From Verrucomicrobium sp. GAS474 (GTDB lineage: Bacteria; Verrucomicrobiota; Verrucomicrobiia; Methylacidiphilales; GAS474): a DNA stretch of 64,000 nt. The stretch covers positions 124,001-188,000 of the forward strand of contig NZ_LT629781.1 in the NCBI RefSeq assembly GCF_900105685.1. Reading direction: 5' to 3'. The position numbers and the translations under genes were made by a program. This document shows positions 1 to 64,000 of the stretch, piece by piece. The notes under the pieces were generated by a model. That model saw nothing but the letters and a program-made list of their open reading frames with translations, had not been told where the DNA came from and did no database searches. Positions within the stretch are counted from its first letter, which is position 1. Each line of letters begins with the position of its first letter.

Positions 1-964
1 CGCGATGGTCGAAGCGCCAGCCGGTGACCCCCTCCTCGATGAAATCGCCGAAGCAATCGAGGTGGGAGACCAGGGCGGGACAGCCCTGGGCCATCGCCTC
101 GAGCGGGGCGAGGCCGAAGGTCTCCCCCTGCTCGGCGAGGGAGGGATAGACAAAGAGGGAGGCGTGGCGAAAGGCGGCGGCGAGCGCGGCCCGCTCGAAG
201 ACCGGCCCGACCCACTCGACGCCCTCGACGCCCTTTTCCCGAAGCACATGGGCGTAGTCCTCCCCTCCCCCGCCCTGCCCGGTCTTCCACGGGCCGACGA
301 TGCGGAGCCGCCAGCCCTGGCGGTCGAGGGCCGCGCGGCGCCAGCCGTCGAGGAGGAGGCCGATTCCCTTCTCGGGATGGATCCGCCCGACGTAGAGGAC
401 GACTTTCTCCCGGGCGGGCACCGGGGACGCGGCGTCCCCGGCGAAGCTCTCCTCGTCGAGCGGGTAGGGAATGACCGAGACGAGCCGCTCCCGTCCCGGT
501 TCCTGGTCGCGGATCGCCTGCCCGATCGGCGCGGAGACGGTCTGCCACCGGGCGGCGTGGCGGTAGAGCCGGAGCTGTCCCTTCGGATAGCGGCCGACAT
601 GGACGTAGAGCGCCCCCCGCTTCCGCCAGCGGACGAGGAAGGGGAGCCAAAAGGTGTTCGTCACCAGGATATCGGCCTCGGGAAGGTGGCGGAGGAGGCG
701 GAGGGAATAGAGCAGGTCGAGGGCCTTCAGCAGGAAGAGGGAGCGCGGGGTGGCGAAGCCGGGAACGCGGCGGTGGCGGACGCCGCCGATCGATTCCTCC
801 ACGGGGAACCGGGCGTCGGCCTTGGAGAGATGGACGACCTCGTGGCCCGCCGCGGCAAAGGCCTTCCCGAGGCCGAACCACGCCCGCTCCACCGCCCCGC
901 CCTCGACCGGGGGAACGGGGAAGAAGGCCCCCTGGGCGATGGTGATCCTCATCTTCGCTTTCAT
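1..964 (-). CDS. GT4-type glycosyltransferase, 3' end outside window
   Basis: A GT-B fold, family 4 glycosyltransferase read from 964 downwards and still open at the window edge (about 321 residues seen). The N-terminus (ITIAQGAFFPVPPVEGGAVE) is the usual acceptor-side glycine loop of this family. GRIHPEKGIG is the start of the nucleotide-sugar domain, and the E-x7-E type donor motif is EQGETFGLAPLEAMAQGCP near residue 285. The start ATG at 962-964 overlaps the stop of the upstream gene as ATGA; a second Met five codons in (950-952) is also possible. It belongs to the polysaccharide operon and probably transfers one sugar to the growing repeat unit on the cytoplasmic face of the membrane. Sugar and linkage cannot be told. 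Confidence 0.85.
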   Translation of the reverse strand, partial: MKAKMRITIAQGAFFPVPPVEGGAVERAWFGLGKAFAAAGHEVVHLSKADARFPVEESIGGVRHRRVPGFATPRSLFLLKALDLLYSLRLLRHLPEADILVTNTFWLPFLVRWRKRGALYVHVGRYPKGQLRLYRHAARWQTVSAPIGQAIRDQEPGRERLVSVIPYPLDEESFAGDAASPVPAREKVVLYVGRIHPEKGIGLLLDGWRRAALDRQGWRLRIVGPWKTGQGGGGEDYAHVLREKGVEGVEWVGPVFERAALAAAFRHASLFVYPSLAEQGETFGLAPLEAMAQGCPALVSHLDCFGDFIEEGVTGWRFDHR

Positions 965-2193
965 TGCTCCGCGACCGTTCCCACGCCGAGGCGACGGAGG
1001 GCTTCGAGGAAGAGCGGGGCGTTCCGCTCCAGGTTGAAGCGGGCCTCGAAGCAGGCGCGCGCCCGCTCGCGGAACGCGGCGTCGGTCCCGCCCGCCGTCC
1101 GCCAGCGGGAGAGGAGGCGGAAGGCCCCCTTCGCCGTGTCGGGCTCGGCGAAGCCGGCGTGGTCGGCGACGATCTCGCGGTCGATGTTCACCCGGTTCGA
1201 GATCAGGGCGGGGACGCCCGCCGCCAGCGCCTCGACGACGGCGATGCCGAAGTTCTCCTGGTGCGAGGGCAGGAAAAAGGCGTCGGCGAGGGCGAGGGCT
1301 CCCTGCTTCTCCGCGCCGTAGAGGGGCCCGGACAGGGTGACGCGGCGGCGGACCGCCTCGGGCAGGTCGGCGAGGTGGGCGGCGATCCGCGTCCGTTCCC
1401 CGCCCTCGTCGGGACCGGCGAGGAGGAGGTGGATCGGCCGCCCGCCGACGTCGCCCATCCCCTCCCCGATCATCCGCTCCAGCGCGGAGAGGGCGAGATC
1501 CCACCCCTTCTTCCGATGGAGCCGGGCGAGGAAGAGGAGGAGGGCCTTTCCCTCCAGCTCGGGGAACCGGGCGGCCAGGCGGCGGGCTCCCGCCTCCGGG
1601 TCGGCCTCGGTATCGATATCGGTATGGGCGGCGGCGGACGCGGGAGGCCGGATGCCGTAGGGGACGATCCGGGCGCGGCTCTGGAGGTCCCACGGATGGA
1701 AGGTCTCCCGGGCGAGGGCGAGCTCGGTCGCCGCCGTGAAGAGGACGGCGCGGGCGCGGAGGAGGGCGCGATGCTCGAAGGCGGTCCAGTAGAGCTGCTT
1801 CTTCCAATGCTTCAGCGGATAGGCCTTGCGGAACCACGGGTCGAGCATCCCGTGGGGAAAGACGAAGAAGGGGACGCCCGCCCGGTCGGCGGCGGCGGCG
1901 ACGGTCGAGGCCGATTGCCAGAGGCCGTGGACGATGACGCAGTCGAAGCGGCCGATCTCGCTCCGGAGCCAGCGGGCCAGGGCGGGGCGGAAGGGGCCGA
2001 GGCGGAACCCGCCGCCGAGGCGGACCGTCTCCTCCCCGATGAGAGGGAAGGCGGCGTCCGGGGCGTCGAAGCAAAGCACCGTCGTCCGGCACCCGGCGCG
2101 CGTGAGATAGGGGGTGATCTGCCGCACGCCCTCCGCGGGGCCGCCCGTGGCGGGGTCGACCGATTCGATGACGCGGAGGATCTTCATCGCCAA
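961..2193 (-). CDS. GT4-type glycosyltransferase
   Basis: 410-residue GT-B glycosyltransferase. The N-terminal ESVDPATGGPAEGVRQ loop, the central ARLHRKKGWDLAL segment and the C-terminal PSHQENFGIAVVEALAAGVP (E-x7-E donor site) are all in the expected order. There is no membrane segment or signal peptide, so it acts in the cytoplasm. The alternative ATG at codon 3 (MKILRVIES) may be the true start. It follows the AsnB-type gene after 12 bases and overlaps the next glycosyltransferase by 4 bases. It resembles the colanic-acid WcaI/WcaC class, but the donor sugar is not predictable. Confidence 0.88.
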   Translation of the reverse strand: MAMKILRVIESVDPATGGPAEGVRQITPYLTRAGCRTTVLCFDAPDAAFPLIGEETVRLGGGFRLGPFRPALARWLRSEIGRFDCVIVHGLWQSASTVAAAADRAGVPFFVFPHGMLDPWFRKAYPLKHWKKQLYWTAFEHRALLRARAVLFTAATELALARETFHPWDLQSRARIVPYGIRPPASAAAHTDIDTEADPEAGARRLAARFPELEGKALLLFLARLHRKKGWDLALSALERMIGEGMGDVGGRPIHLLLAGPDEGGERTRIAAHLADLPEAVRRRVTLSGPLYGAEKQGALALADAFFLPSHQENFGIAVVEALAAGVPALISNRVNIDREIVADHAGFAEPDTAKGAFRLLSRWRTAGGTDAAFRERARACFEARFNLERNAPLFLEALRRLGVGTVAEQ

Positions 2194-2205
2194 GGGTCGG
2201 AAAAA

Positions 2206-4073
<1,868 letters not shown>

Positions 4074-4074
<1 letters not shown>

Positions 4075-5315
4075 CAGGCCCTCTCCTCCGCCAAGGCCGA
4101 TGCCGAGCCGGCCTCCGATGCGGCCGGGGGGCGGGGATGGGCCTGCCATCCGTGGAGCAGCCGCCGGCACAGCTCGAAATAAAGTTCGACCGATCCGGTC
4201 CCGTCGAGGGAGTGCCGGAAATAATCGAGCCCGGCGGCGATCCGCTGCCGCCGCGCCTCGGGCGGCTCGTCGAGGAGGACCTCGAGCAGGCCCGCCATCT
4301 CGACGAAATCGTCGGGATTGCCGAGCAGGGCGTTCCCGCCGGTCACGGTGCTCATCGGCGGGCGATTCGAGGTGACGATGGGACAGCCGCAGGCGAGGGC
4401 CTCGGTCAGCGGAACGCCGAAGCCCTCTTCCAGCGAGGGGAAGAGAAGGGCCTCGGCCCCGGTGTAGAGGGCGGAGAGGATCTCGTCGGGGAAATCGGTC
4501 ACGTAGATGATCCGCTCGGGACGATCCTTGCCGCCTGGACCGAAGACGTCCCGGTTCCGCTGCAAAGCCTCGTTCATCCCCGCGTCGGGAACCTTCCCCG
4601 CGAGGACCAGCGGGGGCGCGTCGGGGCGGCGACGGAGGAGGGCGGCGTAGATGTCGATGACGCCGGGGCGGTTCTTGTACCAGGCGTTGCCGCCGATGTG
4701 GAGGAGGTAGCGTTCGGGCAGCCCGTACCGCTCCCGGACCGACCGGCAGTCCTCCGCCGAGGCGGGCGCGCATTCGTGGATCCACCCCCCGTAGATGACC
4801 GAGATCTGGTCCCAGCCGAGGAGGGAAAGGGTCCGGAGGGAGGAGGCCGTCCGCTGGGAAACGCAGACGACGTGATCGGCCCGGTTCAACCCGGCGAGGA
4901 TCGCCCGTTGGAGGATCCGCCCGCTCCACTGCGTCGGACGGAGGGGGTAGTCGCCCATCGCCGCCGTGATGGCGAGGACGTCGTGGCAGGTCACCAGGGA
5001 GGGGACCTGGTGGGTGAAGAGGAGGTAGATCGCGTTGGAATGGTCGCAGATGTGGAGGACCACCTCCTTCCCCTCCCGCTTCAGCGCGTCGAGGCGGGCG
5101 CGGAGGCGCCAGGGGAAGATCATGTACTTGTCGACATACCCGAGCCACTTTCCGAAGCGGCTCTCGGCCCACGATCCCCGGCGGAAGAGGGGGCCGGGCG
5201 TCATCTCGACGACCTCGATCCGGTGCCGCGCATATCCCGCCTTCAACGCCAGCCCGAACCGCCGCATGCTCTCCTGCTGGTCCGGCGCATAGTTCCCGAC
5301 GAGGACGATCGTCAT
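4074..5315 (-). CDS. GT4-type glycosyltransferase
   Basis: 413-residue GT-B glycosyltransferase starting MTIVLVGNYAPDQQESMRRF. The open frame runs further upstream, but this ATG sits exactly on the stop of the preceding FkbM gene (ATGA), which decides the start. Visible motifs: HVVCVSQRTA in the acceptor half, HIGGNAWYKNRPGVIDIY at the domain junction, and EEGFGVPLTEALACGCP as the E-x7-E donor motif near residue 290. It is cytoplasmic and part of the tight polysaccharide operon. The sugar specificity is unknown. Confidence 0.88.
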
Positions 5316-6127
5316 CGCGGTGCTCCGCCTTCTTTCCCGTTTCGGGAAGCCCAGATCACCCCGCATCCCCCGGCGGTGGCGATCTGCCTCTCGATGCGGA
5401 GCCCCCCGGCGGCCAGCAGGGCGGGGAGCGCCGCCGGATCGCACTCGACCCCCGCGATCGAGCGCGGATGGTATTCGAGCAGGAGCCGCCCGATCCGGGA
5501 GAGAGAGGCCCGGTCTTCGAGCATCGCCCATTCGGCCCCCTCGCAATCCATCTTCACCAGGTCGACGGTCCCGCCCGGCCCCGCCAGCCGGTCGAGGGCG
5601 CTCGCAAGGGAGGTCTGGGGAACGGTGACGCCGGTCCCGTTTTCGGACGTCGGCTCGACCGTCCCGGTCATCGAGTCGGAGGTGGGGAAAAAGGTGATTT
5701 CGCCGTCGCGCGCCCCGGCCGCCTCGGGGAAGACCGCCGCGCCGATCCCCGCCGCCTGTACCCGGAGGTGGAGGAGGAGCGCCGCGTTCGGCTCGTAGAC
5801 GTGGATGAGGGCGGAGGGAAAGCGGCGGCGGGCCGCGACCGAAAAGAGGCCGACGTTGCCGCCGATGTCGAGGATCGTTCGCACCGGGGTCCCGGTCCCC
5901 TCGGGGATCGCAGTCAGGCCGTACTCGTCGTCGAGCAGGAGGGCGACGAAGGCGGTGACGACCTCGGGGCCGGGAGGGAAGGAGAGCGGCATCGCCTTGC
6001 CGCCGGCGTCGATCACCAGACGATCCGGCAGGGAGAAATCGCGGACGCGGGCGAAGGGGACGCCCCAGCGCCGGGCCTCGCGGCGGCGGCGGAGCAGGCG
6101 GACGAGGTGGCGCAACTTCCCGATCAT
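5312..6127 (-). CDS. FkbM family SAM-dependent methyltransferase
   Basis: 271 residues. The SAM-binding motif ILDIGGNVGLFSVAA lies near residue 92, followed by HVYEPNAALL (acidic end of strand 2) and the FkbM signature VDLVKMDCEGAEWAML near residue 198. FkbM enzymes O-methylate sugars or other hydroxyls, so in this locus methylation of a glycan residue is the likely role. The start chosen is the ATG at 6125-6127, eight bases after the polymerase gene ends; the longer open frame is only a shadow. This is one of two FkbM genes in the locus (see 9255-10202); they are not closely alike. Confidence 0.85.
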   Translation of the reverse strand: MIGKLRHLVRLLRRRREARRWGVPFARVRDFSLPDRLVIDAGGKAMPLSFPPGPEVVTAFVALLLDDEYGLTAIPEGTGTPVRTILDIGGNVGLFSVAARRRFPSALIHVYEPNAALLLHLRVQAAGIGAAVFPEAAGARDGEITFFPTSDSMTGTVEPTSENGTGVTVPQTSLASALDRLAGPGGTVDLVKMDCEGAEWAMLEDRASLSRIGRLLLEYHPRSIAGVECDPAALPALLAAGGLRIERQIATAGGCGVIWASRNGKEGGAPR

Positions 6128-6135
6128 GGCCGCGA

Positions 6136-7569
6136 CTATGCCCCGGAAGCGGGGCCAGTACCAGAAATTTGAGAGTTCCCGTGCAACTGCTCCGCGTAGA
6201 GGGAACGGCCCCGGGGCCTCGGCCTCCCCGGGAGCCCCGTCGGCCGCGGCAGCCCGCCCTCGTCTCCCTCGGAGGAGTTCTCCACGGCCAGGCAGAGCCC
6301 GCCCGCGATCATGATGAAGCCCTGCCCCGTCGTGAGGCCGAGGGGGGTCATGAAGATGTTGATGAAGCAGGAGGAGAGGATCAGCCCGGCCAGCGCGCTT
6401 CCCCGGCTCAAGTCGAGGTGGGCCCGCCACAGCAGCCAGCAGGAGATGGAGACGCGGAGGACGAGGAAGGCGGAGCCGATGATCCAGCCCATTTCCCAGA
6501 GCGTCCGCAGCCATTCGTTCTCGATGATCATCGTCGAGTCGCCGGTGTAGAGCTGCGCGGCGTTCGTCGCGCGGCCGAGGCCGATGCCGAGCATGTCGAC
6601 GTCGAGGAAGTTCTGCCACGGCATGAGGATGTCCCCCATGAAGCGGCCGCCGATGGAGGTGGTGATCGCGCCGCCGTCCTGGAAGCGCGACTGGAGGCTG
6701 TCGAGGCCCGAGGCGAAGACCGGCAGGAGGCTCATCAGCGCCCCCGCGCAGATCATGAGCAGCCCGAGGCCCAGGAACTTCCGGAAATACTTCGGATAAA
6801 AGAGCCCCATCAGGACGAAGGCGAGGACCACGAGGATGACCGAGACGACGGCGTTGCGGCTGACGCTGATCACCGTCCCCATGAAGACCGAGAAGAGGCC
6901 GCTCCAGAGGAGCCACTTCGGGTAGAGGGTGCCGCGGATGTATCCGTAGATGATGAAGGCCGTCACGAGCGAAAGATAGGGGGGGACCCCGTTCGAGAAG
7001 GAGAACGTCCCCGAAGGCCGCGCATGGCCGAGCGCCCCGATCATCTGGCCGCCCATCTGGCCGCCCGATCCGTTGTTCCAGCTCGAGATCGGGGGCGCGA
7101 GGAATTGCATGACCATCAGGGCCGACATCGGGATCACGGTGTAGAGGAAGAAGTGGCCGATCGCCTCGACGTCCCGGCGGTTCATCACCCCGCCGATCAG
7201 GAAGATGAGGGGAAAGTGGAGGAAGTAGGAACGCGCCCCGTAAAGGATGACAATCAGGTTGACCCCCGACTGCATCAGGCTGAACAGGAACCCGAGCAGC
7301 GAGAGGGCGCCGAGGCCGACGATGAAGCCGTTCAGGGGAAAGACGCCCCGCCCCACCGCCAGGGCATAGATGCCGATCAGCACCGGCTCCCGGACGAAGA
7401 GGAGGTAGGTCGAGATGCCGCTGGGGACGACCCACTTCCGCAGCGCCCCCTCGATGATCCACAGGACGATATAGACCCAGATCAGGAACCGCACCCCCTT
7501 GGTCTTTTCCCGGAAGTCGTCACCGAGAATAGCTCCGCCCGAAGCCGGGGAAACACCGCTGCCAATCAT
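6136..7569 (-). CDS. O-antigen polymerase/ligase family membrane protein (Wzy/WaaL-like)
   Basis: 477-residue polytopic membrane protein with about ten hydrophobic segments, for example VRFLIWVYIVLWIIEGALRK, LLFVREPVLIGIYALAVG and VSVILVVLAFVLMGLFY. A large loop precedes the last helices (near residues 270-340), the layout of Wzy polymerases and O-antigen ligases. The conserved region around residues 175-260 has short basic/aromatic segments such as VISVSRNAVVS. It would join repeat units, or ligate the finished chain, on the periplasmic side. The C-terminal about 55 residues are Pro/Arg/Gly-rich and hydrophilic. It is the first gene of the minus-strand run after the divergent GT39-like gene. 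Polymerase and ligase cannot be separated by sequence reading. Confidence 0.75.
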   Translation of the reverse strand: MIGSGVSPASGGAILGDDFREKTKGVRFLIWVYIVLWIIEGALRKWVVPSGISTYLLFVREPVLIGIYALAVGRGVFPLNGFIVGLGALSLLGFLFSLMQSGVNLIVILYGARSYFLHFPLIFLIGGVMNRRDVEAIGHFFLYTVIPMSALMVMQFLAPPISSWNNGSGGQMGGQMIGALGHARPSGTFSFSNGVPPYLSLVTAFIIYGYIRGTLYPKWLLWSGLFSVFMGTVISVSRNAVVSVILVVLAFVLMGLFYPKYFRKFLGLGLLMICAGALMSLLPVFASGLDSLQSRFQDGGAITTSIGGRFMGDILMPWQNFLDVDMLGIGLGRATNAAQLYTGDSTMIIENEWLRTLWEMGWIIGSAFLVLRVSISCWLLWRAHLDLSRGSALAGLILSSCFINIFMTPLGLTTGQGFIMIAGGLCLAVENSSEGDEGGLPRPTGLPGRPRPRGRSLYAEQLHGNSQISGTGPASGA

Positions 7570-7679
7570 GAAATAAAGGCTAGCGAACCGGAGGGGGCGC
7601 GTCTAATCATTCCACACTGCCTTTGGAGCCCGTTCTGAAGCGATCCAAGCCAAGCGACCTTCGTTCCCATCGCCCGACC

Positions 7680-9239
7680 ATGAGCGCCTCCCCTGCCCTG
7701 CCGACCGAGAGGAAAAGGCCGTGGCTTCTCCCCGCCTTCCTGCTGGCGGGATGGATCGCCCTCGCCCTGTCGGGGTTCCCCGCGCCGACGATCGACGATC
7801 TCTTCTACGCCGGACCGGCCGTCCACCTCGCCGCCGGGGAGGGCCTCGTCAATCCCTGGCTCGGGGTCCTCGATCCGGTCGGCCACCGCTTCCTCGTCTA
7901 CCCTCCCCTCTACTTCCCCCTCCTGGCCGGATGGCTGAAGGGCTTCGGCGTCGGCACCCTCTCCCTCCTCGCCTTCCAGGCCTGCGCCGCCTTCCTCGCC
8001 GCGATCGTCGGCCTGGCGTTCCTGCGGCGGATCGAAGGCCGGCCTCCCCTCCTCTGGCCCTGCCTCGCCGGGAACCTCCTCCTCGCGACCCTCGTCGCCC
8101 TCTCCGGCCTCCGGCCCGATGTCTGCGCCCTCGCCCTCTTCGCCCTCGGGGCGTGGATCGAGACCGAGGCGGCGCTTCCCTTCCCGCGCTTCCGGATCCC
8201 GCTCCGTTTCCTCGGGCCGCTCCTCCTCGTCGCCTCGGTCCAGACCCTGCCATTCCTCGTCGTCTGGGCCTCCCTCTTCTTCCTCTGGCGCTTCCTGACG
8301 ACCCCGGACGGCGGGCGAGGCGACCTGATCGCCCGCTTCGGCCTCGCCTTCACGCTCAACGTCTTTCTCTTCCTGTGGGCCATCGGCTTCCGCCTCCCCG
8401 CCTTCCTCCACGACCTCGCCGTCTGCCAGGCGAACCACTCCTTCGCCAACCGCGCCTTCTACGCCGACACGTGGCACTCCCCCGCCTACCTCCTCCGCAC
8501 CCTCCTCCTTCCCCTCTGCTTCCTCGGCTCGGGTGCCGTGGTGCTGGGGGGGAAATGGCGTCGCGCGGTGGCGAAGAAAGAACGCCGCGCCCTCGCGCGG
8601 ACGGCCTCCCTGCTGGTCCTGCTCGTCGTCCTTTCCCTCGTCTTCCTGACGCGGTCAGTCTCGTCGGTCCGCTTCCTCGGCCTGCAATGCGCGGCGGGAA
8701 CGGTCCTCTTCGCGTGGATCGCGGCGCTCGGCCTGCGGGAGGGGAAAGCGATCCCGGCACGGTGGATTCCCCCGGCCCTGGCGGTCGTCGCCGTCCTTTT
8801 CTTCGTGGTCTCCTATGGCCGGGGCCTCGTCGAATGGGCCTCCGTCGCGCGGCCCGATGCCGGGGAGATCGCCCGCCTCAGGACGGAGGCCGACGCCCGG
8901 CTCGCCCAAGCCCCGGGCGCCCCCTTCCTCGTCGACCCGGTGAGCGCCCGCGTGATCTTCGACTTCCGGCTTCCCTCCGGCGCGCGGGATGCCACGTGGG
9001 AAATCGTCTGGACCCATCCGCCGCTCGCGCCGGGGCCGGAATCGGAGAGAATCGCTCCCGCCTTCGCCCTCTTCTCGCCGCAAAAGACTCTCTATGCCGG
9101 GTTCCCGGACGGCGATCGGCGCTATGCCCCCCACTTGGCCGTCCCGATCCAGCTCTTCGGCCGCGAGATTCCGAGGACGGCGGCGAATCGGAACGCGATC
9201 TTTTTTGTCCCGACGAAGCCGGACGGATCGGTCTGGTAG
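7680..9239 (+). CDS. GT39-like (PMT/ArnT-type) polytopic membrane glycosyltransferase
   Basis: 519 residues from the first ATG (MSASPALPTERKRPW); an in-frame TTG at 7623 could add 19 residues. The first membrane helix (LLPAFLLAGWIALALSGFPA) is followed by a periplasmic loop carrying PTIDDLFYAGPAVHLAAGEG, the acidic pair expected at the catalytic loop of lipid-linked-sugar GT-C enzymes. About ten further hydrophobic helices run to residue 410, and a soluble C-terminal domain follows. Such proteins use polyprenyl-phosphate sugars on the outer face of the inner membrane. It is on the opposite strand to its neighbours. Its stop lies 15 bases from that of the convergent FkbM gene. Specificity unknown. 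Confidence 0.72.
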   Translation: MSASPALPTERKRPWLLPAFLLAGWIALALSGFPAPTIDDLFYAGPAVHLAAGEGLVNPWLGVLDPVGHRFLVYPPLYFPLLAGWLKGFGVGTLSLLAFQACAAFLAAIVGLAFLRRIEGRPPLLWPCLAGNLLLATLVALSGLRPDVCALALFALGAWIETEAALPFPRFRIPLRFLGPLLLVASVQTLPFLVVWASLFFLWRFLTTPDGGRGDLIARFGLAFTLNVFLFLWAIGFRLPAFLHDLAVCQANHSFANRAFYADTWHSPAYLLRTLLLPLCFLGSGAVVLGGKWRRAVAKKERRALARTASLLVLLVVLSLVFLTRSVSSVRFLGLQCAAGTVLFAWIAALGLREGKAIPARWIPPALAVVAVLFFVVSYGRGLVEWASVARPDAGEIARLRTEADARLAQAPGAPFLVDPVSARVIFDFRLPSGARDATWEIVWTHPPLAPGPESERIAPAFALFSPQKTLYAGFPDGDRRYAPHLAVPIQLFGREIPRTAANRNAIFFVPTKPDGSVW

Positions 9240-9254
9240 CTTAAGTTCGGCGGC

Positions 9255-10202
9255 CTAAAACTCGATGTCGTACACCGGCCATTCGGGACGGGGAACCGGA
9301 CGGAACGCCGGATCGAAGCCGAAGGCGTCCCGCAACCCCTCGTCCCCGGGAGCCAGGGCGACGATGTTCGGGACGACGAAGACCCCGTTGCCGATCGGAT
9401 AGAGGCGCCGGTCGAGGGCGTAGAAATGGCGGTAGCCGAATCCTTCCAGCACCTCGCGGAAGAGCTTCGGCGGATGGTTCCGCGCCTCGCATTCGACCAT
9501 GTTGAGCTCGAAGACGAGGGGCGGGCGGTGGAGGGAGAAGAGGGCGCTCGCCCCCCGGAAGACATCGATCTCGAAGCCCTCGACGTCGACCTTCATCGCA
9601 ACGACCTCGCGCCACCGCTCGGGGGAGATCTCCCCGTCGAGGCGGCGGAGCGGGACCGGGACGCCCTTCGTCCCGTCGCCGACGCGGGCGATGCACGAGT
9701 TCTCCTCCATCGCCTCGAGGAAGACCTCGCCCTCCGCCGCGCCGAGGGCGACGGGATGGACGGTGAGCCGCTCGGCCAGGCCGTTCCGGGCCGCGTTCCG
9801 CGAGAGCAGCCCGACCATCCGGGCCTGGGGCTCGAACGCCTCGCACCGGACGCCGCGCCGAGCGAGCCGGAGCGAATAGAGGCCGAGGTTGGCCCCCGCG
9901 TCGACGAAGCGGGGCGACACCGCCTTCGCCCGCGCGGCGCGGTCATAGAGGAAGGAAAGGAACCGCCAGAGATCGGCGTCGTTCTCGCCGAAGAGCGCCG
10001 TCGTCCGGCTCGGCACGTCGTTCCAGAACACCTCGAGGCGGAGTCCGTTCTCCAAGCCGATCTCGACCGCCTCGGGCCGGGGCGGGTCGAGGCGGTCGAG
10101 CGTGCGGAGGAGGAACGATTTCCCCCGTTCGGAGGGCCAGAACCGGGTCGCCGCGCAAAAACCGGCGGCCAGCGGGGAAAGTCGGGGCAGAGGGTGGGAC
10201 AT
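9255..10202 (-). CDS. FkbM family SAM-dependent methyltransferase
   Basis: 315 residues starting MSHPLPRLSPLAAGF. A TTG-initiated frame from 10256 is less likely because it would run into the upstream gene, which ends at 10231. The SAM site is RFVDAGANLGLYSLRLA near residue 100, then CEAFEPQARMVGLLSRNA, and the FkbM core motif VVAMKVDVEGFEIDVF near residue 200. FkbM methyltransferases O-methylate glycan or other hydroxyl groups. It is the second FkbM enzyme of the locus, implying at least two methylated positions or substrates (inference). It is convergent with the plus-strand GT39-like gene. Confidence 0.85.
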   Translation of the reverse strand: MSHPLPRLSPLAAGFCAATRFWPSERGKSFLLRTLDRLDPPRPEAVEIGLENGLRLEVFWNDVPSRTTALFGENDADLWRFLSFLYDRAARAKAVSPRFVDAGANLGLYSLRLARRGVRCEAFEPQARMVGLLSRNAARNGLAERLTVHPVALGAAEGEVFLEAMEENSCIARVGDGTKGVPVPLRRLDGEISPERWREVVAMKVDVEGFEIDVFRGASALFSLHRPPLVFELNMVECEARNHPPKLFREVLEGFGYRHFYALDRRLYPIGNGVFVVPNIVALAPGDEGLRDAFGFDPAFRPVPRPEWPVYDIEF

Positions 10203-10230
10203 AGGGAAAGAAGGGTCGTCCGACGCGATA

Positions 10231-11250
10231 TTACGCCAAACGGGCAAAAGACTCAATCCGGCGGCTTCGCTCCGCGTCGCCCCAGGTCAGGCAGGCCGGA
10301 TGGCCCTCGGCGCAGAGCGGGAAGAGGCCCCGCTCCCGATGCGGGCAGGGGCAGCAGGGGGCCGAGGAAGGGAAGACCGTTCCGGGAAAGGCGGGCGTGA
10401 CGACCGACTCCGGCCGGGTCAGCGTCAGGAGGAGCGCCAGGACGCCGTCGTCGCACCCGTATTGGAGGAGATGGGAGGGGAAGCTGTCGGTCGTCACCAC
10501 CCGGCGGCGGCCCCGGGCGAGGAAGAGGATCTCCTCGGGCCGCGCGAAGCGGACGACGCGGAGCCCCCGGGCCCCGAAGTCGGCCCCGCCCCGGTCGGCG
10601 GCATGGAAGGCGAAGTCGGCCTCCGGCAGATGGGCCGCCGCCCACGCGACCGGCATGTATTGGTGCCCCTTCCCCGAAGGAAAGACGAGGGTCCGTCCCG
10701 GCTCCCCCGGCGGAAGCGTCGCGGGAAGCTGCCGCAGCCTCTCCCGCACCCCGGAAAAATCGGCGACGATCTGGCGCAGGAGTTCCCCGGGCGGGATCGC
10801 GCGGAGCGCCGGGACCGCCGAGGTCTCGAGCCGCCCGAAGTAGCGCCCCGTGTCGTCCGCCGGGGCGATGGAAACCCGTCCCGCCGCGTCGAGGAGGGAG
10901 AAGGCCAGCCGGTTGATCGCCTCCTTCACCGGCCCCCGCCGGGAAAGGGAGGAGACGACGCGATGGAGCGGGGCCACGTAACGCCGTCCCCGGAGGACGC
11001 CGGGCAGGAGCTCGCGGAAGCCCCGGTTCACGTAGACCCAGGCGGCGGGGGGAGCCTCGCCCTCCATCTCGACGTAGTCGATCCGGCCTGCGAAGGCGAC
11101 CCGCGCGAGGGGGGTGATCTCCGGCGCGAAGGCCGCCTCGATCCGCAACTCGGGGAGGAGCGCCGCCGCCGCGTGGAGCCCGGCCAGCCGCATCCAGACA
11201 TCGCCGAAGCCGCCGTTCCGGGCGTCGAGCAGGAGGGTCTTTTTTTTCAT
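10231..11250 (-). CDS. GT9-like (heptosyltransferase-fold) protein, divergent
   Basis: 339 residues. The N-terminus MKKKTLLLDARNGGFGDVWMRLAG has the G-G-F-G-D pattern of family 9 transferases (usually GxxGD). A second half has FPSGKGHQYMPVAWAAAHLP and RRRVVTTDSFPSHLLQYGC, equivalent to the donor region where the classic D-S-G/T-x-H is here TDSFPSH. The C-terminus has a cysteine cluster, CCPCPHRERGLFPLCAEGHP followed by ACLTW, like the C-x-P-C ... GH-x-x-C segment of heptosyltransferases. The middle is poorly conserved, so function as a heptosyltransferase proper is uncertain; another sugar is just as likely. It sits 22 bases after the upstream GT4 gene. Confidence 0.6.
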   Translation of the reverse strand: MKKKTLLLDARNGGFGDVWMRLAGLHAAAALLPELRIEAAFAPEITPLARVAFAGRIDYVEMEGEAPPAAWVYVNRGFRELLPGVLRGRRYVAPLHRVVSSLSRRGPVKEAINRLAFSLLDAAGRVSIAPADDTGRYFGRLETSAVPALRAIPPGELLRQIVADFSGVRERLRQLPATLPPGEPGRTLVFPSGKGHQYMPVAWAAAHLPEADFAFHAADRGGADFGARGLRVVRFARPEEILFLARGRRRVVTTDSFPSHLLQYGCDDGVLALLLTLTRPESVVTPAFPGTVFPSSAPCCPCPHRERGLFPLCAEGHPACLTWGDAERSRRIESFARLA

Positions 11251-11272
11251 CGTTTTCCCATCGCCTCCGCCG

Positions 11273-12499
11273 TCATAGCATCTCCCTTACTCCGGCGACG
11301 AGGCGGGAGCAATAGGCTTCCCACCGGAGCGCCGCCGCCCGCGCCTGGGCCGCCGCGCCGACGGCCCGCAGGCGGTCCCGGTCGGAACGGAGGAGGTCGA
11401 GGCGCGCCGCGATCGCCTCCGCCGAGCGGATCGGGACGAGGAACCCGTCGCGTCCGTCCTCGATCAGGTCGGGGGCCGCCGTGTGGGGCGTCGCGATCAC
11501 CGCCATGCCCCGGCTCATCGCCTCGGGAATGACGAGGCCGAAGCCCTCGAAGAGCGAGGGGAAGACCAGGACGTCGTGCCGCTCCATCTCGGCCAGCACC
11601 CCCGCATGGGGAAGGCTCGGGATCCAGCGGCAGCCGGGGCGGGACAGGGCGGCGTCGAGGGCGGGACAGGGCCGGTCCGTCACCTTCCTCCCGATGACCG
11701 TCAGGGCGCATCCGGCCCCCGCCTGCTCCAGCGCGGAGAAAAGATAGGAAAGGCCCTTCCGCTGGCTGAGGGAGCCGACGTAGAGGACCCGGAGCGGTTC
11801 CGGAGCGGCGCTCCACGCCGTGCGGCGCGGCACCGGGGCATCGTCGCTCCCGCTCCCGTAGGGGATCACCGAGACCTTCTCCGGCGCGATTTCTCCCCGC
11901 AAGGTCTCCGCCGTGTAGGAACTGGCGACGAAGACCCGGTCGGCGAGGCTCAGTTCCTCCGCCTTCCGCGCGAGCTTCTCCGGCCCGTCGCCGAGGGCCG
12001 TCAACGTCGCGGCCCAGGCGGGCTCCCGCTCCCGCTCCTCGGCGGAGAGGTGGTGGAGCGGCTTCCAGTAGGCGATGGGGAGGTCGTAGAGAGTCCGCAG
12101 GCCCCGGCGGCGGGCGACACGGAACGAGGCGAGCGCCCCGTCCTCGTAGGCGTAGACCGCGCGGATGCCGGGCCGGGCGAGAGCCGCCGCCATCTTTCGA
12201 TCGAGCGCGCCGTAGACGGCGTCGACATCGCACCAGGCGGGCGCGCGCCGCCCCATCCTGCCGTGGAGGAGCCGCGCCATTTCCCGCCAGGGCGAGGTCC
12301 GCACCAGCGCGGGGGGGAGTTCCGGCCACGCCCGCCGCTCCAGCTCCCGCCGCAGCGGGGCGGGGACGAGGGGGGCGGGGAACCGGTCCCCGCGCCACGC
12401 GATCGCGGTATGGAACTCGGAAAGGAGCCCGGCCTCGCAGAGCGCCCGGGCGGCGTGGCGGCTGTTCGCGTTCCCCGTCGGATGGCCCATGACGATCAT
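11273..12499 (-). CDS. GT4-type glycosyltransferase
   Basis: 408 residues from MIVMGHPTGNANSRHAARAL; the start overlaps the upstream stop as ATGA (12496-12499). N-terminal half: YAYEDGALASFRVARRRGLR and TLYDLPIAYWKPLH. Donor half: VLYVGSLSQRKGLSYLFSAL near residue 230 and FPSLFEGFGLVIPEAMSRGM (E-x7-E) near residue 305. The sequence HPTGNANSRHAA at the N-terminus is a characteristic start of a subgroup of GT4 enzymes found in polysaccharide loci. Cytoplasmic; sugar unknown. Confidence 0.88.
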   Translation of the reverse strand: MIVMGHPTGNANSRHAARALCEAGLLSEFHTAIAWRGDRFPAPLVPAPLRRELERRAWPELPPALVRTSPWREMARLLHGRMGRRAPAWCDVDAVYGALDRKMAAALARPGIRAVYAYEDGALASFRVARRRGLRTLYDLPIAYWKPLHHLSAEEREREPAWAATLTALGDGPEKLARKAEELSLADRVFVASSYTAETLRGEIAPEKVSVIPYGSGSDDAPVPRRTAWSAAPEPLRVLYVGSLSQRKGLSYLFSALEQAGAGCALTVIGRKVTDRPCPALDAALSRPGCRWIPSLPHAGVLAEMERHDVLVFPSLFEGFGLVIPEAMSRGMAVIATPHTAAPDLIEDGRDGFLVPIRSAEAIAARLDLLRSDRDRLRAVGAAAQARAAALRWEAYCSRLVAGVREML

Positions 12500-13533
12500 C
12501 GCCGTTCCTCCAGCCGTTGGCGGAAGCAGGCCAGGTAGGCGTCGCCGATCCGCTCCCGCGTGAAGCGGGCGGCATGATCCCGCCACCGCTGCGGATCGGG
12601 GGCCGTCGCCGCGTCGAGGCCGCGAACCAAGGCCGCGGCCAAGCCGTCGACATCGCCGTTCTCGAAAAGGAATCCGCACGGCCCCACCGCCTCGGGCAAT
12701 CCGCCGCCCCGCGAGGCGACGGCGACGCACCCGCAGGCGATCCCCTCGAGCGCGACGATCCCGAACGGCTCCGCCCAGCGCGAGGGGACGGCCAGCACCC
12801 GGTGGCGACGGAGGAGCGCCGCCACCGCCTCGGGCGGCTGGGACCCGGCGAACGCGACCTGCCCGGCGATCCCTTCCGCCGCGGCGAGGTCCCTCAACGC
12901 CCCCTCCTCCGGCCCCGATCCGACGACCGTCAAACCGATCGCGCGCCCCTCCCGCCGCAGCTTGCCCAAGGCGCGGAACAGGAGGTCGAACCCCTTGTCC
13001 GAAACCAGCCGCCCCACCGCGATCACCTCGCCGTCCCGGGTCGTTCCCGGAACGGAATGGAAGATCCGATCGTCATAGGGATTCGGGATCCGCTCCGAAG
13101 GGACGGGGAGGGCGGCGGCGATCGGCTCGCTGATCGCGATGGAGAAGGCCTTCCCGAGGGCGATCCGCTTCAGCCTCGACGAGAGGGAGAGCCCTCCTTG
13201 GGACAGCCACGTCTGATGGGTGATCACCCACGGTTTGGGGGAGGCGAACGGAAGGAGCTGCGGCCAGCCCGTCCGCAGGCTGAGATGATTGTGCCAGACG
13301 AGGTCGGCCCGGCCGATCTCCCGGAACAAGGTCGAGGCCGAGGGACGGCGGATCACCTCGTAGGGGAACGCTTCGCCGCCCGCTTCCGCCCCGGTCTGCG
13401 TGAGGACGGTCACCGCGTGGCCGCGCCGGGTGAACTCCTCCGCCAGCAGCCGCGTCGCCGTTTCGAGGCCGCCCCGGGACGGAGCGAAGGCGTGCGAGGA
13501 GACCAGCAACCTCATCGTGGCCGTCTCGGTCAT
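12496..13533 (-). CDS. GT4-type glycosyltransferase
   Basis: 345 residues from MTETATMRLLVSSHAF; the ATG overlaps the upstream stop as ATGA, though an internal ATG at codon 7 (MRLLVSSHAFAPSRGGLE) also looks like a natural GT4 start. The acceptor loop is SRGGLETATRLLAEEFTRRG. The nucleotide-sugar domain starts at VIAVGRLVSDKGFDLLFRAL, and the donor motif is SRWAEPFGIVALEGIACGCV near residue 275. It is shorter than most GT4 proteins but has both domains. Cytoplasmic, in the coupled run of glycosyltransferases from 17677 down to 10231. Confidence 0.88.
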   Translation of the reverse strand: MTETATMRLLVSSHAFAPSRGGLETATRLLAEEFTRRGHAVTVLTQTGAEAGGEAFPYEVIRRPSASTLFREIGRADLVWHNHLSLRTGWPQLLPFASPKPWVITHQTWLSQGGLSLSSRLKRIALGKAFSIAISEPIAAALPVPSERIPNPYDDRIFHSVPGTTRDGEVIAVGRLVSDKGFDLLFRALGKLRREGRAIGLTVVGSGPEEGALRDLAAAEGIAGQVAFAGSQPPEAVAALLRRHRVLAVPSRWAEPFGIVALEGIACGCVAVASRGGGLPEAVGPCGFLFENGDVDGLAAALVRGLDAATAPDPQRWRDHAARFTRERIGDAYLACFRQRLEERR

Positions 13534-14666
13534 AACCCGCCCCTCCGCAGCAAGGCCGCGACCTTCGACGCGATCCGCTCGGGCGCGCCCTCGCCCTCCC
13601 ACCACCGGCGGCCCGCCGCTCCCACTTCGGCAAGACGGCGGCGGGTCGGCGGGGCCGCGTCGAATTCGTCCGGGGAGAAAAAGTGGAATCCGGCGAGGAG
13701 CGGCGCGGCGTCCTCCGCATCGGCGGCCAGGACGGGGCAGCCCGCAGCCATCGCGCTCAGGACGGTCGTCGACTTGCCGATCAGGCAGGCGCGGTAGCCG
13801 GTCAGGTAAAGGTCGGCCCCCGCCAGAACCGGGGCGATCTCGGCCTCGGGGAGATCGTGCCGCCGCTCGACCCGCGCGGCGTCGATCCCGCATTGGCGCA
13901 AGGCCGCCGCCTCCGCCTCGCCATCGGCAGCGACGGCAGCCCGTCCCATCACGATCACCTTCCCGATCTTCCCCGCCGCGTTCCAGCGCCGCAGCAGCCC
14001 CCGATGGGCGCGGAGGGCGAGGAGCCGGGTGAACGGGAGGCCGTAGAGCAGGAGCCGAAGAGGCTCGTCCTCCTCCCGCGCCGGGCGCGTCATCCCGGCG
14101 GCGGGACGGAGGCCGAAGCCCGATATGGGGCCGGAAACCTTCGCGACCCCTCTCGTCTGGAGGCCCCGCAGGAGCCGGTCGTAGCAGCCGACCGTCGTGT
14201 AGGCCGCCGTCGCCGTGCGGAGCAGGTCCCGGGCGATCCGTTTCTGGAACGGCGCGGTATAGAAGGCCTTTTTCCAGAACGGCCCCGTCGCCCACATCTC
14301 GTGATAGACGATGACGAACGGAATCTCCGCCTCGCGCAAGGCCCCGACCGCCCGGGCCAGCCAGAACGGCAACCCTTCCCGGTCATAGCCGTAGCCGACG
14401 TAATGGAGCAGGACCCGGTCGACAGGACCGCACCGGTCGATCGCCTCGCGCAGGCCCTCGGCGGTACGGGCCCCGTCTTCACTGCCGAGGGCGACCGTCC
14501 CCGGCGGCGTCCCCTCCCCGGCGCGCCAGCCCGGCGCGGCGACGAGGAAGACGCTCTCGATCCGCTCGTTGCGCCGCAGTTCCTCGGCGAGGTTCATCGC
14601 GTAGAGGCCGACCCCTTCCCGCACCGGCGGCAGCTGGGGGACGATATGGCAGACCCGGAGGCTCAT
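13530..14666 (-). CDS. GT4-like glycosyltransferase
   Basis: 378 residues. The N-terminus MSLRVCHIVPQLPPVREGVG followed by LYAMNLAEEL is the GT4 acceptor-side pattern, and LLHYVGYGYDREGLPFWLA follows. The C-terminal domain is less typical: instead of a clear E-x7-E it has YRACLIGKSTTVLSAMAAGC near residue 295, so the donor site is diverged. It ends four bases inside the next GT4 (ATGA) and starts one base after the GT9 gene. A glycosyltransferase role fits sequence and position, but activity is less certain than for its neighbours. Confidence 0.72.
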   Translation of the reverse strand: MSLRVCHIVPQLPPVREGVGLYAMNLAEELRRNERIESVFLVAAPGWRAGEGTPPGTVALGSEDGARTAEGLREAIDRCGPVDRVLLHYVGYGYDREGLPFWLARAVGALREAEIPFVIVYHEMWATGPFWKKAFYTAPFQKRIARDLLRTATAAYTTVGCYDRLLRGLQTRGVAKVSGPISGFGLRPAAGMTRPAREEDEPLRLLLYGLPFTRLLALRAHRGLLRRWNAAGKIGKVIVMGRAAVAADGEAEAAALRQCGIDAARVERRHDLPEAEIAPVLAGADLYLTGYRACLIGKSTTVLSAMAAGCPVLAADAEDAAPLLAGFHFFSPDEFDAAPPTRRRLAEVGAAGRRWWEGEGAPERIASKVAALLRRGGL

Positions 14667-14667
14667 G

Positions 14668-15816
14668 CTATTGCGCCTCCTCCCCGGCGGGGAACAATTC
14701 CCGGTAGCGGGCGTAGACGGCTTCCGGCCCCGGGAGCGGCTTCCCCTCCCCTTCCTCGCGGCCCATCACGTGGCTCCAGCCCGGATAGCCCCATTGCCGC
14801 AGGTGGTCCCGCGCCGAGGGGTAGGTCTCCCCGAGGAGGACGAGGGCCGGACGGCGGAAGGCGGCGGCGGCGTGCATCGCCATGCTCGAATTGCAGAAGA
14901 CAAAATCGCTCCCCGCGATCAGCGCGAGGGTTTCCCGGAGGGAGAGTTTTCCCGCGAGGTTGGATCGGGATCCCTGGGCCCCGGCCGCGGCGGCGATCTC
15001 CTCCCCCGCCGCCTCGTCCCCCTTCCCGCCGATCACGGCGAGGGTCGCCCCGTCGGCGACGAGGCGGCGGGCCAAATCCCGGTAATGGGCGGCGGGCCAC
15101 GCCTTCGCCGGGAAGCCCGCGCCGGGGGCGACGACGAGGCGGAGGCCGCGCCTTGGGACCTCCGCGAGGGCGAGAAACTGCCACCGCGCCTCCGCCGCCG
15201 CACACTCCTCCCGCGTCAGGAAAAGCTGGGGCCGGTTCTCGGGGAAATCGGCCCGGGGGAGGCCGAGGAGTCCCGCCAGTTCGAGCGCCGCCGCGCCGAC
15301 ATGCTTCGCCCCGTCGTACCGGAGGGCGAGGCCCGGGCCGTAGCCGCCGTCGCCGCCCGCGTAGCCCTCGACGCCGACGCGCCGGGGGATCGCCGCCCGG
15401 CTGAGGAAGAGCGCGCCGTAGAACGTCCCCGTCACGTCGATCCCGACGTCGTACCGCTCCGCCCGGACCCGGCGCAGGTCGGGCGAATCCCACAGATAGC
15501 GGAGTTTCCCGGCGACGCCCGGATCGGGCTCGACCTTGTTGTGCCAGGGGGTCCGCATCGTCTCGACGCGGCTGAGATGGGGGTTCCCCTCGAGGAGCGG
15601 GACGGCCCACGCGCCGACCCCGGCGACGATCTCGGCGTGCGGCCACAGGCGGCGCAGGGCCTCGAAGAGCGGCGTCACGACGAGGAGGTCGCCGAGGTCG
15701 TTGCACCGGTGGACGAAGACCCGGCGCGGGCCGGTCGCGTCGGCCGGGGAACGGTCTCCCTTCCGGCCTGCCGCGACCGCCAGGATCGCCCGCTTCGCCG
15801 CGGCGGAGCCGATCAT
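14668..15816 (-). CDS. GT9 family glycosyltransferase (heptosyltransferase type)
   Basis: 382 residues from MIGSAAAKRAILAVAAG; the ATG overlaps the upstream stop as ATGA. After a basic N-terminal extension come VFVHRCNDLGDLLVVTPLFE (the GDxL motif of family 9), VGIDVTGTFYGALFLSRAA, VVAPGAGFPAKAWPAAHYRD (donor-binding P-G-A ... K-x-W pattern), and SDFVFCNSSMAMHAAAAFRR near residue 320 (in place of the usual D-S-G-x-x-H). All GT9 landmarks are present in order. It probably transfers a heptose or another ADP/NDP sugar in the cytoplasm. It is a better match to the family than the gene at 10231-11250. Confidence 0.82.
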   Translation of the reverse strand: MIGSAAAKRAILAVAAGRKGDRSPADATGPRRVFVHRCNDLGDLLVVTPLFEALRRLWPHAEIVAGVGAWAVPLLEGNPHLSRVETMRTPWHNKVEPDPGVAGKLRYLWDSPDLRRVRAERYDVGIDVTGTFYGALFLSRAAIPRRVGVEGYAGGDGGYGPGLALRYDGAKHVGAAALELAGLLGLPRADFPENRPQLFLTREECAAAEARWQFLALAEVPRRGLRLVVAPGAGFPAKAWPAAHYRDLARRLVADGATLAVIGGKGDEAAGEEIAAAAGAQGSRSNLAGKLSLRETLALIAGSDFVFCNSSMAMHAAAAFRRPALVLLGETYPSARDHLRQWGYPGWSHVMGREEGEGKPLPGPEAVYARYRELFPAGEEAQ

Positions 15817-16796
15817 CGGCCCAACCCCTTTTTGCGAAGGGAGGAGACCACCCGGCCCAGCGCCAGGTCGGCCTCGCGCAGGGAGGCCCAGAAGGGGACC
15901 CCCTCGCCGAACGGACCGCGGCCCGGCGCCATCTTCCAATAGGCCATCTCGGCCGCGCCGACTTCCCGGCCGAGCAGCGAGGGCCAGAGGAAAGGCCGCC
16001 GCCACGGCTTGCGAGGGCCGAGGGTGTGGGGAAGGATCATCCGTCCCGGCGCGAAGCCCATCGCCGAGGCGGGGGCGAACTCGACGGGCTCCTCCGTCAG
16101 CATCAGGGCGACGTTGAGCGAATCCTGGTCGGCGGCGTGGAACGGCCCCGGCTCGGCGGCGCACCAGCGTTGCAGCCCACCGACCGAGGGGGCGATCGCC
16201 TCGACCAGGTCGCGCCACAGGGTGAGGAAGCCGAGCCGCTCCCGACGGAGGCCGATGAAGCCGCCGTTCGCGTAGAGCCCCTCCCGCGCCGCGCCCGTCG
16301 GCCCGGGGAAGGCGTAGCCGCTCCCCCGCTCCGCCTCGTTCTGGAAGAACCGCCGCCAGCCCTCGCGCTTCGGCGCGTCGAAGGGGAGCCTCCCGTTCAC
16401 GTCCTCGCAGACCGCGATCGCCCGGTCGATCCAGGCGTCGAATTCGGACCAGGGCGCGTCGACCATCGCGTCGACGTCGATCAGCGCGATCCGGTCGAAC
16501 GGCTCCATCTCCTCCCCGGCCACGCGGAGGAGGAACTCGGGCTTGTAATGGGTGAGGTGGTAATCGGTCTCGACCTCGAAGAGCGAGAAGGCGAAGCCGC
16601 CCTCGGAGCGCCCGTCGGCCCGCTGCGCCCACATCGGGGCCTGCCCCCGGTAGCCGATGCGGAAGACCCCGCGGAAACCCGAGGCGGCGAGGGAATTCGC
16701 CAGCGCCGACGCGCCGCACCAGTAATCGCCCTCGCAGAGGGTCGCGACAATCGTCCGGCCCAAGGAGGAGGGGGAGGAATGGGAAGGGAGGTCCAT
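15813..16796 (-). CDS. Putative nucleotide-diphospho-sugar transferase, family not recognised
   Basis: 327 residues starting MDLPSHSSPSSLG at the first ATG (TGATG with the upstream stop; a GTG lies one codon earlier). The fold looks like a GT-A enzyme: TIVATLCEGDYWCGASALAN at the N-terminus, RIALIDVDAMVDAPWSEFDA near residue 100 with a D-x-D metal/nucleotide motif, then YANGGFIGLRRERLGFLTLW and FHAADQDSLNVALML, the pattern seen in GT8-like and related transferases. No membrane segment is seen. It lies within the coupled glycosyltransferase run, which supports a role in polysaccharide assembly. I do not recognise the exact family. Confidence 0.6.
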   Translation of the reverse strand: MDLPSHSSPSSLGRTIVATLCEGDYWCGASALANSLAASGFRGVFRIGYRGQAPMWAQRADGRSEGGFAFSLFEVETDYHLTHYKPEFLLRVAGEEMEPFDRIALIDVDAMVDAPWSEFDAWIDRAIAVCEDVNGRLPFDAPKREGWRRFFQNEAERGSGYAFPGPTGAAREGLYANGGFIGLRRERLGFLTLWRDLVEAIAPSVGGLQRWCAAEPGPFHAADQDSLNVALMLTEEPVEFAPASAMGFAPGRMILPHTLGPRKPWRRPFLWPSLLGREVGAAEMAYWKMAPGRGPFGEGVPFWASLREADLALGRVVSSLRKKGLGR

Positions 16797-17677
16797 CACG
16801 CTTTCCTGGAAATCATCTTATGCCGGATCGTGTTCCAGCCCATCTTCAATCCCTCGCCCACGCCCGCGAAGGGGCCGCCGTCGGCGATCAGCGCGTTGCG
16901 GATCGTCCAGAAGACGACGCGCAGCTGGACCGACCGCGCCCGGTGCCCGATCGCCCCGAGGGTCCCGCCCGTGCGCTCGACTTCCTCCCAGAACCGGAGC
17001 CGTCCCGAGGTCAGGTAGACCAACCCGGATCGCGCCCCGCCCGAGGCGACCGCGACGAGGGCCCGCTCCCCCCGGGCCGTCCGGAAGCCGAGCCCCGGAC
17101 GGAGCGCCTTCCAGACGACGTGGGCGTCCTCGGCCCCCTCGAAGCGGCCGTCGTAGCCGCCGATCCGCCCGAAGGCCTCCCGCCGCCACACCAGCGCCGC
17201 CGGACGCCAATCGACGTCCCCGGCGACGCCGAGGGCGCGGAAGAGTTCCCCGAAGACCGCCGTGTCGATCCGGTTCTCGCTCCACGACTCCCCGTCTCCC
17301 TTGCCCTCGCAGGCGAAGGGAAGGAAAAGGAGGTCGGCCTCGGGCGGCGCGAACGTCGGCGGAAGGGGAAGCGGGAGATCGTCCCCGTCGACGTGGGCCA
17401 GGAAGGGGGCCGAGGCGAGGGCCGCCCCGTGGTTCCGGGCGCCGGAGCGGCCCCGGTTGATCCCCTCCTCGACGAAGCGGGCCTGCCGCCCCACCGCCGT
17501 TTGGCGCAGCGCGGCGGGTGCCGGATCGCCCTCCGCGTCGTTGACGAAGATCCACTCCACGCGGGGATCGGCGAGCGCCGGATCGTCGATCCAGCGGGCG
17601 ATGCAATCCCATTGCCGATAGACCGTCACGATCCGGGTCAGCAGGGGCGCGGAAGCGGTCGGAACGGTCGGGTTCAT
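16796..17677 (-). CDS. GT2 family glycosyltransferase
   Basis: 293 residues. GT-A fold: RIVTVYRQWDCIARWIDDPA at the N-terminus (classically TVxYNN), VEWIFVNDAEGDP, GINRGRSGARNHGAALASAP, and HVDGDDLPLPLPP near residue 95 as the D-x-D motif. Later WRREAFGRIGGYDGRFEGAE with D after it matches the G-G-F/Y-D-E acceptor motif of the family (here GGYDGRFEGAED). It is the first gene of the minus-strand run that begins at 17677, so a promoter is expected in 17678-17817, which it shares with the divergent GT39-like gene. No clear -35/-10 pair is seen there. Confidence 0.82.
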   Translation of the reverse strand: MNPTVPTASAPLLTRIVTVYRQWDCIARWIDDPALADPRVEWIFVNDAEGDPAPAALRQTAVGRQARFVEEGINRGRSGARNHGAALASAPFLAHVDGDDLPLPLPPTFAPPEADLLFLPFACEGKGDGESWSENRIDTAVFGELFRALGVAGDVDWRPAALVWRREAFGRIGGYDGRFEGAEDAHVVWKALRPGLGFRTARGERALVAVASGGARSGLVYLTSGRLRFWEEVERTGGTLGAIGHRARSVQLRVVFWTIRNALIADGGPFAGVGEGLKMGWNTIRHKMISRKA

Positions 17678-17817
17678 TCCGCGCCATCATGAAGAAGCGG
17701 CTTTCGCCGCGCAACCCTCCAATCCTCCCCATTTTTCCCTTCTTTCGCCGCCGGAGGGAGGCCTTCCCCCTTCCTTGTCTTGCCCTCGACGCTCCGCTTT
17801 CGGTAGCCTCCGGGTAG

Positions 17818-19398
17818 ATGGCATCGAAGCGTTCTCCCTTCCTCCGCGATGCCCGGATCTTTTGCCTCGCGGCGCTCCTCGCCCACCTCGGCCTCGCGCT
17901 GATCGGATGGAACCGCCCCCTCCTCGACCACTACGCATGGCGGCAAACCCAGACGGCGATCACCGCCGCCTACCTCCCGATCGACGGCTACCGGCCCGCC
18001 TACAGCACGCCGATCTTCGGCGCGCCCGCCGCCGCCCCGCTCGAGTTCCCCCTCTATGCCGCCCTCGCCTCCTCGATCTCCCGCCTCGGCGGCTGGCCGC
18101 TCGACGCCGCCGGACGGGGCCTCTCGCTCTTCGGCTTCCTCGCGGCGGCGGCGGCGGCGGCGGTCCTGATGCGGCGCTTCGTCCCGGTCCTCGGCCCCGA
18201 GGCGCCCTGGATCGCCCTCGGCCTCCTCTTCCTCTCGCCCCTCTACATTTTCTACTCCCGCGCCTTCCTGATCGAGACGACGGCCCTCGCCCTCTCGCTC
18301 TTCTTCCTCGAGGCGCTCCTCCGCAGCGCCGAGTCCCATCCCTCGGTCCCCGGGCGGCGCCTCCTCTGGGCCGGGGCCGCGTTCCTCCTCGGCACCCTCG
18401 CCGGGCTCACGAAGGTCACCGTCCTCCTCATCGCCTGCGCCCCCGCCGCCGCCCTCCTCGTCGAGACCGCCTTCCGGCGCGGCAGCCTCACGCCGGTCGC
18501 CCACCCCTTCCTCGCCCTCGCGGGAGCCGTCGCCGCCTCCTACGCGTGGGTCCATTACACCGACGTCGTGAAAGCGGCGAATCCCCTCGCCTCGGCCATC
18601 CTCTCGTCGAAGAGCCTCGTCTCCTGGAACTTCGGCACCTCCGCCCAATACCTCTCCCCGGCCACGTACCGCCATTCGTTCGACCGCGCCCTCCCGGCGA
18701 TCTTCGGGATGAAATACACCCTCGTCCTCTTCGTGCCGCTCTTCGTCGCCCTCCCCCGGATGCCCCTCCGGCTGGGGCTCCTCGGCCTCGGCTTCCTCGC
18801 CGGGCCCCTCGTCTTCCTGAACCTCTTCTTCGTCCACGAATATTACTGGACCGAGAACGCCCTCTACCTCTTCCTCCCCCTCGGCGCCCTCCTCGCCTTC
18901 GTCCTCCGCCGGTTGAGTTCCCCGTGGCTGATGCGCGCCGTCCTCCTCGCCGTCGCCCTCCTCATGCTGAACGGCTACCGGACCCAGTTCCTTCCGCTCC
19001 AGAACCGGACCGATACCGACGCCCTCGCCCTCGCCGCCGCGATCGAGGAGCATGTCCCCGCCGAGAACTTCGTCCTCTACCTCGGATACGATTACGATCC
19101 CTCTCTCCCCTATTACTCCCACCGCCGCGCCCTGATGGACGGGGGGATGGCGGGGAGCCGGGCCTTCGAGGCGACCTACCAGGCGACGGGGCCCGAACGG
19201 ATCGCCGCCGCCGTCGTCACGGCCGAGGAAGGGAAGCGGGAGGAGACGGTGGCGCGCCTCGCCGCCCTCGGCTTCGCGCCCGAGCCCGCCTATAGCTCGG
19301 CGAGCGGTGCACTCTTCATAAAGGTCCCGACCGCGACCCCCGCTCAGGTGCCGACGACTCCGGCAGTCCCGACTCCGCCCCCGGCCAGCGCGCCGTAA
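17818..19398 (+). CDS. GT39-like polytopic membrane glycosyltransferase
   Basis: 526 residues. After a basic start, the first helix (IFCLAALLAHLGLALIGW) is followed by DHYAWRQTQTAITAAYL, the typical first periplasmic loop of a large family of dolichyl/polyprenyl-phosphate-sugar transferases in bacterial glycan loci. About ten more helices follow to residue 385, then a soluble region (YLGYDYDPSLPYYSHRRALM). The last 25 residues are Pro/Thr/Ala-rich and overlap the 3' end of the convergent GT4 gene by 55 bases. It probably transfers a lipid-linked sugar on the periplasmic side. It is the second plus-strand membrane transferase in the cluster. Confidence 0.75.
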   Translation: MASKRSPFLRDARIFCLAALLAHLGLALIGWNRPLLDHYAWRQTQTAITAAYLPIDGYRPAYSTPIFGAPAAAPLEFPLYAALASSISRLGGWPLDAAGRGLSLFGFLAAAAAAAVLMRRFVPVLGPEAPWIALGLLFLSPLYIFYSRAFLIETTALALSLFFLEALLRSAESHPSVPGRRLLWAGAAFLLGTLAGLTKVTVLLIACAPAAALLVETAFRRGSLTPVAHPFLALAGAVAASYAWVHYTDVVKAANPLASAILSSKSLVSWNFGTSAQYLSPATYRHSFDRALPAIFGMKYTLVLFVPLFVALPRMPLRLGLLGLGFLAGPLVFLNLFFVHEYYWTENALYLFLPLGALLAFVLRRLSSPWLMRAVLLAVALLMLNGYRTQFLPLQNRTDTDALALAAAIEEHVPAENFVLYLGYDYDPSLPYYSHRRALMDGGMAGSRAFEATYQATGPERIAAAVVTAEEGKREETVARLAALGFAPEPAYSSASGALFIKVPTATPAQVPTTPAVPTPPPASAP

Positions 19399-20630
19399 AG
19401 AGACTCATAGCGGTCGACCATCGTCTCCTCGGAGAAATGGGTGACGGCCCACTCCCGCCCCGCCCGGGAGATCGACTCCCGCAGATCGTCCCCGCCATCG
19501 AGAGCCTTCTGCAACGCGAGACCGAGGGCCTTCCCCGTGATTTCCCCGGCCAGCCAGCCGTTGACGCCGGGGACGATCTGCTCCGTCACCCCCTGCGTCG
19601 GCGTGGCGACGATGGCGCAGCCCGCCGCCATCGCCTCGAGGATCACGCAGGGGAAGTTCTCCCCCGCCGAGGCGAAGAGGAAATAATCGGCGGCCCGGTA
19701 GAAATCCTGGAGCCGCTCTCCGACGGCGTAACCGACCTCGACGCAATCGAGACCGGGAGGAAGCTCCCCCCGCGCCCACGCCGCCGCGCCGCCGACGAGG
19801 ACGACCTGGATCCCGCGCGGGTCGATGGAGCGGAGGGCCTCGGCCATCTCGGGGAAGCCCTTGTCGCGGTTCCGGTAGTCGCGATTCACCATGAGGATCG
19901 TCCGTACGGCGGGATCGACGCTCAGACCCAGGGAAGCGCGGAACGCGGCATCGCGGCGTCGATCGCCCCCCTGCGCCCAGTCCATCCCGATGCCGTTGTG
20001 GATGCGGGTCACCGCCCACCGCGCCGAGACGGGGCTCCGCCCGATGAGCTTCAGCGAATGGTCCGAGACGGCGACGGCGTGGATCGGGGCGTCGGAGAGC
20101 CAGCGCCGCTTCGCCGCGAGCTGCTCCGCCGTGATGTCGACGCCGTTCATCGGCCATTGGTCGAGGTGGGGGCACTCCCCGCAGGCGTCCTGGTAGCGTT
20201 CGCAGCCGAGGGGGTGGGCGCAGCCGCCCGTCACCGGCCAGTGGCTGTGGATCGTCCAGCAGACCGGCTTCCGGCGGGCGAGCCAGGCGAGGCTCTCCAG
20301 CGTCGCATACTCGCCGTGGAAGCTGTGGAGGTGGACGACGTCGAAATCGGACGAGGCGAGGCGGCGGAAGGCCCGGTCGCTCCACGGGAGGACGGGGGCG
20401 AGGGCCTCGACCCGGGCGCCGAGGCGGCTGTTCCGCAGGTAGCTGAGCGCGCGCGGATAGAGCGGGCGGACGCCGTCACCGAGGGGATAAGTCTTCTGCA
20501 GGCCGACGAAGAGGCGGGTCCGGTGGCCCCGCTCCTCCATGCCGCGCCGCAGCTGGGCCGTCACCGTCTCGGCCCCGCCGAGGCGGTAGCAGGTGTTGAC
20601 GAAGGCGATGTTCAGGCGGGTGCGGGGCAT
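19344..20630 (-). CDS. GT4-type glycosyltransferase (WcaC-like)
   Basis: 428 residues. The N-terminus NIAFVNTCYRLGGAETVTAQ is the family acceptor loop. HLHSFHGEYATLESLAWLAR and TIHSHWPVTGGCAHPLGCER followed by a Cys-rich CGECPHLDQWP segment are hallmarks of the WcaC/colanic-acid-type subgroup. Donor domain: TILMVNRDYRNRDKGFPEMA and SAGENFPCVILEAMAAGCAI (E-x7-E) near residue 325. The C-terminus ends in a Gly/Val/Ala tail that overlaps the convergent gene. Cytoplasmic glycosyltransferase for the repeat unit. Confidence 0.88.
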   Translation of the reverse strand: MPRTRLNIAFVNTCYRLGGAETVTAQLRRGMEERGHRTRLFVGLQKTYPLGDGVRPLYPRALSYLRNSRLGARVEALAPVLPWSDRAFRRLASSDFDVVHLHSFHGEYATLESLAWLARRKPVCWTIHSHWPVTGGCAHPLGCERYQDACGECPHLDQWPMNGVDITAEQLAAKRRWLSDAPIHAVAVSDHSLKLIGRSPVSARWAVTRIHNGIGMDWAQGGDRRRDAAFRASLGLSVDPAVRTILMVNRDYRNRDKGFPEMAEALRSIDPRGIQVVLVGGAAAWARGELPPGLDCVEVGYAVGERLQDFYRAADYFLFASAGENFPCVILEAMAAGCAIVATPTQGVTEQIVPGVNGWLAGEITGKALGLALQKALDGGDDLRESISRAGREWAVTHFSEETMVDRYESLYGALAGGGVGTAGVVGT

Positions 20631-20658
20631 CGCCGTTCCCTTTCGGTTTTCCCGGTCC

Positions 20659-21393
20659 TCACGCCCGCCGCACGACGCGGCCGCAGACCTCGACGGCGAA
20701 GCGATTGTCGTCGACGAGGAGTTCCCGTTCCGTCATGTCTTCCGCGGCGAGGCCCCGGATCTCGGCCGCCGAGGTGAGGGAATTGCCGTATCCCCGGATC
20801 GCCGCCGCGCCGGGGCCGAAGTCCTTCTCCAGCGCCAGGCCGAGGCCGACCGGCGTGAAGCGCCAGAACTCGATCCACGGCATGTCCTTCGCCGCCGCCA
20901 TCGACATCTGCGGGACGGCGACGAGGAGGACGCCGCCCGGCTTCAGCATCCGGTGGAACTCGGCGAGCATCGCCGGATAATCGCCGACGAGGTGGAGGAC
21001 ATGGGTGCAGAGGATGCAGTCGAACGCGGCCGAGGGGACGGCGTTCGGCTTCGTGAGGTCGGCGACGATCGTCGCGGCCCGGTTCGTCGCCTCGAGGTCG
21101 ACGATGTCGAGCTTCGTCACCCGCGCCCCGCCGTGGCGGGTGGCATAGCGGTCCTCGGAGAACTCGAGCACGTGGCCGCCGATGTCGGCGGCATGCTCCT
21201 CGATGAAGCGGTCGAGGTACCAGCGGTGGATCGGCGTCCCCCGGCCCCAGCCCCAGAAGCCATCGAGCGGGCGGGTGCCGAAGCCGAAGAGGAGCCTCAC
21301 CCAGGGCCGGAAGCGGAAGCGCGCCAGCCGGTTCCGGAGCCGGATGCCGGGACTGTCGACGGCGGGACGGCCCTCATCCTCGGTGATGCGCAT
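20659..21393 (-). CDS. Class I SAM-dependent methyltransferase
   Basis: 244 residues. Motif I is HVLEFSEDRYATRHGG near residue 74, a form in which the usual G-x-G-x-G is replaced; this version is typical of a methyltransferase subgroup in glycan loci. KLDIVDLEATNRAATIVADL, FDCILCTHVLHLVGDYPAML and FHRMLKPGGVLLVAVP (post-I to motif III of a Methyltransf_11 fold) follow, with a C-terminal GYGNSLTSAAEIRGLAAEDM. The start ATG is at 21391-21393, ten bases after the deacetylase. The likely role is methylation of a sugar or lipid-linked intermediate; the substrate is not predictable. Confidence 0.78.
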   Translation of the reverse strand: MRITEDEGRPAVDSPGIRLRNRLARFRFRPWVRLLFGFGTRPLDGFWGWGRGTPIHRWYLDRFIEEHAADIGGHVLEFSEDRYATRHGGARVTKLDIVDLEATNRAATIVADLTKPNAVPSAAFDCILCTHVLHLVGDYPAMLAEFHRMLKPGGVLLVAVPQMSMAAAKDMPWIEFWRFTPVGLGLALEKDFGPGAAAIRGYGNSLTSAAEIRGLAAEDMTERELLVDDNRFAVEVCGRVVRRA

Positions 21394-21403
21394 GGGTTCC
21401 CTT

Positions 21404-22447
21404 TTAAAGAAGGCGGTTCAGTTCGTACAGAAATTCTTTCTGGCTCCACTCGTAGGCGAAGAAGCGGGGAACGGAGAACGGATCGGTCCCGCGCCGGACG
21501 TAGCCGCCCGAGGCGGTGAAGCCGCACGTGACCCCGGCTTCCCGGGCGGCCCGGGGGGCGGCCTCGCCGACCGAGGCCGGATCGCCGTAGGGATAGGCGA
21601 TCATCCCGACCGAGCGGCCCAGAAGCGCCTCGAGGTCCCGCTTGCTCCCCTCGATCTCCTCCCGCTGGGCGGCGGGGGGAAGCGCGGCGAGCCGGGGATG
21701 GGTCATCGTGTGGGCCCCGATGGTGAAGAGCGGATTCCGGGAAAGGTTCAGGAGCTCGGTCGCGGTCATGGTGCGCCGGTTGGAGCGGACCTCGCGGACG
21801 AGGCCGAAGTCGGACCATTCCGCGACGGCGTCGAGCCGCGCGATCTGCTCCTCGCGGGGGAGCTGCTTCAGCATCCGGGAGAGCCGGAGGAAGAGCTCGC
21901 GCCGTCCCTTGGAGATCCCGCGCGGGAAGACCGCCCCCTCGGCGGGAAGATCCTCGCGCCCCGCGTCATTGGCCTCCCAGACGAACGGCTCCGCCCAGGC
22001 GGGCGCGAACCGGTCGGGCAGCCTCACCGGGGCGAGGACGAGCCGCTCGAGATCGTCCCACCAGAATTCGTCCCGGTTCTCGATCATCCCCGAGGTCACG
22101 AAGAAGGCGGCGGGGACCCCGTGCCGGATGAGGATCGGGGCGGCCTCCAGGGCGTTGTCGGCATAGCCGTCGTCGAAGGTCACCGCCACGGCGCGGCGGG
22201 GAAGCGGCGCGCCGCCGAGGAGGGAGTCGGCGATCTGGTAAAGGGAAACGGGACGGAATTTCCTCCGGAGGATCTCCATCTGCGCGTCGAACGTCGCCGG
22301 GGTGACGGCGAGGCGGTAGGGATCGCTGCCCGGGGGAAGCGTCGTCACCCGATGGTAGGCCAGGATCACCGCATCGCCCTGGAGACGGTGCCACAAGGCC
22401 TTCCCGAAACGGGGAAGGAGGGGACGTAGGAGATCGCGCCAACTCAT
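21404..22447 (-). CDS. Polysaccharide deacetylase (NodB homology domain)
   Basis: 347 residues from MSWRDLLRPLLPRFG; the frame is open further upstream, but this is the first ATG with a sensible N-terminus. The NodB domain shows ILAYHRVTTLPPGSDPYRLA, then AVAVTFDDGYADNALEAAPI near residue 100 (TFDDGY, with the catalytic and metal-binding Asp pair), HGVPAAFFVTSGMIENRDEF, and IGAHTMTHPRLAALPPAAQR near residue 250 (S/A-H-x-x-x-H-P zinc motif). AYPYGDPASVGEAAPRAARE is the R-x-P-Y/F-G-type motif 3. It removes N- or O-acetyl groups from a glycan, probably to expose free amines on the exported polymer. No signal peptide is evident, so it may act on lipid-linked intermediates in the cytoplasm. Confidence 0.85.
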   Translation of the reverse strand: MSWRDLLRPLLPRFGKALWHRLQGDAVILAYHRVTTLPPGSDPYRLAVTPATFDAQMEILRRKFRPVSLYQIADSLLGGAPLPRRAVAVTFDDGYADNALEAAPILIRHGVPAAFFVTSGMIENRDEFWWDDLERLVLAPVRLPDRFAPAWAEPFVWEANDAGREDLPAEGAVFPRGISKGRRELFLRLSRMLKQLPREEQIARLDAVAEWSDFGLVREVRSNRRTMTATELLNLSRNPLFTIGAHTMTHPRLAALPPAAQREEIEGSKRDLEALLGRSVGMIAYPYGDPASVGEAAPRAAREAGVTCGFTASGGYVRRGTDPFSVPRFFAYEWSQKEFLYELNRLL

Positions 22448-22543
22448 GCTTTTACTTTGATCCCGCCGACGGGAAGGGTGCCCACCAGTAGAGGGCAATC
22501 GGGGGGCGTTAGCAATCCGGGATCGAAGAGGCTTTAGAGCCTG

Positions 22544-23569
22544 TTAGCGATGCATGACCGAGTTCCCCTTCGAGGGGGGAACCGGTTTCCGGCCCCTCCC
22601 GAGGAACCCCGTCACGCGGTAGAGAAAGGGAAGATGGAGGAAGAGGGCGACCCGGAGGAAGTCCTTCCACCGCGCAGGCTCGCCCACGCGGCAGAGGGCC
22701 TCGCGGAACGTCGCCGCGAGGGCGCTCCAGCGGAGGCCGGAGCGGCGGCGTTCCTGCGCCAGCGCGCCCCAGAGGCGGGCCATCCCCCGGCGGTAGACCG
22801 GTCCTTGGACGACTTCGCCGAAGTTCCGCCTCAGCTGCGTCAGGCACTCCACCTGGGACTCCCACATCTCCAGCTCGCCCGATCCCTGGTAGAAGCCCTC
22901 GGGACGGGAACGGTAGGCCGACATCACCTCGTCGAGGAAACCGCACGCGCCGCTCCGGCAGAGAAGGAGCCACGAGGCGAGGTCCTCGTGGGGAAGCTTC
23001 GGAAACCAGGCGGGGAGCGGGGCCAGCCCCGCCCGGCGGAACATCACCGCCGAGGTCGGCAGGAAGGGTCCGTCCTCGAGGAAATCGTCGAGGCCGTAGA
23101 CGGGCCGGTAGTGGGCCGGGCCGTAGCGTTCCGTGAGGATGCCGCCGTCGTCGGAAAAGAGCGCCGTCCAATGGGCGCAGAAGGCGAGTTCGGGATGGGC
23201 GTCGAGGAGGTCGACCTGCTTCTGGAGCTTCGCCGGATCGGTGTAGTAGTCGTCCCCGTCGAGGCGGGCGACGTATTCCCCCCGGCAATGGGGGAACGTC
23301 GCCGCGAAGTTCCGCACGCAGTTGCCGCACCGCTCCACGTGGAAGACGGGCCGGACCCGGCCCGGGTACCGCTCGGCGTATTCGGAGATCATCTCCCGCG
23401 TCCCGTCCTTGGAATTGTCGTCGCCGACGACGACCTCGAACTCGAAGGAGGTGCGCTGCATCAGGACGCTCTCGATGGCCTGCCGGAAATAGGGAGCGAA
23501 CCCCGGCGAGGTCATCATCATCACGGTCACCTTGGGCGCGGCACCGCTCACGGGAGTCACGGCTGTCAC
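22544..23569 (-). CDS. GT2 family glycosyltransferase
   Basis: 341 residues. VTVMMMTSPGFAPYFRQAIE and SFEFEVVVGDDNSKDGTREM are the start of the GT-A fold, and YVARLDGDDYYTDPAKLQKQ near residue 100 carries the D-x-D nucleotide-binding motif. A later FPKLPHEDLASWLLLCRSGA gives the E/H-E-D acceptor/catalytic motif. The C-terminus has a hydrophobic stretch (FLRVALFLHLPFLYRVTGFL) that could lie on the membrane. The gene is three bases downstream of the sulfotransferase. It is probably a sugar transferase of the repeat unit. Confidence 0.85.
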   Translation of the reverse strand: MTAVTPVSGAAPKVTVMMMTSPGFAPYFRQAIESVLMQRTSFEFEVVVGDDNSKDGTREMISEYAERYPGRVRPVFHVERCGNCVRNFAATFPHCRGEYVARLDGDDYYTDPAKLQKQVDLLDAHPELAFCAHWTALFSDDGGILTERYGPAHYRPVYGLDDFLEDGPFLPTSAVMFRRAGLAPLPAWFPKLPHEDLASWLLLCRSGACGFLDEVMSAYRSRPEGFYQGSGELEMWESQVECLTQLRRNFGEVVQGPVYRRGMARLWGALAQERRRSGLRWSALAATFREALCRVGEPARWKDFLRVALFLHLPFLYRVTGFLGRGRKPVPPSKGNSVMHR

Positions 23570-23572
23570 AAC

Positions 23573-24526
23573 TTACAGCTTCGAGGAAAGATTCATGAAC
23601 CGGTAGCCCATGTGGAGGGCCTCCTTGCGGAGGCGGAGCTTGAGCCGGACCGCCAGGGAAACCGCGCAGCGGGAAAGGGCGTTCCCCCACCAGCCGGGCG
23701 CGGCGTAGCCGAGCTCGCACAGGAGGCCGCCCGCCGCCGCGTCGATCTGGCCCCGCCGGAAGATGTTGAAATCGTCGCGCCACCCCTCGGCCTTCCCCCG
23801 GCGGTAGTGCTGGGCCGGGTAGGCCGCCTTGGAGTCGGTCGCCTTCTTCCGCAGGGAGTCGATCCGGTTCGCCTCGAGGAAGGCGGCGATCTCGGCGTCG
23901 GTCGTCGGCAGGCCGAGGAAGTCGAAGACGCGGCGCAGTTCCCCGGCCCCGTCGCGGAGGAGCGCCTCGTAGCGGACCTCGGCGTAGCGGGGGGCGATCT
24001 CGGGACGGGCCCCGGCCTCGCGGCAGGCCCGGACGTAGCGGACCCACTCGGCGGCCGCCTGCGGCACCGTCCCCGCGCCGAAGTGCATGGAGCGGTTCGC
24101 CGCCACCATGGAGGAGACGACGTCGCGCCCGTCGCGGATGATGTGGATGAACTTCGCCTTCGGGAGGAAGTGGGCGATCATCGGCATGTGGAGGGCGTTG
24201 TCGGGGCTCTTGTCGAGGATCGCCGAGGCGGCGGGCTTCCCCTCGAGGACCGAGGCGTAGCACCGCTCCAGGAACTCCCGCAGGAAGGCGTCGAACTGCT
24301 CCTCCCGCCACAGGTGGGCGAGGCCCCGGCTGATCGAGGAGACGACGCCCTGCTCCTGCTCTTCCTTCCAGTGATAGCGCCAGGAGTTGAGGTAGCTCTC
24401 GAACATCGTGAGCTCGAAGGTCGACGCCACCTGCGGATGGGAACCGATGAGGTATTGGAACCATGTCGTCCCGCTCCGGGGGGAGCCGACGACGAAGATG
24501 AACTGCTTTTCTTCCAGGAGGCTCAT
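23573..24526 (-). CDS. Sulfotransferase
   Basis: 317 residues. FIFVVGSPRSGTTWFQYLIG at the N-terminus is the 5'-phosphosulfate-binding loop (PSB), and HIIRDGRDVVSSMVAANRSM near residue 140 is the 3'-phosphate-binding motif (R-D-x-R-x-x-x-S) of PAPS-dependent sulfotransferases. FDFLGLPTTDAEIAAFLEAN and the basic C-terminus fit the family. The start overlaps the stop of wzt (ATGA). It probably transfers sulfate from PAPS to a sugar hydroxyl of the polysaccharide, making it anionic. Other acceptors cannot be excluded. Its coupling to the exporter ATPase suggests modification close to export (inference). Confidence 0.87.
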   Translation of the reverse strand: MSLLEEKQFIFVVGSPRSGTTWFQYLIGSHPQVASTFELTMFESYLNSWRYHWKEEQEQGVVSSISRGLAHLWREEQFDAFLREFLERCYASVLEGKPAASAILDKSPDNALHMPMIAHFLPKAKFIHIIRDGRDVVSSMVAANRSMHFGAGTVPQAAAEWVRYVRACREAGARPEIAPRYAEVRYEALLRDGAGELRRVFDFLGLPTTDAEIAAFLEANRIDSLRKKATDSKAAYPAQHYRRGKAEGWRDDFNIFRRGQIDAAAGGLLCELGYAAPGWWGNALSRCAVSLAVRLKLRLRKEALHMGYRFMNLSSKL

Positions 24527-25812
24527 GAGAGTCGGATTTCGAGGTCGGTTGAAGGTTCCGGCCGCTCCAATCGCTCGACCCGCCACGGCATCTGCGGGCG
24601 GACGACGCCGACGCGCGGGCCGTGCCAGCCCCCGGCGCGGGGCTCGGTCTCCTCGACGCGGAAAGAGAAGATCCCCTCCTGGAGATGGATGATCTCGGTC
24701 GAGTTCTCGACGATCAGGAGGTTCGCCGCGTAGAGGTCGATGTTGAGGAAGCGGGCGGGGATGACGAGGGTCGAGCGATATAGCCCGGCCTCGATCCGGT
24801 CGAAGCCCGCGACGTGGTCGTCGGCCGTCCCCGTGCCGAAGGCGAGGATCCCCTCCTCGTTGAAGAAGTGGAGCGTGGTGTCGAGCCGCTCGAAGGAGCG
24901 CGACGTCTCGACCTCGATCGTCACCCGAACGGGCCGCTCGACGGCGATCCCGTCGAACCCCTCGGCGGGATCGCTGTTCTCCACCCGGATCGAGCGGATC
25001 TTCGCCCCGCCCGCGCCCGGGGCCTCGGCCGCCGTCCAGCGGCGGGAGACGGCGCGGGCGTCGGGCCGCACGAGGTAGCGGTTGATCACCTCGCCCGGCG
25101 CGCCGTCCCCGGCCACCCGGCCCTGCTCCATCCAGAGGGCGCGGGAGCAGAAGCTGCGGACGGCCACCATGTTGTGGCTGACAAAGAGGATCGTCCGGCC
25201 GCTGCGGCTCGCCTCCTCGAGCTTGCCGAGGCACTTCTTCTGGAAGGAGCTGTCTCCGACGGCGAGGACCTCGTCGATGATCAGGATGTCGGGCTCCAGG
25301 TGGGCCGCCACCGCGAAGGCGAGGCGGACGTACATGCCGGAGGAATAACGCTTCACCGGCGTATCGACGAATTTCTCGATGCTGGAGAAGGCGACGATCT
25401 CGTCGAACCGGGCGACGATCTCGCTCCGCTTCAGGCCGAGGATCGCGCCGTTGAGGAAGATGTTCTCGCGGCCCGTCAGGTCGGGATGGAAGCCGGTGCC
25501 GACCTCGAGGAGCGAGGCGACCCGGCCCCGCATCACCGCGACGCCCGACTCGGGCTCGGTGATCCGGGAGAGGATCTTCAGGAGGGTCGATTTCCCCGCC
25601 CCGTTCGCCCCGATGACGCCGAGGATCTCCCCCTGCTTCACCTGGAAGGAAACGTCGCGGAGGGCCCACAGCTCGCGCTTCTCGCGGGCCTCCCGGCCCT
25701 TGCCGCCGCGGCCCCACCAGAGCTCGAGCGTCTCGCGGATCGACTGCGCCCGCATCTCGCCGAGGAAATAACGCTTCGAGAGGTTCTCAACTTCGATGAC
25801 GGGCTGGGACAT
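24523..25812 (-). CDS. wzt: Polysaccharide ABC exporter, ATP-binding subunit with C-terminal carbohydrate-binding domain
   Basis: 429 residues. The ATPase half has GVIGANGAGKSTLLKILSRI (Walker A, near residue 67), the signature VKRYSSGMYVRLAFAVAAHL (SSGM), and PDILIIDEVLAVGDSSFQKK (Walker B, D-E) with the switch His in LFVSHNMVAV. After residue 250 there is an extra domain of about 170 residues (SRRWTAAEAPGAGGAKIRSI ... LYRSTLVIPARFLNIDLYA), as in Wzt proteins that recognise a terminal chain modification. With wzm it forms the inner-membrane exporter of a finished or lipid-linked chain. The gene lies 14 bases after wzm. Confidence 0.92.
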   Translation of the reverse strand: MSQPVIEVENLSKRYFLGEMRAQSIRETLELWWGRGGKGREAREKRELWALRDVSFQVKQGEILGVIGANGAGKSTLLKILSRITEPESGVAVMRGRVASLLEVGTGFHPDLTGRENIFLNGAILGLKRSEIVARFDEIVAFSSIEKFVDTPVKRYSSGMYVRLAFAVAAHLEPDILIIDEVLAVGDSSFQKKCLGKLEEASRSGRTILFVSHNMVAVRSFCSRALWMEQGRVAGDGAPGEVINRYLVRPDARAVSRRWTAAEAPGAGGAKIRSIRVENSDPAEGFDGIAVERPVRVTIEVETSRSFERLDTTLHFFNEEGILAFGTGTADDHVAGFDRIEAGLYRSTLVIPARFLNIDLYAANLLIVENSTEIIHLQEGIFSFRVEETEPRAGGWHGPRVGVVRPQMPWRVERLERPEPSTDLEIRLS

Positions 25813-25826
25813 GGCGATAGGGAAGG

Positions 25827-26720
25827 CTAGACCGTATCAATATAGGAACGCTGGACCCGTTCAAAGCACAGAATCCCCGCCGCCAGCAGGACGACCGCCT
25901 CGGCGAAGACGAGCAGCACCGTCCCCGCCGCAAGGTGGCCGGTGCCGAGGAGGCTGTAGCGGCCCAGCTCGACGACGCCGCTCATCGGGTTGAGGGCGAA
26001 GAGCCACCGCCATTTCTCGGGCGCCTGCGTGAGGGGATAGACGATCGGAGTGACGTAGAAGAGGAGCTGGGAGAAGAGCGGGATGAGGTGGTGGAGGTCG
26101 CGGAAGCGGACCGTCATCCCGCAGACCAGCAGCCCCATGCCGAGCCCGATCATCATGACCGCCGCGATCGAGGCGAGGAGGAGGGGGAGGCCGAGGAGCG
26201 GCATCCCGATCGACATCCCCGCCCCGAGGCGGACCTTGTAGTAGAGGAAGAGCGCCCCGAAGAGGAGGAGCTGGAGGAAGTAGTTCAGCAGGTTGCCGAA
26301 GACGGCGGCCAGCGGGACGATGAGGCGGGGGAAGTAGACCTTGCCGAAGAGCTGGGCGTTCGACGTCAGCGTCACGCTCGTCGTCTGGAAGATGCTGAGG
26401 AAGAAATTCCATCCGAGGAGCCCGGCCATGTAGAAGAGCGGGGGCGGCACGCCGTCGGTCGGGATCTTCACCACGCTGCCGAAGACGACGCCGAAGACGA
26501 GGATCGTGACGAGCGGCTGGAAGAGGAACCAGACGGGGCCGAGGATCGTCTGCTTGTAGCGGGCGACGAAATCGCGCCGGACGAGGGTCCAGAGCAGGTC
26601 CCGGTATTCGACGAACTCCCGCCAGTCGAGCCAGCGGATGCCGTCCTTCCGCTCGATCCGGATCTCATGCGGGACGGAGCTCGGATCAGAGCTCGAGTCA
26701 GAGCTCTTCTGGGCCGTCAT
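25827..26720 (-). CDS. wzm: Polysaccharide ABC exporter, permease subunit
   Basis: 297 residues, ABC-2 type permease. It has an amphipathic/polar N-terminus with a serine-rich start, the conserved LLWTLVRRDFVARYKQTILG segment, PVWFLFQPLVTILVFGVVFG (first helix), LFGKVYFPRLIVPLAAVFGN, LGLPLLLASIAAVMMIGLGM, and FYVTPIVYPLTQAPEKWRWL before the last helix. Six hydrophobic segments fit the family. The ATG overlaps the wzc stop as ATGA. It forms the channel through which Wzt drives the glycan across the inner membrane. Confidence 0.9.
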   Translation of the reverse strand: MTAQKSSDSSSDPSSVPHEIRIERKDGIRWLDWREFVEYRDLLWTLVRRDFVARYKQTILGPVWFLFQPLVTILVFGVVFGSVVKIPTDGVPPPLFYMAGLLGWNFFLSIFQTTSVTLTSNAQLFGKVYFPRLIVPLAAVFGNLLNYFLQLLLFGALFLYYKVRLGAGMSIGMPLLGLPLLLASIAAVMMIGLGMGLLVCGMTVRFRDLHHLIPLFSQLLFYVTPIVYPLTQAPEKWRWLFALNPMSGVVELGRYSLLGTGHLAAGTVLLVFAEAVVLLAAGILCFERVQRSYIDTV

Positions 26721-28930
26721 AGCTTGGAGCCGTCCTTGCCGCGACGCGGCGTGCCGGGGGCACCCTCGATCACCTCGTCCTTCGGGCGGTAATACTCGTA
26801 GTAACGGTAATAATAGTAGTAATCGGGGAGGAGCGCGTTGACCGAGTTCAGAACGAGGCCGAGGACGTTGACCTGGCGATGGTAGAGCTGGTCGAGGGCG
26901 TTGCGGGCGGCGCGGGCCGAGGTCATGCTGGCGCGGAGCACGAAGATGGTGCCGTCGATCTTCGGCGCGAGGCTGGTCGCGTCGTCGGCGGCCATGACGG
27001 GCGAGGTGTCGAAGATGATGTAATCGAACTCGTTGTACATCTCCCGGAGGATCCCGTCGGTGATCGGGGAGAGGAAGAGCTCGGCCCCCTGCGAGGTGTA
27101 CTTGCCGCAGACCATGACGGAGAGGTTCTTGTGCTTCGAGGGGACGACGGCCTTCCGCCAATCGGCGCCGTGGAGGAGGACGTCGGTGAAGCCGAGGGGG
27201 GCGTCGATGTCGAGGAGGCGGTTGAGGCCGCCTCGGCGCAAGTCGGCGTCGACGAGGAGGACCCGCCCCTCGAGCATGGCGAGGGTGATGGCGAAGTTGG
27301 TCGCCACCGTGGTCTTGCCTTCGTCCGGGCTCGCGCTGGTGAAGAGGATCGTCCGCGGCCTCGCCCCGTCGACCTCCATGAACATGAGGGCCGACCGCAG
27401 GTTTCGGAACGATTCGCTGTAGGTGTGCCGATCATCCCCCGGCTGGATGAGGCGGCGGTTCGAGCGGTCGCCGAGGGAGACCTCGAAGGGCATCTGGCCG
27501 AGGATCCGCTCGGAGAAGTAATCGCGCAGCTCGGTCGTCGAGTTGATCCGGTCGTCGAAGCGGTCGATGATGAAGAGGATCGCCATGCCGACGATGAGGC
27601 CGCCGAGGCCCGCCGAGAGGAGGCGGACCTGGTATTGGTCCTTGATCGAGGTGGCGTCGGAGGGCGGCTCCATGAGGGTGAACCGCTGCTCGTCGAGGCG
27701 GCGGTTGAGGTCGATCTTCTGGACGCTCTGGAGGAGGCTCTCGTAGAGGCTCTGGTCCATGCTCCGCTTGCTCTTGAGGCGCTCGAACTCGGCGAGCTTC
27801 GCCCCGAGGGAGATCGCCTTCGGCTCGTACTCCTTCACCATCGCCTCGAGGTGCTGGATCTCGAGGGCGAGGGTCTCGCGGCGGACGTTCGCCTCCTCGA
27901 TGTTCTGTTCCTTGGAGAGGGTGATGGATCGCTTCAGGTCGGCGATCTGGGCGGCCAGGGCGACCCGCTTCGGATGGGCCGGGCGGAGGTATTCCTCTTC
28001 CTCCTTCATCTGGGTCTCGAGTTCGGTGATCCGCTCCTGCGCCTTCTGCTGGGCCTTGAAGAACTCGGTCGTCGCCGCCGCAAGGCGCATCCGGCTCTCC
28101 TGCTGGCTGTTGCTCGCCCCGGCGACGACGGGGAGGCCCTGGAGGTCGCCCTGCTTCGCCGTCAGCTTCACGAGGAGATCGTACTCGTTCCTCCGATCGA
28201 CGAGCTGGTTGTTCAGCTGGGCCAGATGGCTCCCGAGGCTGCTCCCCTGTTCCTGGAGGAAGACGATGTTGTTCGCCTTCTGGAAGCCGAGGACGTCGTC
28301 CTCGTCGGTCTGGAGGGTCGCCTCGGCCTTGGTCAACTCGTCGGTGATGTCCTTGATCGCCCGGTCCTTGTCGTCGACCTTGATGTCGTGCTGGAGGGCG
28401 ATGTAGGCGTCGATGTCGGCCTGGAGGAAGTCCTTGGCGAACTGGGCGTCGGAGCTCATCGCCCGGATGATGAGGATCGGCGTGCTGCCGAGGGGGTGGA
28501 CGTCGATGCGGACGTCGGACTCGACGAAGCCGGGGTTCTTCGCCTTCAGCGCGTTGATCGCCGCCGTGTAGACCTTCTGGCTGGTCATGAGGGCGATCTG
28601 CGTTTCCATGTAGTTGCCGACCTCGGTGGTGCTGACGGAGCTCTCGGTGACGTTGATCTTAGTGTTGATCATCAGCCGCGCGGTCGAGGCGTAGTTCGGG
28701 ACCTCGTGGGCGATCTTGTAGGCCTGGATGGCGATGCCGACGGCGGTGCAGAAAAGAAGGATCCACCAGAACTTTTTGACCAGCAGCTTGTACCGGTGGA
28801 GGCGGGACATGAAGGTCCCGGGGACGCGTCCCCCGGCCTGCGACATCGCCGCCGTCATCGGGGACGACGGGGCCTGGGGCGGGGGGAAACCGCCGGGCGT
28901 GCCGGGAGCGGAGGGAGGGATCGGTTCCAT
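26717..28930 (-). CDS. wzc: Wzc-type polysaccharide co-polymerase / BY-kinase
   Basis: 737 residues. A Pro/Gly-rich cytoplasmic start leads to a first membrane helix (FWWILLFCTAVGIAIQAYKI, near residues 54-73), a long periplasmic coiled-coil domain, and a second helix (LSAGLGGLIVGMAILFIIDR, about 435-457). The cytoplasmic kinase has Walker A in FTSASPDEGKTTVATNF (near 530), Walker A' in RVLLVDADLRRGGLNRLLD, and Walker B in FDYIIFDTSPVMAADDATS. Just before the C-terminus is a tyrosine cluster DYYYYYRYYEYYRP (near 702-715), the autophosphorylation tail. It controls chain length and links synthesis to Wza. Fusion of Wzz and kinase halves is the proteobacterial form. It starts seven bases after wza. 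Confidence 0.93.
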   Translation of the reverse strand: MEPIPPSAPGTPGGFPPPQAPSSPMTAAMSQAGGRVPGTFMSRLHRYKLLVKKFWWILLFCTAVGIAIQAYKIAHEVPNYASTARLMINTKINVTESSVSTTEVGNYMETQIALMTSQKVYTAAINALKAKNPGFVESDVRIDVHPLGSTPILIIRAMSSDAQFAKDFLQADIDAYIALQHDIKVDDKDRAIKDITDELTKAEATLQTDEDDVLGFQKANNIVFLQEQGSSLGSHLAQLNNQLVDRRNEYDLLVKLTAKQGDLQGLPVVAGASNSQQESRMRLAAATTEFFKAQQKAQERITELETQMKEEEEYLRPAHPKRVALAAQIADLKRSITLSKEQNIEEANVRRETLALEIQHLEAMVKEYEPKAISLGAKLAEFERLKSKRSMDQSLYESLLQSVQKIDLNRRLDEQRFTLMEPPSDATSIKDQYQVRLLSAGLGGLIVGMAILFIIDRFDDRINSTTELRDYFSERILGQMPFEVSLGDRSNRRLIQPGDDRHTYSESFRNLRSALMFMEVDGARPRTILFTSASPDEGKTTVATNFAITLAMLEGRVLLVDADLRRGGLNRLLDIDAPLGFTDVLLHGADWRKAVVPSKHKNLSVMVCGKYTSQGAELFLSPITDGILREMYNEFDYIIFDTSPVMAADDATSLAPKIDGTIFVLRASMTSARAARNALDQLYHRQVNVLGLVLNSVNALLPDYYYYYRYYEYYRPKDEVIEGAPGTPRRGKDGSKL

Positions 28931-28937
28931 GGCCGCT

Positions 28938-30158
28938 TTAGAAATTGAAGACCTTCTGGGTTACGATCACCCGATCGTTGGCCTGCAGGGGGATGTCGAG
29001 ATCGTCCCGCCCTTTCTCGAGAATTTCAAGGACATCGACGAAAATCTCCTCGCGGTCGACGCTTCCCTCCTTCTGGCGGAGGATGCGGACCTTGTGCCGG
29101 TCGGCGAAGGGGGCGAAGCCGCCCGCCTGGAGGATGGCCCGGCTCACGTTGAGCGGATCGGCGTTGGCGGGGGGGAGGATCTGCTCGCCGGGGGAGTTGA
29201 CCCGGCCGAGGACGAGGATGCGGGCCCGCTTCGCGTCGGCGAGGACGGGGATCGTCACGACGTCCTGGGGGCGGAGGAGGATGTCGGAGGGGCCGTTGGG
29301 CTGGTCGAGGATGTCGGTGATGTCGAGGGTGATCGTCTTTTCCTGGTCGTCGATTTCCTTGCGGAGGATGGTGACCCGGGTCTTGTCGGCGGTGTCGGTC
29401 AGGCCGCCCGCGTTGAGGATCGCGCGGCTGATCCGGGTGCCGGTCTTCGGCGCGATGCTCTGCTGGCCGGGATTGCGGATCTGACCGTAGATGTAGAAGG
29501 CCCCCCGGCTCTGCGCGATGTCGTCGATCAGGATGAGGGGGGTGGCGCGGAAATAGAGCTCCTTTTCGAGCGAGGCCTTGAGGCTCAGCGCGAGCTGGCG
29601 GGGCGTCTTGCCGTAGATGTTGACGCGGCCGAGGTAGGGGACGTCGACCTCGCCGAGCTCGTTCACGGTCAGCCGCTTCGGCGGATCGCGGTCCTCGATC
29701 ACCTGGTAGGTGAACTGGTCGCCCGCGCCGAGGCTCGTCTTGTCGTCGAGCGCGTCGAGCTGGGCCTTGGCTTCGGCGTCCTTCGGCAGCGGGATGCGGG
29801 TGAGGGTGCCGTCGCCGCCGACGGTCGGGATCGGGATCAGGGAAAGGGGCGAGGAAGGATCGCGGAGCGCGCCGAAGTTCAACCGGCCCGAGGGGAGCGA
29901 GGGCCGGTTCGACGGCATCGTCGGCAGAAGGGGGGAGATCGCCGGGGGCGGGGTCGAGGAAGCCGCCGGGGAGGGAGAGGAGGACGGGGCGGCCGGAGAA
30001 GAGGGGGCCGGGGCCGGGGCGGGAGCGGGGGAAGCCGGATCGGCGGCCCGGAGGGAGAGGCCGCCCGCTTCCAGCCAGAGGAAACCGAGGAGAACGATCG
30101 CGGGCAGGACTCCCGCGCCCTCCCCTCCCCCGGATTTCCGGCTCCGCTTAAAACGCAT
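28938..30158 (-). CDS. wza: Polysaccharide export outer-membrane protein (Wza-like)
   Basis: 406 residues. A basic start and a hydrophobic signal (AIVLLGFLWLEAGGLSLRAA) are followed by a Pro/Ala/Ser-rich linker to about residue 75. The Poly_export domain (GDQFTYQVIEDRDPPKRLTV ... EVDVPYLGRVNIYGKTPRQL) lies near 145-225. Two SLBB domains follow: FYIYGQIRNPGQQSIAPKTG near 235 and ILVLGRVNSPGEQILPPANA near 315. It forms the outer-membrane channel for the polymer. No lipobox Cys is seen in the signal, unlike classic Wza, so membrane anchoring may differ. The start overlaps the 3' end of the upstream barrel gene by 11 bases. Confidence 0.9.
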   Translation of the reverse strand: MRFKRSRKSGGGEGAGVLPAIVLLGFLWLEAGGLSLRAADPASPAPAPAPAPSSPAAPSSSPSPAASSTPPPAISPLLPTMPSNRPSLPSGRLNFGALRDPSSPLSLIPIPTVGGDGTLTRIPLPKDAEAKAQLDALDDKTSLGAGDQFTYQVIEDRDPPKRLTVNELGEVDVPYLGRVNIYGKTPRQLALSLKASLEKELYFRATPLILIDDIAQSRGAFYIYGQIRNPGQQSIAPKTGTRISRAILNAGGLTDTADKTRVTILRKEIDDQEKTITLDITDILDQPNGPSDILLRPQDVVTIPVLADAKRARILVLGRVNSPGEQILPPANADPLNVSRAILQAGGFAPFADRHKVRILRQKEGSVDREEIFVDVLEILEKGRDDLDIPLQANDRVIVTQKVFNF

Positions 30159-32094
30159 AATCGACGCTGAACGTGAGCAGATTCTGCTGATACTCGTTCG
30201 ACTGAATGGTCGAGTCCTTCCACGTGTAGCGGTAGGTGGCCGAGCCGGAGAGGCGGTCGCCGAAGGCGTGGGTGACGCCGACGCCGAGGCCGTAACGGTC
30301 GATGTCTTCCCCGCTGTTGGAGCCGCCGACCGCGTGGGCGTTCTGGTAGAAGAAGTCGCTCCCGATGGTCCAGTTCGGGAGGAACTGGTAGCTGGGACGG
30401 AAGGCGACCGTCGTGGTGTCGAGGAGGTCGCTCGACGTGCCGAGCTGGGTGCTCCGGCCCGCCTGGACGGTGTAGGAGACGACCGAGTTGAGCTTGTGCT
30501 GGAAGATCACCGAGTAGTAGAGGCTGGTGCCGGGGTCGGGCTGCGTGTCGAAGATGTATTGGCTGAAACCGGCCGTGGCCGAGATCGACATGAAATCGGA
30601 GATCCGGTGAGTGATGAACGGCCCGAGCGACATGTTCCAGAAATTGTCCTTGCCCATCCCGATGGTCGAATTCGGGTCGGAGGTGTCGGTGAACTCGGTC
30701 CGGTTGAGGGTCGCGGAGACGCCCGCCGTCGTCGACTCCGAGAGGACGAAGGTCCCGGCGAGGGAGAAGTTGTGGCTCTGGTTGTCGAGGCCGCCGAATT
30801 CCTGCTGGGGATGGATGGAGAGGCCGTAGCCGTACCCGGCGTTGAGGGTCATGTAGCCGAGGTCCCACGCCGCGTTGAGGCCCATCGTGTTCTCGAAGAC
30901 CTCGAAGGCGTTCACCCCCTGGACGTCGACGACGTTGATCGGGGCCGACTGGAAGCCGAAGTTGTCGAAGAGGGTGATGACCACGTCGTCTCCCGCGAGG
31001 ATGCTGAAGGAGAGGCTCGATCCGGGGCTCATGTTCAGCGTCGAGAGCGGGGAGAACGAGCCACCGTTCTTCAGCCAGTAGGTGTAGGCGATGCCGAGGT
31101 CGAGGTTGATCTGGTTCGTCGTCACGCCGTTCACGACGGTGAGCGGGATCTTGAGGTTGAGAGTCGTCCCGGGCGTGATGCCGAAGTCGGCCTTCTTGTC
31201 GGTGTTGGAGAGGGCGATGTTGTCGTTGAACTCGGCCCGGATGCCCGCGTTGAGGCGGACGAGGGCGGGCCCCGCCTTGATGTTGTAATACTCCTGGTCG
31301 GGCGGGCGGGGGGCGCGCAGCGGGGGCATCGTGGAGCGGAAATTGGGCTGCGCCCCCGCGACCTGGGGAACCGCCGCCCGCATCCGGGGGGCGTCGTCGT
31401 TCGTTGCCGGGGCCTTGCCGCCGAGCGTCGCGGTCTTCGGGCTGGCGGAGGGGGGGCTATCGGTATCGGTGATGACGAGCGGGCCGGGGCCTTCGAGGTG
31501 GAGGTCGGTCCCCATCGAATCCATCAACGCCGCGTCGGAGGCGCCCGGGAGCGCATTGTCGGCAGGCGAGGCACCCGAGGGGGCGGAGGCGACGTTGGAA
31601 TTGGTCTTCGGCGTCGTTCCGGCGGCTTTTTTGACCCCGTTGGTGCCGGTGGCTCCATTGGCGGCGGTCGAGGTCGTGCCGGGCCGGGCCGTGGCGGGAT
31701 CGGTACCCGCCGCGTTCCCGGGCGTCGAGCCGGTGCTGCCGACCGAGGGGGAGGCCGCCACGGGCGGAGCGTCGTAGACGGAGGACATCGAATCGCGTTT
31801 CGGCTTTTTCGCGGTCGCCGTCGCCGACGAGCCGCCGGAGGGGGAGACCGAGGGAGCGGCGACATTCCCGTCGCCGCGCAGCGGGACGTTGGGATTCATC
31901 ATCCGGGGCGTCACCGCCGTGTAATTGGCGTCGGCGGGAACGAGATTGGTCCGCGGAATCAGGACCTGGGGGGCGGGGAGATGATCAGTCAGTTCCTGCG
32001 CCCGGGCCTTGCCATTCGGGAAGGCACCCAAAAAGAAAATCCCGACGACCCCGCACCACACCCGATGAGAGGGGCGAACGCGTGAAAGCGGCAT
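30148..32094 (-). CDS. Outer-membrane beta-barrel protein of the polysaccharide locus
   Basis: 648 residues from the ATG at 32092-32094 (MPLSRVRPSHRVWCGVVGIF); a GTG at 32115 would add seven residues before the same signal peptide (cleavage expected after NGKARA). Residues about 30-255 are low-complexity Ser/Thr/Ala/Pro/Gly. From about 265 on, alternating amphipathic strands with many aromatic ends (LVRLNAGIRAEFNDNIALSN, NLDLGIAYTYWLKNG, GYMTLNAGYGYGLSIHPQQE) run to the C-terminus, which ends FSVDYAF, the terminal aromatic expected for BAM insertion. Similar barrels occur next to wza in other exopolysaccharide loci and may help secretion or anchoring of the polymer. Exact function unknown. 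Confidence 0.75.
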   Translation of the reverse strand: MPLSRVRPSHRVWCGVVGIFFLGAFPNGKARAQELTDHLPAPQVLIPRTNLVPADANYTAVTPRMMNPNVPLRGDGNVAAPSVSPSGGSSATATAKKPKRDSMSSVYDAPPVAASPSVGSTGSTPGNAAGTDPATARPGTTSTAANGATGTNGVKKAAGTTPKTNSNVASAPSGASPADNALPGASDAALMDSMGTDLHLEGPGPLVITDTDSPPSASPKTATLGGKAPATNDDAPRMRAAVPQVAGAQPNFRSTMPPLRAPRPPDQEYYNIKAGPALVRLNAGIRAEFNDNIALSNTDKKADFGITPGTTLNLKIPLTVVNGVTTNQINLDLGIAYTYWLKNGGSFSPLSTLNMSPGSSLSFSILAGDDVVITLFDNFGFQSAPINVVDVQGVNAFEVFENTMGLNAAWDLGYMTLNAGYGYGLSIHPQQEFGGLDNQSHNFSLAGTFVLSESTTAGVSATLNRTEFTDTSDPNSTIGMGKDNFWNMSLGPFITHRISDFMSISATAGFSQYIFDTQPDPGTSLYYSVIFQHKLNSVVSYTVQAGRSTQLGTSSDLLDTTTVAFRPSYQFLPNWTIGSDFFYQNAHAVGGSNSGEDIDRYGLGVGVTHAFGDRLSGSATYRYTWKDSTIQSNEYQQNLLTFSVDYAF

Positions 32095-32137
32095 GGAAAT
32101 CCGAAACGGGTACACGGCGAAAAGCGGGATTTTACGG

Positions 32138-32168
32138 TGAATAGTGTAAGAAATAAATCCCCTGTCAA
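32138..32168 (-). promoter_or_regulatory. Putative promoter of the polysaccharide operon (barrel-wza-wzc...)
   Basis: On the minus strand a perfect TTGACA (32168-32163) is followed after 14 bases by TACACT (32148-32143) in the motif TTACACTATTCA. The spacing is short for sigma-70. It lies in a 77-98 base AT-rich gap before the barrel gene, about 45 bases from its ATG. The shared TTACACTATT with the panD promoter strengthens the -10 assignment. Confidence 0.45.
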
Positions 32169-32192
32169 TGACTTAAACGCATTAACTATTTC

Positions 32193-34547
32193 TCAATTAC
32201 TGACCGCCGACGGCACGGTGGGAAGGTTGACAGGCAGAATAAGGGACGCCTGGGTGGGGTCTTCCCACGCGCTATAGAGGGAATAAGGATCGTGATAGAC
32301 CGACGATTGCGGGATCATTTCGCCCTTCAGGACCGGCTCTCCGGCCGTCCCATCGACCCCGCCCTGCTCGGCCACCTGCGCGACGGTCCGCCCGTCGTCG
32401 CTGCCTCCGGCAGTCGAGTCGGCACCCGCGCCCGTGGGGCCGGGAACCGCGGCAAAGCCGGGCGTCCCCGCTCCCGCCGAGGCGACCACCGCCGCGGAAG
32501 CGGAAGTCCCTGCCGCCGAGTTGGCCGTATTCCCGGGCGTCGAGGGCGCTCCGTTCGCGCCCGGCGCTGCGGGCGTTCCCGTGGCTCCGGGAGCGTTCGC
32601 CGCGAGAGCCGGGTTCCCCGCGGGATTCGCATTCGGGTTGTTGAGACCGGCTGCGGTCTCCGCGGCGGCGAGCGTCGCGACGCTGCGGCCCTGGTAGGCG
32701 TAGTCGAGATCCTGCACCTGGTATTGGCCGGAAACGCCGACGCTGACGACGGTGATGGGGGTGTCAGCGGGACCGCCGGGAAGCGGGGTGATGCGGACGC
32801 GGACGCCGTCGAGCGATTGCCCGGCGAAGTCGAGCTTGGCCTCGGAGAAGCCTCCCTTCGTCGTCGTCGTCGCGAGGACCTCGCCCTCATCGGGCGGGGT
32901 GGGGACGATGCCGCCGGGGACGAAGACCTGGTCGACGCCGTTGCGGAGCGGACCGGCCCCGGCCCCGACGGGGCTCTGATCCCACGCCTTCTGGATGACG
33001 AAGGGCTGGACGGCGAGGTTCGAGCCGCCCGCACCCGCCGCGCCGCCCGAGCCGATCGAGGTCGATTCGCCGGGGTGGAGGGTGTAGGTCTCGCCCGTCG
33101 TCGTCGAGTTCACCTGGACGCCGTCGGCGCGGCTCGTCTCGAGGAGGCTGATCGTGCTGGCGCCGTTGAGCTTCACCTCGGCGATGATCGTCGTGCCGGT
33201 GATCGTGGCGACCGACGACGGCGTGATGAGGCGGCCGCCGCCGCCCGGCGTGAAGACCTGCCAGAGGACGGTGCCGCGGAGGACGCTGACCTCGGCCCCG
33301 GCGGCGGTGCCGATGCGGAGGGTGACGCTGCTGTTCGGCCCGACGCGGAGGAGGGACTTCCCGTCAATGTCGAGCTCGGCGGAGGAGTTGAAGCTGGTCC
33401 GCAGGACGCGGCCCGGGAGGAGGACGTCGCCCGGCTTCGCGGGGGACTGGCCGGTGCCGTCGATCGAGAGGGTCTCGACAACGCCGCTGACGCGCGTCAC
33501 GGTCGCGATGCCGGAGGAGGGGGTGACCGGCGGCGGCGGGGAGGCCCGGATCAGCTCGACGCGGGCAGGCGGCCCCGCCATGACGATGGAGGCGCTGGAG
33601 ACTTTCCGCTTCCCCTTGAAGTCGAGGTCGACCGTCGGCGCGGGGTCGGCGGCGTTGAAGGTGTAGCTGGAGCCGAGGGCGTCGGCGATCATCTGGTTCG
33701 GCTCGGAGCCCTTCGCGCCGGAGCTGACGCGGGAGACCCGGGTGCCGGAGGAGATGTTCGCCATGTCGACGGAGACTTCCTTCGTCGGCGGCAGCGCGGG
33801 GGTGCCGCCGGGGGCGCCGCTCTTCGGCGTCGCGGCGAGGCCGCCGGGGGCGGGCGGAACGGCGGGGCCGTCCTTCTTCTCGTCGCCGACGCGGACCGCG
33901 AAGTCGAGCGCCGAGGCGAGGCCGTAGACGCCGAGGCGGGCGATGCGGCCGGGGCGGACGACGCGGAACTCGATCTGGATGAACTTCGCCATCTGGGGCT
34001 GGAAGACGGCGTAGTTCACCATGCTCGGTCCCGCCAGGGCGTTCTCCTGCTTCGTGGGGGGCGTCGGCTGGAGCTGGGGGTCGGAGGCGCCGATGAGGAC
34101 GTTGAAGGTGCCGGTCGCCTCCATGTTGACGAAGGCGACGCGGTTCACCGGCATCGGCTTCGCGAGGGTGATCGTGATGCTGTGGAAGCCGGGGGCCAGC
34201 TCGAGGCCGTCGAAGCTCGAGGTGAGGAGGGAGGAGACGTCGAGGGTCCCTGCCGCCGTCGCCGGAGGGGGGAAGCCGTTGATCATCCGGAGGCCCGCCG
34301 ACTGGTTCACCCGGATGCGGGTGCCGAGGAGCTGCTGGGCGAGGTTCTTCGGATAGAGATGGCCCTGGGACATCTGGCCGCGGGGCGGCACCTGGGCGGC
34401 CTGTTGGGGGGTCTGGGGAAGCTGGGTCGGGGGCGGAACGGTCGATTGCGCCTGGAGCGGGAGCGGGCCGGCGAAGGAGGCGGCGAGGCCGACCATTAAA
34501 AGACGAAGGGCCACTTCCCGCAAGGAAAGCGTCCAACCCCGATTCAT
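32193..34547 (-). CDS. Secreted FecR-domain protein with galactose-binding-like domains
   Basis: 784 residues. The ATG at 34547 (MNRGWTLSLREVALRLL) is preferred over the one at 34571, because AAGGGCAAC lies just upstream of it and it gives a compact signal peptide (cleavage near PLPLQAQ). Residues about 65-200 look like a discoidin/F5-8 fold (GLELAPGFHSITITLAKPMP, AKFIQIEFRVVRPGRIARLG), and 235-330 is a second region of this kind. A FecR domain spans about 375-500 (TLRIGTAAGAEVSVLRGTVL, SSVATITGTTIIAEV, GETYTLHPGESTSIGSG). The C-terminal about 150 residues are Ala/Gly/Pro/Thr-rich. It is probably a periplasmic or surface protein acting with the polymer. It shows no transmembrane anchor and no sigma-regulator partner, so a signalling role is doubtful. 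Confidence 0.72.
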   Translation of the reverse strand: MNRGWTLSLREVALRLLMVGLAASFAGPLPLQAQSTVPPPTQLPQTPQQAAQVPPRGQMSQGHLYPKNLAQQLLGTRIRVNQSAGLRMINGFPPPATAAGTLDVSSLLTSSFDGLELAPGFHSITITLAKPMPVNRVAFVNMEATGTFNVLIGASDPQLQPTPPTKQENALAGPSMVNYAVFQPQMAKFIQIEFRVVRPGRIARLGVYGLASALDFAVRVGDEKKDGPAVPPAPGGLAATPKSGAPGGTPALPPTKEVSVDMANISSGTRVSRVSSGAKGSEPNQMIADALGSSYTFNAADPAPTVDLDFKGKRKVSSASIVMAGPPARVELIRASPPPPVTPSSGIATVTRVSGVVETLSIDGTGQSPAKPGDVLLPGRVLRTSFNSSAELDIDGKSLLRVGPNSSVTLRIGTAAGAEVSVLRGTVLWQVFTPGGGGRLITPSSVATITGTTIIAEVKLNGASTISLLETSRADGVQVNSTTTGETYTLHPGESTSIGSGGAAGAGGSNLAVQPFVIQKAWDQSPVGAGAGPLRNGVDQVFVPGGIVPTPPDEGEVLATTTTKGGFSEAKLDFAGQSLDGVRVRITPLPGGPADTPITVVSVGVSGQYQVQDLDYAYQGRSVATLAAAETAAGLNNPNANPAGNPALAANAPGATGTPAAPGANGAPSTPGNTANSAAGTSASAAVVASAGAGTPGFAAVPGPTGAGADSTAGGSDDGRTVAQVAEQGGVDGTAGEPVLKGEMIPQSSVYHDPYSLYSAWEDPTQASLILPVNLPTVPSAVSN

Positions 34548-34571
34548 CCGATGTTGCCCTTGTTTTTGCAT

Positions 34572-34597
34572 TTTTACGTAATTCTACGTATTTTTTA
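34572..34597. promoter_or_regulatory. TACGTA inverted repeat in A/T tracts (possible operator of the FecR-domain gene)
   Basis: TACGTA-ATTC-TACGTA (34575-34590) lies within runs of T and forms an almost symmetric 26-base site. It is 28-43 bases before the preferred start of the FecR-domain gene, where a regulator could block transcription. The AT content stands out against GC-rich surroundings. Confidence 0.4.
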
Positions 34598-34867
34598 ACC
34601 GATCCCCTTGTCTCCGACTCAGAGAGAGTGCGCAAGTCCTCTCGACTTGGCAAGTCCCAACCCACCGGAAACACGACGGAGCCCTCCCCTCCCCACACTC
34701 TTTTCGGCAGAATGAAGGGAAAGTGAAGGGGGAAATCAGGGAAAAGAAAGCTCCGCCAGCACTCCAAGGCATAGTTCCTCCCAAGCGGACAGGGGAACTA
34801 GCGGACCCTTTCTATCCGAAGCGGGCGGCCTAATGCGGTGCCGCTCCGAACAGTTCAGGCCTATCAG

Positions 34868-34964
34868 ACAGGGAGGTCCAGGAGGGGCAAAGCCCCTCTT
34901 GCGTCGTCTAATACGTGCGGGTTACATCCACCTGTACAGGGTCTCTGCCCGGTCCCGAAGGAGC
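34868..34964 (-). repeat. Dispersed structured repeat, copy C
   Basis: Read on the minus strand: CTCCTTCGGGAC (UUCG hairpin, TCC/GGA), ACCCTGTACAGGTGGATG, CCGC, then AAGAGGGGCTTTGCCCCTCC with a seven-base stem (34882-34888 with 34892-34898), then TGGACC. The core differs from copies A and B at a few positions only. It lies between panD and the FecR-domain gene. Confidence 0.7.
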
Positions 34965-35016
34965 ATTCACCGCCAACCCGGGTCCCCTCCCTGAACGTCG
35001 ATTCAGAGCAGACGCG

Positions 35017-35376
35017 CTACTTTTCCGAACGGACGATGGCGTTCTTCTCGTCGAGGACGAGGACCTTCGGCTTATGCGTCGGGGCATCGGCTTCGTCGAC
35101 CTGGGCGAAGGCCATGATCGTGAGGCGGTCGCCGATCTTGCCGAGGTGGGCGGTCGCACCGTTGAGCTCGATCCGCCCCTCGCCGACCGCGCCGAGGATG
35201 ACGTAGGTCTCGAAGCGTTCCCCGTTGGCCATGTTCCCGACGAGGATCCGCTCGTATTCGCGGAATCCGGCTTTCTCCGCCAGATCGGCCGAGATCGTCA
35301 GGCTCCCCTCATAATGAAGGCTCGCCCCCGTGACGGCGGCGCGATGAAGCTTCGATTTGAGGAGGGTAACCAACAT
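35017..35376 (-). CDS. panD: Aspartate 1-decarboxylase precursor
   Basis: 119 residues, normal family length. PanD makes beta-alanine from L-aspartate for pantothenate and CoA. The self-processing site is Gly24-Ser25 in HYEGSLTISADLAEKAG, which would yield the pyruvoyl group on the alpha chain. Other conserved pieces are KLHRAAVT at the N-terminus (Lys9, His11), NGERFETYVI and LNGATAHLGKIGDRLTIMAF. The gene is alone, 63 bases downstream of ndk. A putative promoter lies only about 14 bases before the ATG, and no Shine-Dalgarno is visible (CTTTCCC precedes the ATG), suggesting a leaderless or near-leaderless message. Confidence 0.96.
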   Translation of the reverse strand: MLVTLLKSKLHRAAVTGASLHYEGSLTISADLAEKAGFREYERILVGNMANGERFETYVILGAVGEGRIELNGATAHLGKIGDRLTIMAFAQVDEADAPTHKPKVLVLDEKNAIVRSEK

Positions 35377-35384
35377 GGGAAAGC

Positions 35385-35417
35385 TAAATAGTGTAAAACA
35401 ACTATCGTTTCGCGCAA
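35385..35417 (-). promoter_or_regulatory. Putative promoter of panD
   Basis: TTGCGC (35417-35412), 16 bases, TACACT (35395-35390) within TTACACTATTTA. Only about 14 bases separate the -10 box from the panD ATG, so the transcript would have a leader of about 7 bases and no ribosome-binding site. Confidence 0.45.
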
Positions 35418-35439
35418 GCCGCCAGGTTGAGCGTCCGAA

Positions 35440-35868
35440 CTAGACGCGGGCGTAGTCGAAGATTTCGCCGTCCTTGAAGAAGCGGGCGAGCTCGAGCTTC
35501 GCGTTCTCGGGCGAATCGGAAGCGTGGACGACGTTCACCATGACGTCGACGCCGAAGTCGCCGCGGATCGTGCCGGGGGCGGCCTTCTTCGAGTCGGTCG
35601 GCCCGAGGAGGTCGCGGACCTGGCCGATGGCGTTCTCGCCTTCGAGGGCGAGGGCGATCACCGGGCTCCCCTGCATGAACGACTGGACTTCAGGGAAGAA
35701 AGGCTTCGACGCGATGTGGGCGTAGTGCTCCTTCAGGACGACCTCGCTCAGGGCGATCATCTTCACGCCGCGGATCTTGAGACCGGCCGCCTCGAAGCGT
35801 TTGATCACTTCACCGGCGCGCCCTTTGGTAATGCAATCGGGCTTCAACAAAATCAACGTGGTTTCCAT
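35440..35868 (-). CDS. ndk: Nucleoside diphosphate kinase
   Basis: 142 residues, standard size. It transfers the gamma phosphate of ATP to other nucleoside diphosphates through a phospho-histidine. METTLILLKPDCITKG is the family N-terminus (Lys9 binds phosphate), FMQGSPVIALALEGENAIGQ and GTIRGDFGVDVMVNVVHASD follow, and His115 in VHASDSPENA is the catalytic histidine. Cytoplasmic housekeeping enzyme. It is divergent from trpS with about 100 bases between the starts. Confidence 0.97.
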   Translation of the reverse strand: METTLILLKPDCITKGRAGEVIKRFEAAGLKIRGVKMIALSEVVLKEHYAHIASKPFFPEVQSFMQGSPVIALALEGENAIGQVRDLLGPTDSKKAAPGTIRGDFGVDVMVNVVHASDSPENAKLELARFFKDGEIFDYARV

Positions 35869-35969
35869 AGGAGAAAAGGACGATAGCGGGATTCCCGCGC
35901 CACAAAAGCCTTTTTCTTAAAAACGCGTCAAAACTCGACAAGCCCCGCCTCCTCTCGCATTCTCCCCCG

Positions 35970-36947
35970 ATGCGTGTTTTTTCGGGAGTCCAACCCTCGG
36001 GGGCGCTCCATCTGGGCAACTACTTCGGGATGATCGAGCGGGCCATCGCCTGGCAGGCGAAGGCGTCGGAACCGATCTATTTCGTCGCCGATTACCACGC
36101 CCTCACCAGCGTCTCCGACCCCGCCGCCCTCCGGCAGAGCGTCCGCGAGGTGACCCTCGCCTTCCTCGCCTGCGGCCTCGACCCGAAGAAATCGATCTTC
36201 TTCCGCCAGAGCGCCGTCCCCGAGGTCCACGAGCTCGCGTGGCTCCTCTCCTGCGTCACCCCGATGGGGCTGCTGGAGCGGTGCCACAGCTACAAGGATA
36301 AGACGGCCCGTGGCCTCGCCGCCTCGCACGGCCTCTTCGCCTACCCCGTCCTCATGGCCGCCGATATCCTCCTCTACCAGGCGAACACCGTCCCCGTCGG
36401 CAAGGACCAGAAGCAGCATATCGAGGTGGCGCGGGACATCGCGATGAAGTTCAACGAGCAGTACGGCTCGAAGAGCGATCCCGTCTTCACGATCCCCGAG
36501 CCCGACATCGCCGAGACCGTCGCCGTCGTCCCCGGGACCGACGGGCAGAAGATGTCGAAGTCCTACAAGAACACCCTCGACCTCTTCGGCGACGCGAAGG
36601 CGTTCTCCAAGGCCGTCATGGGGATCAAGACCGACTCGACCGCCGTCGCCGACCCGAAGCCGACCGAGGGTTCGACCCTCGTCGCCCTCCACGCCCTCGT
36701 CTCGACGAAGGAGGAGACCGGGAACTACATCGCCGACATGCAGAAGGGCGGACGGGGCTACGGCGACTACAAGAAGGAGCTGCTGGCGAAGCTCGACGCC
36801 CGCTTCGCCCCGATCCGGGAGAAGCACGCCGAGCTGGCCCGCGATCCGCAGATCATCGACGACGTCCTCGCCGACGGCGCGCGCCGCGCCCGCGCCCTGG
36901 CCGAGGGAACCCTGGCCAAGGCCCGCCGGGCCGTCGGCATCCTCTGA
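35970..36947 (+). CDS. trpS: Tryptophanyl-tRNA synthetase
   Basis: 325 residues, the usual bacterial length. Class I synthetase: FSGVQPSGALHLGNYFGMIE holds the HIGH-like motif (HLGN), and VPGTDGQKMSKSYKNTLDLF the KMSKS motif near residue 195. YFVADYHALTS and the tryptophan pocket region AYPVLMAADILLYQANTVPV are conserved. It charges tRNA-Trp. No ribosome-binding site is evident before the ATG. The gene is followed after ten bases by scpA, so the segregation genes may be cotranscribed with it. Confidence 0.97.
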   Translation: MRVFSGVQPSGALHLGNYFGMIERAIAWQAKASEPIYFVADYHALTSVSDPAALRQSVREVTLAFLACGLDPKKSIFFRQSAVPEVHELAWLLSCVTPMGLLERCHSYKDKTARGLAASHGLFAYPVLMAADILLYQANTVPVGKDQKQHIEVARDIAMKFNEQYGSKSDPVFTIPEPDIAETVAVVPGTDGQKMSKSYKNTLDLFGDAKAFSKAVMGIKTDSTAVADPKPTEGSTLVALHALVSTKEETGNYIADMQKGGRGYGDYKKELLAKLDARFAPIREKHAELARDPQIIDDVLADGARRARALAEGTLAKARRAVGIL

Positions 36948-36957
36948 TCCCATCGCC

Positions 36958-37884
36958 ATGTCCGAGACGCCCGACATCGCCGCCGCCCCCGTCCAGGCCG
37001 AGCTCGACCTCAAGGTCCGCCTTCCCGTCTTCGAGGGGCCCCTCGACCTCCTCCTCTATCTCATCCGCAAGGAGGAGATCGACATCTACCAGATCCCGAT
37101 CGAGAAGATCACCCAGCAGTACCTCGACACGCTCCGCCTGATGCAGCTCCTCGACCTCGAGGTCGCCGGGGAATTCCTCGTCATGGCGGCGACGCTCCTC
37201 CACATCAAGAGCCGGATGCTCCTCCCGCAGGACCAGCAGCCGCCGCTGGAGGAGGACGAGGAGGAGGATCCCCGCTGGGAACTCATCCGGCAGCTCGTCG
37301 AATACAAGAAGTTCAAGGACGCCGCCCACCAGCTCGAGATCCAGAACGCGACGCAGGAGAAGATCTTCCAGCCCGCCTTCAACCCGAAGAGCCTCAACGA
37401 GCAGCTCCAGGCCGCCGGGGCGAAGGGCGTCGAGGCCGGGATCTTCGACCTGATCACCGCCTTCCAGAAAGTCCTCGCCCGCCTCCAGCCGAAGCAGGAG
37501 AGCTACACGGTGATGGAGGAGCGATTCACCGTCAGCGACAAGATCATCCACGTCCAGCAGCTCCTCTCCCAGCGGGAGCGCATCCTCTTCCGCGACCTCT
37601 TCCCCGAGGACGCCGGGCGGACGGAGATCGTCGTCACCTTCCTCGCCCTGCTGGAGCTCATCCGCCTCCATCAGATCACCGCCGTCCAGGACGAGGTCTT
37701 CGGCGAGATTCAACTCGTCAAAGCCGCCCCGGTGTACGAGACTCCCACTCCGTCCGAGGAAGAGCCGGGGGTGGACGCCGTCGAGGTTGAGCCGACTCCC
37801 GCTTCCGCCGAGGACGAGATTCCCGACCCTGTTCCCGATTCCTCCGTCCCCGATTCCGTTCCACCCGAAGCCGAAGCGCCATGA
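36958..37884 (+). CDS. scpA: Segregation and condensation protein A
   Basis: 308 residues. Kleisin subunit of the SMC-ScpA-ScpB condensin. The conserved N-terminal domain reads VFEGPLDLLLYLIRKEEIDI and EVAGEFLVMAATLLHIKSRM (binds the SMC neck). The C-terminal winged-helix (ERILFRDLFPEDAGRTEIVV ... LLELIRLHQITAVQ, near 195-240) binds the SMC head. After residue about 258 there is an unusual acidic, Pro/Glu/Ser-rich tail of about 50 residues. The stop overlaps the scpB start as ATGA. Confidence 0.95.
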   Translation: MSETPDIAAAPVQAELDLKVRLPVFEGPLDLLLYLIRKEEIDIYQIPIEKITQQYLDTLRLMQLLDLEVAGEFLVMAATLLHIKSRMLLPQDQQPPLEEDEEEDPRWELIRQLVEYKKFKDAAHQLEIQNATQEKIFQPAFNPKSLNEQLQAAGAKGVEAGIFDLITAFQKVLARLQPKQESYTVMEERFTVSDKIIHVQQLLSQRERILFRDLFPEDAGRTEIVVTFLALLELIRLHQITAVQDEVFGEIQLVKAAPVYETPTPSEEEPGVDAVEVEPTPASAEDEIPDPVPDSSVPDSVPPEAEAP

Positions 37885-38852
37885 CCGACGACGTCCTCCC
37901 TCCCGAATCCGACATCCCTGCCAATACCGATACCGTCCTCGATATCGACGCCGCGGCTCCCGAGAGCGACGGGGCCGATGCCGCGTCGACGCCCGATCCC
38001 GGCTCCCTGCCCCTCTCGTCCGAGACGTTCACCCCCTCCGGCCCCGTTCCCGCCGACCTCCGCCAGGTCGTCGAGGCGCTGATCTTCGCCTCGTCGAAGG
38101 CCCTCACCGCCCGGCAGCTCCTGAACATCCTCACCCGGAGCAACGAGACCCACGGCGCCGACTTCCATCTCTTCAAGGAAGTCACCGAGGACCAGATCCT
38201 CGACGTCATCGTCCAGCTGAAGGAGGAGTACGCCACCGCCGTCCCTTCCCGGGGCCTCCACCTCCAGCAGATCGCTGGGGGCTTCCGCTTCGGCACCCGG
38301 CCCGAGACCGCCACCTGGGTCCGCCAGCTTTTCGATGAAACCCGGCCCGCGAAGCTGAGTCAGCCTGCATTGGAGACTCTTTCCATCATCGCCTACCGCC
38401 AACCCATCTCCCGCGCCGATGTCGAGGCCGTCCGCGGCGTCGCCATCGACGGCGTCGTCTCGACCCTCCTCGAGCGCCGCCTCATCAAGCTCGCCGGGCG
38501 CTCCGAGGCTCCGGGCCGCCCCCTGCTCTACGAGACGACCCCCGAGTTCCTCGAAACCTTCGGCCTGAAGGCCCTCGACGAGCTGCCGAACGCCGACGAG
38601 CTCCGCCGAATCCCCCTCCCCGTCCAGACTCCCGCCAAGAGTGAAAGTGAAAGCGAGAGCGAGGCGAAGCCCGAGGCGGAAACCGCCGCCGCCACCGAAG
38701 TCCAACCCGACCTGACACCCGAGACGGCGACCGAAACCATCACCGAGACCGTCATCGATCCCGAGACCGAAAGCGCCGAGATCAGCGAGACCGTCGTTGA
38801 AATCGCGCCCGAAGTCCCGACCGGAACCGACGAGACCCATCCTTCCGCCTAG
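37881..38852 (+). CDS. scpB: Segregation and condensation protein B
   Basis: 323 residues; classic ScpB proteins are about 180-200. The conserved core, two winged helices, is about residues 54-240: LRQVVEALIFASSKALTARQ at the start, then LETLSIIAYRQPISRADVEA and VRGVAIDGVVSTLLERRLIK, ending in LLYETTPEFLETFGLKALDE. It is flanked by an acidic N-terminal extension of about 50 residues and a Glu/Thr-rich C-terminal tail of about 75 residues, both low complexity. It partners ScpA in condensin loading. Confidence 0.94.
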   Translation: MTDDVLPPESDIPANTDTVLDIDAAAPESDGADAASTPDPGSLPLSSETFTPSGPVPADLRQVVEALIFASSKALTARQLLNILTRSNETHGADFHLFKEVTEDQILDVIVQLKEEYATAVPSRGLHLQQIAGGFRFGTRPETATWVRQLFDETRPAKLSQPALETLSIIAYRQPISRADVEAVRGVAIDGVVSTLLERRLIKLAGRSEAPGRPLLYETTPEFLETFGLKALDELPNADELRRIPLPVQTPAKSESESESEAKPEAETAAATEVQPDLTPETATETITETVIDPETESAEISETVVEIAPEVPTGTDETHPSA

Positions 38853-38857
38853 GCCCC

Positions 38858-39808
38858 ATGCCCGCCCCGTCCGCCAACCCCGCCGTCCTCACCCCCCTGC
38901 GCAAGGAGATCGAAACGCTCGACCGCCGCATCGTCGCCCTCCTCAACAAGCGCCTCGAGGTCTCGACCCGGATCGGCGCGATGAAACGGGAGCAGAAGAC
39001 CCACAACCACTCCTTCGACGCGAACCGCGAGGAGAGCCTCCTCCGGCTCCTCATCGGAGAGAACCCCGGCCCCCTCTCCGCCGCCAGCCTCCGCGCCATC
39101 TACCGGGAAATCTTCTCCAGCTCCCGCGCCCGCCAATCGCCCCTCACCATCGGCTACCTCGACGGCGACGGCACCCATGACGAGTGCGACCACCACACCC
39201 CCCTCCTCGCCGCCTGCTCCCGCTTCGGCGTCGAGGAGCACTACCGCGCCGTCCCCCGCCCGCAGGCCCTGATCCGCGAGACCGCCTCCGGCCGCCTCAC
39301 CCTCTCCCTGTTCTGCCCCGAGAGCCTCCTCGCCTCGGGCGAGGCCATCGCCAAGGACCTCTACGTCTGCGGCGAGATCGTCCTGAGCCCCGCCATCCCG
39401 CTGGGCAAAGGGAAGGGCAAAGGCAAGGCCGACGCCAAGACGCAGAAGGCCGAACTTCCCTTCTTCCTCCTCACCCGCCGCGAATCGGAACCCGCCTCGA
39501 CCGCCCTCCTTCCCGGCACCCGCCTCCTCTTCCTCGCCACCCGGCTGGGGCAGGCCAAGACCTCGACGGCGAAACTCGCGGCCTGGTGCCGCGCCCGCCG
39601 CGCGCGCCTCCTGATCCAAAAGAACGGAGCGGCCCTCGTCTCCCTCGAGATCGGAACCAAGGGCGCCGCTCCCGCGCCCCTCCCGCAGCTCGAGGAAAGC
39701 CTCCGCGCCGCCCTGGTTGGCTCCCCTCTTTCCTCCAAGAAAAGCAACGCCCCGCGCCTCCTCCTCCTGGGCGCCTACCTCGCCGAAGAGACGGTCACCC
39801 CCGCCTAG
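38858..39808 (+). CDS. Chorismate mutase / degenerate prephenate dehydratase-like (P-protein-like)
   Basis: 316 residues, close to the length of PheA P-proteins. Residues about 8-95 are an AroQ chorismate mutase domain (LRKEIETLDRRIVALLNKRL, IGAMKREQK, REIFSSSRARQ). The rest follows the P-protein plan but is eroded. LTIGYLDGDGTHDECDHHTP corresponds to the start of prephenate dehydratase (normally YLGPxGTxS). LPFFLLTRRESEPAS corresponds to the catalytic T-R-F region with TRR. The last part ends LLLGAYLAEE, like the ACT-domain VLGSYP end. Several dehydratase residues are therefore absent, and mutase activity alone is more plausible. It lies five bases after scpB. No phenylalanine pathway gene is near. 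Confidence 0.7.
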   Translation: MPAPSANPAVLTPLRKEIETLDRRIVALLNKRLEVSTRIGAMKREQKTHNHSFDANREESLLRLLIGENPGPLSAASLRAIYREIFSSSRARQSPLTIGYLDGDGTHDECDHHTPLLAACSRFGVEEHYRAVPRPQALIRETASGRLTLSLFCPESLLASGEAIAKDLYVCGEIVLSPAIPLGKGKGKGKADAKTQKAELPFFLLTRRESEPASTALLPGTRLLFLATRLGQAKTSTAKLAAWCRARRARLLIQKNGAALVSLEIGTKGAAPAPLPQLEESLRAALVGSPLSSKKSNAPRLLLLGAYLAEETVTPA

Positions 39809-39817
39809 GCCCCCACG

Positions 39818-41413
39818 ATGTCCACGCCCGACCAGCCCACCCCCCAGCCGATCAAACCGGCTCCCGTCACCCCTCCCCCGACCTCCGCGCCGAAGCCGAC
39901 GTTGCCCTCCCCCCTCGCGCCGCCCCCTTCCCTCCCTCCCCGCGCCGCCGTCCCGTCGACCCCCGCGCCGATCTCGCTGACGCCGCCTCCCACGAAGGCC
40001 GTCCCTCCGCCCCTCCCCACGCCCCCTCCGGCGGCGCTCGCGAAGCCCGAGCCTGTGAAGCCCGAGCCCGTGAAGCCCGAGCCCGTGAAGCCTGCCCCGG
40101 CTCCTCCCGCCGCGGTCTCGCCCGCGCCGCCCAAGTCCCGGCTTCCCCTCCCCCTTCTCTCCCGGAGCCGCACGACGCGGGAAACCGCCGCATCGATCCC
40201 CGCCGGCCCGTCGACCCCGGTTCCGACCCCGGGCCTTTCGACCGCCGAAGTCCCGGTCTCCCCGGCTCCCGTCACGCCCGCCTCCGCGCCGAAGAAAAAG
40301 AAGCGGATCCCCCCGATCGTCTCCCGCATCCTCGGCTGGATCCTCGCCATCGCGCTGATCGGGGGCCTCGCCTACGGGGCGGTCTATTACCTGCGGCAGA
40401 CCCAGATGCAGGGCATCATCGTCGCCCCCGATTATCTCCTGCCGGAAAAAGTCGCCATCATCCGCGACTTCTCCGGGGACATCTCGGCCCTGCGGGTCGA
40501 GTTCCGCTCCGCCCGCGCCCCCTTCGAGCGCGACCTCGCCGAGAAGGAGCTGAACCTCAAGCGGATCGCGAGCGACCTCGCCGTCGTCGAGCAGCGGAAG
40601 AAGCTCTACCAGCAGGAAGCCGACGCGGCCAATGCCGAGGTCGCCGCCATCCTCGACCGGGCGCGGAACGAGGCCGACGCCGTCTGGAAGAACACCGGCG
40701 GGGCCCTCGACGCCGAATACCAGGCGAAGACCGACGCCTTCATCCAATCCCTCGTCGACCGGGCCGCCGCGATCAAGCTCCCCTTCACGCTCAATCCCGA
40801 CGCCAACCCCCTCCGCTCCCCCGACGTCTGGGCGAACGCCTTCCGCCTCGCCCTCTACAATCCCCCCGCGCCGATCAAGCCGGTGGCAGAGCGCGAGTGG
40901 CTGGAGAAGCAGCTCGCCGAATGGCACGTCTACGAGAAGGGCTATGACGAGCGCCGCACGGCGATCAAGGCGCAGGCCGCCGCGATCCGCAAGGCCGTCT
41001 CCCCGAAGATGGACGAGATCCGCGTCCGGGTCGACAAGGCGGCCGCCGACGTCGCCGCCGCCGAGGCCGACGCCGCCCCCCTGCGGGACGAGCTCGCCAA
41101 CGCGAAGGTCGAGACGGAGGGAGCCCGCACCCGAATCGTCGACCAGCGCGCCTCCTACGTCGCCCAGCTCCAGGACATCCCGAAGCGGAACCTCATCCAA
41201 TCCCTCCCCGTCGACCACCGGGGCCGCTTCCGCTGGGAACACCTCGAGGCCAATGCCCAGTTCCCTCCCGGCAACTATCTCCTGTGGGTCGAATTGAAGA
41301 AGGACGACCAGCCCTACTGGGCCGTCGTCCCCTTCACGATCAAGGAATACCAGCGCCTCAGCCTCGTGCTGAAGCCCGGGGCCTTCGTTCCGGCCCTCGA
41401 CCTGATCAAATAG
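39818..41413 (+). CDS. Proline-rich membrane-anchored protein with coiled coils, function unknown
   Basis: 531 residues. Residues 1-160 are Pro/Ala/Lys-rich and disordered, with a tandem run of KPEPV units near residue 75-90. A basic stretch KKKKRIPPIVS precedes one membrane helix (LGWILAIALIGGLAYGAVYY, about 170-190). The rest, presumed periplasmic, is rich in long Ala/Glu/Arg helices (AEKELNLKRIASDLAVVEQR, KMDEIRVRVDKAAADVAAAE) likely to form coiled coils, ending in a small beta-rich domain (PGNYLLWVELKKDDQPYWAV). I do not recognise a family. The gene directly follows the P-protein-like gene and precedes a transporter; position gives no clear role. Confidence 0.7.
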   Translation: MSTPDQPTPQPIKPAPVTPPPTSAPKPTLPSPLAPPPSLPPRAAVPSTPAPISLTPPPTKAVPPPLPTPPPAALAKPEPVKPEPVKPEPVKPAPAPPAAVSPAPPKSRLPLPLLSRSRTTRETAASIPAGPSTPVPTPGLSTAEVPVSPAPVTPASAPKKKKRIPPIVSRILGWILAIALIGGLAYGAVYYLRQTQMQGIIVAPDYLLPEKVAIIRDFSGDISALRVEFRSARAPFERDLAEKELNLKRIASDLAVVEQRKKLYQQEADAANAEVAAILDRARNEADAVWKNTGGALDAEYQAKTDAFIQSLVDRAAAIKLPFTLNPDANPLRSPDVWANAFRLALYNPPAPIKPVAEREWLEKQLAEWHVYEKGYDERRTAIKAQAAAIRKAVSPKMDEIRVRVDKAAADVAAAEADAAPLRDELANAKVETEGARTRIVDQRASYVAQLQDIPKRNLIQSLPVDHRGRFRWEHLEANAQFPPGNYLLWVELKKDDQPYWAVVPFTIKEYQRLSLVLKPGAFVPALDLIK

Positions 41414-41432
41414 GCTTCCAAATAAAGCCGCT

Positions 41433-42434
41433 ATGGCCGAGGCCAAAGTCCACTGGGTGCGCAGCAACGGCTTCGTCCTGGGACTCGGCCTCGCCGTCGT
41501 CGTCGCCTTCCTCGTGCCTGGCCCCGGCTCCCGCGACGGCCTCCTCCATCCCGAGATCCTGAACAACGTCGGCGTCGCCCTGATCCTCTTCCTCCAGGGC
41601 CTCTCCCTTCCGTTCGAGAAAATCAGGAACAGCCTCGGCCAATGGCGGCTCCACCTCGTCATCCAGGGCTTCACCTTCGTCCTCTTCCCCCTCGTCGGCC
41701 TGCTGCTCGACGCCCTCCTTCCCCGCCTCTGGACCTCGGAGCCGATGGCGATCCGCAGCGGCTTCCTCTACCTCTGCGTCCTTCCCTCCGTCGTCTCCAC
41801 CTCGGTCGTCTTCACCACCACGGCGGGAGGGAACACCGCCGGGGCGCTCTTCAACGCCGCCTTCTCGAACCTCCTCGGCGTCTTCGCCACCCCCGTCCTC
41901 GTCCACTGGCTGATGCAGAGCGCGGGGCACGGGGCGATGCCGCCCTTCGGCCCGCTGCTGCTGAAGATCACCCTCCTCACGCTGATCCCCTTCAGCCTGG
42001 GCGCCGCCCTCCGGCCCCGGCTGCGCGAATGGTTCGACCCGCGCAAGGCGTGGGCCGCCCGGATCAGCAACGCCGTCATCCTCTGCATCGTCTACACGGC
42101 CTTCTGCGACTCGGTGGCGGAACGGATCTGGAGCAAGTACAGCTCCCTCCTCACCGTGCAGATCATCGCCGTCGTGATCGCGCTCTTCGCCGGGATCTCG
42201 TTCCTTGCATGGGGACTCTGCAAGGCGTTGCGATTCGACCGCGCCGACACGATCGCGGCCTACTTCTGCTCGGTGAAGAAGACCCTGGCGATGGGCGTCC
42301 CGCTGGCCGCGCTGATCTTCGGCGCGCGGCCCGATCTCTCCCTGATCCTCCTGCCGATCATGCTCTATCACCCGCTCCAGCTGATCGTGAACGGGATTCT
42401 GGCCAATCAGTTGTCGAAGGGGGCGCGAAGTTGA
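41433..42434 (+). CDS. Bile acid:sodium symporter family protein (SBF-like, YfeH type)
   Basis: 333 residues with ten hydrophobic segments, starting NGFVLGLGLAVVVAFLVPGP. Conserved features of the SBF_like group: GVALILFLQGLSLPFEKIRN after helix 2, VLPSVVSTSVVFTTTAGGNT (cross-over motif of the first half), LFNAAFSNLLGVFATPVLVH, and FCSVKKTLAMGVPLAALIFG (second half). It is an inner-membrane, sodium-dependent secondary transporter of organic anions; the substrate is unknown. The gene lies 19 bases after the preceding one. A copy of the dispersed repeat starts eight bases after its stop. Confidence 0.87.
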   Translation: MAEAKVHWVRSNGFVLGLGLAVVVAFLVPGPGSRDGLLHPEILNNVGVALILFLQGLSLPFEKIRNSLGQWRLHLVIQGFTFVLFPLVGLLLDALLPRLWTSEPMAIRSGFLYLCVLPSVVSTSVVFTTTAGGNTAGALFNAAFSNLLGVFATPVLVHWLMQSAGHGAMPPFGPLLLKITLLTLIPFSLGAALRPRLREWFDPRKAWAARISNAVILCIVYTAFCDSVAERIWSKYSSLLTVQIIAVVIALFAGISFLAWGLCKALRFDRADTIAAYFCSVKKTLAMGVPLAALIFGARPDLSLILLPIMLYHPLQLIVNGILANQLSKGARS

Positions 42435-42441
42435 GGGGCAT

Positions 42442-42545
42442 CCCCTTCGGGGCAGGGTAGAATCGCTTCGCTTCCCTGTACAGCTGGAGGCAACCCGCTT
42501 TAACGCCAAGGAGCGGGCTTCGCCCCTCCTTGAACCTCTCCCGTC
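42442..42545 (+). repeat. Dispersed structured repeat, copy B
   Basis: CCCCTTCGGGG hairpin (42442-42452), the core CCCTGTACAGCTGGAGGC (42474-42491), CCGCTTTAACGCC, then GAGCGGGCTTCGCCCCTCC (42511-42529) with the stem kept by a bulged C, then TTGAACC. It lies between two convergent genes (the symporter and tatA). The gap between the first hairpin and the core is about ten bases longer than in copy A. Confidence 0.75.
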
Positions 42546-42668
42546 AGAGGCGGTAGGAGGAACTGTGACTTCGATCTAAAAGGCGATGCCCCTTCGGAAG
42601 GCGGTACTCAGCTGTTTCTAACGCGCCTGGGAGGAATCACGCGTCCCTGTGCCAGGGAACCGCAGCGG

Positions 42669-42974
42669 TTAGTGCGCGTCCTTCTTCACTTCGGCAGGGG
42701 TCGCCGGAGGCTGGATCGTCTGCTGCGTCGGGAGGGCCGGAGGCACCGCCGAGGTGGCCGGGGTGACGGGGGTCGCCGGGGTCTCATGGATCGAGGTCTT
42801 CACTTCGCGATCGAACTCGTCCTTCGCTTTCTTGAATTCGCCGAGGCTCTTGCCGAGGCCGCGGGCCAGTTCGGGAAGCTTCTTCGCGCCGAAGAGGAGA
42901 ACGAACAGGATGAAGATCCAGAAGAACTCCATGCCGTGGGGAAGCAGGGCGAAAAAGGGCAGCGTCGTGTGCAT
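42669..42974 (-). CDS. tatA: Sec-independent (twin-arginine) translocase subunit TatA/E
   Basis: 101 residues. One N-terminal membrane helix (MEFFWIFILFVLLFGAKKLP) with the conserved F-G-x-K-K-L-P hinge leads into the amphipathic helix ELARGLGKSLGEFKKAKDEF. A Pro/Thr/Ala-rich tail follows. There are 14 residues before the second Met (MEFFWIF), so translation may start there; the longer form is given because it also opens with ATG. TatA forms the export pore for folded proteins. It lies 46 bases downstream of nrtD, whose operon encodes an NrtA with a twin-arginine signal. tatB and tatC are not in the window. Confidence 0.9.
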   Translation of the reverse strand: MHTTLPFFALLPHGMEFFWIFILFVLLFGAKKLPELARGLGKSLGEFKKAKDEFDREVKTSIHETPATPVTPATSAVPPALPTQQTIQPPATPAEVKKDAH

Positions 42975-43020
42975 GAAGGAAAGCTAGCTTACTCGAGGGG
43001 GAAGAACAAGACGGCGTTTT

Positions 43021-43830
43021 CTAATGGTCCGACGGTTTTTGCCCCCGATAGGCCCTCTCTTCCAGGAAGGTGATGAGCTGCATCCGGAGGGTGTAGTAAT
43101 CGGGGTGTTCCATCACGGCCTTCCGGTCGCGGGGCCGGGGAAACGGGACTTCCATCACCTCGCCGACCTCGGCGGCGGGGCCGTTCGTCATCATCACGAT
43201 CCGGTCGGCGAGGAATAGGGCCTCGTCGACATCGTGGGTCACCATGAGGGCGGTCTTCCTGTCCTTCCGCCACAACTCGATGAGGACCTGCTGGAGCTCG
43301 AACTTCGTCAGGCCGTCGAGCATCCCGAAGGGCTCGTCGAGCAGGAGCATCTTCGGCGAGAGGGCGAAGGCCCGCGCGATGCCGACCCGCTGCCGCATCC
43401 CCTGGGAGAGGGCGGCGGGGCGCTGGTCCATCGCCTCGCCGAGGCCGACGAGGGTGAGGTAATACTCGGCGATCTGATGCCGCTCCTCCCGGCTGGCGGT
43501 GTAGAAGACCTGGTCGACGCCGAGGAGGACGTTCTCCCGCGCCGTGAGCCACGGGAGGAGGCAGGGGGACTGGAAGACGATCCCCCGGTCGGGGCCGGGG
43601 CCGACGAGCTCGCGGCCCGCCAGGATCATCCCGCCCGCCGTCGGCTCGTTGAGCCCGGCGACCATCGAGAGGATCGTCGACTTGCCGCAGCCGGAATGGC
43701 CGATGAGGCAGACGAATTCCCCCTTCCGGATCGTCATGTTGAAGTCTTTCACGATCACGGCCTCGCCCTTCGGCGTGGGGTAGATTTTCGTGATCTGGGA
43801 AAGGTCGAGATAGGCGTCGTCGATCATCAT
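43021..43830 (-). CDS. nrtD: Nitrate/bicarbonate-type ABC transporter, ATP-binding protein
   Basis: 269 residues. ATPase of the NrtD/SsuB class: [20 protein letters not shown] (Walker A near residue 43), [20 protein letters not shown] (Q-loop), [20 protein letters not shown] (signature, SQGM for SGGM), [20 protein letters not shown] (Walker B and D-loop) and [20 protein letters not shown] (switch His). It energises uptake through the NrtB permease. Its start lies seven bases after nrtC. Nitrate is the best guess from NrtA; cyanate or bicarbonate remain possible. Confidence 0.87.
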
Positions 43831-43837
43831 GGGGAAA

Positions 43838-44746
43838 TCAGGCGGAGGTTTCGATTTTCTCGACCTTCTTCTCGTCGGGCCGCTTCGGCTGGCGGCCGAA
43901 GGTGAACGGCTTCCGGGGCAGGGAGAGGTCTTCGGGCTCGATGTTCGGAAGGATGAGTTTCTTCTCCAGGGTCACCTTCGGGCGGCCTCCGGGACCGAGG
44001 AGGTATTCGATCACTTCCTGGCGGATCGCCTTGAAGCGGGGATCGTTGTTGAGGGCCTTGCGATCGCGCGGGCGCTCGATATCGACCTTCACGGCGGGGC
44101 CGAGGGTCGCGCCCGGCCCGGCGGTGAGCGGGATGATCCGGTCGGCGAGGAGGATCCCCTCGTCGACCGAGTTCGTGATGAGGACGACGGTCTTCTTGTC
44201 GTGCTCCCAGATCTTCTCGATCTCGTCCTGGAGGGTCGCCCGGGTCAGGGCGTCGAGGGCGGAGAGGGGCTCGTCGAGGAGGAGGATCTGCGGGTTCATC
44301 GCCAGCGCGCGGGCGACGGAGACCCGCTGGCGCATCCCGCCGGAGAGTTCGGCCGGACGCCGTTCCCGCGCGGGGGAGAGGCCGACCATCCTCACGTACT
44401 TCTCCACGTGGGCGGCCCGCTCTTCCGCCGTCTTCTGCGGGAAGACCTGGTCGACGGCGAGGGCGATGTTCTCCGAGACGGTGAGCCACGGGAGGAGGGA
44501 ATAGTTCTGGAAGACGATGCCCCGCTCGGGGCCGGGCTCGGTGATCGCCCGGCCGTTCATCTCGGCCGTCCCGGTGTCGGGGAGGAGGAGCCCGGCGAGG
44601 AGGGAGATGAGGGTCGTCTTCCCCGCGCCGGAGTAGCCGACGATGGCGAGGAATTCCCCGTCCTCGACGGCGAGGTCGATGTCCCGCAGGACGGGGCGGC
44701 CGCCGAAGCCCTTGGAGACGTTGCGGAGTTCGAGGAGGGGGGGCAT
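43838..44746 (-). CDS. nrtC: Nitrate/bicarbonate-type ABC transporter, second ATP-binding protein
   Basis: 302 residues from the ATG that follows the nrtB stop. [20 protein letters not shown] (Walker A near residue 38), [20 protein letters not shown] (Q-loop), [20 protein letters not shown] (signature), [20 protein letters not shown] (Walker B). The switch position reads [20 protein letters not shown], Asn where His is usual, as also seen in other NrtC proteins. In cyanobacteria NrtC carries a fused C-terminal NrtA-like regulatory domain; here only a short charged tail of about 55 residues is present. A pair of different ATPases is the normal arrangement of this transporter. Confidence 0.88.
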
Positions 44747-44748
44747 GG

Positions 44749-45546
44749 CTAGATGGTCTTGAAGCGCCGCTCGATGACGCTCATGATCCGGTCGAGGATG
44801 AAGCCGACGAGGCCGATGGTGAGGATCGAGAGGATGATGTGGGCGTAGTTCGGCGCGTTGTATTCCTGCCAGAGGAAGTTCCCGATGCCGGGCCGCCCGG
44901 TCAGCATCTCGGCGGCGACGATGACGAGCCACGCGATGCCGAGGCTGAGGCGGAAGCCGGTGAACATGTAGGGAAGGGTCGCCGGGATCAGGACCTTGAA
45001 GAGGGTCTTCGAGGGGGAGAGCTTCAGCACCTTCGCCACGTTGAGGTAATCGACCGGGACGGCCCGGACGCCGACGGCGGTGTTCAGCACCGTCGGCCAC
45101 ATGGCGCAGATGGCGATGGTGAAAAGCGCCCCCCATTCGAGGGCCATCCGCCCCGTCGAGAGGAAGAGGACCATCCCGAGCGGGAGCCACGCCAGCGGCG
45201 AGACGGGCCGGAGGATCTGGATGATCGGGTCGAAGGCCTGGGCGAACCGCCGGGAGAGGCCGAGGCAGAACCCGATCGGCGTCCCGACGACGAGGGCGAG
45301 CGCGTAGCCCTTCGCCACCATGACGAGAGAGTACCACGTCAGGAGGAGGATCCCCTGGTCGACCTCGCCCCGCTTCGTGAGCGGCTCCAGGACGTAGAGC
45401 TTCGACTCCTGCCACGTCGCCGCCGGGTTCGGCAGCGCGGGGGAGACGGTGACGCTCAGCAGATACCAGAACAACAGCGCGGCGAGGAGGCCGAGCACGG
45501 GGAGGATGACCGCCTCCGCCTTCAGATTCTTCAGCTTGGGACTCAT
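44749..45546 (-). CDS. nrtB: Nitrate/bicarbonate-type ABC transporter, permease
   Basis: 265 residues with six to seven hydrophobic segments ([20 protein letters not shown] at the start; MGWN-type N-terminus absent). The EAA loop typical of binding-protein-dependent permeases is seen in [20 protein letters not shown] and [40 protein letters not shown] and [20 protein letters not shown] are characteristic of the NrtB/SsuC family. It forms the membrane channel of the transporter. Its stop lies two bases before the nrtC start, and it begins seven bases after nrtA. Confidence 0.9.
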
Positions 45547-45553
45547 GGAATGG

Positions 45554-46852
45554 CTAGCCCTTCAGCGAGTTCACGGCGAAGCCCTTCGCGTAGGCCTCGG
45601 GCTTCGCGGGATCGAAGGTGACGCCGTCGAAGAGGGTCTCCGGCTTGTTGTCGAGGCCGCCGTGGGCGTAGCCAATCTCCTTCATCGCCTCCTCGTAGAT
45701 ATCGGGCCGCATGACCTGCTTCGCCACGCCCTCGTAATCGGGCGTCCCGCCGACGAGGCCCCAACGCTGATACTGGGAGAGGAACCACTTCGCGTACTTC
45801 GGCTGCGGGTAGTTGCAGTTGTTCCTGCTGAAATACATGCAGTGCTCGGTGTCGGTCACCTTGCGCCCGTCGCCGTAGTCGAGCTCGCCCTTCATCCGCT
45901 TCAGGATGACGTCGGCGGGGCAGTTGACGTAGCTCGGCGCGCTGACGATCTGGCAGGCCTCGGCGCGGTTCGCCATGGTGTCGAGCCAGACGCTCGCCTC
46001 GTGGACCGCCTTCAGGACGGCCTTCACGGTCTTCGGGTTCTTCGCGGCGAAGTCGGCGGTGAAGGCGCAGACCTTCTCGGGGTGGTCCTTCCAGAGGTCC
46101 TGGGTGGTGACCGAGGTGTAGCCGATCCCGTCGGCGATGACCTTCTGGTTCCACGGCTCGCCGACGCAGAAGCCGTCCATCTTGCCGATCTTCATGTTCG
46201 CGACCATCTGCGCGGGGGGGACGGCGATGAGGCTGACGTCCTTGTCGGGATTGATCCCGCCCGCGCCGAGGTAGTAGCGCATCCACATGGCGTGGGTCCC
46301 GGTCGGGTAGGTCATGGCGAAGGTGAGCGGGGTGCCGGAGGCCTTCGCGGCGTCGGCCAGGGCCTTCAGCGCCTTCGGGTCCCCGGCGACCTTCCCCTTG
46401 AAGGTATTGGAGAGGCTGATCGACTGGCCGTTCCGGTTGAGAAGCCACGGGATGACCATCGGAACCTTCGGCGCGCCGCCGATCTCCATCGAGGAGGAGA
46501 GCGGCATGCCGATCAGCATGTGGGTCGCCTGGAGGTCGCCGGTCGAGAGGGAATCGCGGATGGCGGGCCAGCTGGCCCCCTTCGCGATGGTGGCGTTGAT
46601 GCCGTACTTCTTGAAGAAGCCCTTCTCCAGGGCGATGACGAGGGGGGAGCAATCGGTGAGGGCGATGATGCCGAAGCGGAGGTCGGCGACCTCCGGCGCG
46701 TCGGAGGCATAGGCGGAGCCGACCCAGCCGAACGGCAGGCCCGAAAGGAGGGCCGAGGCGGTGAGGCCGCCTCCCGCGAGGCGGAAGAACTGGCGGCGGC
46801 TGACGGAACCGGCGGCGACGGAAGGAAGGGAGGCGGGGGTTTCTTTTTTCAT
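45554..46852 (-). CDS. nrtA: CmpA/NrtA-family substrate-binding protein with Tat signal
   Basis: 432 residues. The ATG at 46850-46852 (MKKETPASLPSVAAGSV) is chosen because a sigma-54 promoter at 46930-46945 lies inside the longer open frame, and it gives a normal twin-arginine signal: SRRQFFRLAGGG with a hydrophobic stretch after it and cleavage near SAYAS. The mature part has LRFGIIALTDCSPLVIALEK and GFFKKYGINATIAKGASWPA, TGDLQATHMLIGMPL, and NGQSISLSNTFKGKVAGDP, the CmpA/NrtA pattern. It captures nitrate or bicarbonate in the periplasm and delivers it to NrtB. No ribosome-binding site is clear. No nitrate reductase gene is in the window. Confidence 0.9.
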   Translation of the reverse strand: MKKETPASLPSVAAGSVSRRQFFRLAGGGLTASALLSGLPFGWVGSAYASDAPEVADLRFGIIALTDCSPLVIALEKGFFKKYGINATIAKGASWPAIRDSLSTGDLQATHMLIGMPLSSSMEIGGAPKVPMVIPWLLNRNGQSISLSNTFKGKVAGDPKALKALADAAKASGTPLTFAMTYPTGTHAMWMRYYLGAGGINPDKDVSLIAVPPAQMVANMKIGKMDGFCVGEPWNQKVIADGIGYTSVTTQDLWKDHPEKVCAFTADFAAKNPKTVKAVLKAVHEASVWLDTMANRAEACQIVSAPSYVNCPADVILKRMKGELDYGDGRKVTDTEHCMYFSRNNCNYPQPKYAKWFLSQYQRWGLVGGTPDYEGVAKQVMRPDIYEEAMKEIGYAHGGLDNKPETLFDGVTFDPAKPEAYAKGFAVNSLKG

Positions 46853-46929
46853 CGGGGGGGGATTCGTTCGTGCTGGGGTTGGGTGAGGATTCGGAGGTCG
46901 GCGGTAAAGGATGTCGTTGATCTGGGGAA

Positions 46930-46945
46930 AGCAGTCGCGGTGCCA
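46930..46945 (-). promoter_or_regulatory. Sigma-54 (RpoN) promoter of the nrtABCD operon
   Basis: Read on the minus strand the sequence is TGGCAC-CGCGA-CTGCT. The consensus is TGGCAC-N5-TTGCW; 15 of the informative positions fit, with one mismatch (C for the first T of the -12 box), and the essential GG and GC dinucleotides are exactly ten bases apart. Transcription would start near 46918, about 65 bases before the nrtA ATG. Sigma-54 with NtrC is the usual nitrogen control of nitrate uptake, so this fits the downstream operon. No clear NtrC site was found by eye; an activator site upstream is still required. Confidence 0.72.
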
Positions 46946-47030
46946 CGGCATTTTTTCCGGGCCAAATAAGGGACTCATTATTTCGGGCTCTATCATGAAT
47001 TTTGCTCATGAGGCTCGGGAGCAAGAAAAA

Positions 47031-47058
47031 CCCGCCTTTCCGATGAGGGAAAGGCGGG
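47031..47058 (-). terminator. Rho-independent terminator of the giant adhesin gene
   Basis: A perfect ten-base stem (CCCGCCTTTC pairing with GAAAGGCGGG) with an eight-base loop, followed on the minus strand by TTTTTCTTGC. It lies 28 bases after the adhesin stop and insulates the downstream nrt operon. Confidence 0.9.
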
Positions 47059-47085
47059 CGGTTCGATTTCGGAGAGATCGAAGGA

Positions 47086-50000
47086 CTAGCGGCCGAAGAT
47101 CGCGGCGCTCAGGTCGGCCTTCACCTGCGGGCTCACCGAGAGGCCGAGCGCGGGCGGCGGGGGAGCGCCGCCGCCGCCGGGCAGGCCGCCGATCGCGGCG
47201 ACCGTGCCGGGACCCATGACGGTTTCCTTGCCGTTCGCCGTCGTGGTGGTGGTCGTCGTCGAGGTGTTGCCCATGGTGCTGCTCTTCTTGCCGTTGTCGG
47301 TCTTGCCGTCGGCGGTCGTCTTCTTGCTCGAATCGTCGTTACCCGAGACGGCGTCGGGCGTCGTGTCGCTCGTCTTGACGACGGGGGTCGAGGTCACCGT
47401 CGTCGTCGTGCTCGTGGCGGTGGTCGTCGCGTCGGCCGCCTTCGTGACGACCTGGACGATCACGGCGGCCGAGGCGGCGCTGGTGCTCGCGGCGGCGCTC
47501 GTTGCCGCCGGGACGCTGGGAGCGCCGAGGCCCGCAGCGATGGTGAGGGAGGCCGAGCCTTCGGTGATCGTCGAGGTCACTGTCGTCGCCGTCCCGGAGC
47601 CCGAGACGGTGATCGTCGCGTTCCCGGCGGCGAAGGTGTTCATCCCGCTCGTCGCGCCCGTGGAGAGGCTGGTGGAGAGCGTCCCGTTCGGCCCCGAGAT
47701 CGAGTAGGCGCTCCCGCCGGTCTGCGTCGCGGCGCTCCGGTAGGCGAGCTGGACCGAGGGAGAGGTGATCGTGCTCACGCTGTGGATGGTGATGCTTCCG
47801 GCGAAGAGGTTCCCCGTGTTGGTCAGGGCGATCGAGTAGCCGGAACCCGCGGTCACGTTGAGGTCCCCCCCCACGACGAGGGCGCTGCTCTGGCTGACCA
47901 AGCCCCCGGAGGTCACGGTCAGGTTCCCCGTCACCGTCCCGCCGAGGTAGACGGACGCGTTGGCATTGAGAGTGAAGTTGCCGTTGAACAGGAGCGCCCC
48001 GCCCATGGTGGAGAACTGGGTCTCCTGGTTGTAGTAACCGAGGGTGATGCCACCGCCCGTTGCCGTGTAGGTCTGGTTCCCCGACGCCGTCATGGCGATC
48101 AGGCCACCGCCGTTGATGGTGGCGGCCGTCGCGGCGATGGAGCCGGTGCCGGTGGCATTCCAGGTCGTGTGCAGGACGCTGAACGTCCCTCCGTTCAGCG
48201 CCGTCACGGCGATGTTCCCGTCGACGACGGTGAGGCTCGTCGCGTCGGAGGAGACCCCACCGATCCCCGAGATGGTGATCGAGCCTGTGCCGCCCGTGCT
48301 AATCTGCGTCATCCCGGCATCGCCGTTGAAGGTACCGACGCCGAGCGTCGAAACCAGCGTCCCGGTCGGCCCGCCCGTTCCCGAGAGGATAATGTTGCCG
48401 GTGGTGGCCGTGACCTGGGTGCCGGTGAAGTAGATACCGTAATTAGCGTAGTTTTGGCCGGGCAGCGAGGTTCCGCCCGTGCCGCTCACGAAGATCGAGC
48501 CGCTTCCCGCCGCCGTGAGGTGCGTGTAGGAATCGGCGAAGACGCCCGTGGCGTTGGTTCCCGAACCTGCACGCCCGTTCAGGGTCAGCGCCCCGGGCCC
48601 GCCGACCTGGACCGTGCTGGAGACGAGTTCGATGCCGTAGGAATTGCCGCTCATCGCCGTGTCGCCCGTTCCCGAAATCGTGATTCCCGCCCCGTTCGAC
48701 GCGACCTGCATGCTGGAAAGAACGACGCCGACCGTGTCGCCGACCGAGGCCGCCCCGCCGGTGCCGGTGAGGGTGATCGATCCGCTGTCGCACTGGAGGG
48801 TCGTCCCCGAATCGATCCAGATGCCGGTCGAGTCGTCTCCGCTTCCGCCCACGCCGATGACCTGCAGGTTGCCGATGCCGCCCGCCGTGAACGTCGACGA
48901 GTCCGCATAGACATAGACGCCGATCGAGGAGCCGCCCGAGGTGATCCCGCCCGTGCCGTTGATCGTCAGGTTGTTCGAGGCTGCCGTGATGATCATCGAG
49001 TCGATGTAGACGCCGTAGGAATACTGGGCGGCGTGGCTGACGCCGGTGATCGTGATCGTTCCGGTCCCCGTGGTTCCCAACGTCCCGTCGGAGAGCGAGA
49101 CGCCGTTGGAATAGCCGTTGGTCGCCGTCCCGCCCGTGCCGCTGATCGAGATGCTGCCGCCCACCGTCGCCGACGCGTTGGAGAGGACGACGCCGTTCGA
49201 CTCGTTGTTCGTGGCCGTCGCGCCCGTTCCCTCGATGTGGAGCGTCCCGGCATTCAGCAGGACCGTCGCGCTGCTCTCGTACATGCCCATGCCGAGGTAG
49301 ACGCCGGTGGAACTGCCTCCGGTGCCGCCCGTGCCGATGAACGAGAAGCCGCCCGCCCCGTCGCCCTGCGCCGTGCTGTCGCTGAAGGAGATGCCGTAGG
49401 AATCGCCGTTCACCGCGTCGGAACCGGTGCCGCTGACGATGACCTGGCCGTCGACCGTGTAGAGGGTCGAGTCGCTGTCGACCGAGACGCCGTAGGAGTT
49501 GTCGCCCGTCCCCGCGTGGCCGGTGAGATGGAGGGTGGCCGTCCCGGAGGCGTTGAGCGAGCTTCCCGAGATACGGACGCCGTAGGAGTCGTGGCCTGTG
49601 GCCAGCGCGCCGTTGCCGACGATCTCGATGTCCCCGGTGTCGGTCGAGACCGCCGAGTTGTTGATCAGAACGCCGGCCGTGTCGCCCAGGGTCGAGGTCA
49701 GGGCGGTGCCGTGGATCGTCACCCCGCCCTGCGCCAGGACGCTCGCGTTGTCGATCAGGACGCCGCCCGCGTTCGCGATCATCGAGATGGTTCCATTGCT
49801 GTTCAGGATCGAGTTCTTGATCGAGACGATCCCGCTGGCGGCGGTGAAGGCGAGGTTGATCGCGGTGTTCCCTCCTCCGTTGTGGTTCACCATGAAGGTG
49901 TCGGCGTAGATGTTGCCCCCGGCGTTGAAGGTCAGCGAGGCCGCCGTCCCGGTCGTGTTGTCGACGTTGAGGCCGACCGTCGTCCCGCCGCTGTTGATGC

Positions 50001-53000
50001 CGAGGCTGATGTTATTCGTCGCGCTGAACGTCACGCTGTGGCTGCCGCCCGAGGCGAAGACGAAGGAGCCGGTCCAGTAGATGTTGTCGGCCGAGATCGT
50101 GACGCCGCCGGTGCTCGTGGAGAAGGAGTCGGAAAGCGCGCCGTTGCCGAGGTTGCCGTGGCCGTCGTCGCTGGCGTCGCCGCTCGTCCCGGAGAAGGAG
50201 AGGTTGTTCCCCGTCACGGTGATGATGGCCCCGAGGTCGTGCAGGCTCCCCGCGGCATTGAGATCGACCGTCCGGCCGGTCAGGCGGGTTCCCGAGGCGA
50301 GGTTGATGTCGGTGGCGCCGTGGACCGCCAACGCCCCGCCCGCCGCCAGCGCCGACGTTCCGTCGATGGACAGGATCCCGCTCGTCACGGCCGTCACGGA
50401 GAGGTCGCCCGTCGTCGCCGTGAGCGTCGAGCCGGAGATCGAGACGCCGTAGGAGGTGCCGCTCGAGATCGAGCCGCCCGTCCCGTTCACGACGACGGCG
50501 CCGCTCCCCGAGGCGGTGAGGGTGGCGGAGAGGAGGGCGACGCCCACGGACCCGTTGACCGCCGTGCCGCCGGCGCCGGAGATCGAGAGGAGGCCGTCGA
50601 CGACCGAGAAGGAGGTGGAGTCGACATTGACGCCGGTGGTCAGGTTCGTCGCCTCCTGGGTCGTGCCGTCGATGTGGATCGAGCCGGTCCCGGTGGTCGA
50701 GATCGTGCTGCCGGTTCCGGCCGAGAACATGTCGATGCCCGTCGTCGCATAGACGGGGGCCCCCGTCGACACACCGCCGGTTCCCGAGATCGTGATGTCG
50801 CCACCGCCGCTCTGAATCTTCACGCTGGGGAGGCGGACGCCGACGGAGTAGGTCGACGCGCCGCCGGTGCCGTAGAGCGCGATCGAACCGGCGGCGGTCT
50901 GGAGGCTGACGGCGCCCGAGTTGTATTCGATGTTGATGCCGAAGGAATAGATGCCGGAGCTGTCGGTCGCGGTCGTGCCGGTGATCGTGATGCCGCCCGT
51001 GCCTGCCGCGCTTCCCGTCGAAGTCGAGTCGAAATTGACCCCGTAGGTGGCGTTGCTGGCCTGACCGCCGGTGCCGTTGAGGATGATGTTGCCGCTGGCG
51101 GTGGTGAGCGTCGAGCCGCTGTTGAGGCTGATGCCGGCCGAGATGCCGCTCGGATTGGCCGCATTGCCCGCCCCGGTACCATTGAGCGTGACGTCGCCCG
51201 TGCCGGTGTTCTCGATGATCGCGGCGATGCCGTAGATGCCGTAATTGCCGTAGGCGGTGCCCCCGTTCGAGATGGCCGTCCCGGTGCCGGTGATCACGAT
51301 GTCGCCCCCCGTCGTCGTCACGGTGCTGTTGCTGAGGCTCACCGCGAAGGTATCGACATAGCCGACGGAGGGAATCGTCCCGTTCAGCGTCACCCCGGTG
51401 CCCGCTGCGAGGGTCGAGTTGGAGATGGCGAGGCCGCCCGCCGTCGCGGTCACCGAGATTGAGCCGTTGCCCGCGAAGAAGGAGTTCTGGATCGAGACCG
51501 CCGCCGCGTTGAAGGTCAGGTCGATCGTCTGGGTCCCGCCGTTCCGATTCACCAGGAAGGTGTCGGCGTAGATGTTGCCGCCCGCGAGGAAGGTGAGCGA
51601 GGCCGCCGCGGCGGTCGTGTTGTCGACGCTGAGGCCGACCGTCGTCCCGCCGCTGTCGATGCCGAGCTTGATGTCGTGCACCGCGCTGAACGTCACGTTG
51701 CGGCTGCCGCCCGAGGCGAAGGTGAAGGAGCCGGTCCAGTAGATATTGTCGCCGGAGATCGTCACGCCGCCCGCATCGGTGCCGAGGGCGCCGGAAAGGA
51801 GGCCGTTCCCCACGGTTCCGGCGCCGTCGTAGTTCAGGTCGCCGCTTCCCCCCGAAATCGAGACATCGGAGCCCGGATAGGCATACTGGACGACGACAGG
51901 GGATCCGGTCACGGTGATCGTCGCCCCGTTGACCTGGGTTCCCGAGGCGGAGATGTTGACGCCGTAGCCGGTCGCGGAACTGCCGGTGGCGAAATTGAGG
52001 TCGCCCGAGCTGTCGACCGTCAGCGTTCCGCCCGCCGTGAGGGAGCTCGTCCCGTCGGCGTTGATCGATCCGGCGGCGTTGCCGATCAGGGACAGGTTCC
52101 CCATCGTGGCCGCCAGGGAGGTGGAGGAGAGGAGGATATCGTAACGGCTCGTCGCGCTGGCATCGGCCGTTCCGTCGACGTGGATGTTCCCGCTCGACGA
52201 GGTCGCGGTGACGCCGCTCATCGAAACCCCGTAGGAGATCCCCGAGGAGGTCGCCCCGCCCGTGCCGGACACCGTGATGTCCCCGGACGCCGAGATCGAG
52301 ACGGTGTCGAGCCTGACCCCGAAGGATTCGGAAGACCCGAGGGAAGCCGTCCCCGAGGCCGAGAAGGCCGTCGTCGTCGTGACCATCGAGAACGTCGCGT
52401 TGGAGATCGAGACGCCGTAGCTGCGGACGCTCTGGCCGCCCGTGCCGTCGAACTCGACGCCGCCCGCGAAGGCCAGGCCGGTGAAGGTCGCCCCGTCGAC
52501 CTCGATGCCGTAGGAGGCGGTGCCCGCCGCCGATCCGCCCGAACCCGAGAAGTAGATCCCGCCGGAATGGGTGATCGCGGTGCCGTTGAAATGGATGCCG
52601 ATGGAGGAGTCGGAGGCCTGGTTGCCGTAGCCCTGAAGCTCGATGGCATTGGTGTTGCCCAAAAGAGTGGTCGTATCCATCTCAATGCCGTAGGACAGGT
52701 CGCCGCTCCCGGCGTTGCCGGTGATCTGGCCGTGGCCCCCGCCGGAAAGCGTGATCTGCGCGCCGTTGCCCACGATGCCGGCGGAAGTGACCGTCGCGTA
52801 CCCGCCGGTGCCGGTCAGCGTCAGGTAGCCGTCGACCAGATTCACCATCGCCCCGGGTTCCAGGTCGACGCCGATCGATCCGGAGAGGGTGCCGGAAGTA
52901 TCGCCGCCCGTGCCCGAGAGATGGATCGCGGCCGATCCCGTCGTCGCGACGGTGCTGCCAGAGATCGAGACGCCGATGGAGTTTTTGGAATTGCCGCTCG

Positions 53001-56000
53001 TCGCGCCGCCCGAGCCGTTGATCGTGATCGTCGAGGTGGTGTTCGAGATCGTCGTCGCCGATTCGATGGAGACGCCGACCGAGGAACCCGTCGTCGTGCC
53101 GCCGAAGCCGCCGTAACCGGTGATGACCGTGGGGCCCGAGCCGATGTTAGAGACGATCGAGTCGTAAAGCTTCACGCCGTAGGAGCTGCCGCCGGCGGCT
53201 GAGAGGCCGCCCGTGCCGCTGATCGTGAGCCAGCCCGAGGTCGTCTCCGCCGTCGAGGAACTGACGGAGACACCGATGGAGGCGTTGATTCCCGATTGGC
53301 CGCCGATGCCGATGATCCCCAAGTCGCCGCTGTTGGTCCGCACCGTCGACCCGTTGAGGAAGACGCCGTAGGAGAAGGAGGCGCTATTGCCCGTCCCGGT
53401 CAGAAGCACCGTGCCGGTCCCGGTCGCCGTGACCGTGCTTCCGCTCAGGTAAAGGCCCATCGCGTAGGCCCCGTCGTGGCTCGTGCCGTCGAGGCTCACC
53501 GTTCCCGCCGAGGTCGAAATGAACGAGTAGCTGATCTCCGTGCCGTAGATCGAGTAGTTGGAGCTGCCGCCCGAGCCCGAGATCCCCAGGCTCCCCGTGC
53601 TGGTGCTGACCTGCGTGCCGTCCATGAGCTGGACGCCGTAGCTGATGGTATTGCTGCCGGTCGCCTGCCCGCCGGTGCCGTGGATCGAGATGGCACCGCT
53701 CCCCGTCGCGGTGATCGAGCCCGTCGTCGTGTAGACGCCCGCGCTCGTCAGATCGGAAGCCGTGCCGGCCGTGCCGGTGATCGAAAGGGTCCCGTCGACC
53801 AGCGTCACCGTCGAGGAGGAGAGCGAGACGCCGTAGGAATTGTTCCCCGACTGGCCGGAGCCCGAAAGGGTGATCGAGCCCGTCCCGCTCGCCTGGAGCA
53901 CGCTGCCCCCGGCGATGCCGATGCCGTAGGAGGCGTGGCCGGTCGCCGCCGCGCCCGTGCCGGAGATCGAAATGGTCCCGGCCGCCGTCGTGACCGTCGA
54001 GCCGCTGAGGGAGACGCCGTACGTGTCGGTCGAGGCGGAGGCCGAGGCCGTCCCGTTGATCGTCACCCCGCTCCCGGCGCTCACCGAGAAGCCGGAGAGG
54101 GCGACGCCGCCCGCGGTGGAGATGATCGAGACCGAGCCCGAGGTGGCGCTGAACGAGCCGCCGCCGAGCCGGATCGAGACGGCATCGGTGTAGCTGATGT
54201 TCCCCGAGGTCGAGACGACGTTCAGGCCGGTGAAGCCGGCGTTGTAGACCGAGGCGAGGCTGCCGCTGCTGACGTAGACCGTCGAGGTCGTCGCCGCGCC
54301 GGAGGAACCGAGGTTGATGTTGCCGCCGCCGAATTGCTTCAGCGTCAGGACGCCGGTGCCGAGGAAGGTGGTGTTCCCGGTGAGGGTGACCTGGCCGTTG
54401 GCCGTCAGCGTCACGGCCCCGCTGCCGAGGTTGACCGAGGAGTTCGTGATGTTCAGACCGTTCGGGGTGCCGCTCGCCGCGCTGTAGCCGCTGAGGGTCG
54501 TCGAGCCGCCCGAGTTGCTGATCGTCGCGGTGTTCGCGTAGAGGCCGAGACCGCTGGTGCCGCTGCCGGAGATGACGAGGTTGCCGACGCCGGCCTGCTT
54601 GATCAGGGAGCCGCCCGCGAGGTAGAGGCCGTAATCGGCGCCCGCCCCGGCGAGCTGCAATTGCCCGCCCGTCGCCTGGACGACGGCGTTGACGAGCTGG
54701 ATGCCGATCGAGCCGTTCGTCCCCGCCGTGCCGCCCGTACCGTTGAGGGTCACCGTCCCGGCGCTGGTCGCCTTCACCGTCCCGTTGTTCAGGTAGATGC
54801 CGTAAGCCTCCCCGGCCGAGGTGGAACCGCCCGTACCGTTGATCAGGATGTTCCCCGTCGTCGCCGTCACCGTGGAGCCGCTGATGGAGACGCCGTCGGC
54901 GACCAGGCCGACGCCCGAGGCTCCCGCCCCCCTGATCGTGATGGCACCCGCCCCCGCATCGAGGGTCGAGCCGGAGGTGAGGGAGACGCCGTTGACGCTC
55001 GTGAACTGCGTGTAGTTGTAATTGTTGACCGAGGCGACGCCGAGCGCCGAGCCGGTGCCGCCGCTCCCGCTGCCGATGACGATCGAGCCGCCGTCGGTGA
55101 CGATCGTCGCGCCGTAGAGGTAGACCGAGCCGCCGGTCGCCGTGCCGCCGTTGCCGTTGGTGCCGTTGGCGAAGGAGGTCAGGACGAGGCTCAGCGTCCC
55201 GTAGCTGCCCGAGTGGGAGATTTCCCAGTCGACCGAGGTGAAGGTGATGTCGAGGTCGGCGGCGAGGGTCAGCTTGTGGCTGTAAGGCATGAGCGCCGTC
55301 TGGTTGGAGCCGTTGACGATGATGTTCCCGCTCGCGGAGACGATGACGTCGTTCGTGCTCAGGGCGGTGAAAAGAGTCGCGTCGTTGATGCCGCCCGTCC
55401 CCCCGCCCGAGCTGAAGACCCAGAACCCCGACCCGCTCGAACTCGAGCCGGTGGTCGAGTAGCTGCCGATGTAAACGTCCTGCGGATCGAGGAGCCAGGT
55501 GCCGCCGTTCGTGTCGACGTGGCCATCGGCATAGAGCGTGTGGCCGCTGGTCTCGACCCAGCCGCCGCTGCCGCCGCCCGCACCCTTCGCGGTGATGTTC
55601 CCGTAGAAGCGGGTGGTGTCGTTGGCCCAGACGGTGACCTGGCCGCCGTCGCCAAGGACGAGGGCGTCGGCGCTGATCGTGGTGTCGCTCCCGACGTAGG
55701 TGCTGATGGCGTTGTAGACGGTGCTGTCGCCGGTCCCGTGGGGGCTGCCGCCGATGTGGATGACGCCGCCGCCCGCAGGGCCGCTCGCGGTGACGCTCCC
55801 GGTGCCGTAGAGGGCGACGTAGTCGCCGCTCAGTTCGACGAGGCCGCCTTTGCCGCTGGTGGCGCTGGCGTCGACGGTGCCGTTGACGAGGGTGGTGCCG
55901 CCCGATCCGCTCTGGACTTTGATGGTGCCGCCGCTGCCGTCGGCGTTCTTGGCGGCGAGGGTGCCGCTGCTGCTGAGGGTGCCTCCCGCGGCGCTGAGGT

Positions 56001-56847
56001 GGATGACGCCGTTCTTGGCCGTGGCTCCGGTGGCGCGGACGACGCCGGTGTTGTTGATGGCGAGGCTGTAGAGGTTGCCGGTGGCTTTGAGGTCGGCCTG
56101 GACGGCGTTGATGAGGCCGCTGTTGTTGATGCCGGTGCCGGCTCCGCTGCTGAGGCTGCCGCTCCCGACGCGGACGAGGCCGCCTTCGGGGACGCCGGTG
56201 GTCAGATAAAGTTCGTCGGTTGCGTAGACGCCGACGAGGCCGCCTTTGCCCGCGACTTCGCTGGCGTTGACGGTGCCCTGGTTGTCGATGTGTTTGGCGA
56301 TGAGGTAAACATCTCCACCGACGGCGTTGATGGTGCCGAGGTTGGTGATGGCGGCGGTGCTATTGCCGACGAAGTGCATCGCGCCGCTCCCGTTGTTGGC
56401 GATGAAGTCGGCGTTGTTGATGTCGAGGGTGCTCGCCATGAACCCGGCGGTGTTGACGATGCCGGTGGCGCCGATCATGACGCCGTTGGGGTTGATGAGG
56501 AAGACTTTGCCGTTGGAACTCAACGTGCCGTAGATCTGGGAGAGGTTGGTCCCGACGACGCGGTTGAGGACGGTGCTGTTGGCGTCGCTCTGGATGAATT
56601 TGGTCAATTCCCCAGCCCCGATGCTGAAGTCTTGCCAGTTGATGACGGCTCCGTTGCTGTTGACGACGGTCAATGTGTTGCCGCTGCTGCTGATGTTGGC
56701 CGTGCCACTGACGACGTCGCCCCCGGTGGGGTTCGCTCGCAGTTCCCACGGGGTCACGCTGAGGCCCACCATGATCCCCAACAAAAAGATACCGGCCAGC
56801 CGTCCCCGCTGGTTTTGCCCGACACGGGCCCCTTTATTCCCCATCAT
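47086..56847 (-). CDS. Giant two-partner-secretion (filamentous haemagglutinin-like) adhesin
   Basis: 3253 residues. A signal peptide (AGIFLLGIMVGLSVTPWELR, cleavage near A38-N39) leads to a TpsA secretion domain (about 39-290): VVNSNGAVINWQDFSIGAGE, NRVVGTNLSQIYGTLSSNGK, and the hallmark NPNG at 119-122. GGWVETSGHTLYADGHVDTN and TWLLDPQDVYIG near 435-460 are typical of such proteins. From about 640 to 3000 the protein is degenerate repeats of roughly 40-50 residues with a GTGG...SYGVS theme, expected to form a beta-helix. The last 150 residues are Thr/Ser-rich and end PPPPALGLSVSPQVKADLSA. It would be threaded through an outer-membrane TpsB, which is not here, and act in adhesion or biofilm. 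The reading frame is intact. Confidence 0.88.
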   Translation of the reverse strand: MMGNKGARVGQNQRGRLAGIFLLGIMVGLSVTPWELRANPTGGDVVSGTANISSSGNTLTVVNSNGAVINWQDFSIGAGELTKFIQSDANSTVLNRVVGTNLSQIYGTLSSNGKVFLINPNGVMIGATGIVNTAGFMASTLDINNADFIANNGSGAMHFVGNSTAAITNLGTINAVGGDVYLIAKHIDNQGTVNASEVAGKGGLVGVYATDELYLTTGVPEGGLVRVGSGSLSSGAGTGINNSGLINAVQADLKATGNLYSLAINNTGVVRATGATAKNGVIHLSAAGGTLSSSGTLAAKNADGSGGTIKVQSGSGGTTLVNGTVDASATSGKGGLVELSGDYVALYGTGSVTASGPAGGGVIHIGGSPHGTGDSTVYNAISTYVGSDTTISADALVLGDGGQVTVWANDTTRFYGNITAKGAGGGSGGWVETSGHTLYADGHVDTNGGTWLLDPQDVYIGSYSTTGSSSSGSGFWVFSSGGGTGGINDATLFTALSTNDVIVSASGNIIVNGSNQTALMPYSHKLTLAADLDITFTSVDWEISHSGSYGTLSLVLTSFANGTNGNGGTATGGSVYLYGATIVTDGGSIVIGSGSGGTGSALGVASVNNYNYTQFTSVNGVSLTSGSTLDAGAGAITIRGAGASGVGLVADGVSISGSTVTATTGNILINGTGGSTSAGEAYGIYLNNGTVKATSAGTVTLNGTGGTAGTNGSIGIQLVNAVVQATGGQLQLAGAGADYGLYLAGGSLIKQAGVGNLVISGSGTSGLGLYANTATISNSGGSTTLSGYSAASGTPNGLNITNSSVNLGSGAVTLTANGQVTLTGNTTFLGTGVLTLKQFGGGNINLGSSGAATTSTVYVSSGSLASVYNAGFTGLNVVSTSGNISYTDAVSIRLGGGSFSATSGSVSIISTAGGVALSGFSVSAGSGVTINGTASASASTDTYGVSLSGSTVTTAAGTISISGTGAAATGHASYGIGIAGGSVLQASGTGSITLSGSGQSGNNSYGVSLSSSTVTLVDGTLSITGTAGTASDLTSAGVYTTTGSITATGSGAISIHGTGGQATGSNTISYGVQLMDGTQVSTSTGSLGISGSGGSSNYSIYGTEISYSFISTSAGTVSLDGTSHDGAYAMGLYLSGSTVTATGTGTVLLTGTGNSASFSYGVFLNGSTVRTNSGDLGIIGIGGQSGINASIGVSVSSSTAETTSGWLTISGTGGLSAAGGSSYGVKLYDSIVSNIGSGPTVITGYGGFGGTTTGSSVGVSIESATTISNTTSTITINGSGGATSGNSKNSIGVSISGSTVATTGSAAIHLSGTGGDTSGTLSGSIGVDLEPGAMVNLVDGYLTLTGTGGYATVTSAGIVGNGAQITLSGGGHGQITGNAGSGDLSYGIEMDTTTLLGNTNAIELQGYGNQASDSSIGIHFNGTAITHSGGIYFSGSGGSAAGTASYGIEVDGATFTGLAFAGGVEFDGTGGQSVRSYGVSISNATFSMVTTTTAFSASGTASLGSSESFGVRLDTVSISASGDITVSGTGGATSSGISYGVSMSGVTATSSSGNIHVDGTADASATSRYDILLSSTSLAATMGNLSLIGNAAGSINADGTSSLTAGGTLTVDSSGDLNFATGSSATGYGVNISASGTQVNGATITVTGSPVVVQYAYPGSDVSISGGSGDLNYDGAGTVGNGLLSGALGTDAGGVTISGDNIYWTGSFTFASGGSRNVTFSAVHDIKLGIDSGGTTVGLSVDNTTAAAASLTFLAGGNIYADTFLVNRNGGTQTIDLTFNAAAVSIQNSFFAGNGSISVTATAGGLAISNSTLAAGTGVTLNGTIPSVGYVDTFAVSLSNSTVTTTGGDIVITGTGTAISNGGTAYGNYGIYGIAAIIENTGTGDVTLNGTGAGNAANPSGISAGISLNSGSTLTTASGNIILNGTGGQASNATYGVNFDSTSTGSAAGTGGITITGTTATDSSGIYSFGINIEYNSGAVSLQTAAGSIALYGTGGASTYSVGVRLPSVKIQSGGGDITISGTGGVSTGAPVYATTGIDMFSAGTGSTISTTGTGSIHIDGTTQEATNLTTGVNVDSTSFSVVDGLLSISGAGGTAVNGSVGVALLSATLTASGSGAVVVNGTGGSISSGTSYGVSISGSTLTATTGDLSVTAVTSGILSIDGTSALAAGGALAVHGATDINLASGTRLTGRTVDLNAAGSLHDLGAIITVTGNNLSFSGTSGDASDDGHGNLGNGALSDSFSTSTGGVTISADNIYWTGSFVFASGGSHSVTFSATNNISLGINSGGTTVGLNVDNTTGTAASLTFNAGGNIYADTFMVNHNGGGNTAINLAFTAASGIVSIKNSILNSNGTISMIANAGGVLIDNASVLAQGGVTIHGTALTSTLGDTAGVLINNSAVSTDTGDIEIVGNGALATGHDSYGVRISGSSLNASGTATLHLTGHAGTGDNSYGVSVDSDSTLYTVDGQVIVSGTGSDAVNGDSYGISFSDSTAQGDGAGGFSFIGTGGTGGSSTGVYLGMGMYESSATVLLNAGTLHIEGTGATATNNESNGVVLSNASATVGGSISISGTGGTATNGYSNGVSLSDGTLGTTGTGTITITGVSHAAQYSYGVYIDSMIITAASNNLTINGTGGITSGGSSIGVYVYADSSTFTAGGIGNLQVIGVGGSGDDSTGIWIDSGTTLQCDSGSITLTGTGGAASVGDTVGVVLSSMQVASNGAGITISGTGDTAMSGNSYGIELVSSTVQVGGPGALTLNGRAGSGTNATGVFADSYTHLTAAGSGSIFVSGTGGTSLPGQNYANYGIYFTGTQVTATTGNIILSGTGGPTGTLVSTLGVGTFNGDAGMTQISTGGTGSITISGIGGVSSDATSLTVVDGNIAVTALNGGTFSVLHTTWNATGTGSIAATAATINGGGLIAMTASGNQTYTATGGGITLGYYNQETQFSTMGGALLFNGNFTLNANASVYLGGTVTGNLTVTSGGLVSQSSALVVGGDLNVTAGSGYSIALTNTGNLFAGSITIHSVSTITSPSVQLAYRSAATQTGGSAYSISGPNGTLSTSLSTGATSGMNTFAAGNATITVSGSGTATTVTSTITEGSASLTIAAGLGAPSVPAATSAAASTSAASAAVIVQVVTKAADATTTATSTTTTVTSTPVVKTSDTTPDAVSGNDDSSKKTTADGKTDNGKKSSTMGNTSTTTTTTTANGKETVMGPGTVAAIGGLPGGGGAPPPPALGLSVSPQVKADLSAAIFGR
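49715..50190 (-). repeat. Second copy of a ~155-residue module inside the adhesin
   Basis: Encodes GGVTISADNIYWTGSFVFAS, HSVTFSATNNISLGINSGGT and GGNIYADTFMVNHNGG. It corresponds to the block at 51385-51845 with similar residues throughout and about 1.66 kb offset. It shows that the repeat array grew partly by segmental duplication of larger blocks. Confidence 0.75.
51385..51845 (-). repeat. First copy of a ~155-residue module inside the adhesin
   Basis: Encodes GGVTISGDNIYWTGSFTFAS, RNVTFSAVHDIKLGIDSGGT and GGNIYADTFLVNRNGG, closely matching the module at 49715-50190. The shared order of about eight short motifs excludes chance. Confidence 0.75.
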
Positions 56848-56893
56848 ATATGTCGGTATCTCTTTTTAAATCAGGCAGTTAGTCTCGTTTGAA

Positions 56894-56909
56894 GTGAATC
56901 GCGTTTCAC
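56894..56909. promoter_or_regulatory. Near-perfect palindrome upstream of the adhesin (possible operator)
   Basis: GTGAATCGCGTTTCAC is symmetric (GTGAA-N-CGCG-N-TTCAC) except for one base pair. It lies 47-62 bases before the adhesin ATG, next to a possible TTCAAA/TTTAAA promoter pair on the minus strand. The size and symmetry are those of a dimeric repressor site. Regulator unknown. Confidence 0.4.
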
Positions 56910-56928
56910 ACGTACCCAAGCAGATCAT

Positions 56929-56973
56929 CGCACTCTGGAGAATGAGTAGTAATACCCATCTTTCCAGAGTGCG
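56929..56973. repeat. Perfect 11-bp inverted repeat between thiC and the adhesin
   Basis: CGCACTCTGGA (56929-56939) pairs exactly with TCCAGAGTGCG (56963-56973) across a 23-base spacer. It lies 33 bases after the thiC stop, so it could end thiC transcription, but there is no T-run after it on the minus strand. It could equally be a binding site upstream of the adhesin promoter. Confidence 0.5.
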
Positions 56974-57005
56974 AAAAGCTGAAATAGGGAAACCGAGGGA
57001 GAGGC

Positions 57006-59024
<2,019 letters not shown>

Positions 59025-59045
59025 TCACGCGCACGCGCCGCTTCG

Positions 59046-59145
59046 GCTTCCTCCCTACGCCAGCATGATCTGGATCAGGTTCATCGGGTCGTCGCCTCTC
59101 GATGGCGACCTCTCAGTCCCTCCTTGGGACTCCCCGTCCCCGGAA
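59046..59145 (-). promoter_or_regulatory. TPP riboswitch (THI element) of thiC
   Basis: On the minus strand the conserved pieces occur in order: GGGGAGTCCC, GGGACTGAGAGG (the CUGAGA of the pyrimidine-sensing arm), then ACCCGATGAACCTGATCC and GATCATGCTGGCGTAGGGAG (pyrophosphate-sensing arm and 3' helix). P1 can close with CTTCC against GGAAG. It lies about 75 bases before the thiC ATG. Binding of thiamine pyrophosphate would reduce thiC expression. The Pyr-rich CCCCTCCTCC downstream suggests control at translation initiation, but no clear terminator was seen. Confidence 0.93.
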
Positions 59146-59163
59146 GCATACGCCGCCCCCCGA

Positions 59164-60855
59164 TTATTGCAACCGCAGAACCCCCACCGCCACGAGCATC
59201 CCGGCCGCCGAGAAAGCCAGCGACGCCCAGAGGGCGACCCGCCATCCCCTCCCCGCCTGGCGGAAGGCGACCCCCGCCGCGATGACGAGGCCGGGCCATT
59301 GGACCGCCTCGAAGACCCGGTGCCAGTCGGTCGCCAGGAACTGGAGCCCGAGGGCGATCCCCTGCCCCGCGAGGAGCGCCCAGAAGACCGGGCGGTTCAC
59401 CCGCCACAGCGCCGCGCCGAGGAGGAGGACGAAGGGCCAGAGCCAGGCGTGGAGGCCGCCGAAGAAGAGGGCCTTGTGCTCGGCGATATGCTGGACCATC
59501 CCCCACAGGCCCCAGCCTTGGGCGAAGGCGAGCCGCTGCCCCTCGGCCCCCGCGAAGCCGACGGCGTGGTACCAGCCCCAGAAGAAGAGCTGCCCCGCCG
59601 CGAGGGCCGGCAGGAGGGAGAGGAGACGCCACGTCGCGCGCCCGCGATCGTCGCTCGATGCCACGCGGGCGAGGCCGCCCGTCAGCAGCATCCCCACCGT
59701 CAGCGGCCCGTGGCCGAGCATGGCGAGGAATGCCGCCGGGAAGCGGACCCCGGAACGCCCGTGCCAGAGCGCCAGCGAGGCGAAGAAGATCGCCGTCCCG
59801 TCGGCGAAGCCCGGCTTCTTCAGCAGGCCGGAGCAGCCCGGCAGGCCGAAGAAGAGCGGGCTCCCCAGGATGCCGACGAGCGCCACCACCTCGGCCCAGC
59901 CGGGGCGGAGCCGCGTCTCCCGCAGGATCGTCCAGCCGACGGTGAAAAAGACGAGGAGGGAAAGGACCGTCGCCGCGATCGTGAAATCGGAGTCCCACCG
60001 GATCTCCGAAAGCCGGATCAGCCACGGGAAGAGCGGCGATTCCGATTCCGTCGCCGCCCGCGGCACGCCGTCGAGGTCCCACGACATGACCGAATAGGAG
60101 CCGAGGACGAGCGGCTCCAGCGTTCCCCGGTGGAACATCAGCCGCCAGCCGATCAGCGCGGCGGGGACGAGGAGCGCGAGGCGTCCGAACTCCCCGTTGC
60201 GGAACGAAAGCGAGGCGACCGCCGCCGCCGCGAGCCAGCAGCCTCCGAAGAAGAGCGTCCCCTCGGCGGCGATCCGGCGGAACGCCCGGACCCACTGCGG
60301 CGTCCCGCCGTCCCGGGTCCAGGCCGCGCGGCCCAGCCAGATCCGGCCCGTCTCCGGGCTTTCGGGCGCGACGTTCGAGATCACGATGCCGAGTTCCCGG
60401 CAGTCGCGCTCCATCGTCAACAAGTCGAACCAGCCGATCCGCACCGGCCGATCGCCGATCCGGCTCCGGCGGCTATTCCAGAAATTGCCGTCGACCTTGT
60501 ATTCCTTCGCTCCGGGGACGCCATCGTAGGTCAGCCGGAAGCGGAAGAGGGTGCTCGAGATCCCGGGGTTCCCGTCGACCCAGCCGAAGAGGGCGAGCGA
60601 GTGGATTTCTCCCTTCCGGGTCCCTTCGCCCAATGACGAACTCAAGCCCGGTATCGGGATCACCCGGCCCGGGGCGATCTCGCGCTCGCCGCGTTGGAAT
60701 TCGAGTTCGACCCCCGGCTCCGAAACCCGGAGCCGCCCTTCGGTGATGTCGAGGGCGAGCCAGAGCGTCAGGAAAAATCCGGCCAGCAACGCGAGCGTGA
60801 AGAGGCCGGGGTTCTTCGTCCAAAAACTGCCGCCGCCGTAGGCCGTGCCGATCAT
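59164..60855 (-). CDS. Polytopic membrane protein, function unknown
   Basis: 563 residues. A first helix (GLFTLALLAGFFLTLWLALD) is followed by a periplasmic beta-rich domain of about 150 residues (LFRFRLTYDGVPGAKEYKVD), then about eight helices (GTLFFGGCWLAAAAVASLSF, IAATVLSLLVFFTVGWTILR, LLLGAALWRVNRPVFWALLA). The layout resembles the GT-C membrane transferases in the polysaccharide cluster, but no D-D catalytic loop was found, and I do not recognise a family. Its stop lies 19 bases before the TPP riboswitch, so the thiC promoter must lie within its 3' end. Confidence 0.65.
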   Translation of the reverse strand: MIGTAYGGGSFWTKNPGLFTLALLAGFFLTLWLALDITEGRLRVSEPGVELEFQRGEREIAPGRVIPIPGLSSSLGEGTRKGEIHSLALFGWVDGNPGISSTLFRFRLTYDGVPGAKEYKVDGNFWNSRRSRIGDRPVRIGWFDLLTMERDCRELGIVISNVAPESPETGRIWLGRAAWTRDGGTPQWVRAFRRIAAEGTLFFGGCWLAAAAVASLSFRNGEFGRLALLVPAALIGWRLMFHRGTLEPLVLGSYSVMSWDLDGVPRAATESESPLFPWLIRLSEIRWDSDFTIAATVLSLLVFFTVGWTILRETRLRPGWAEVVALVGILGSPLFFGLPGCSGLLKKPGFADGTAIFFASLALWHGRSGVRFPAAFLAMLGHGPLTVGMLLTGGLARVASSDDRGRATWRLLSLLPALAAGQLFFWGWYHAVGFAGAEGQRLAFAQGWGLWGMVQHIAEHKALFFGGLHAWLWPFVLLLGAALWRVNRPVFWALLAGQGIALGLQFLATDWHRVFEAVQWPGLVIAAGVAFRQAGRGWRVALWASLAFSAAGMLVAVGVLRLQ

Positions 60856-60932
60856 GCCCGGACTCTACAATGCCGCCCCGGGAGGCACAAAGAGGAAAGA
60901 GAGGAAATGGCCCGGCGAAGCGGGAGCGGGAA

Positions 60933-61532
60933 TCACCGCAGGCTCTTTGCCTTCTCCGGCCCCTTCCACAGGCCGACCGCGCCGAGGATTCCCTTCGCCT
61001 GCGGAGCGATCCCCTCGATCCGGTCGTAGACCTCGTAGGGCGCGTGGATCGAATGAAGGGAATGGGCGATGAGCTGGCCGCACCGTTCGCGGGCTCCGTC
61101 GAAACAGCGGACGGTCCCGATATCGGCCATCGACTCCCACGACCGGGAGACGACATCGAGCGCCGTCACCTCCCCGCCCCAGAGCGCATGCCACGTCTCG
61201 CCTTTCCGGAAGAAGATCCGGCGGGAGGTCACCGCATAGCCGGTCTGCGAGTAAAGGCGGAGGCGATGGGCGAGGACGCCCAGGGCGACCACACTCGGCC
61301 CCGTCAGGTGGAGCGCGGTGAAGAAGGGACGGAACCAAGTCACTCCCTGGAAGCGGGCATAGAACAGCGAGAAGAGCTTCGAGCCATGATGAAAATCGAG
61401 GATGGCCCAGCCGAAGGAGAGGAGGAAGAAGAAGAAAGCGGAAGCGAAATGGGCAAGCACCGCGGGACGGCCTTCCCACAGTACGATCTCGTCGGCTTCG
61501 AGGTCTTCGGAGAAATTGAGGCCGGGCCGCAT
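60933..61532 (-). CDS. bPH2-like (YdbS-type) membrane protein
   Basis: 199 residues. EADEIVLWEGRPAVLAHFAS at the N-terminus is the E-x-x-L-W-x-G-R-P start of bacterial PH-domain (DUF304-type) proteins. Two membrane helices follow (ASAFFFFLLSFGWAILDFHH, GPSVVALGVLAHRLRLYSQT), and then YAVTSRRIFFRKGETWHALW, the conserved Y-x-V-T-x-x-R segment of the family. Function of these proteins is not settled. It lies between rpoC and the membrane protein at 59164, alone behind an AT-rich stretch. Confidence 0.7.
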   Translation of the reverse strand: MRPGLNFSEDLEADEIVLWEGRPAVLAHFASAFFFFLLSFGWAILDFHHGSKLFSLFYARFQGVTWFRPFFTALHLTGPSVVALGVLAHRLRLYSQTGYAVTSRRIFFRKGETWHALWGGEVTALDVVSRSWESMADIGTVRCFDGARERCGQLIAHSLHSIHAPYEVYDRIEGIAPQAKGILGAVGLWKGPEKAKSLR

Positions 61533-61628
61533 GGGGCTACAAATTAGATTCCGGGGGCGGGGAGTGTCACTTAGAAAAAATGAAAATATTGTTTAAAAAT
61601 TAAACGGAAAAGGAGGGTGGGGGGAGGT

Positions 61629-61726
61629 GCCCTTCGGGGCTTGCGCGGTCGACCCTGTACAGCTGGAGGCGATCCGCTTTATAGCCCAAGAGGGGCTTCG
61701 CCCCTCCTGGAACTTGTCTCCCGACC
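61629..61726 (+). repeat. Dispersed structured repeat, copy A
   Basis: GCCCTTCGGGGC (61629-61640) folds as a UUCG tetraloop hairpin. CCCTGTACAGCTGGAGGC (61653-61670) is the most conserved part, then CCGCTTTATAGCC, then a hairpin GAGGGGC-TTC-GCCCCTC (61690-61706), then CTGGAAC. The same parts in the same order occur at 42442-42545, and reverse-complemented at 34868-34964. It lies in the gap between rpoC and the PH-domain gene. Confidence 0.75.
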
Positions 61727-61941
61727 CTGCCAGTTAGTTTCCCCTTTACGAGGTGTTGCGCTATCGCGCAGGCAGTCCTGTTCTTAGGGCCTTAGCTAGG
61801 CGGACGCTCCCCTGCGCTTCGTCTCCTCACTGGATTAAAATCGGATGGTTCCGGTACGCCCGAGGGTACGTACTGAAGGGGGAGCTGTACCCATACGCCC
61901 TGACTCCTATTGGGAGAGATCCTCTCCCCTCCAAACAAAAA

Positions 61942-61965
61942 ACGCGTCCCCTTTCGGGGACGCGT
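61942..61965 (-). terminator. Rho-independent terminator of rpoC
   Basis: A perfect ten-base stem ACGCGTCCCC / GGGGACGCGT with a four-base loop (TTTC), followed on the minus strand by TTTTTTGTTTGG. It also has a short T-run on the plus strand, so it could stop transcription both ways. Confidence 0.93.
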
Positions 61966-61984
61966 TTTCTGGAGGTCGCTCGAC

Positions 61985-64000
<2,016 letters not shown>

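Follow-up and report, generated by a model that had tools for sequence, protein, structure and literature searches.

Repeat copies and genes of the window

The window analyzed here, a stretch of 64,000 nucleotides from Verrucomicrobium sp. GAS474 (contig NZ_LT629781.1, positions 124,001 to 188,000), contains three intergenic copies of a repeated element, hereafter copies A, B and C. Their strands and gaps agreed with the initial annotation: 34868-34964 (-), 42442-42545 (+) and 61629-61726 (+). A UUCG hairpin, a CCTGTACAG-N-TGGA core, the CCGC motif and a GGGGC-TTY-GCCCC hairpin were found in each of the three, and the bulged C described for copy B is present in the sequence. The extent of about 100 bases originally given to the element holds for its 5′ half only, as the full elements run further.

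Copy A is a full type I element at 34750-34990 (-), as delimited by alignment and end mapping, and its 5′ module (UUCG hairpin, core and second hairpin) occupies 34868-34964 (-). It lies 3′ of panD (35017-35376, -), in the sense direction, and 5′ of a FecR-domain gene (32193-34571, -), both assigned by Pfam. Copy B, also a full type I element delimited in the same way (42417-42668, +; core CCTGTACAGCTGGA at 42475-42488, +), occupies the whole of a convergent gap, with an SBF-like transporter gene (41433-42434, +) on one side and tatA (42669-42974, -) on the other; these two genes were likewise assigned by Pfam. The stop codon of tatA begins at the base directly after the 3′ end of the copy. 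At the other side, the last five codons and the stop codon of the transporter gene are inside the 5′ end of the element (42417-42434), so that the insertion may have replaced the C-terminus of the SBF-like transporter.

Copy C (61611-61918, +) belongs to type II and has a nested module. It is antisense to both of its neighbors, an unknown gene (60933-61532, -) and rpoC (ending at 61985, -). Its core CCTGTACAGCTGGA is at 61654-61667 (+); the second hairpin stem, GAGGGGC-TTC-GCCCCTC with the co-varying outer triplet CCA/TGG, is at 61690-61706 (+); and the nested module of about 63 nt (TTGTCTCCCGACCCTGC...GCGCTATCGCGCAGGCAGT) is at 61714-61776 (+). A terminator-like hairpin beside rpoC (61939-61968) is outside the copy. 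The type I copies A and B have about 240-250 nt and a common 3′ half ending CTTGGGAGGAAYYAYG..., while copy C has about 310 nt and a 3′ half unlike theirs.

Two other features of the window can be mentioned. A TPP riboswitch (59034-59152, -; 68.9 bits), located 5′ of a thiC-like gene (57006-58988), was the sole match of the Rfam 15 covariance-model search in the window. The largest gene by far (47086-56847, -) has about 3250 codons in one open frame.

Modular architecture and hairpin covariation

The full elements of the family measure about 230-310 nt and have defined ends, common hairpins and swappable middle modules. The 5′ module, which comprises the UUCG hairpin, the CCTGTACAGNTGGA core and the second hairpin, is conserved; hairpin modules that vary between copies come next, and the 3′ end (CTTGGGAGGAAYCACGCGTCC...GGAACCGAAGCGG) is again common to the family. 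The module of about 63 nt found in copy C is present at varying positions across many copies (L004, L008, L021, L022, L029 and L030), even inside the second hairpin, and is possibly a second repeat family. In the copies at 1526615 and 3274144 of the genome, the middle is deleted and both ends are kept, a pattern that a role of the ends in movement would predict, although chance deletion is also possible. By inspection, the 5′ end A(A/G)GGGGTCGCGAAG is no inverted copy of the 3′ end GGAACCGAAGCGG, and no terminal inverted repeats were found. No constant target-site duplication was seen at the left and right junctions inspected, where the element ends are uncertain by a few nucleotides. As a separate observation, head-to-head pairs of elements surround a tandem array of units of about 46 nt (GCGCATGGGAGAGGAACGCTTGGGAGATAAGGCGTATGGGA...) at G000:C1:1763111-1763956, 1670203-1670981 and 199068-200298.

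The selection on structure that had been suggested from the three copies is supported for the second stem. The hairpin GAGGGGC-loop-GCCCCTC is extended by a co-varying triplet, of which four versions (CCA/TGG, CAC/GTG, CAA/TTG and GCA/TGC) are exactly complementary and two (CCA/TCG and GCA/TGG) have one mismatch each; this pairing was equalled by none of 5000 shuffles. For a hand-drawn structure of three helices in 35 copies, 81.9% of the cells were paired and 30 cells were changed on both sides, counts that are inflated by related copies. No shuffle was as good for paired or both-sides-changed cells, and the structure also surpassed all of its slid versions. Pair positions with double changes were no more numerous than in the shuffles. 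Folds of single copies presented no unusual stability (z from -0.03 to -1.78), thus the support for structure rests on covariation. The consensus folds of RNAalifold were poor on alignments of mixed types, since the types differ by a register of one nucleotide in the second stem. Taken together, a constraint on the hairpins, acting on RNA or on single-stranded DNA, is credible.

Copy number, distribution and insertion sites

The element is far from limited to the window. In the home genome of 3.76 Mb, a single contig that is 99.9% complete, the core CCTGTACAGNTGGA occurs exactly 136 times (62 forward and 74 reverse) and 178 times at one mismatch (79 and 99), against 0 exact and 2 + 4 one-mismatch occurrences of the reversed control pattern. 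Counts so far above the control show that the three-copy repeat is not due to chance. The same whole-genome counts (62+/74-) led us to reject a leading- or lagging-strand bias.

In the kind of search proposed in the initial annotation, a covariance model derived from 35 diverse copies recovered at least 67 copies in the home genome and at least 66 in G002, a metagenome-assembled genome (MAG) of the same genus. The model gave no copy in G001, another genome placed in this genus, in 59 further members of the order or, under strict filters, in 287 genomes of the phylum. Among the genomes of 84,980 species, the sole match to an exact 24-base pattern was the MAG ‘uncultured Verrucomicrobium sp. I3b_bin-317’, apparently G002 itself, and there was no match in plasmid and viral collections. 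Among all genomes searched, therefore, the family is restricted to two sister species.

Comparison of orthologous gaps showed that those without the element in the sister genomes are often only about 10-25 nt in length, so that most of the corresponding gap is taken up by the element where it is present. The gap between rpe and lepA, which we take to be these genes from their recognizable protein ends, has 371 nt in the home genome and about 12 nt in G001. Another gene pair is separated by 624 nt in the home genome, with two tail-to-tail elements starting at TAG, and by 10 nt in G002; and one convergent gap has 337 nt in the home genome (terminator and element) against 136 nt in G002 (terminator only). 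In one further gap, a type I copy is forward in the home genome and a copy of a different type is reverse in G002, which indicates independent insertion. The cases from G002 come from a fragmented MAG, many contigs of which end at copies of the element, and in the few cases seen the positions of the element were not conserved between the sister species. Median lengths of element-free gaps were alike in the home genome and G001 (24 and 21 nt, with alignment ends corrected). Presence and absence give no direction by themselves, and the relatives could have lost copies; this is unlikely, since their gaps have about 10 nt.

Genomic context was analyzed in a part of the home genome, 531 kb at first and 707 kb later, that was selected for the most part around copies; genes were called by a codon-usage script that reproduces the obvious genes of the window. 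None of the 114 copies examined was inside a gene. They were distributed in 50 convergent, 29 tandem sense, 30 tandem antisense and 5 divergent gaps; among gaps of at least 100 nt, 46 of 185 were divergent, and the scarcity of copies in this class was significant (Fisher p 1e-6). The near equality of sense and antisense copies in tandem gaps indicates no strand preference. In most copies, a stop codon adjoins one or both ends. The stops at the 5′ junction were TAG in 48 cases, TAA in 10 and TGA in 8, against 139/123/94 in the controls (p 7e-7 for TAG), and TGA was also rare on the 3′ side. The excess of TAG and the depletion of TGA fit a TA-containing target, although this is only a hint. A TA duplication as in Tc1/IS630 was rejected, since no constant flanking TA was seen despite the preference of the junctions for TAG over TGA.

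These positions could also be explained by a cis-acting RNA element of the 3′ UTR, related to mRNA stability or transcription termination and kept by selection at gene ends. Such a function would agree with the stem covariation, with the avoidance of divergent gaps and with the position of 66 of 114 copies, which start at most about 160 nt from the stop codon of a gene on the same strand; in 31 of these 66, GGGG follows the stop immediately. Nevertheless, 29 sense and 30 antisense copies in tandem gaps are unexpected for a strand-specific RNA function, no individual fold is exceptional, and positions differed in the few comparisons of the two sister species. The terminator content is also unremarkable: intrinsic terminators (GC hairpin and U tract) were present in the element body in 5 of 143 cases in sense and 2 of 143 in antisense, and terminators were found in 15 of 53 element-bearing and 11 of 37 element-free convergent gaps. 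We thus regard the 3′-UTR explanation, one of three proposed initially, as improbable. Replacement of terminators by the element was considered separately: in convergent gaps of at least 60 nt, terminators were present in 14 of 53 with the element against 11 of 14 without it, a difference that is gone when short gaps are included, as in the counts above (30 of 183 in G001), and this candidate was rejected.

Another of those proposals, that the copies are genes of one family of trans-acting small RNAs spread by duplication, would account for a conserved unpaired core (CCTGTACAGNTGGA) flanked by co-varying stems. It is extremely unlikely in view of the copies that follow stop codons directly and in both orientations, and a crude consensus scan detected no promoter-like or terminator-like site around copy C. 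Furthermore, six element loci gave no credible match in Rfam even at a relaxed threshold (E≤5), so that the suggested comparison with this database assigned the element to no family.

Probable mobilization and relationship to known repeats

The remaining initial proposal, a non-autonomous mobile repeat, is the one that the data favor. High copy number, presence and absence at orthologous sites, insertions in opposite orientations, internal deletions that keep the ends, nested insertions and head-to-head pairs all point to it. The element probably represents a family of non-autonomous mobile DNA repeats, about 230-310 nt in length and high in copy number, that is restricted to one lineage. We propose that an enzyme supplied in trans would have spread the copies by recognizing the hairpins and ends as DNA, that insertion would be favored or tolerated directly after stop codons, and that purifying selection would remove insertions from genes and promoters. 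At present the copies are likely selfish or neutral, though they may affect co-transcribed mRNA as a side effect. A more specific scenario is that the repeat lands at stop codons (TA-containing targets), giving the gene a new stop codon and 3′ UTR, and that, despite its lack of terminal inverted repeats, it was spread by a kind of transposition enzyme not so far linked to such repeats; we consider this unlikely.

Searches for a mobilizing enzyme with Y1_Tnp, DDE_Tnp_1, DDE_3 and RVT_1, each of which gave matches in control genomes, had no match in the home genome. We rejected as partners a REP-associated tyrosine transposase (RAYT), IS4-type and IS630-type DDE transposases and a reverse transcriptase, as none of their genes was found. 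One weak rve match corresponded to a TnsA-TnsB-like fusion (L226; G000:C1:1022014-1022268 plus flanks), with no copy of the element in its 3.2 kb. This gene is a single frame with a TnsA-like N-terminus, rve and a Mu-type C-terminus, as in a Tn7-like TnsA-TnsB fusion; the families searched yielded no other transposase-like gene in the home genome. The mobilizing enzyme may have been lost, or may come from a family beyond those searched.

Mobilization by a RAYT, as in REP/BIME-type repeats, was also weighed. Like REP/BIME and the GTAG/CGTC palindromic repeats, the element is intergenic, of high copy number, hairpin-forming and often at gene 3′ ends, and a GTAG-type REP family, a type tied to RAYT transposases, has been reported from another verrucomicrobium (PMC3733652). 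In addition, G002 contains two Y1 tyrosine transposase genes (L227 and L228, about 151 aa), with an inverted repeat other than the present element (GGTGGTGTCGGGGCTCACGCCCC...) on their flanks, as a RAYT/TIRYT-like unit. However, neither the core nor the ends of the element are present in these flanks, the home genome has no Y1_Tnp gene, and the element is modular with 230-310 nt, unlike REPs, which are palindromes of 20-40 nt (PMC3733652). An origin of this type is very unlikely.

The preferred reading of a non-autonomous mobile repeat can be compared with other families. As enterobacterial ERIC/RU repeats and bacterial MITEs, the element is non-autonomous, structured and mainly intergenic; MITEs, on the other hand, are defined by terminal inverted repeats and a relation to insertion sequences (IS) (PMC2759123, PMC10969869), while in this element terminal inverted repeats were not found, nor was a relation to IS in the searches with DDE_Tnp_1, DDE_3 and rve. 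The element was not classified as a MITE or a REP, since their defining features failed or could not be shown. No match to an already described repeat or IS end was obtained, and a partial search of the literature found no published description. The element is nevertheless short, non-coding, intergenic and of high copy number, with presence and absence at orthologous sites, as defined for small interspersed mobile repeats. It separates genes that are about 10 nt apart in relatives, as rpe and lepA, so that the organization of operons may change. Copies probably also interrupt short-read assemblies, as the many G002 contigs ending at copies suggest.

The closest resemblance is to the BOX elements of pneumococci, which have about 100 copies per genome, are modular and hairpin-forming, range from less than 100 to several hundred nt, are over-represented in convergent gaps, nest in one another, are found in one or few sister species and were judged parasitic (PMC3049150). 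Copy scale, modular hairpins, convergent gaps, nesting and narrow host range are shared by the present element, sequence having been compared through Rfam only. Unlike BOX and RUP, for which terminal inverted repeats, duplication of the target and a proposed IS partner are described (PMC3049150), the present element showed no inverted termini, clear duplication or partner, and it adjoins stop codons unusually tightly. We concluded that the element would be a new family of the general kind of BOX, RUP and SPRITE, which it most resembles in behavior (PMC3049150). With it, the Verrucomicrobiota gain a repeat family at the scale of pneumococcal BOX, with two sister genomes in which the insertion sites can be seen.
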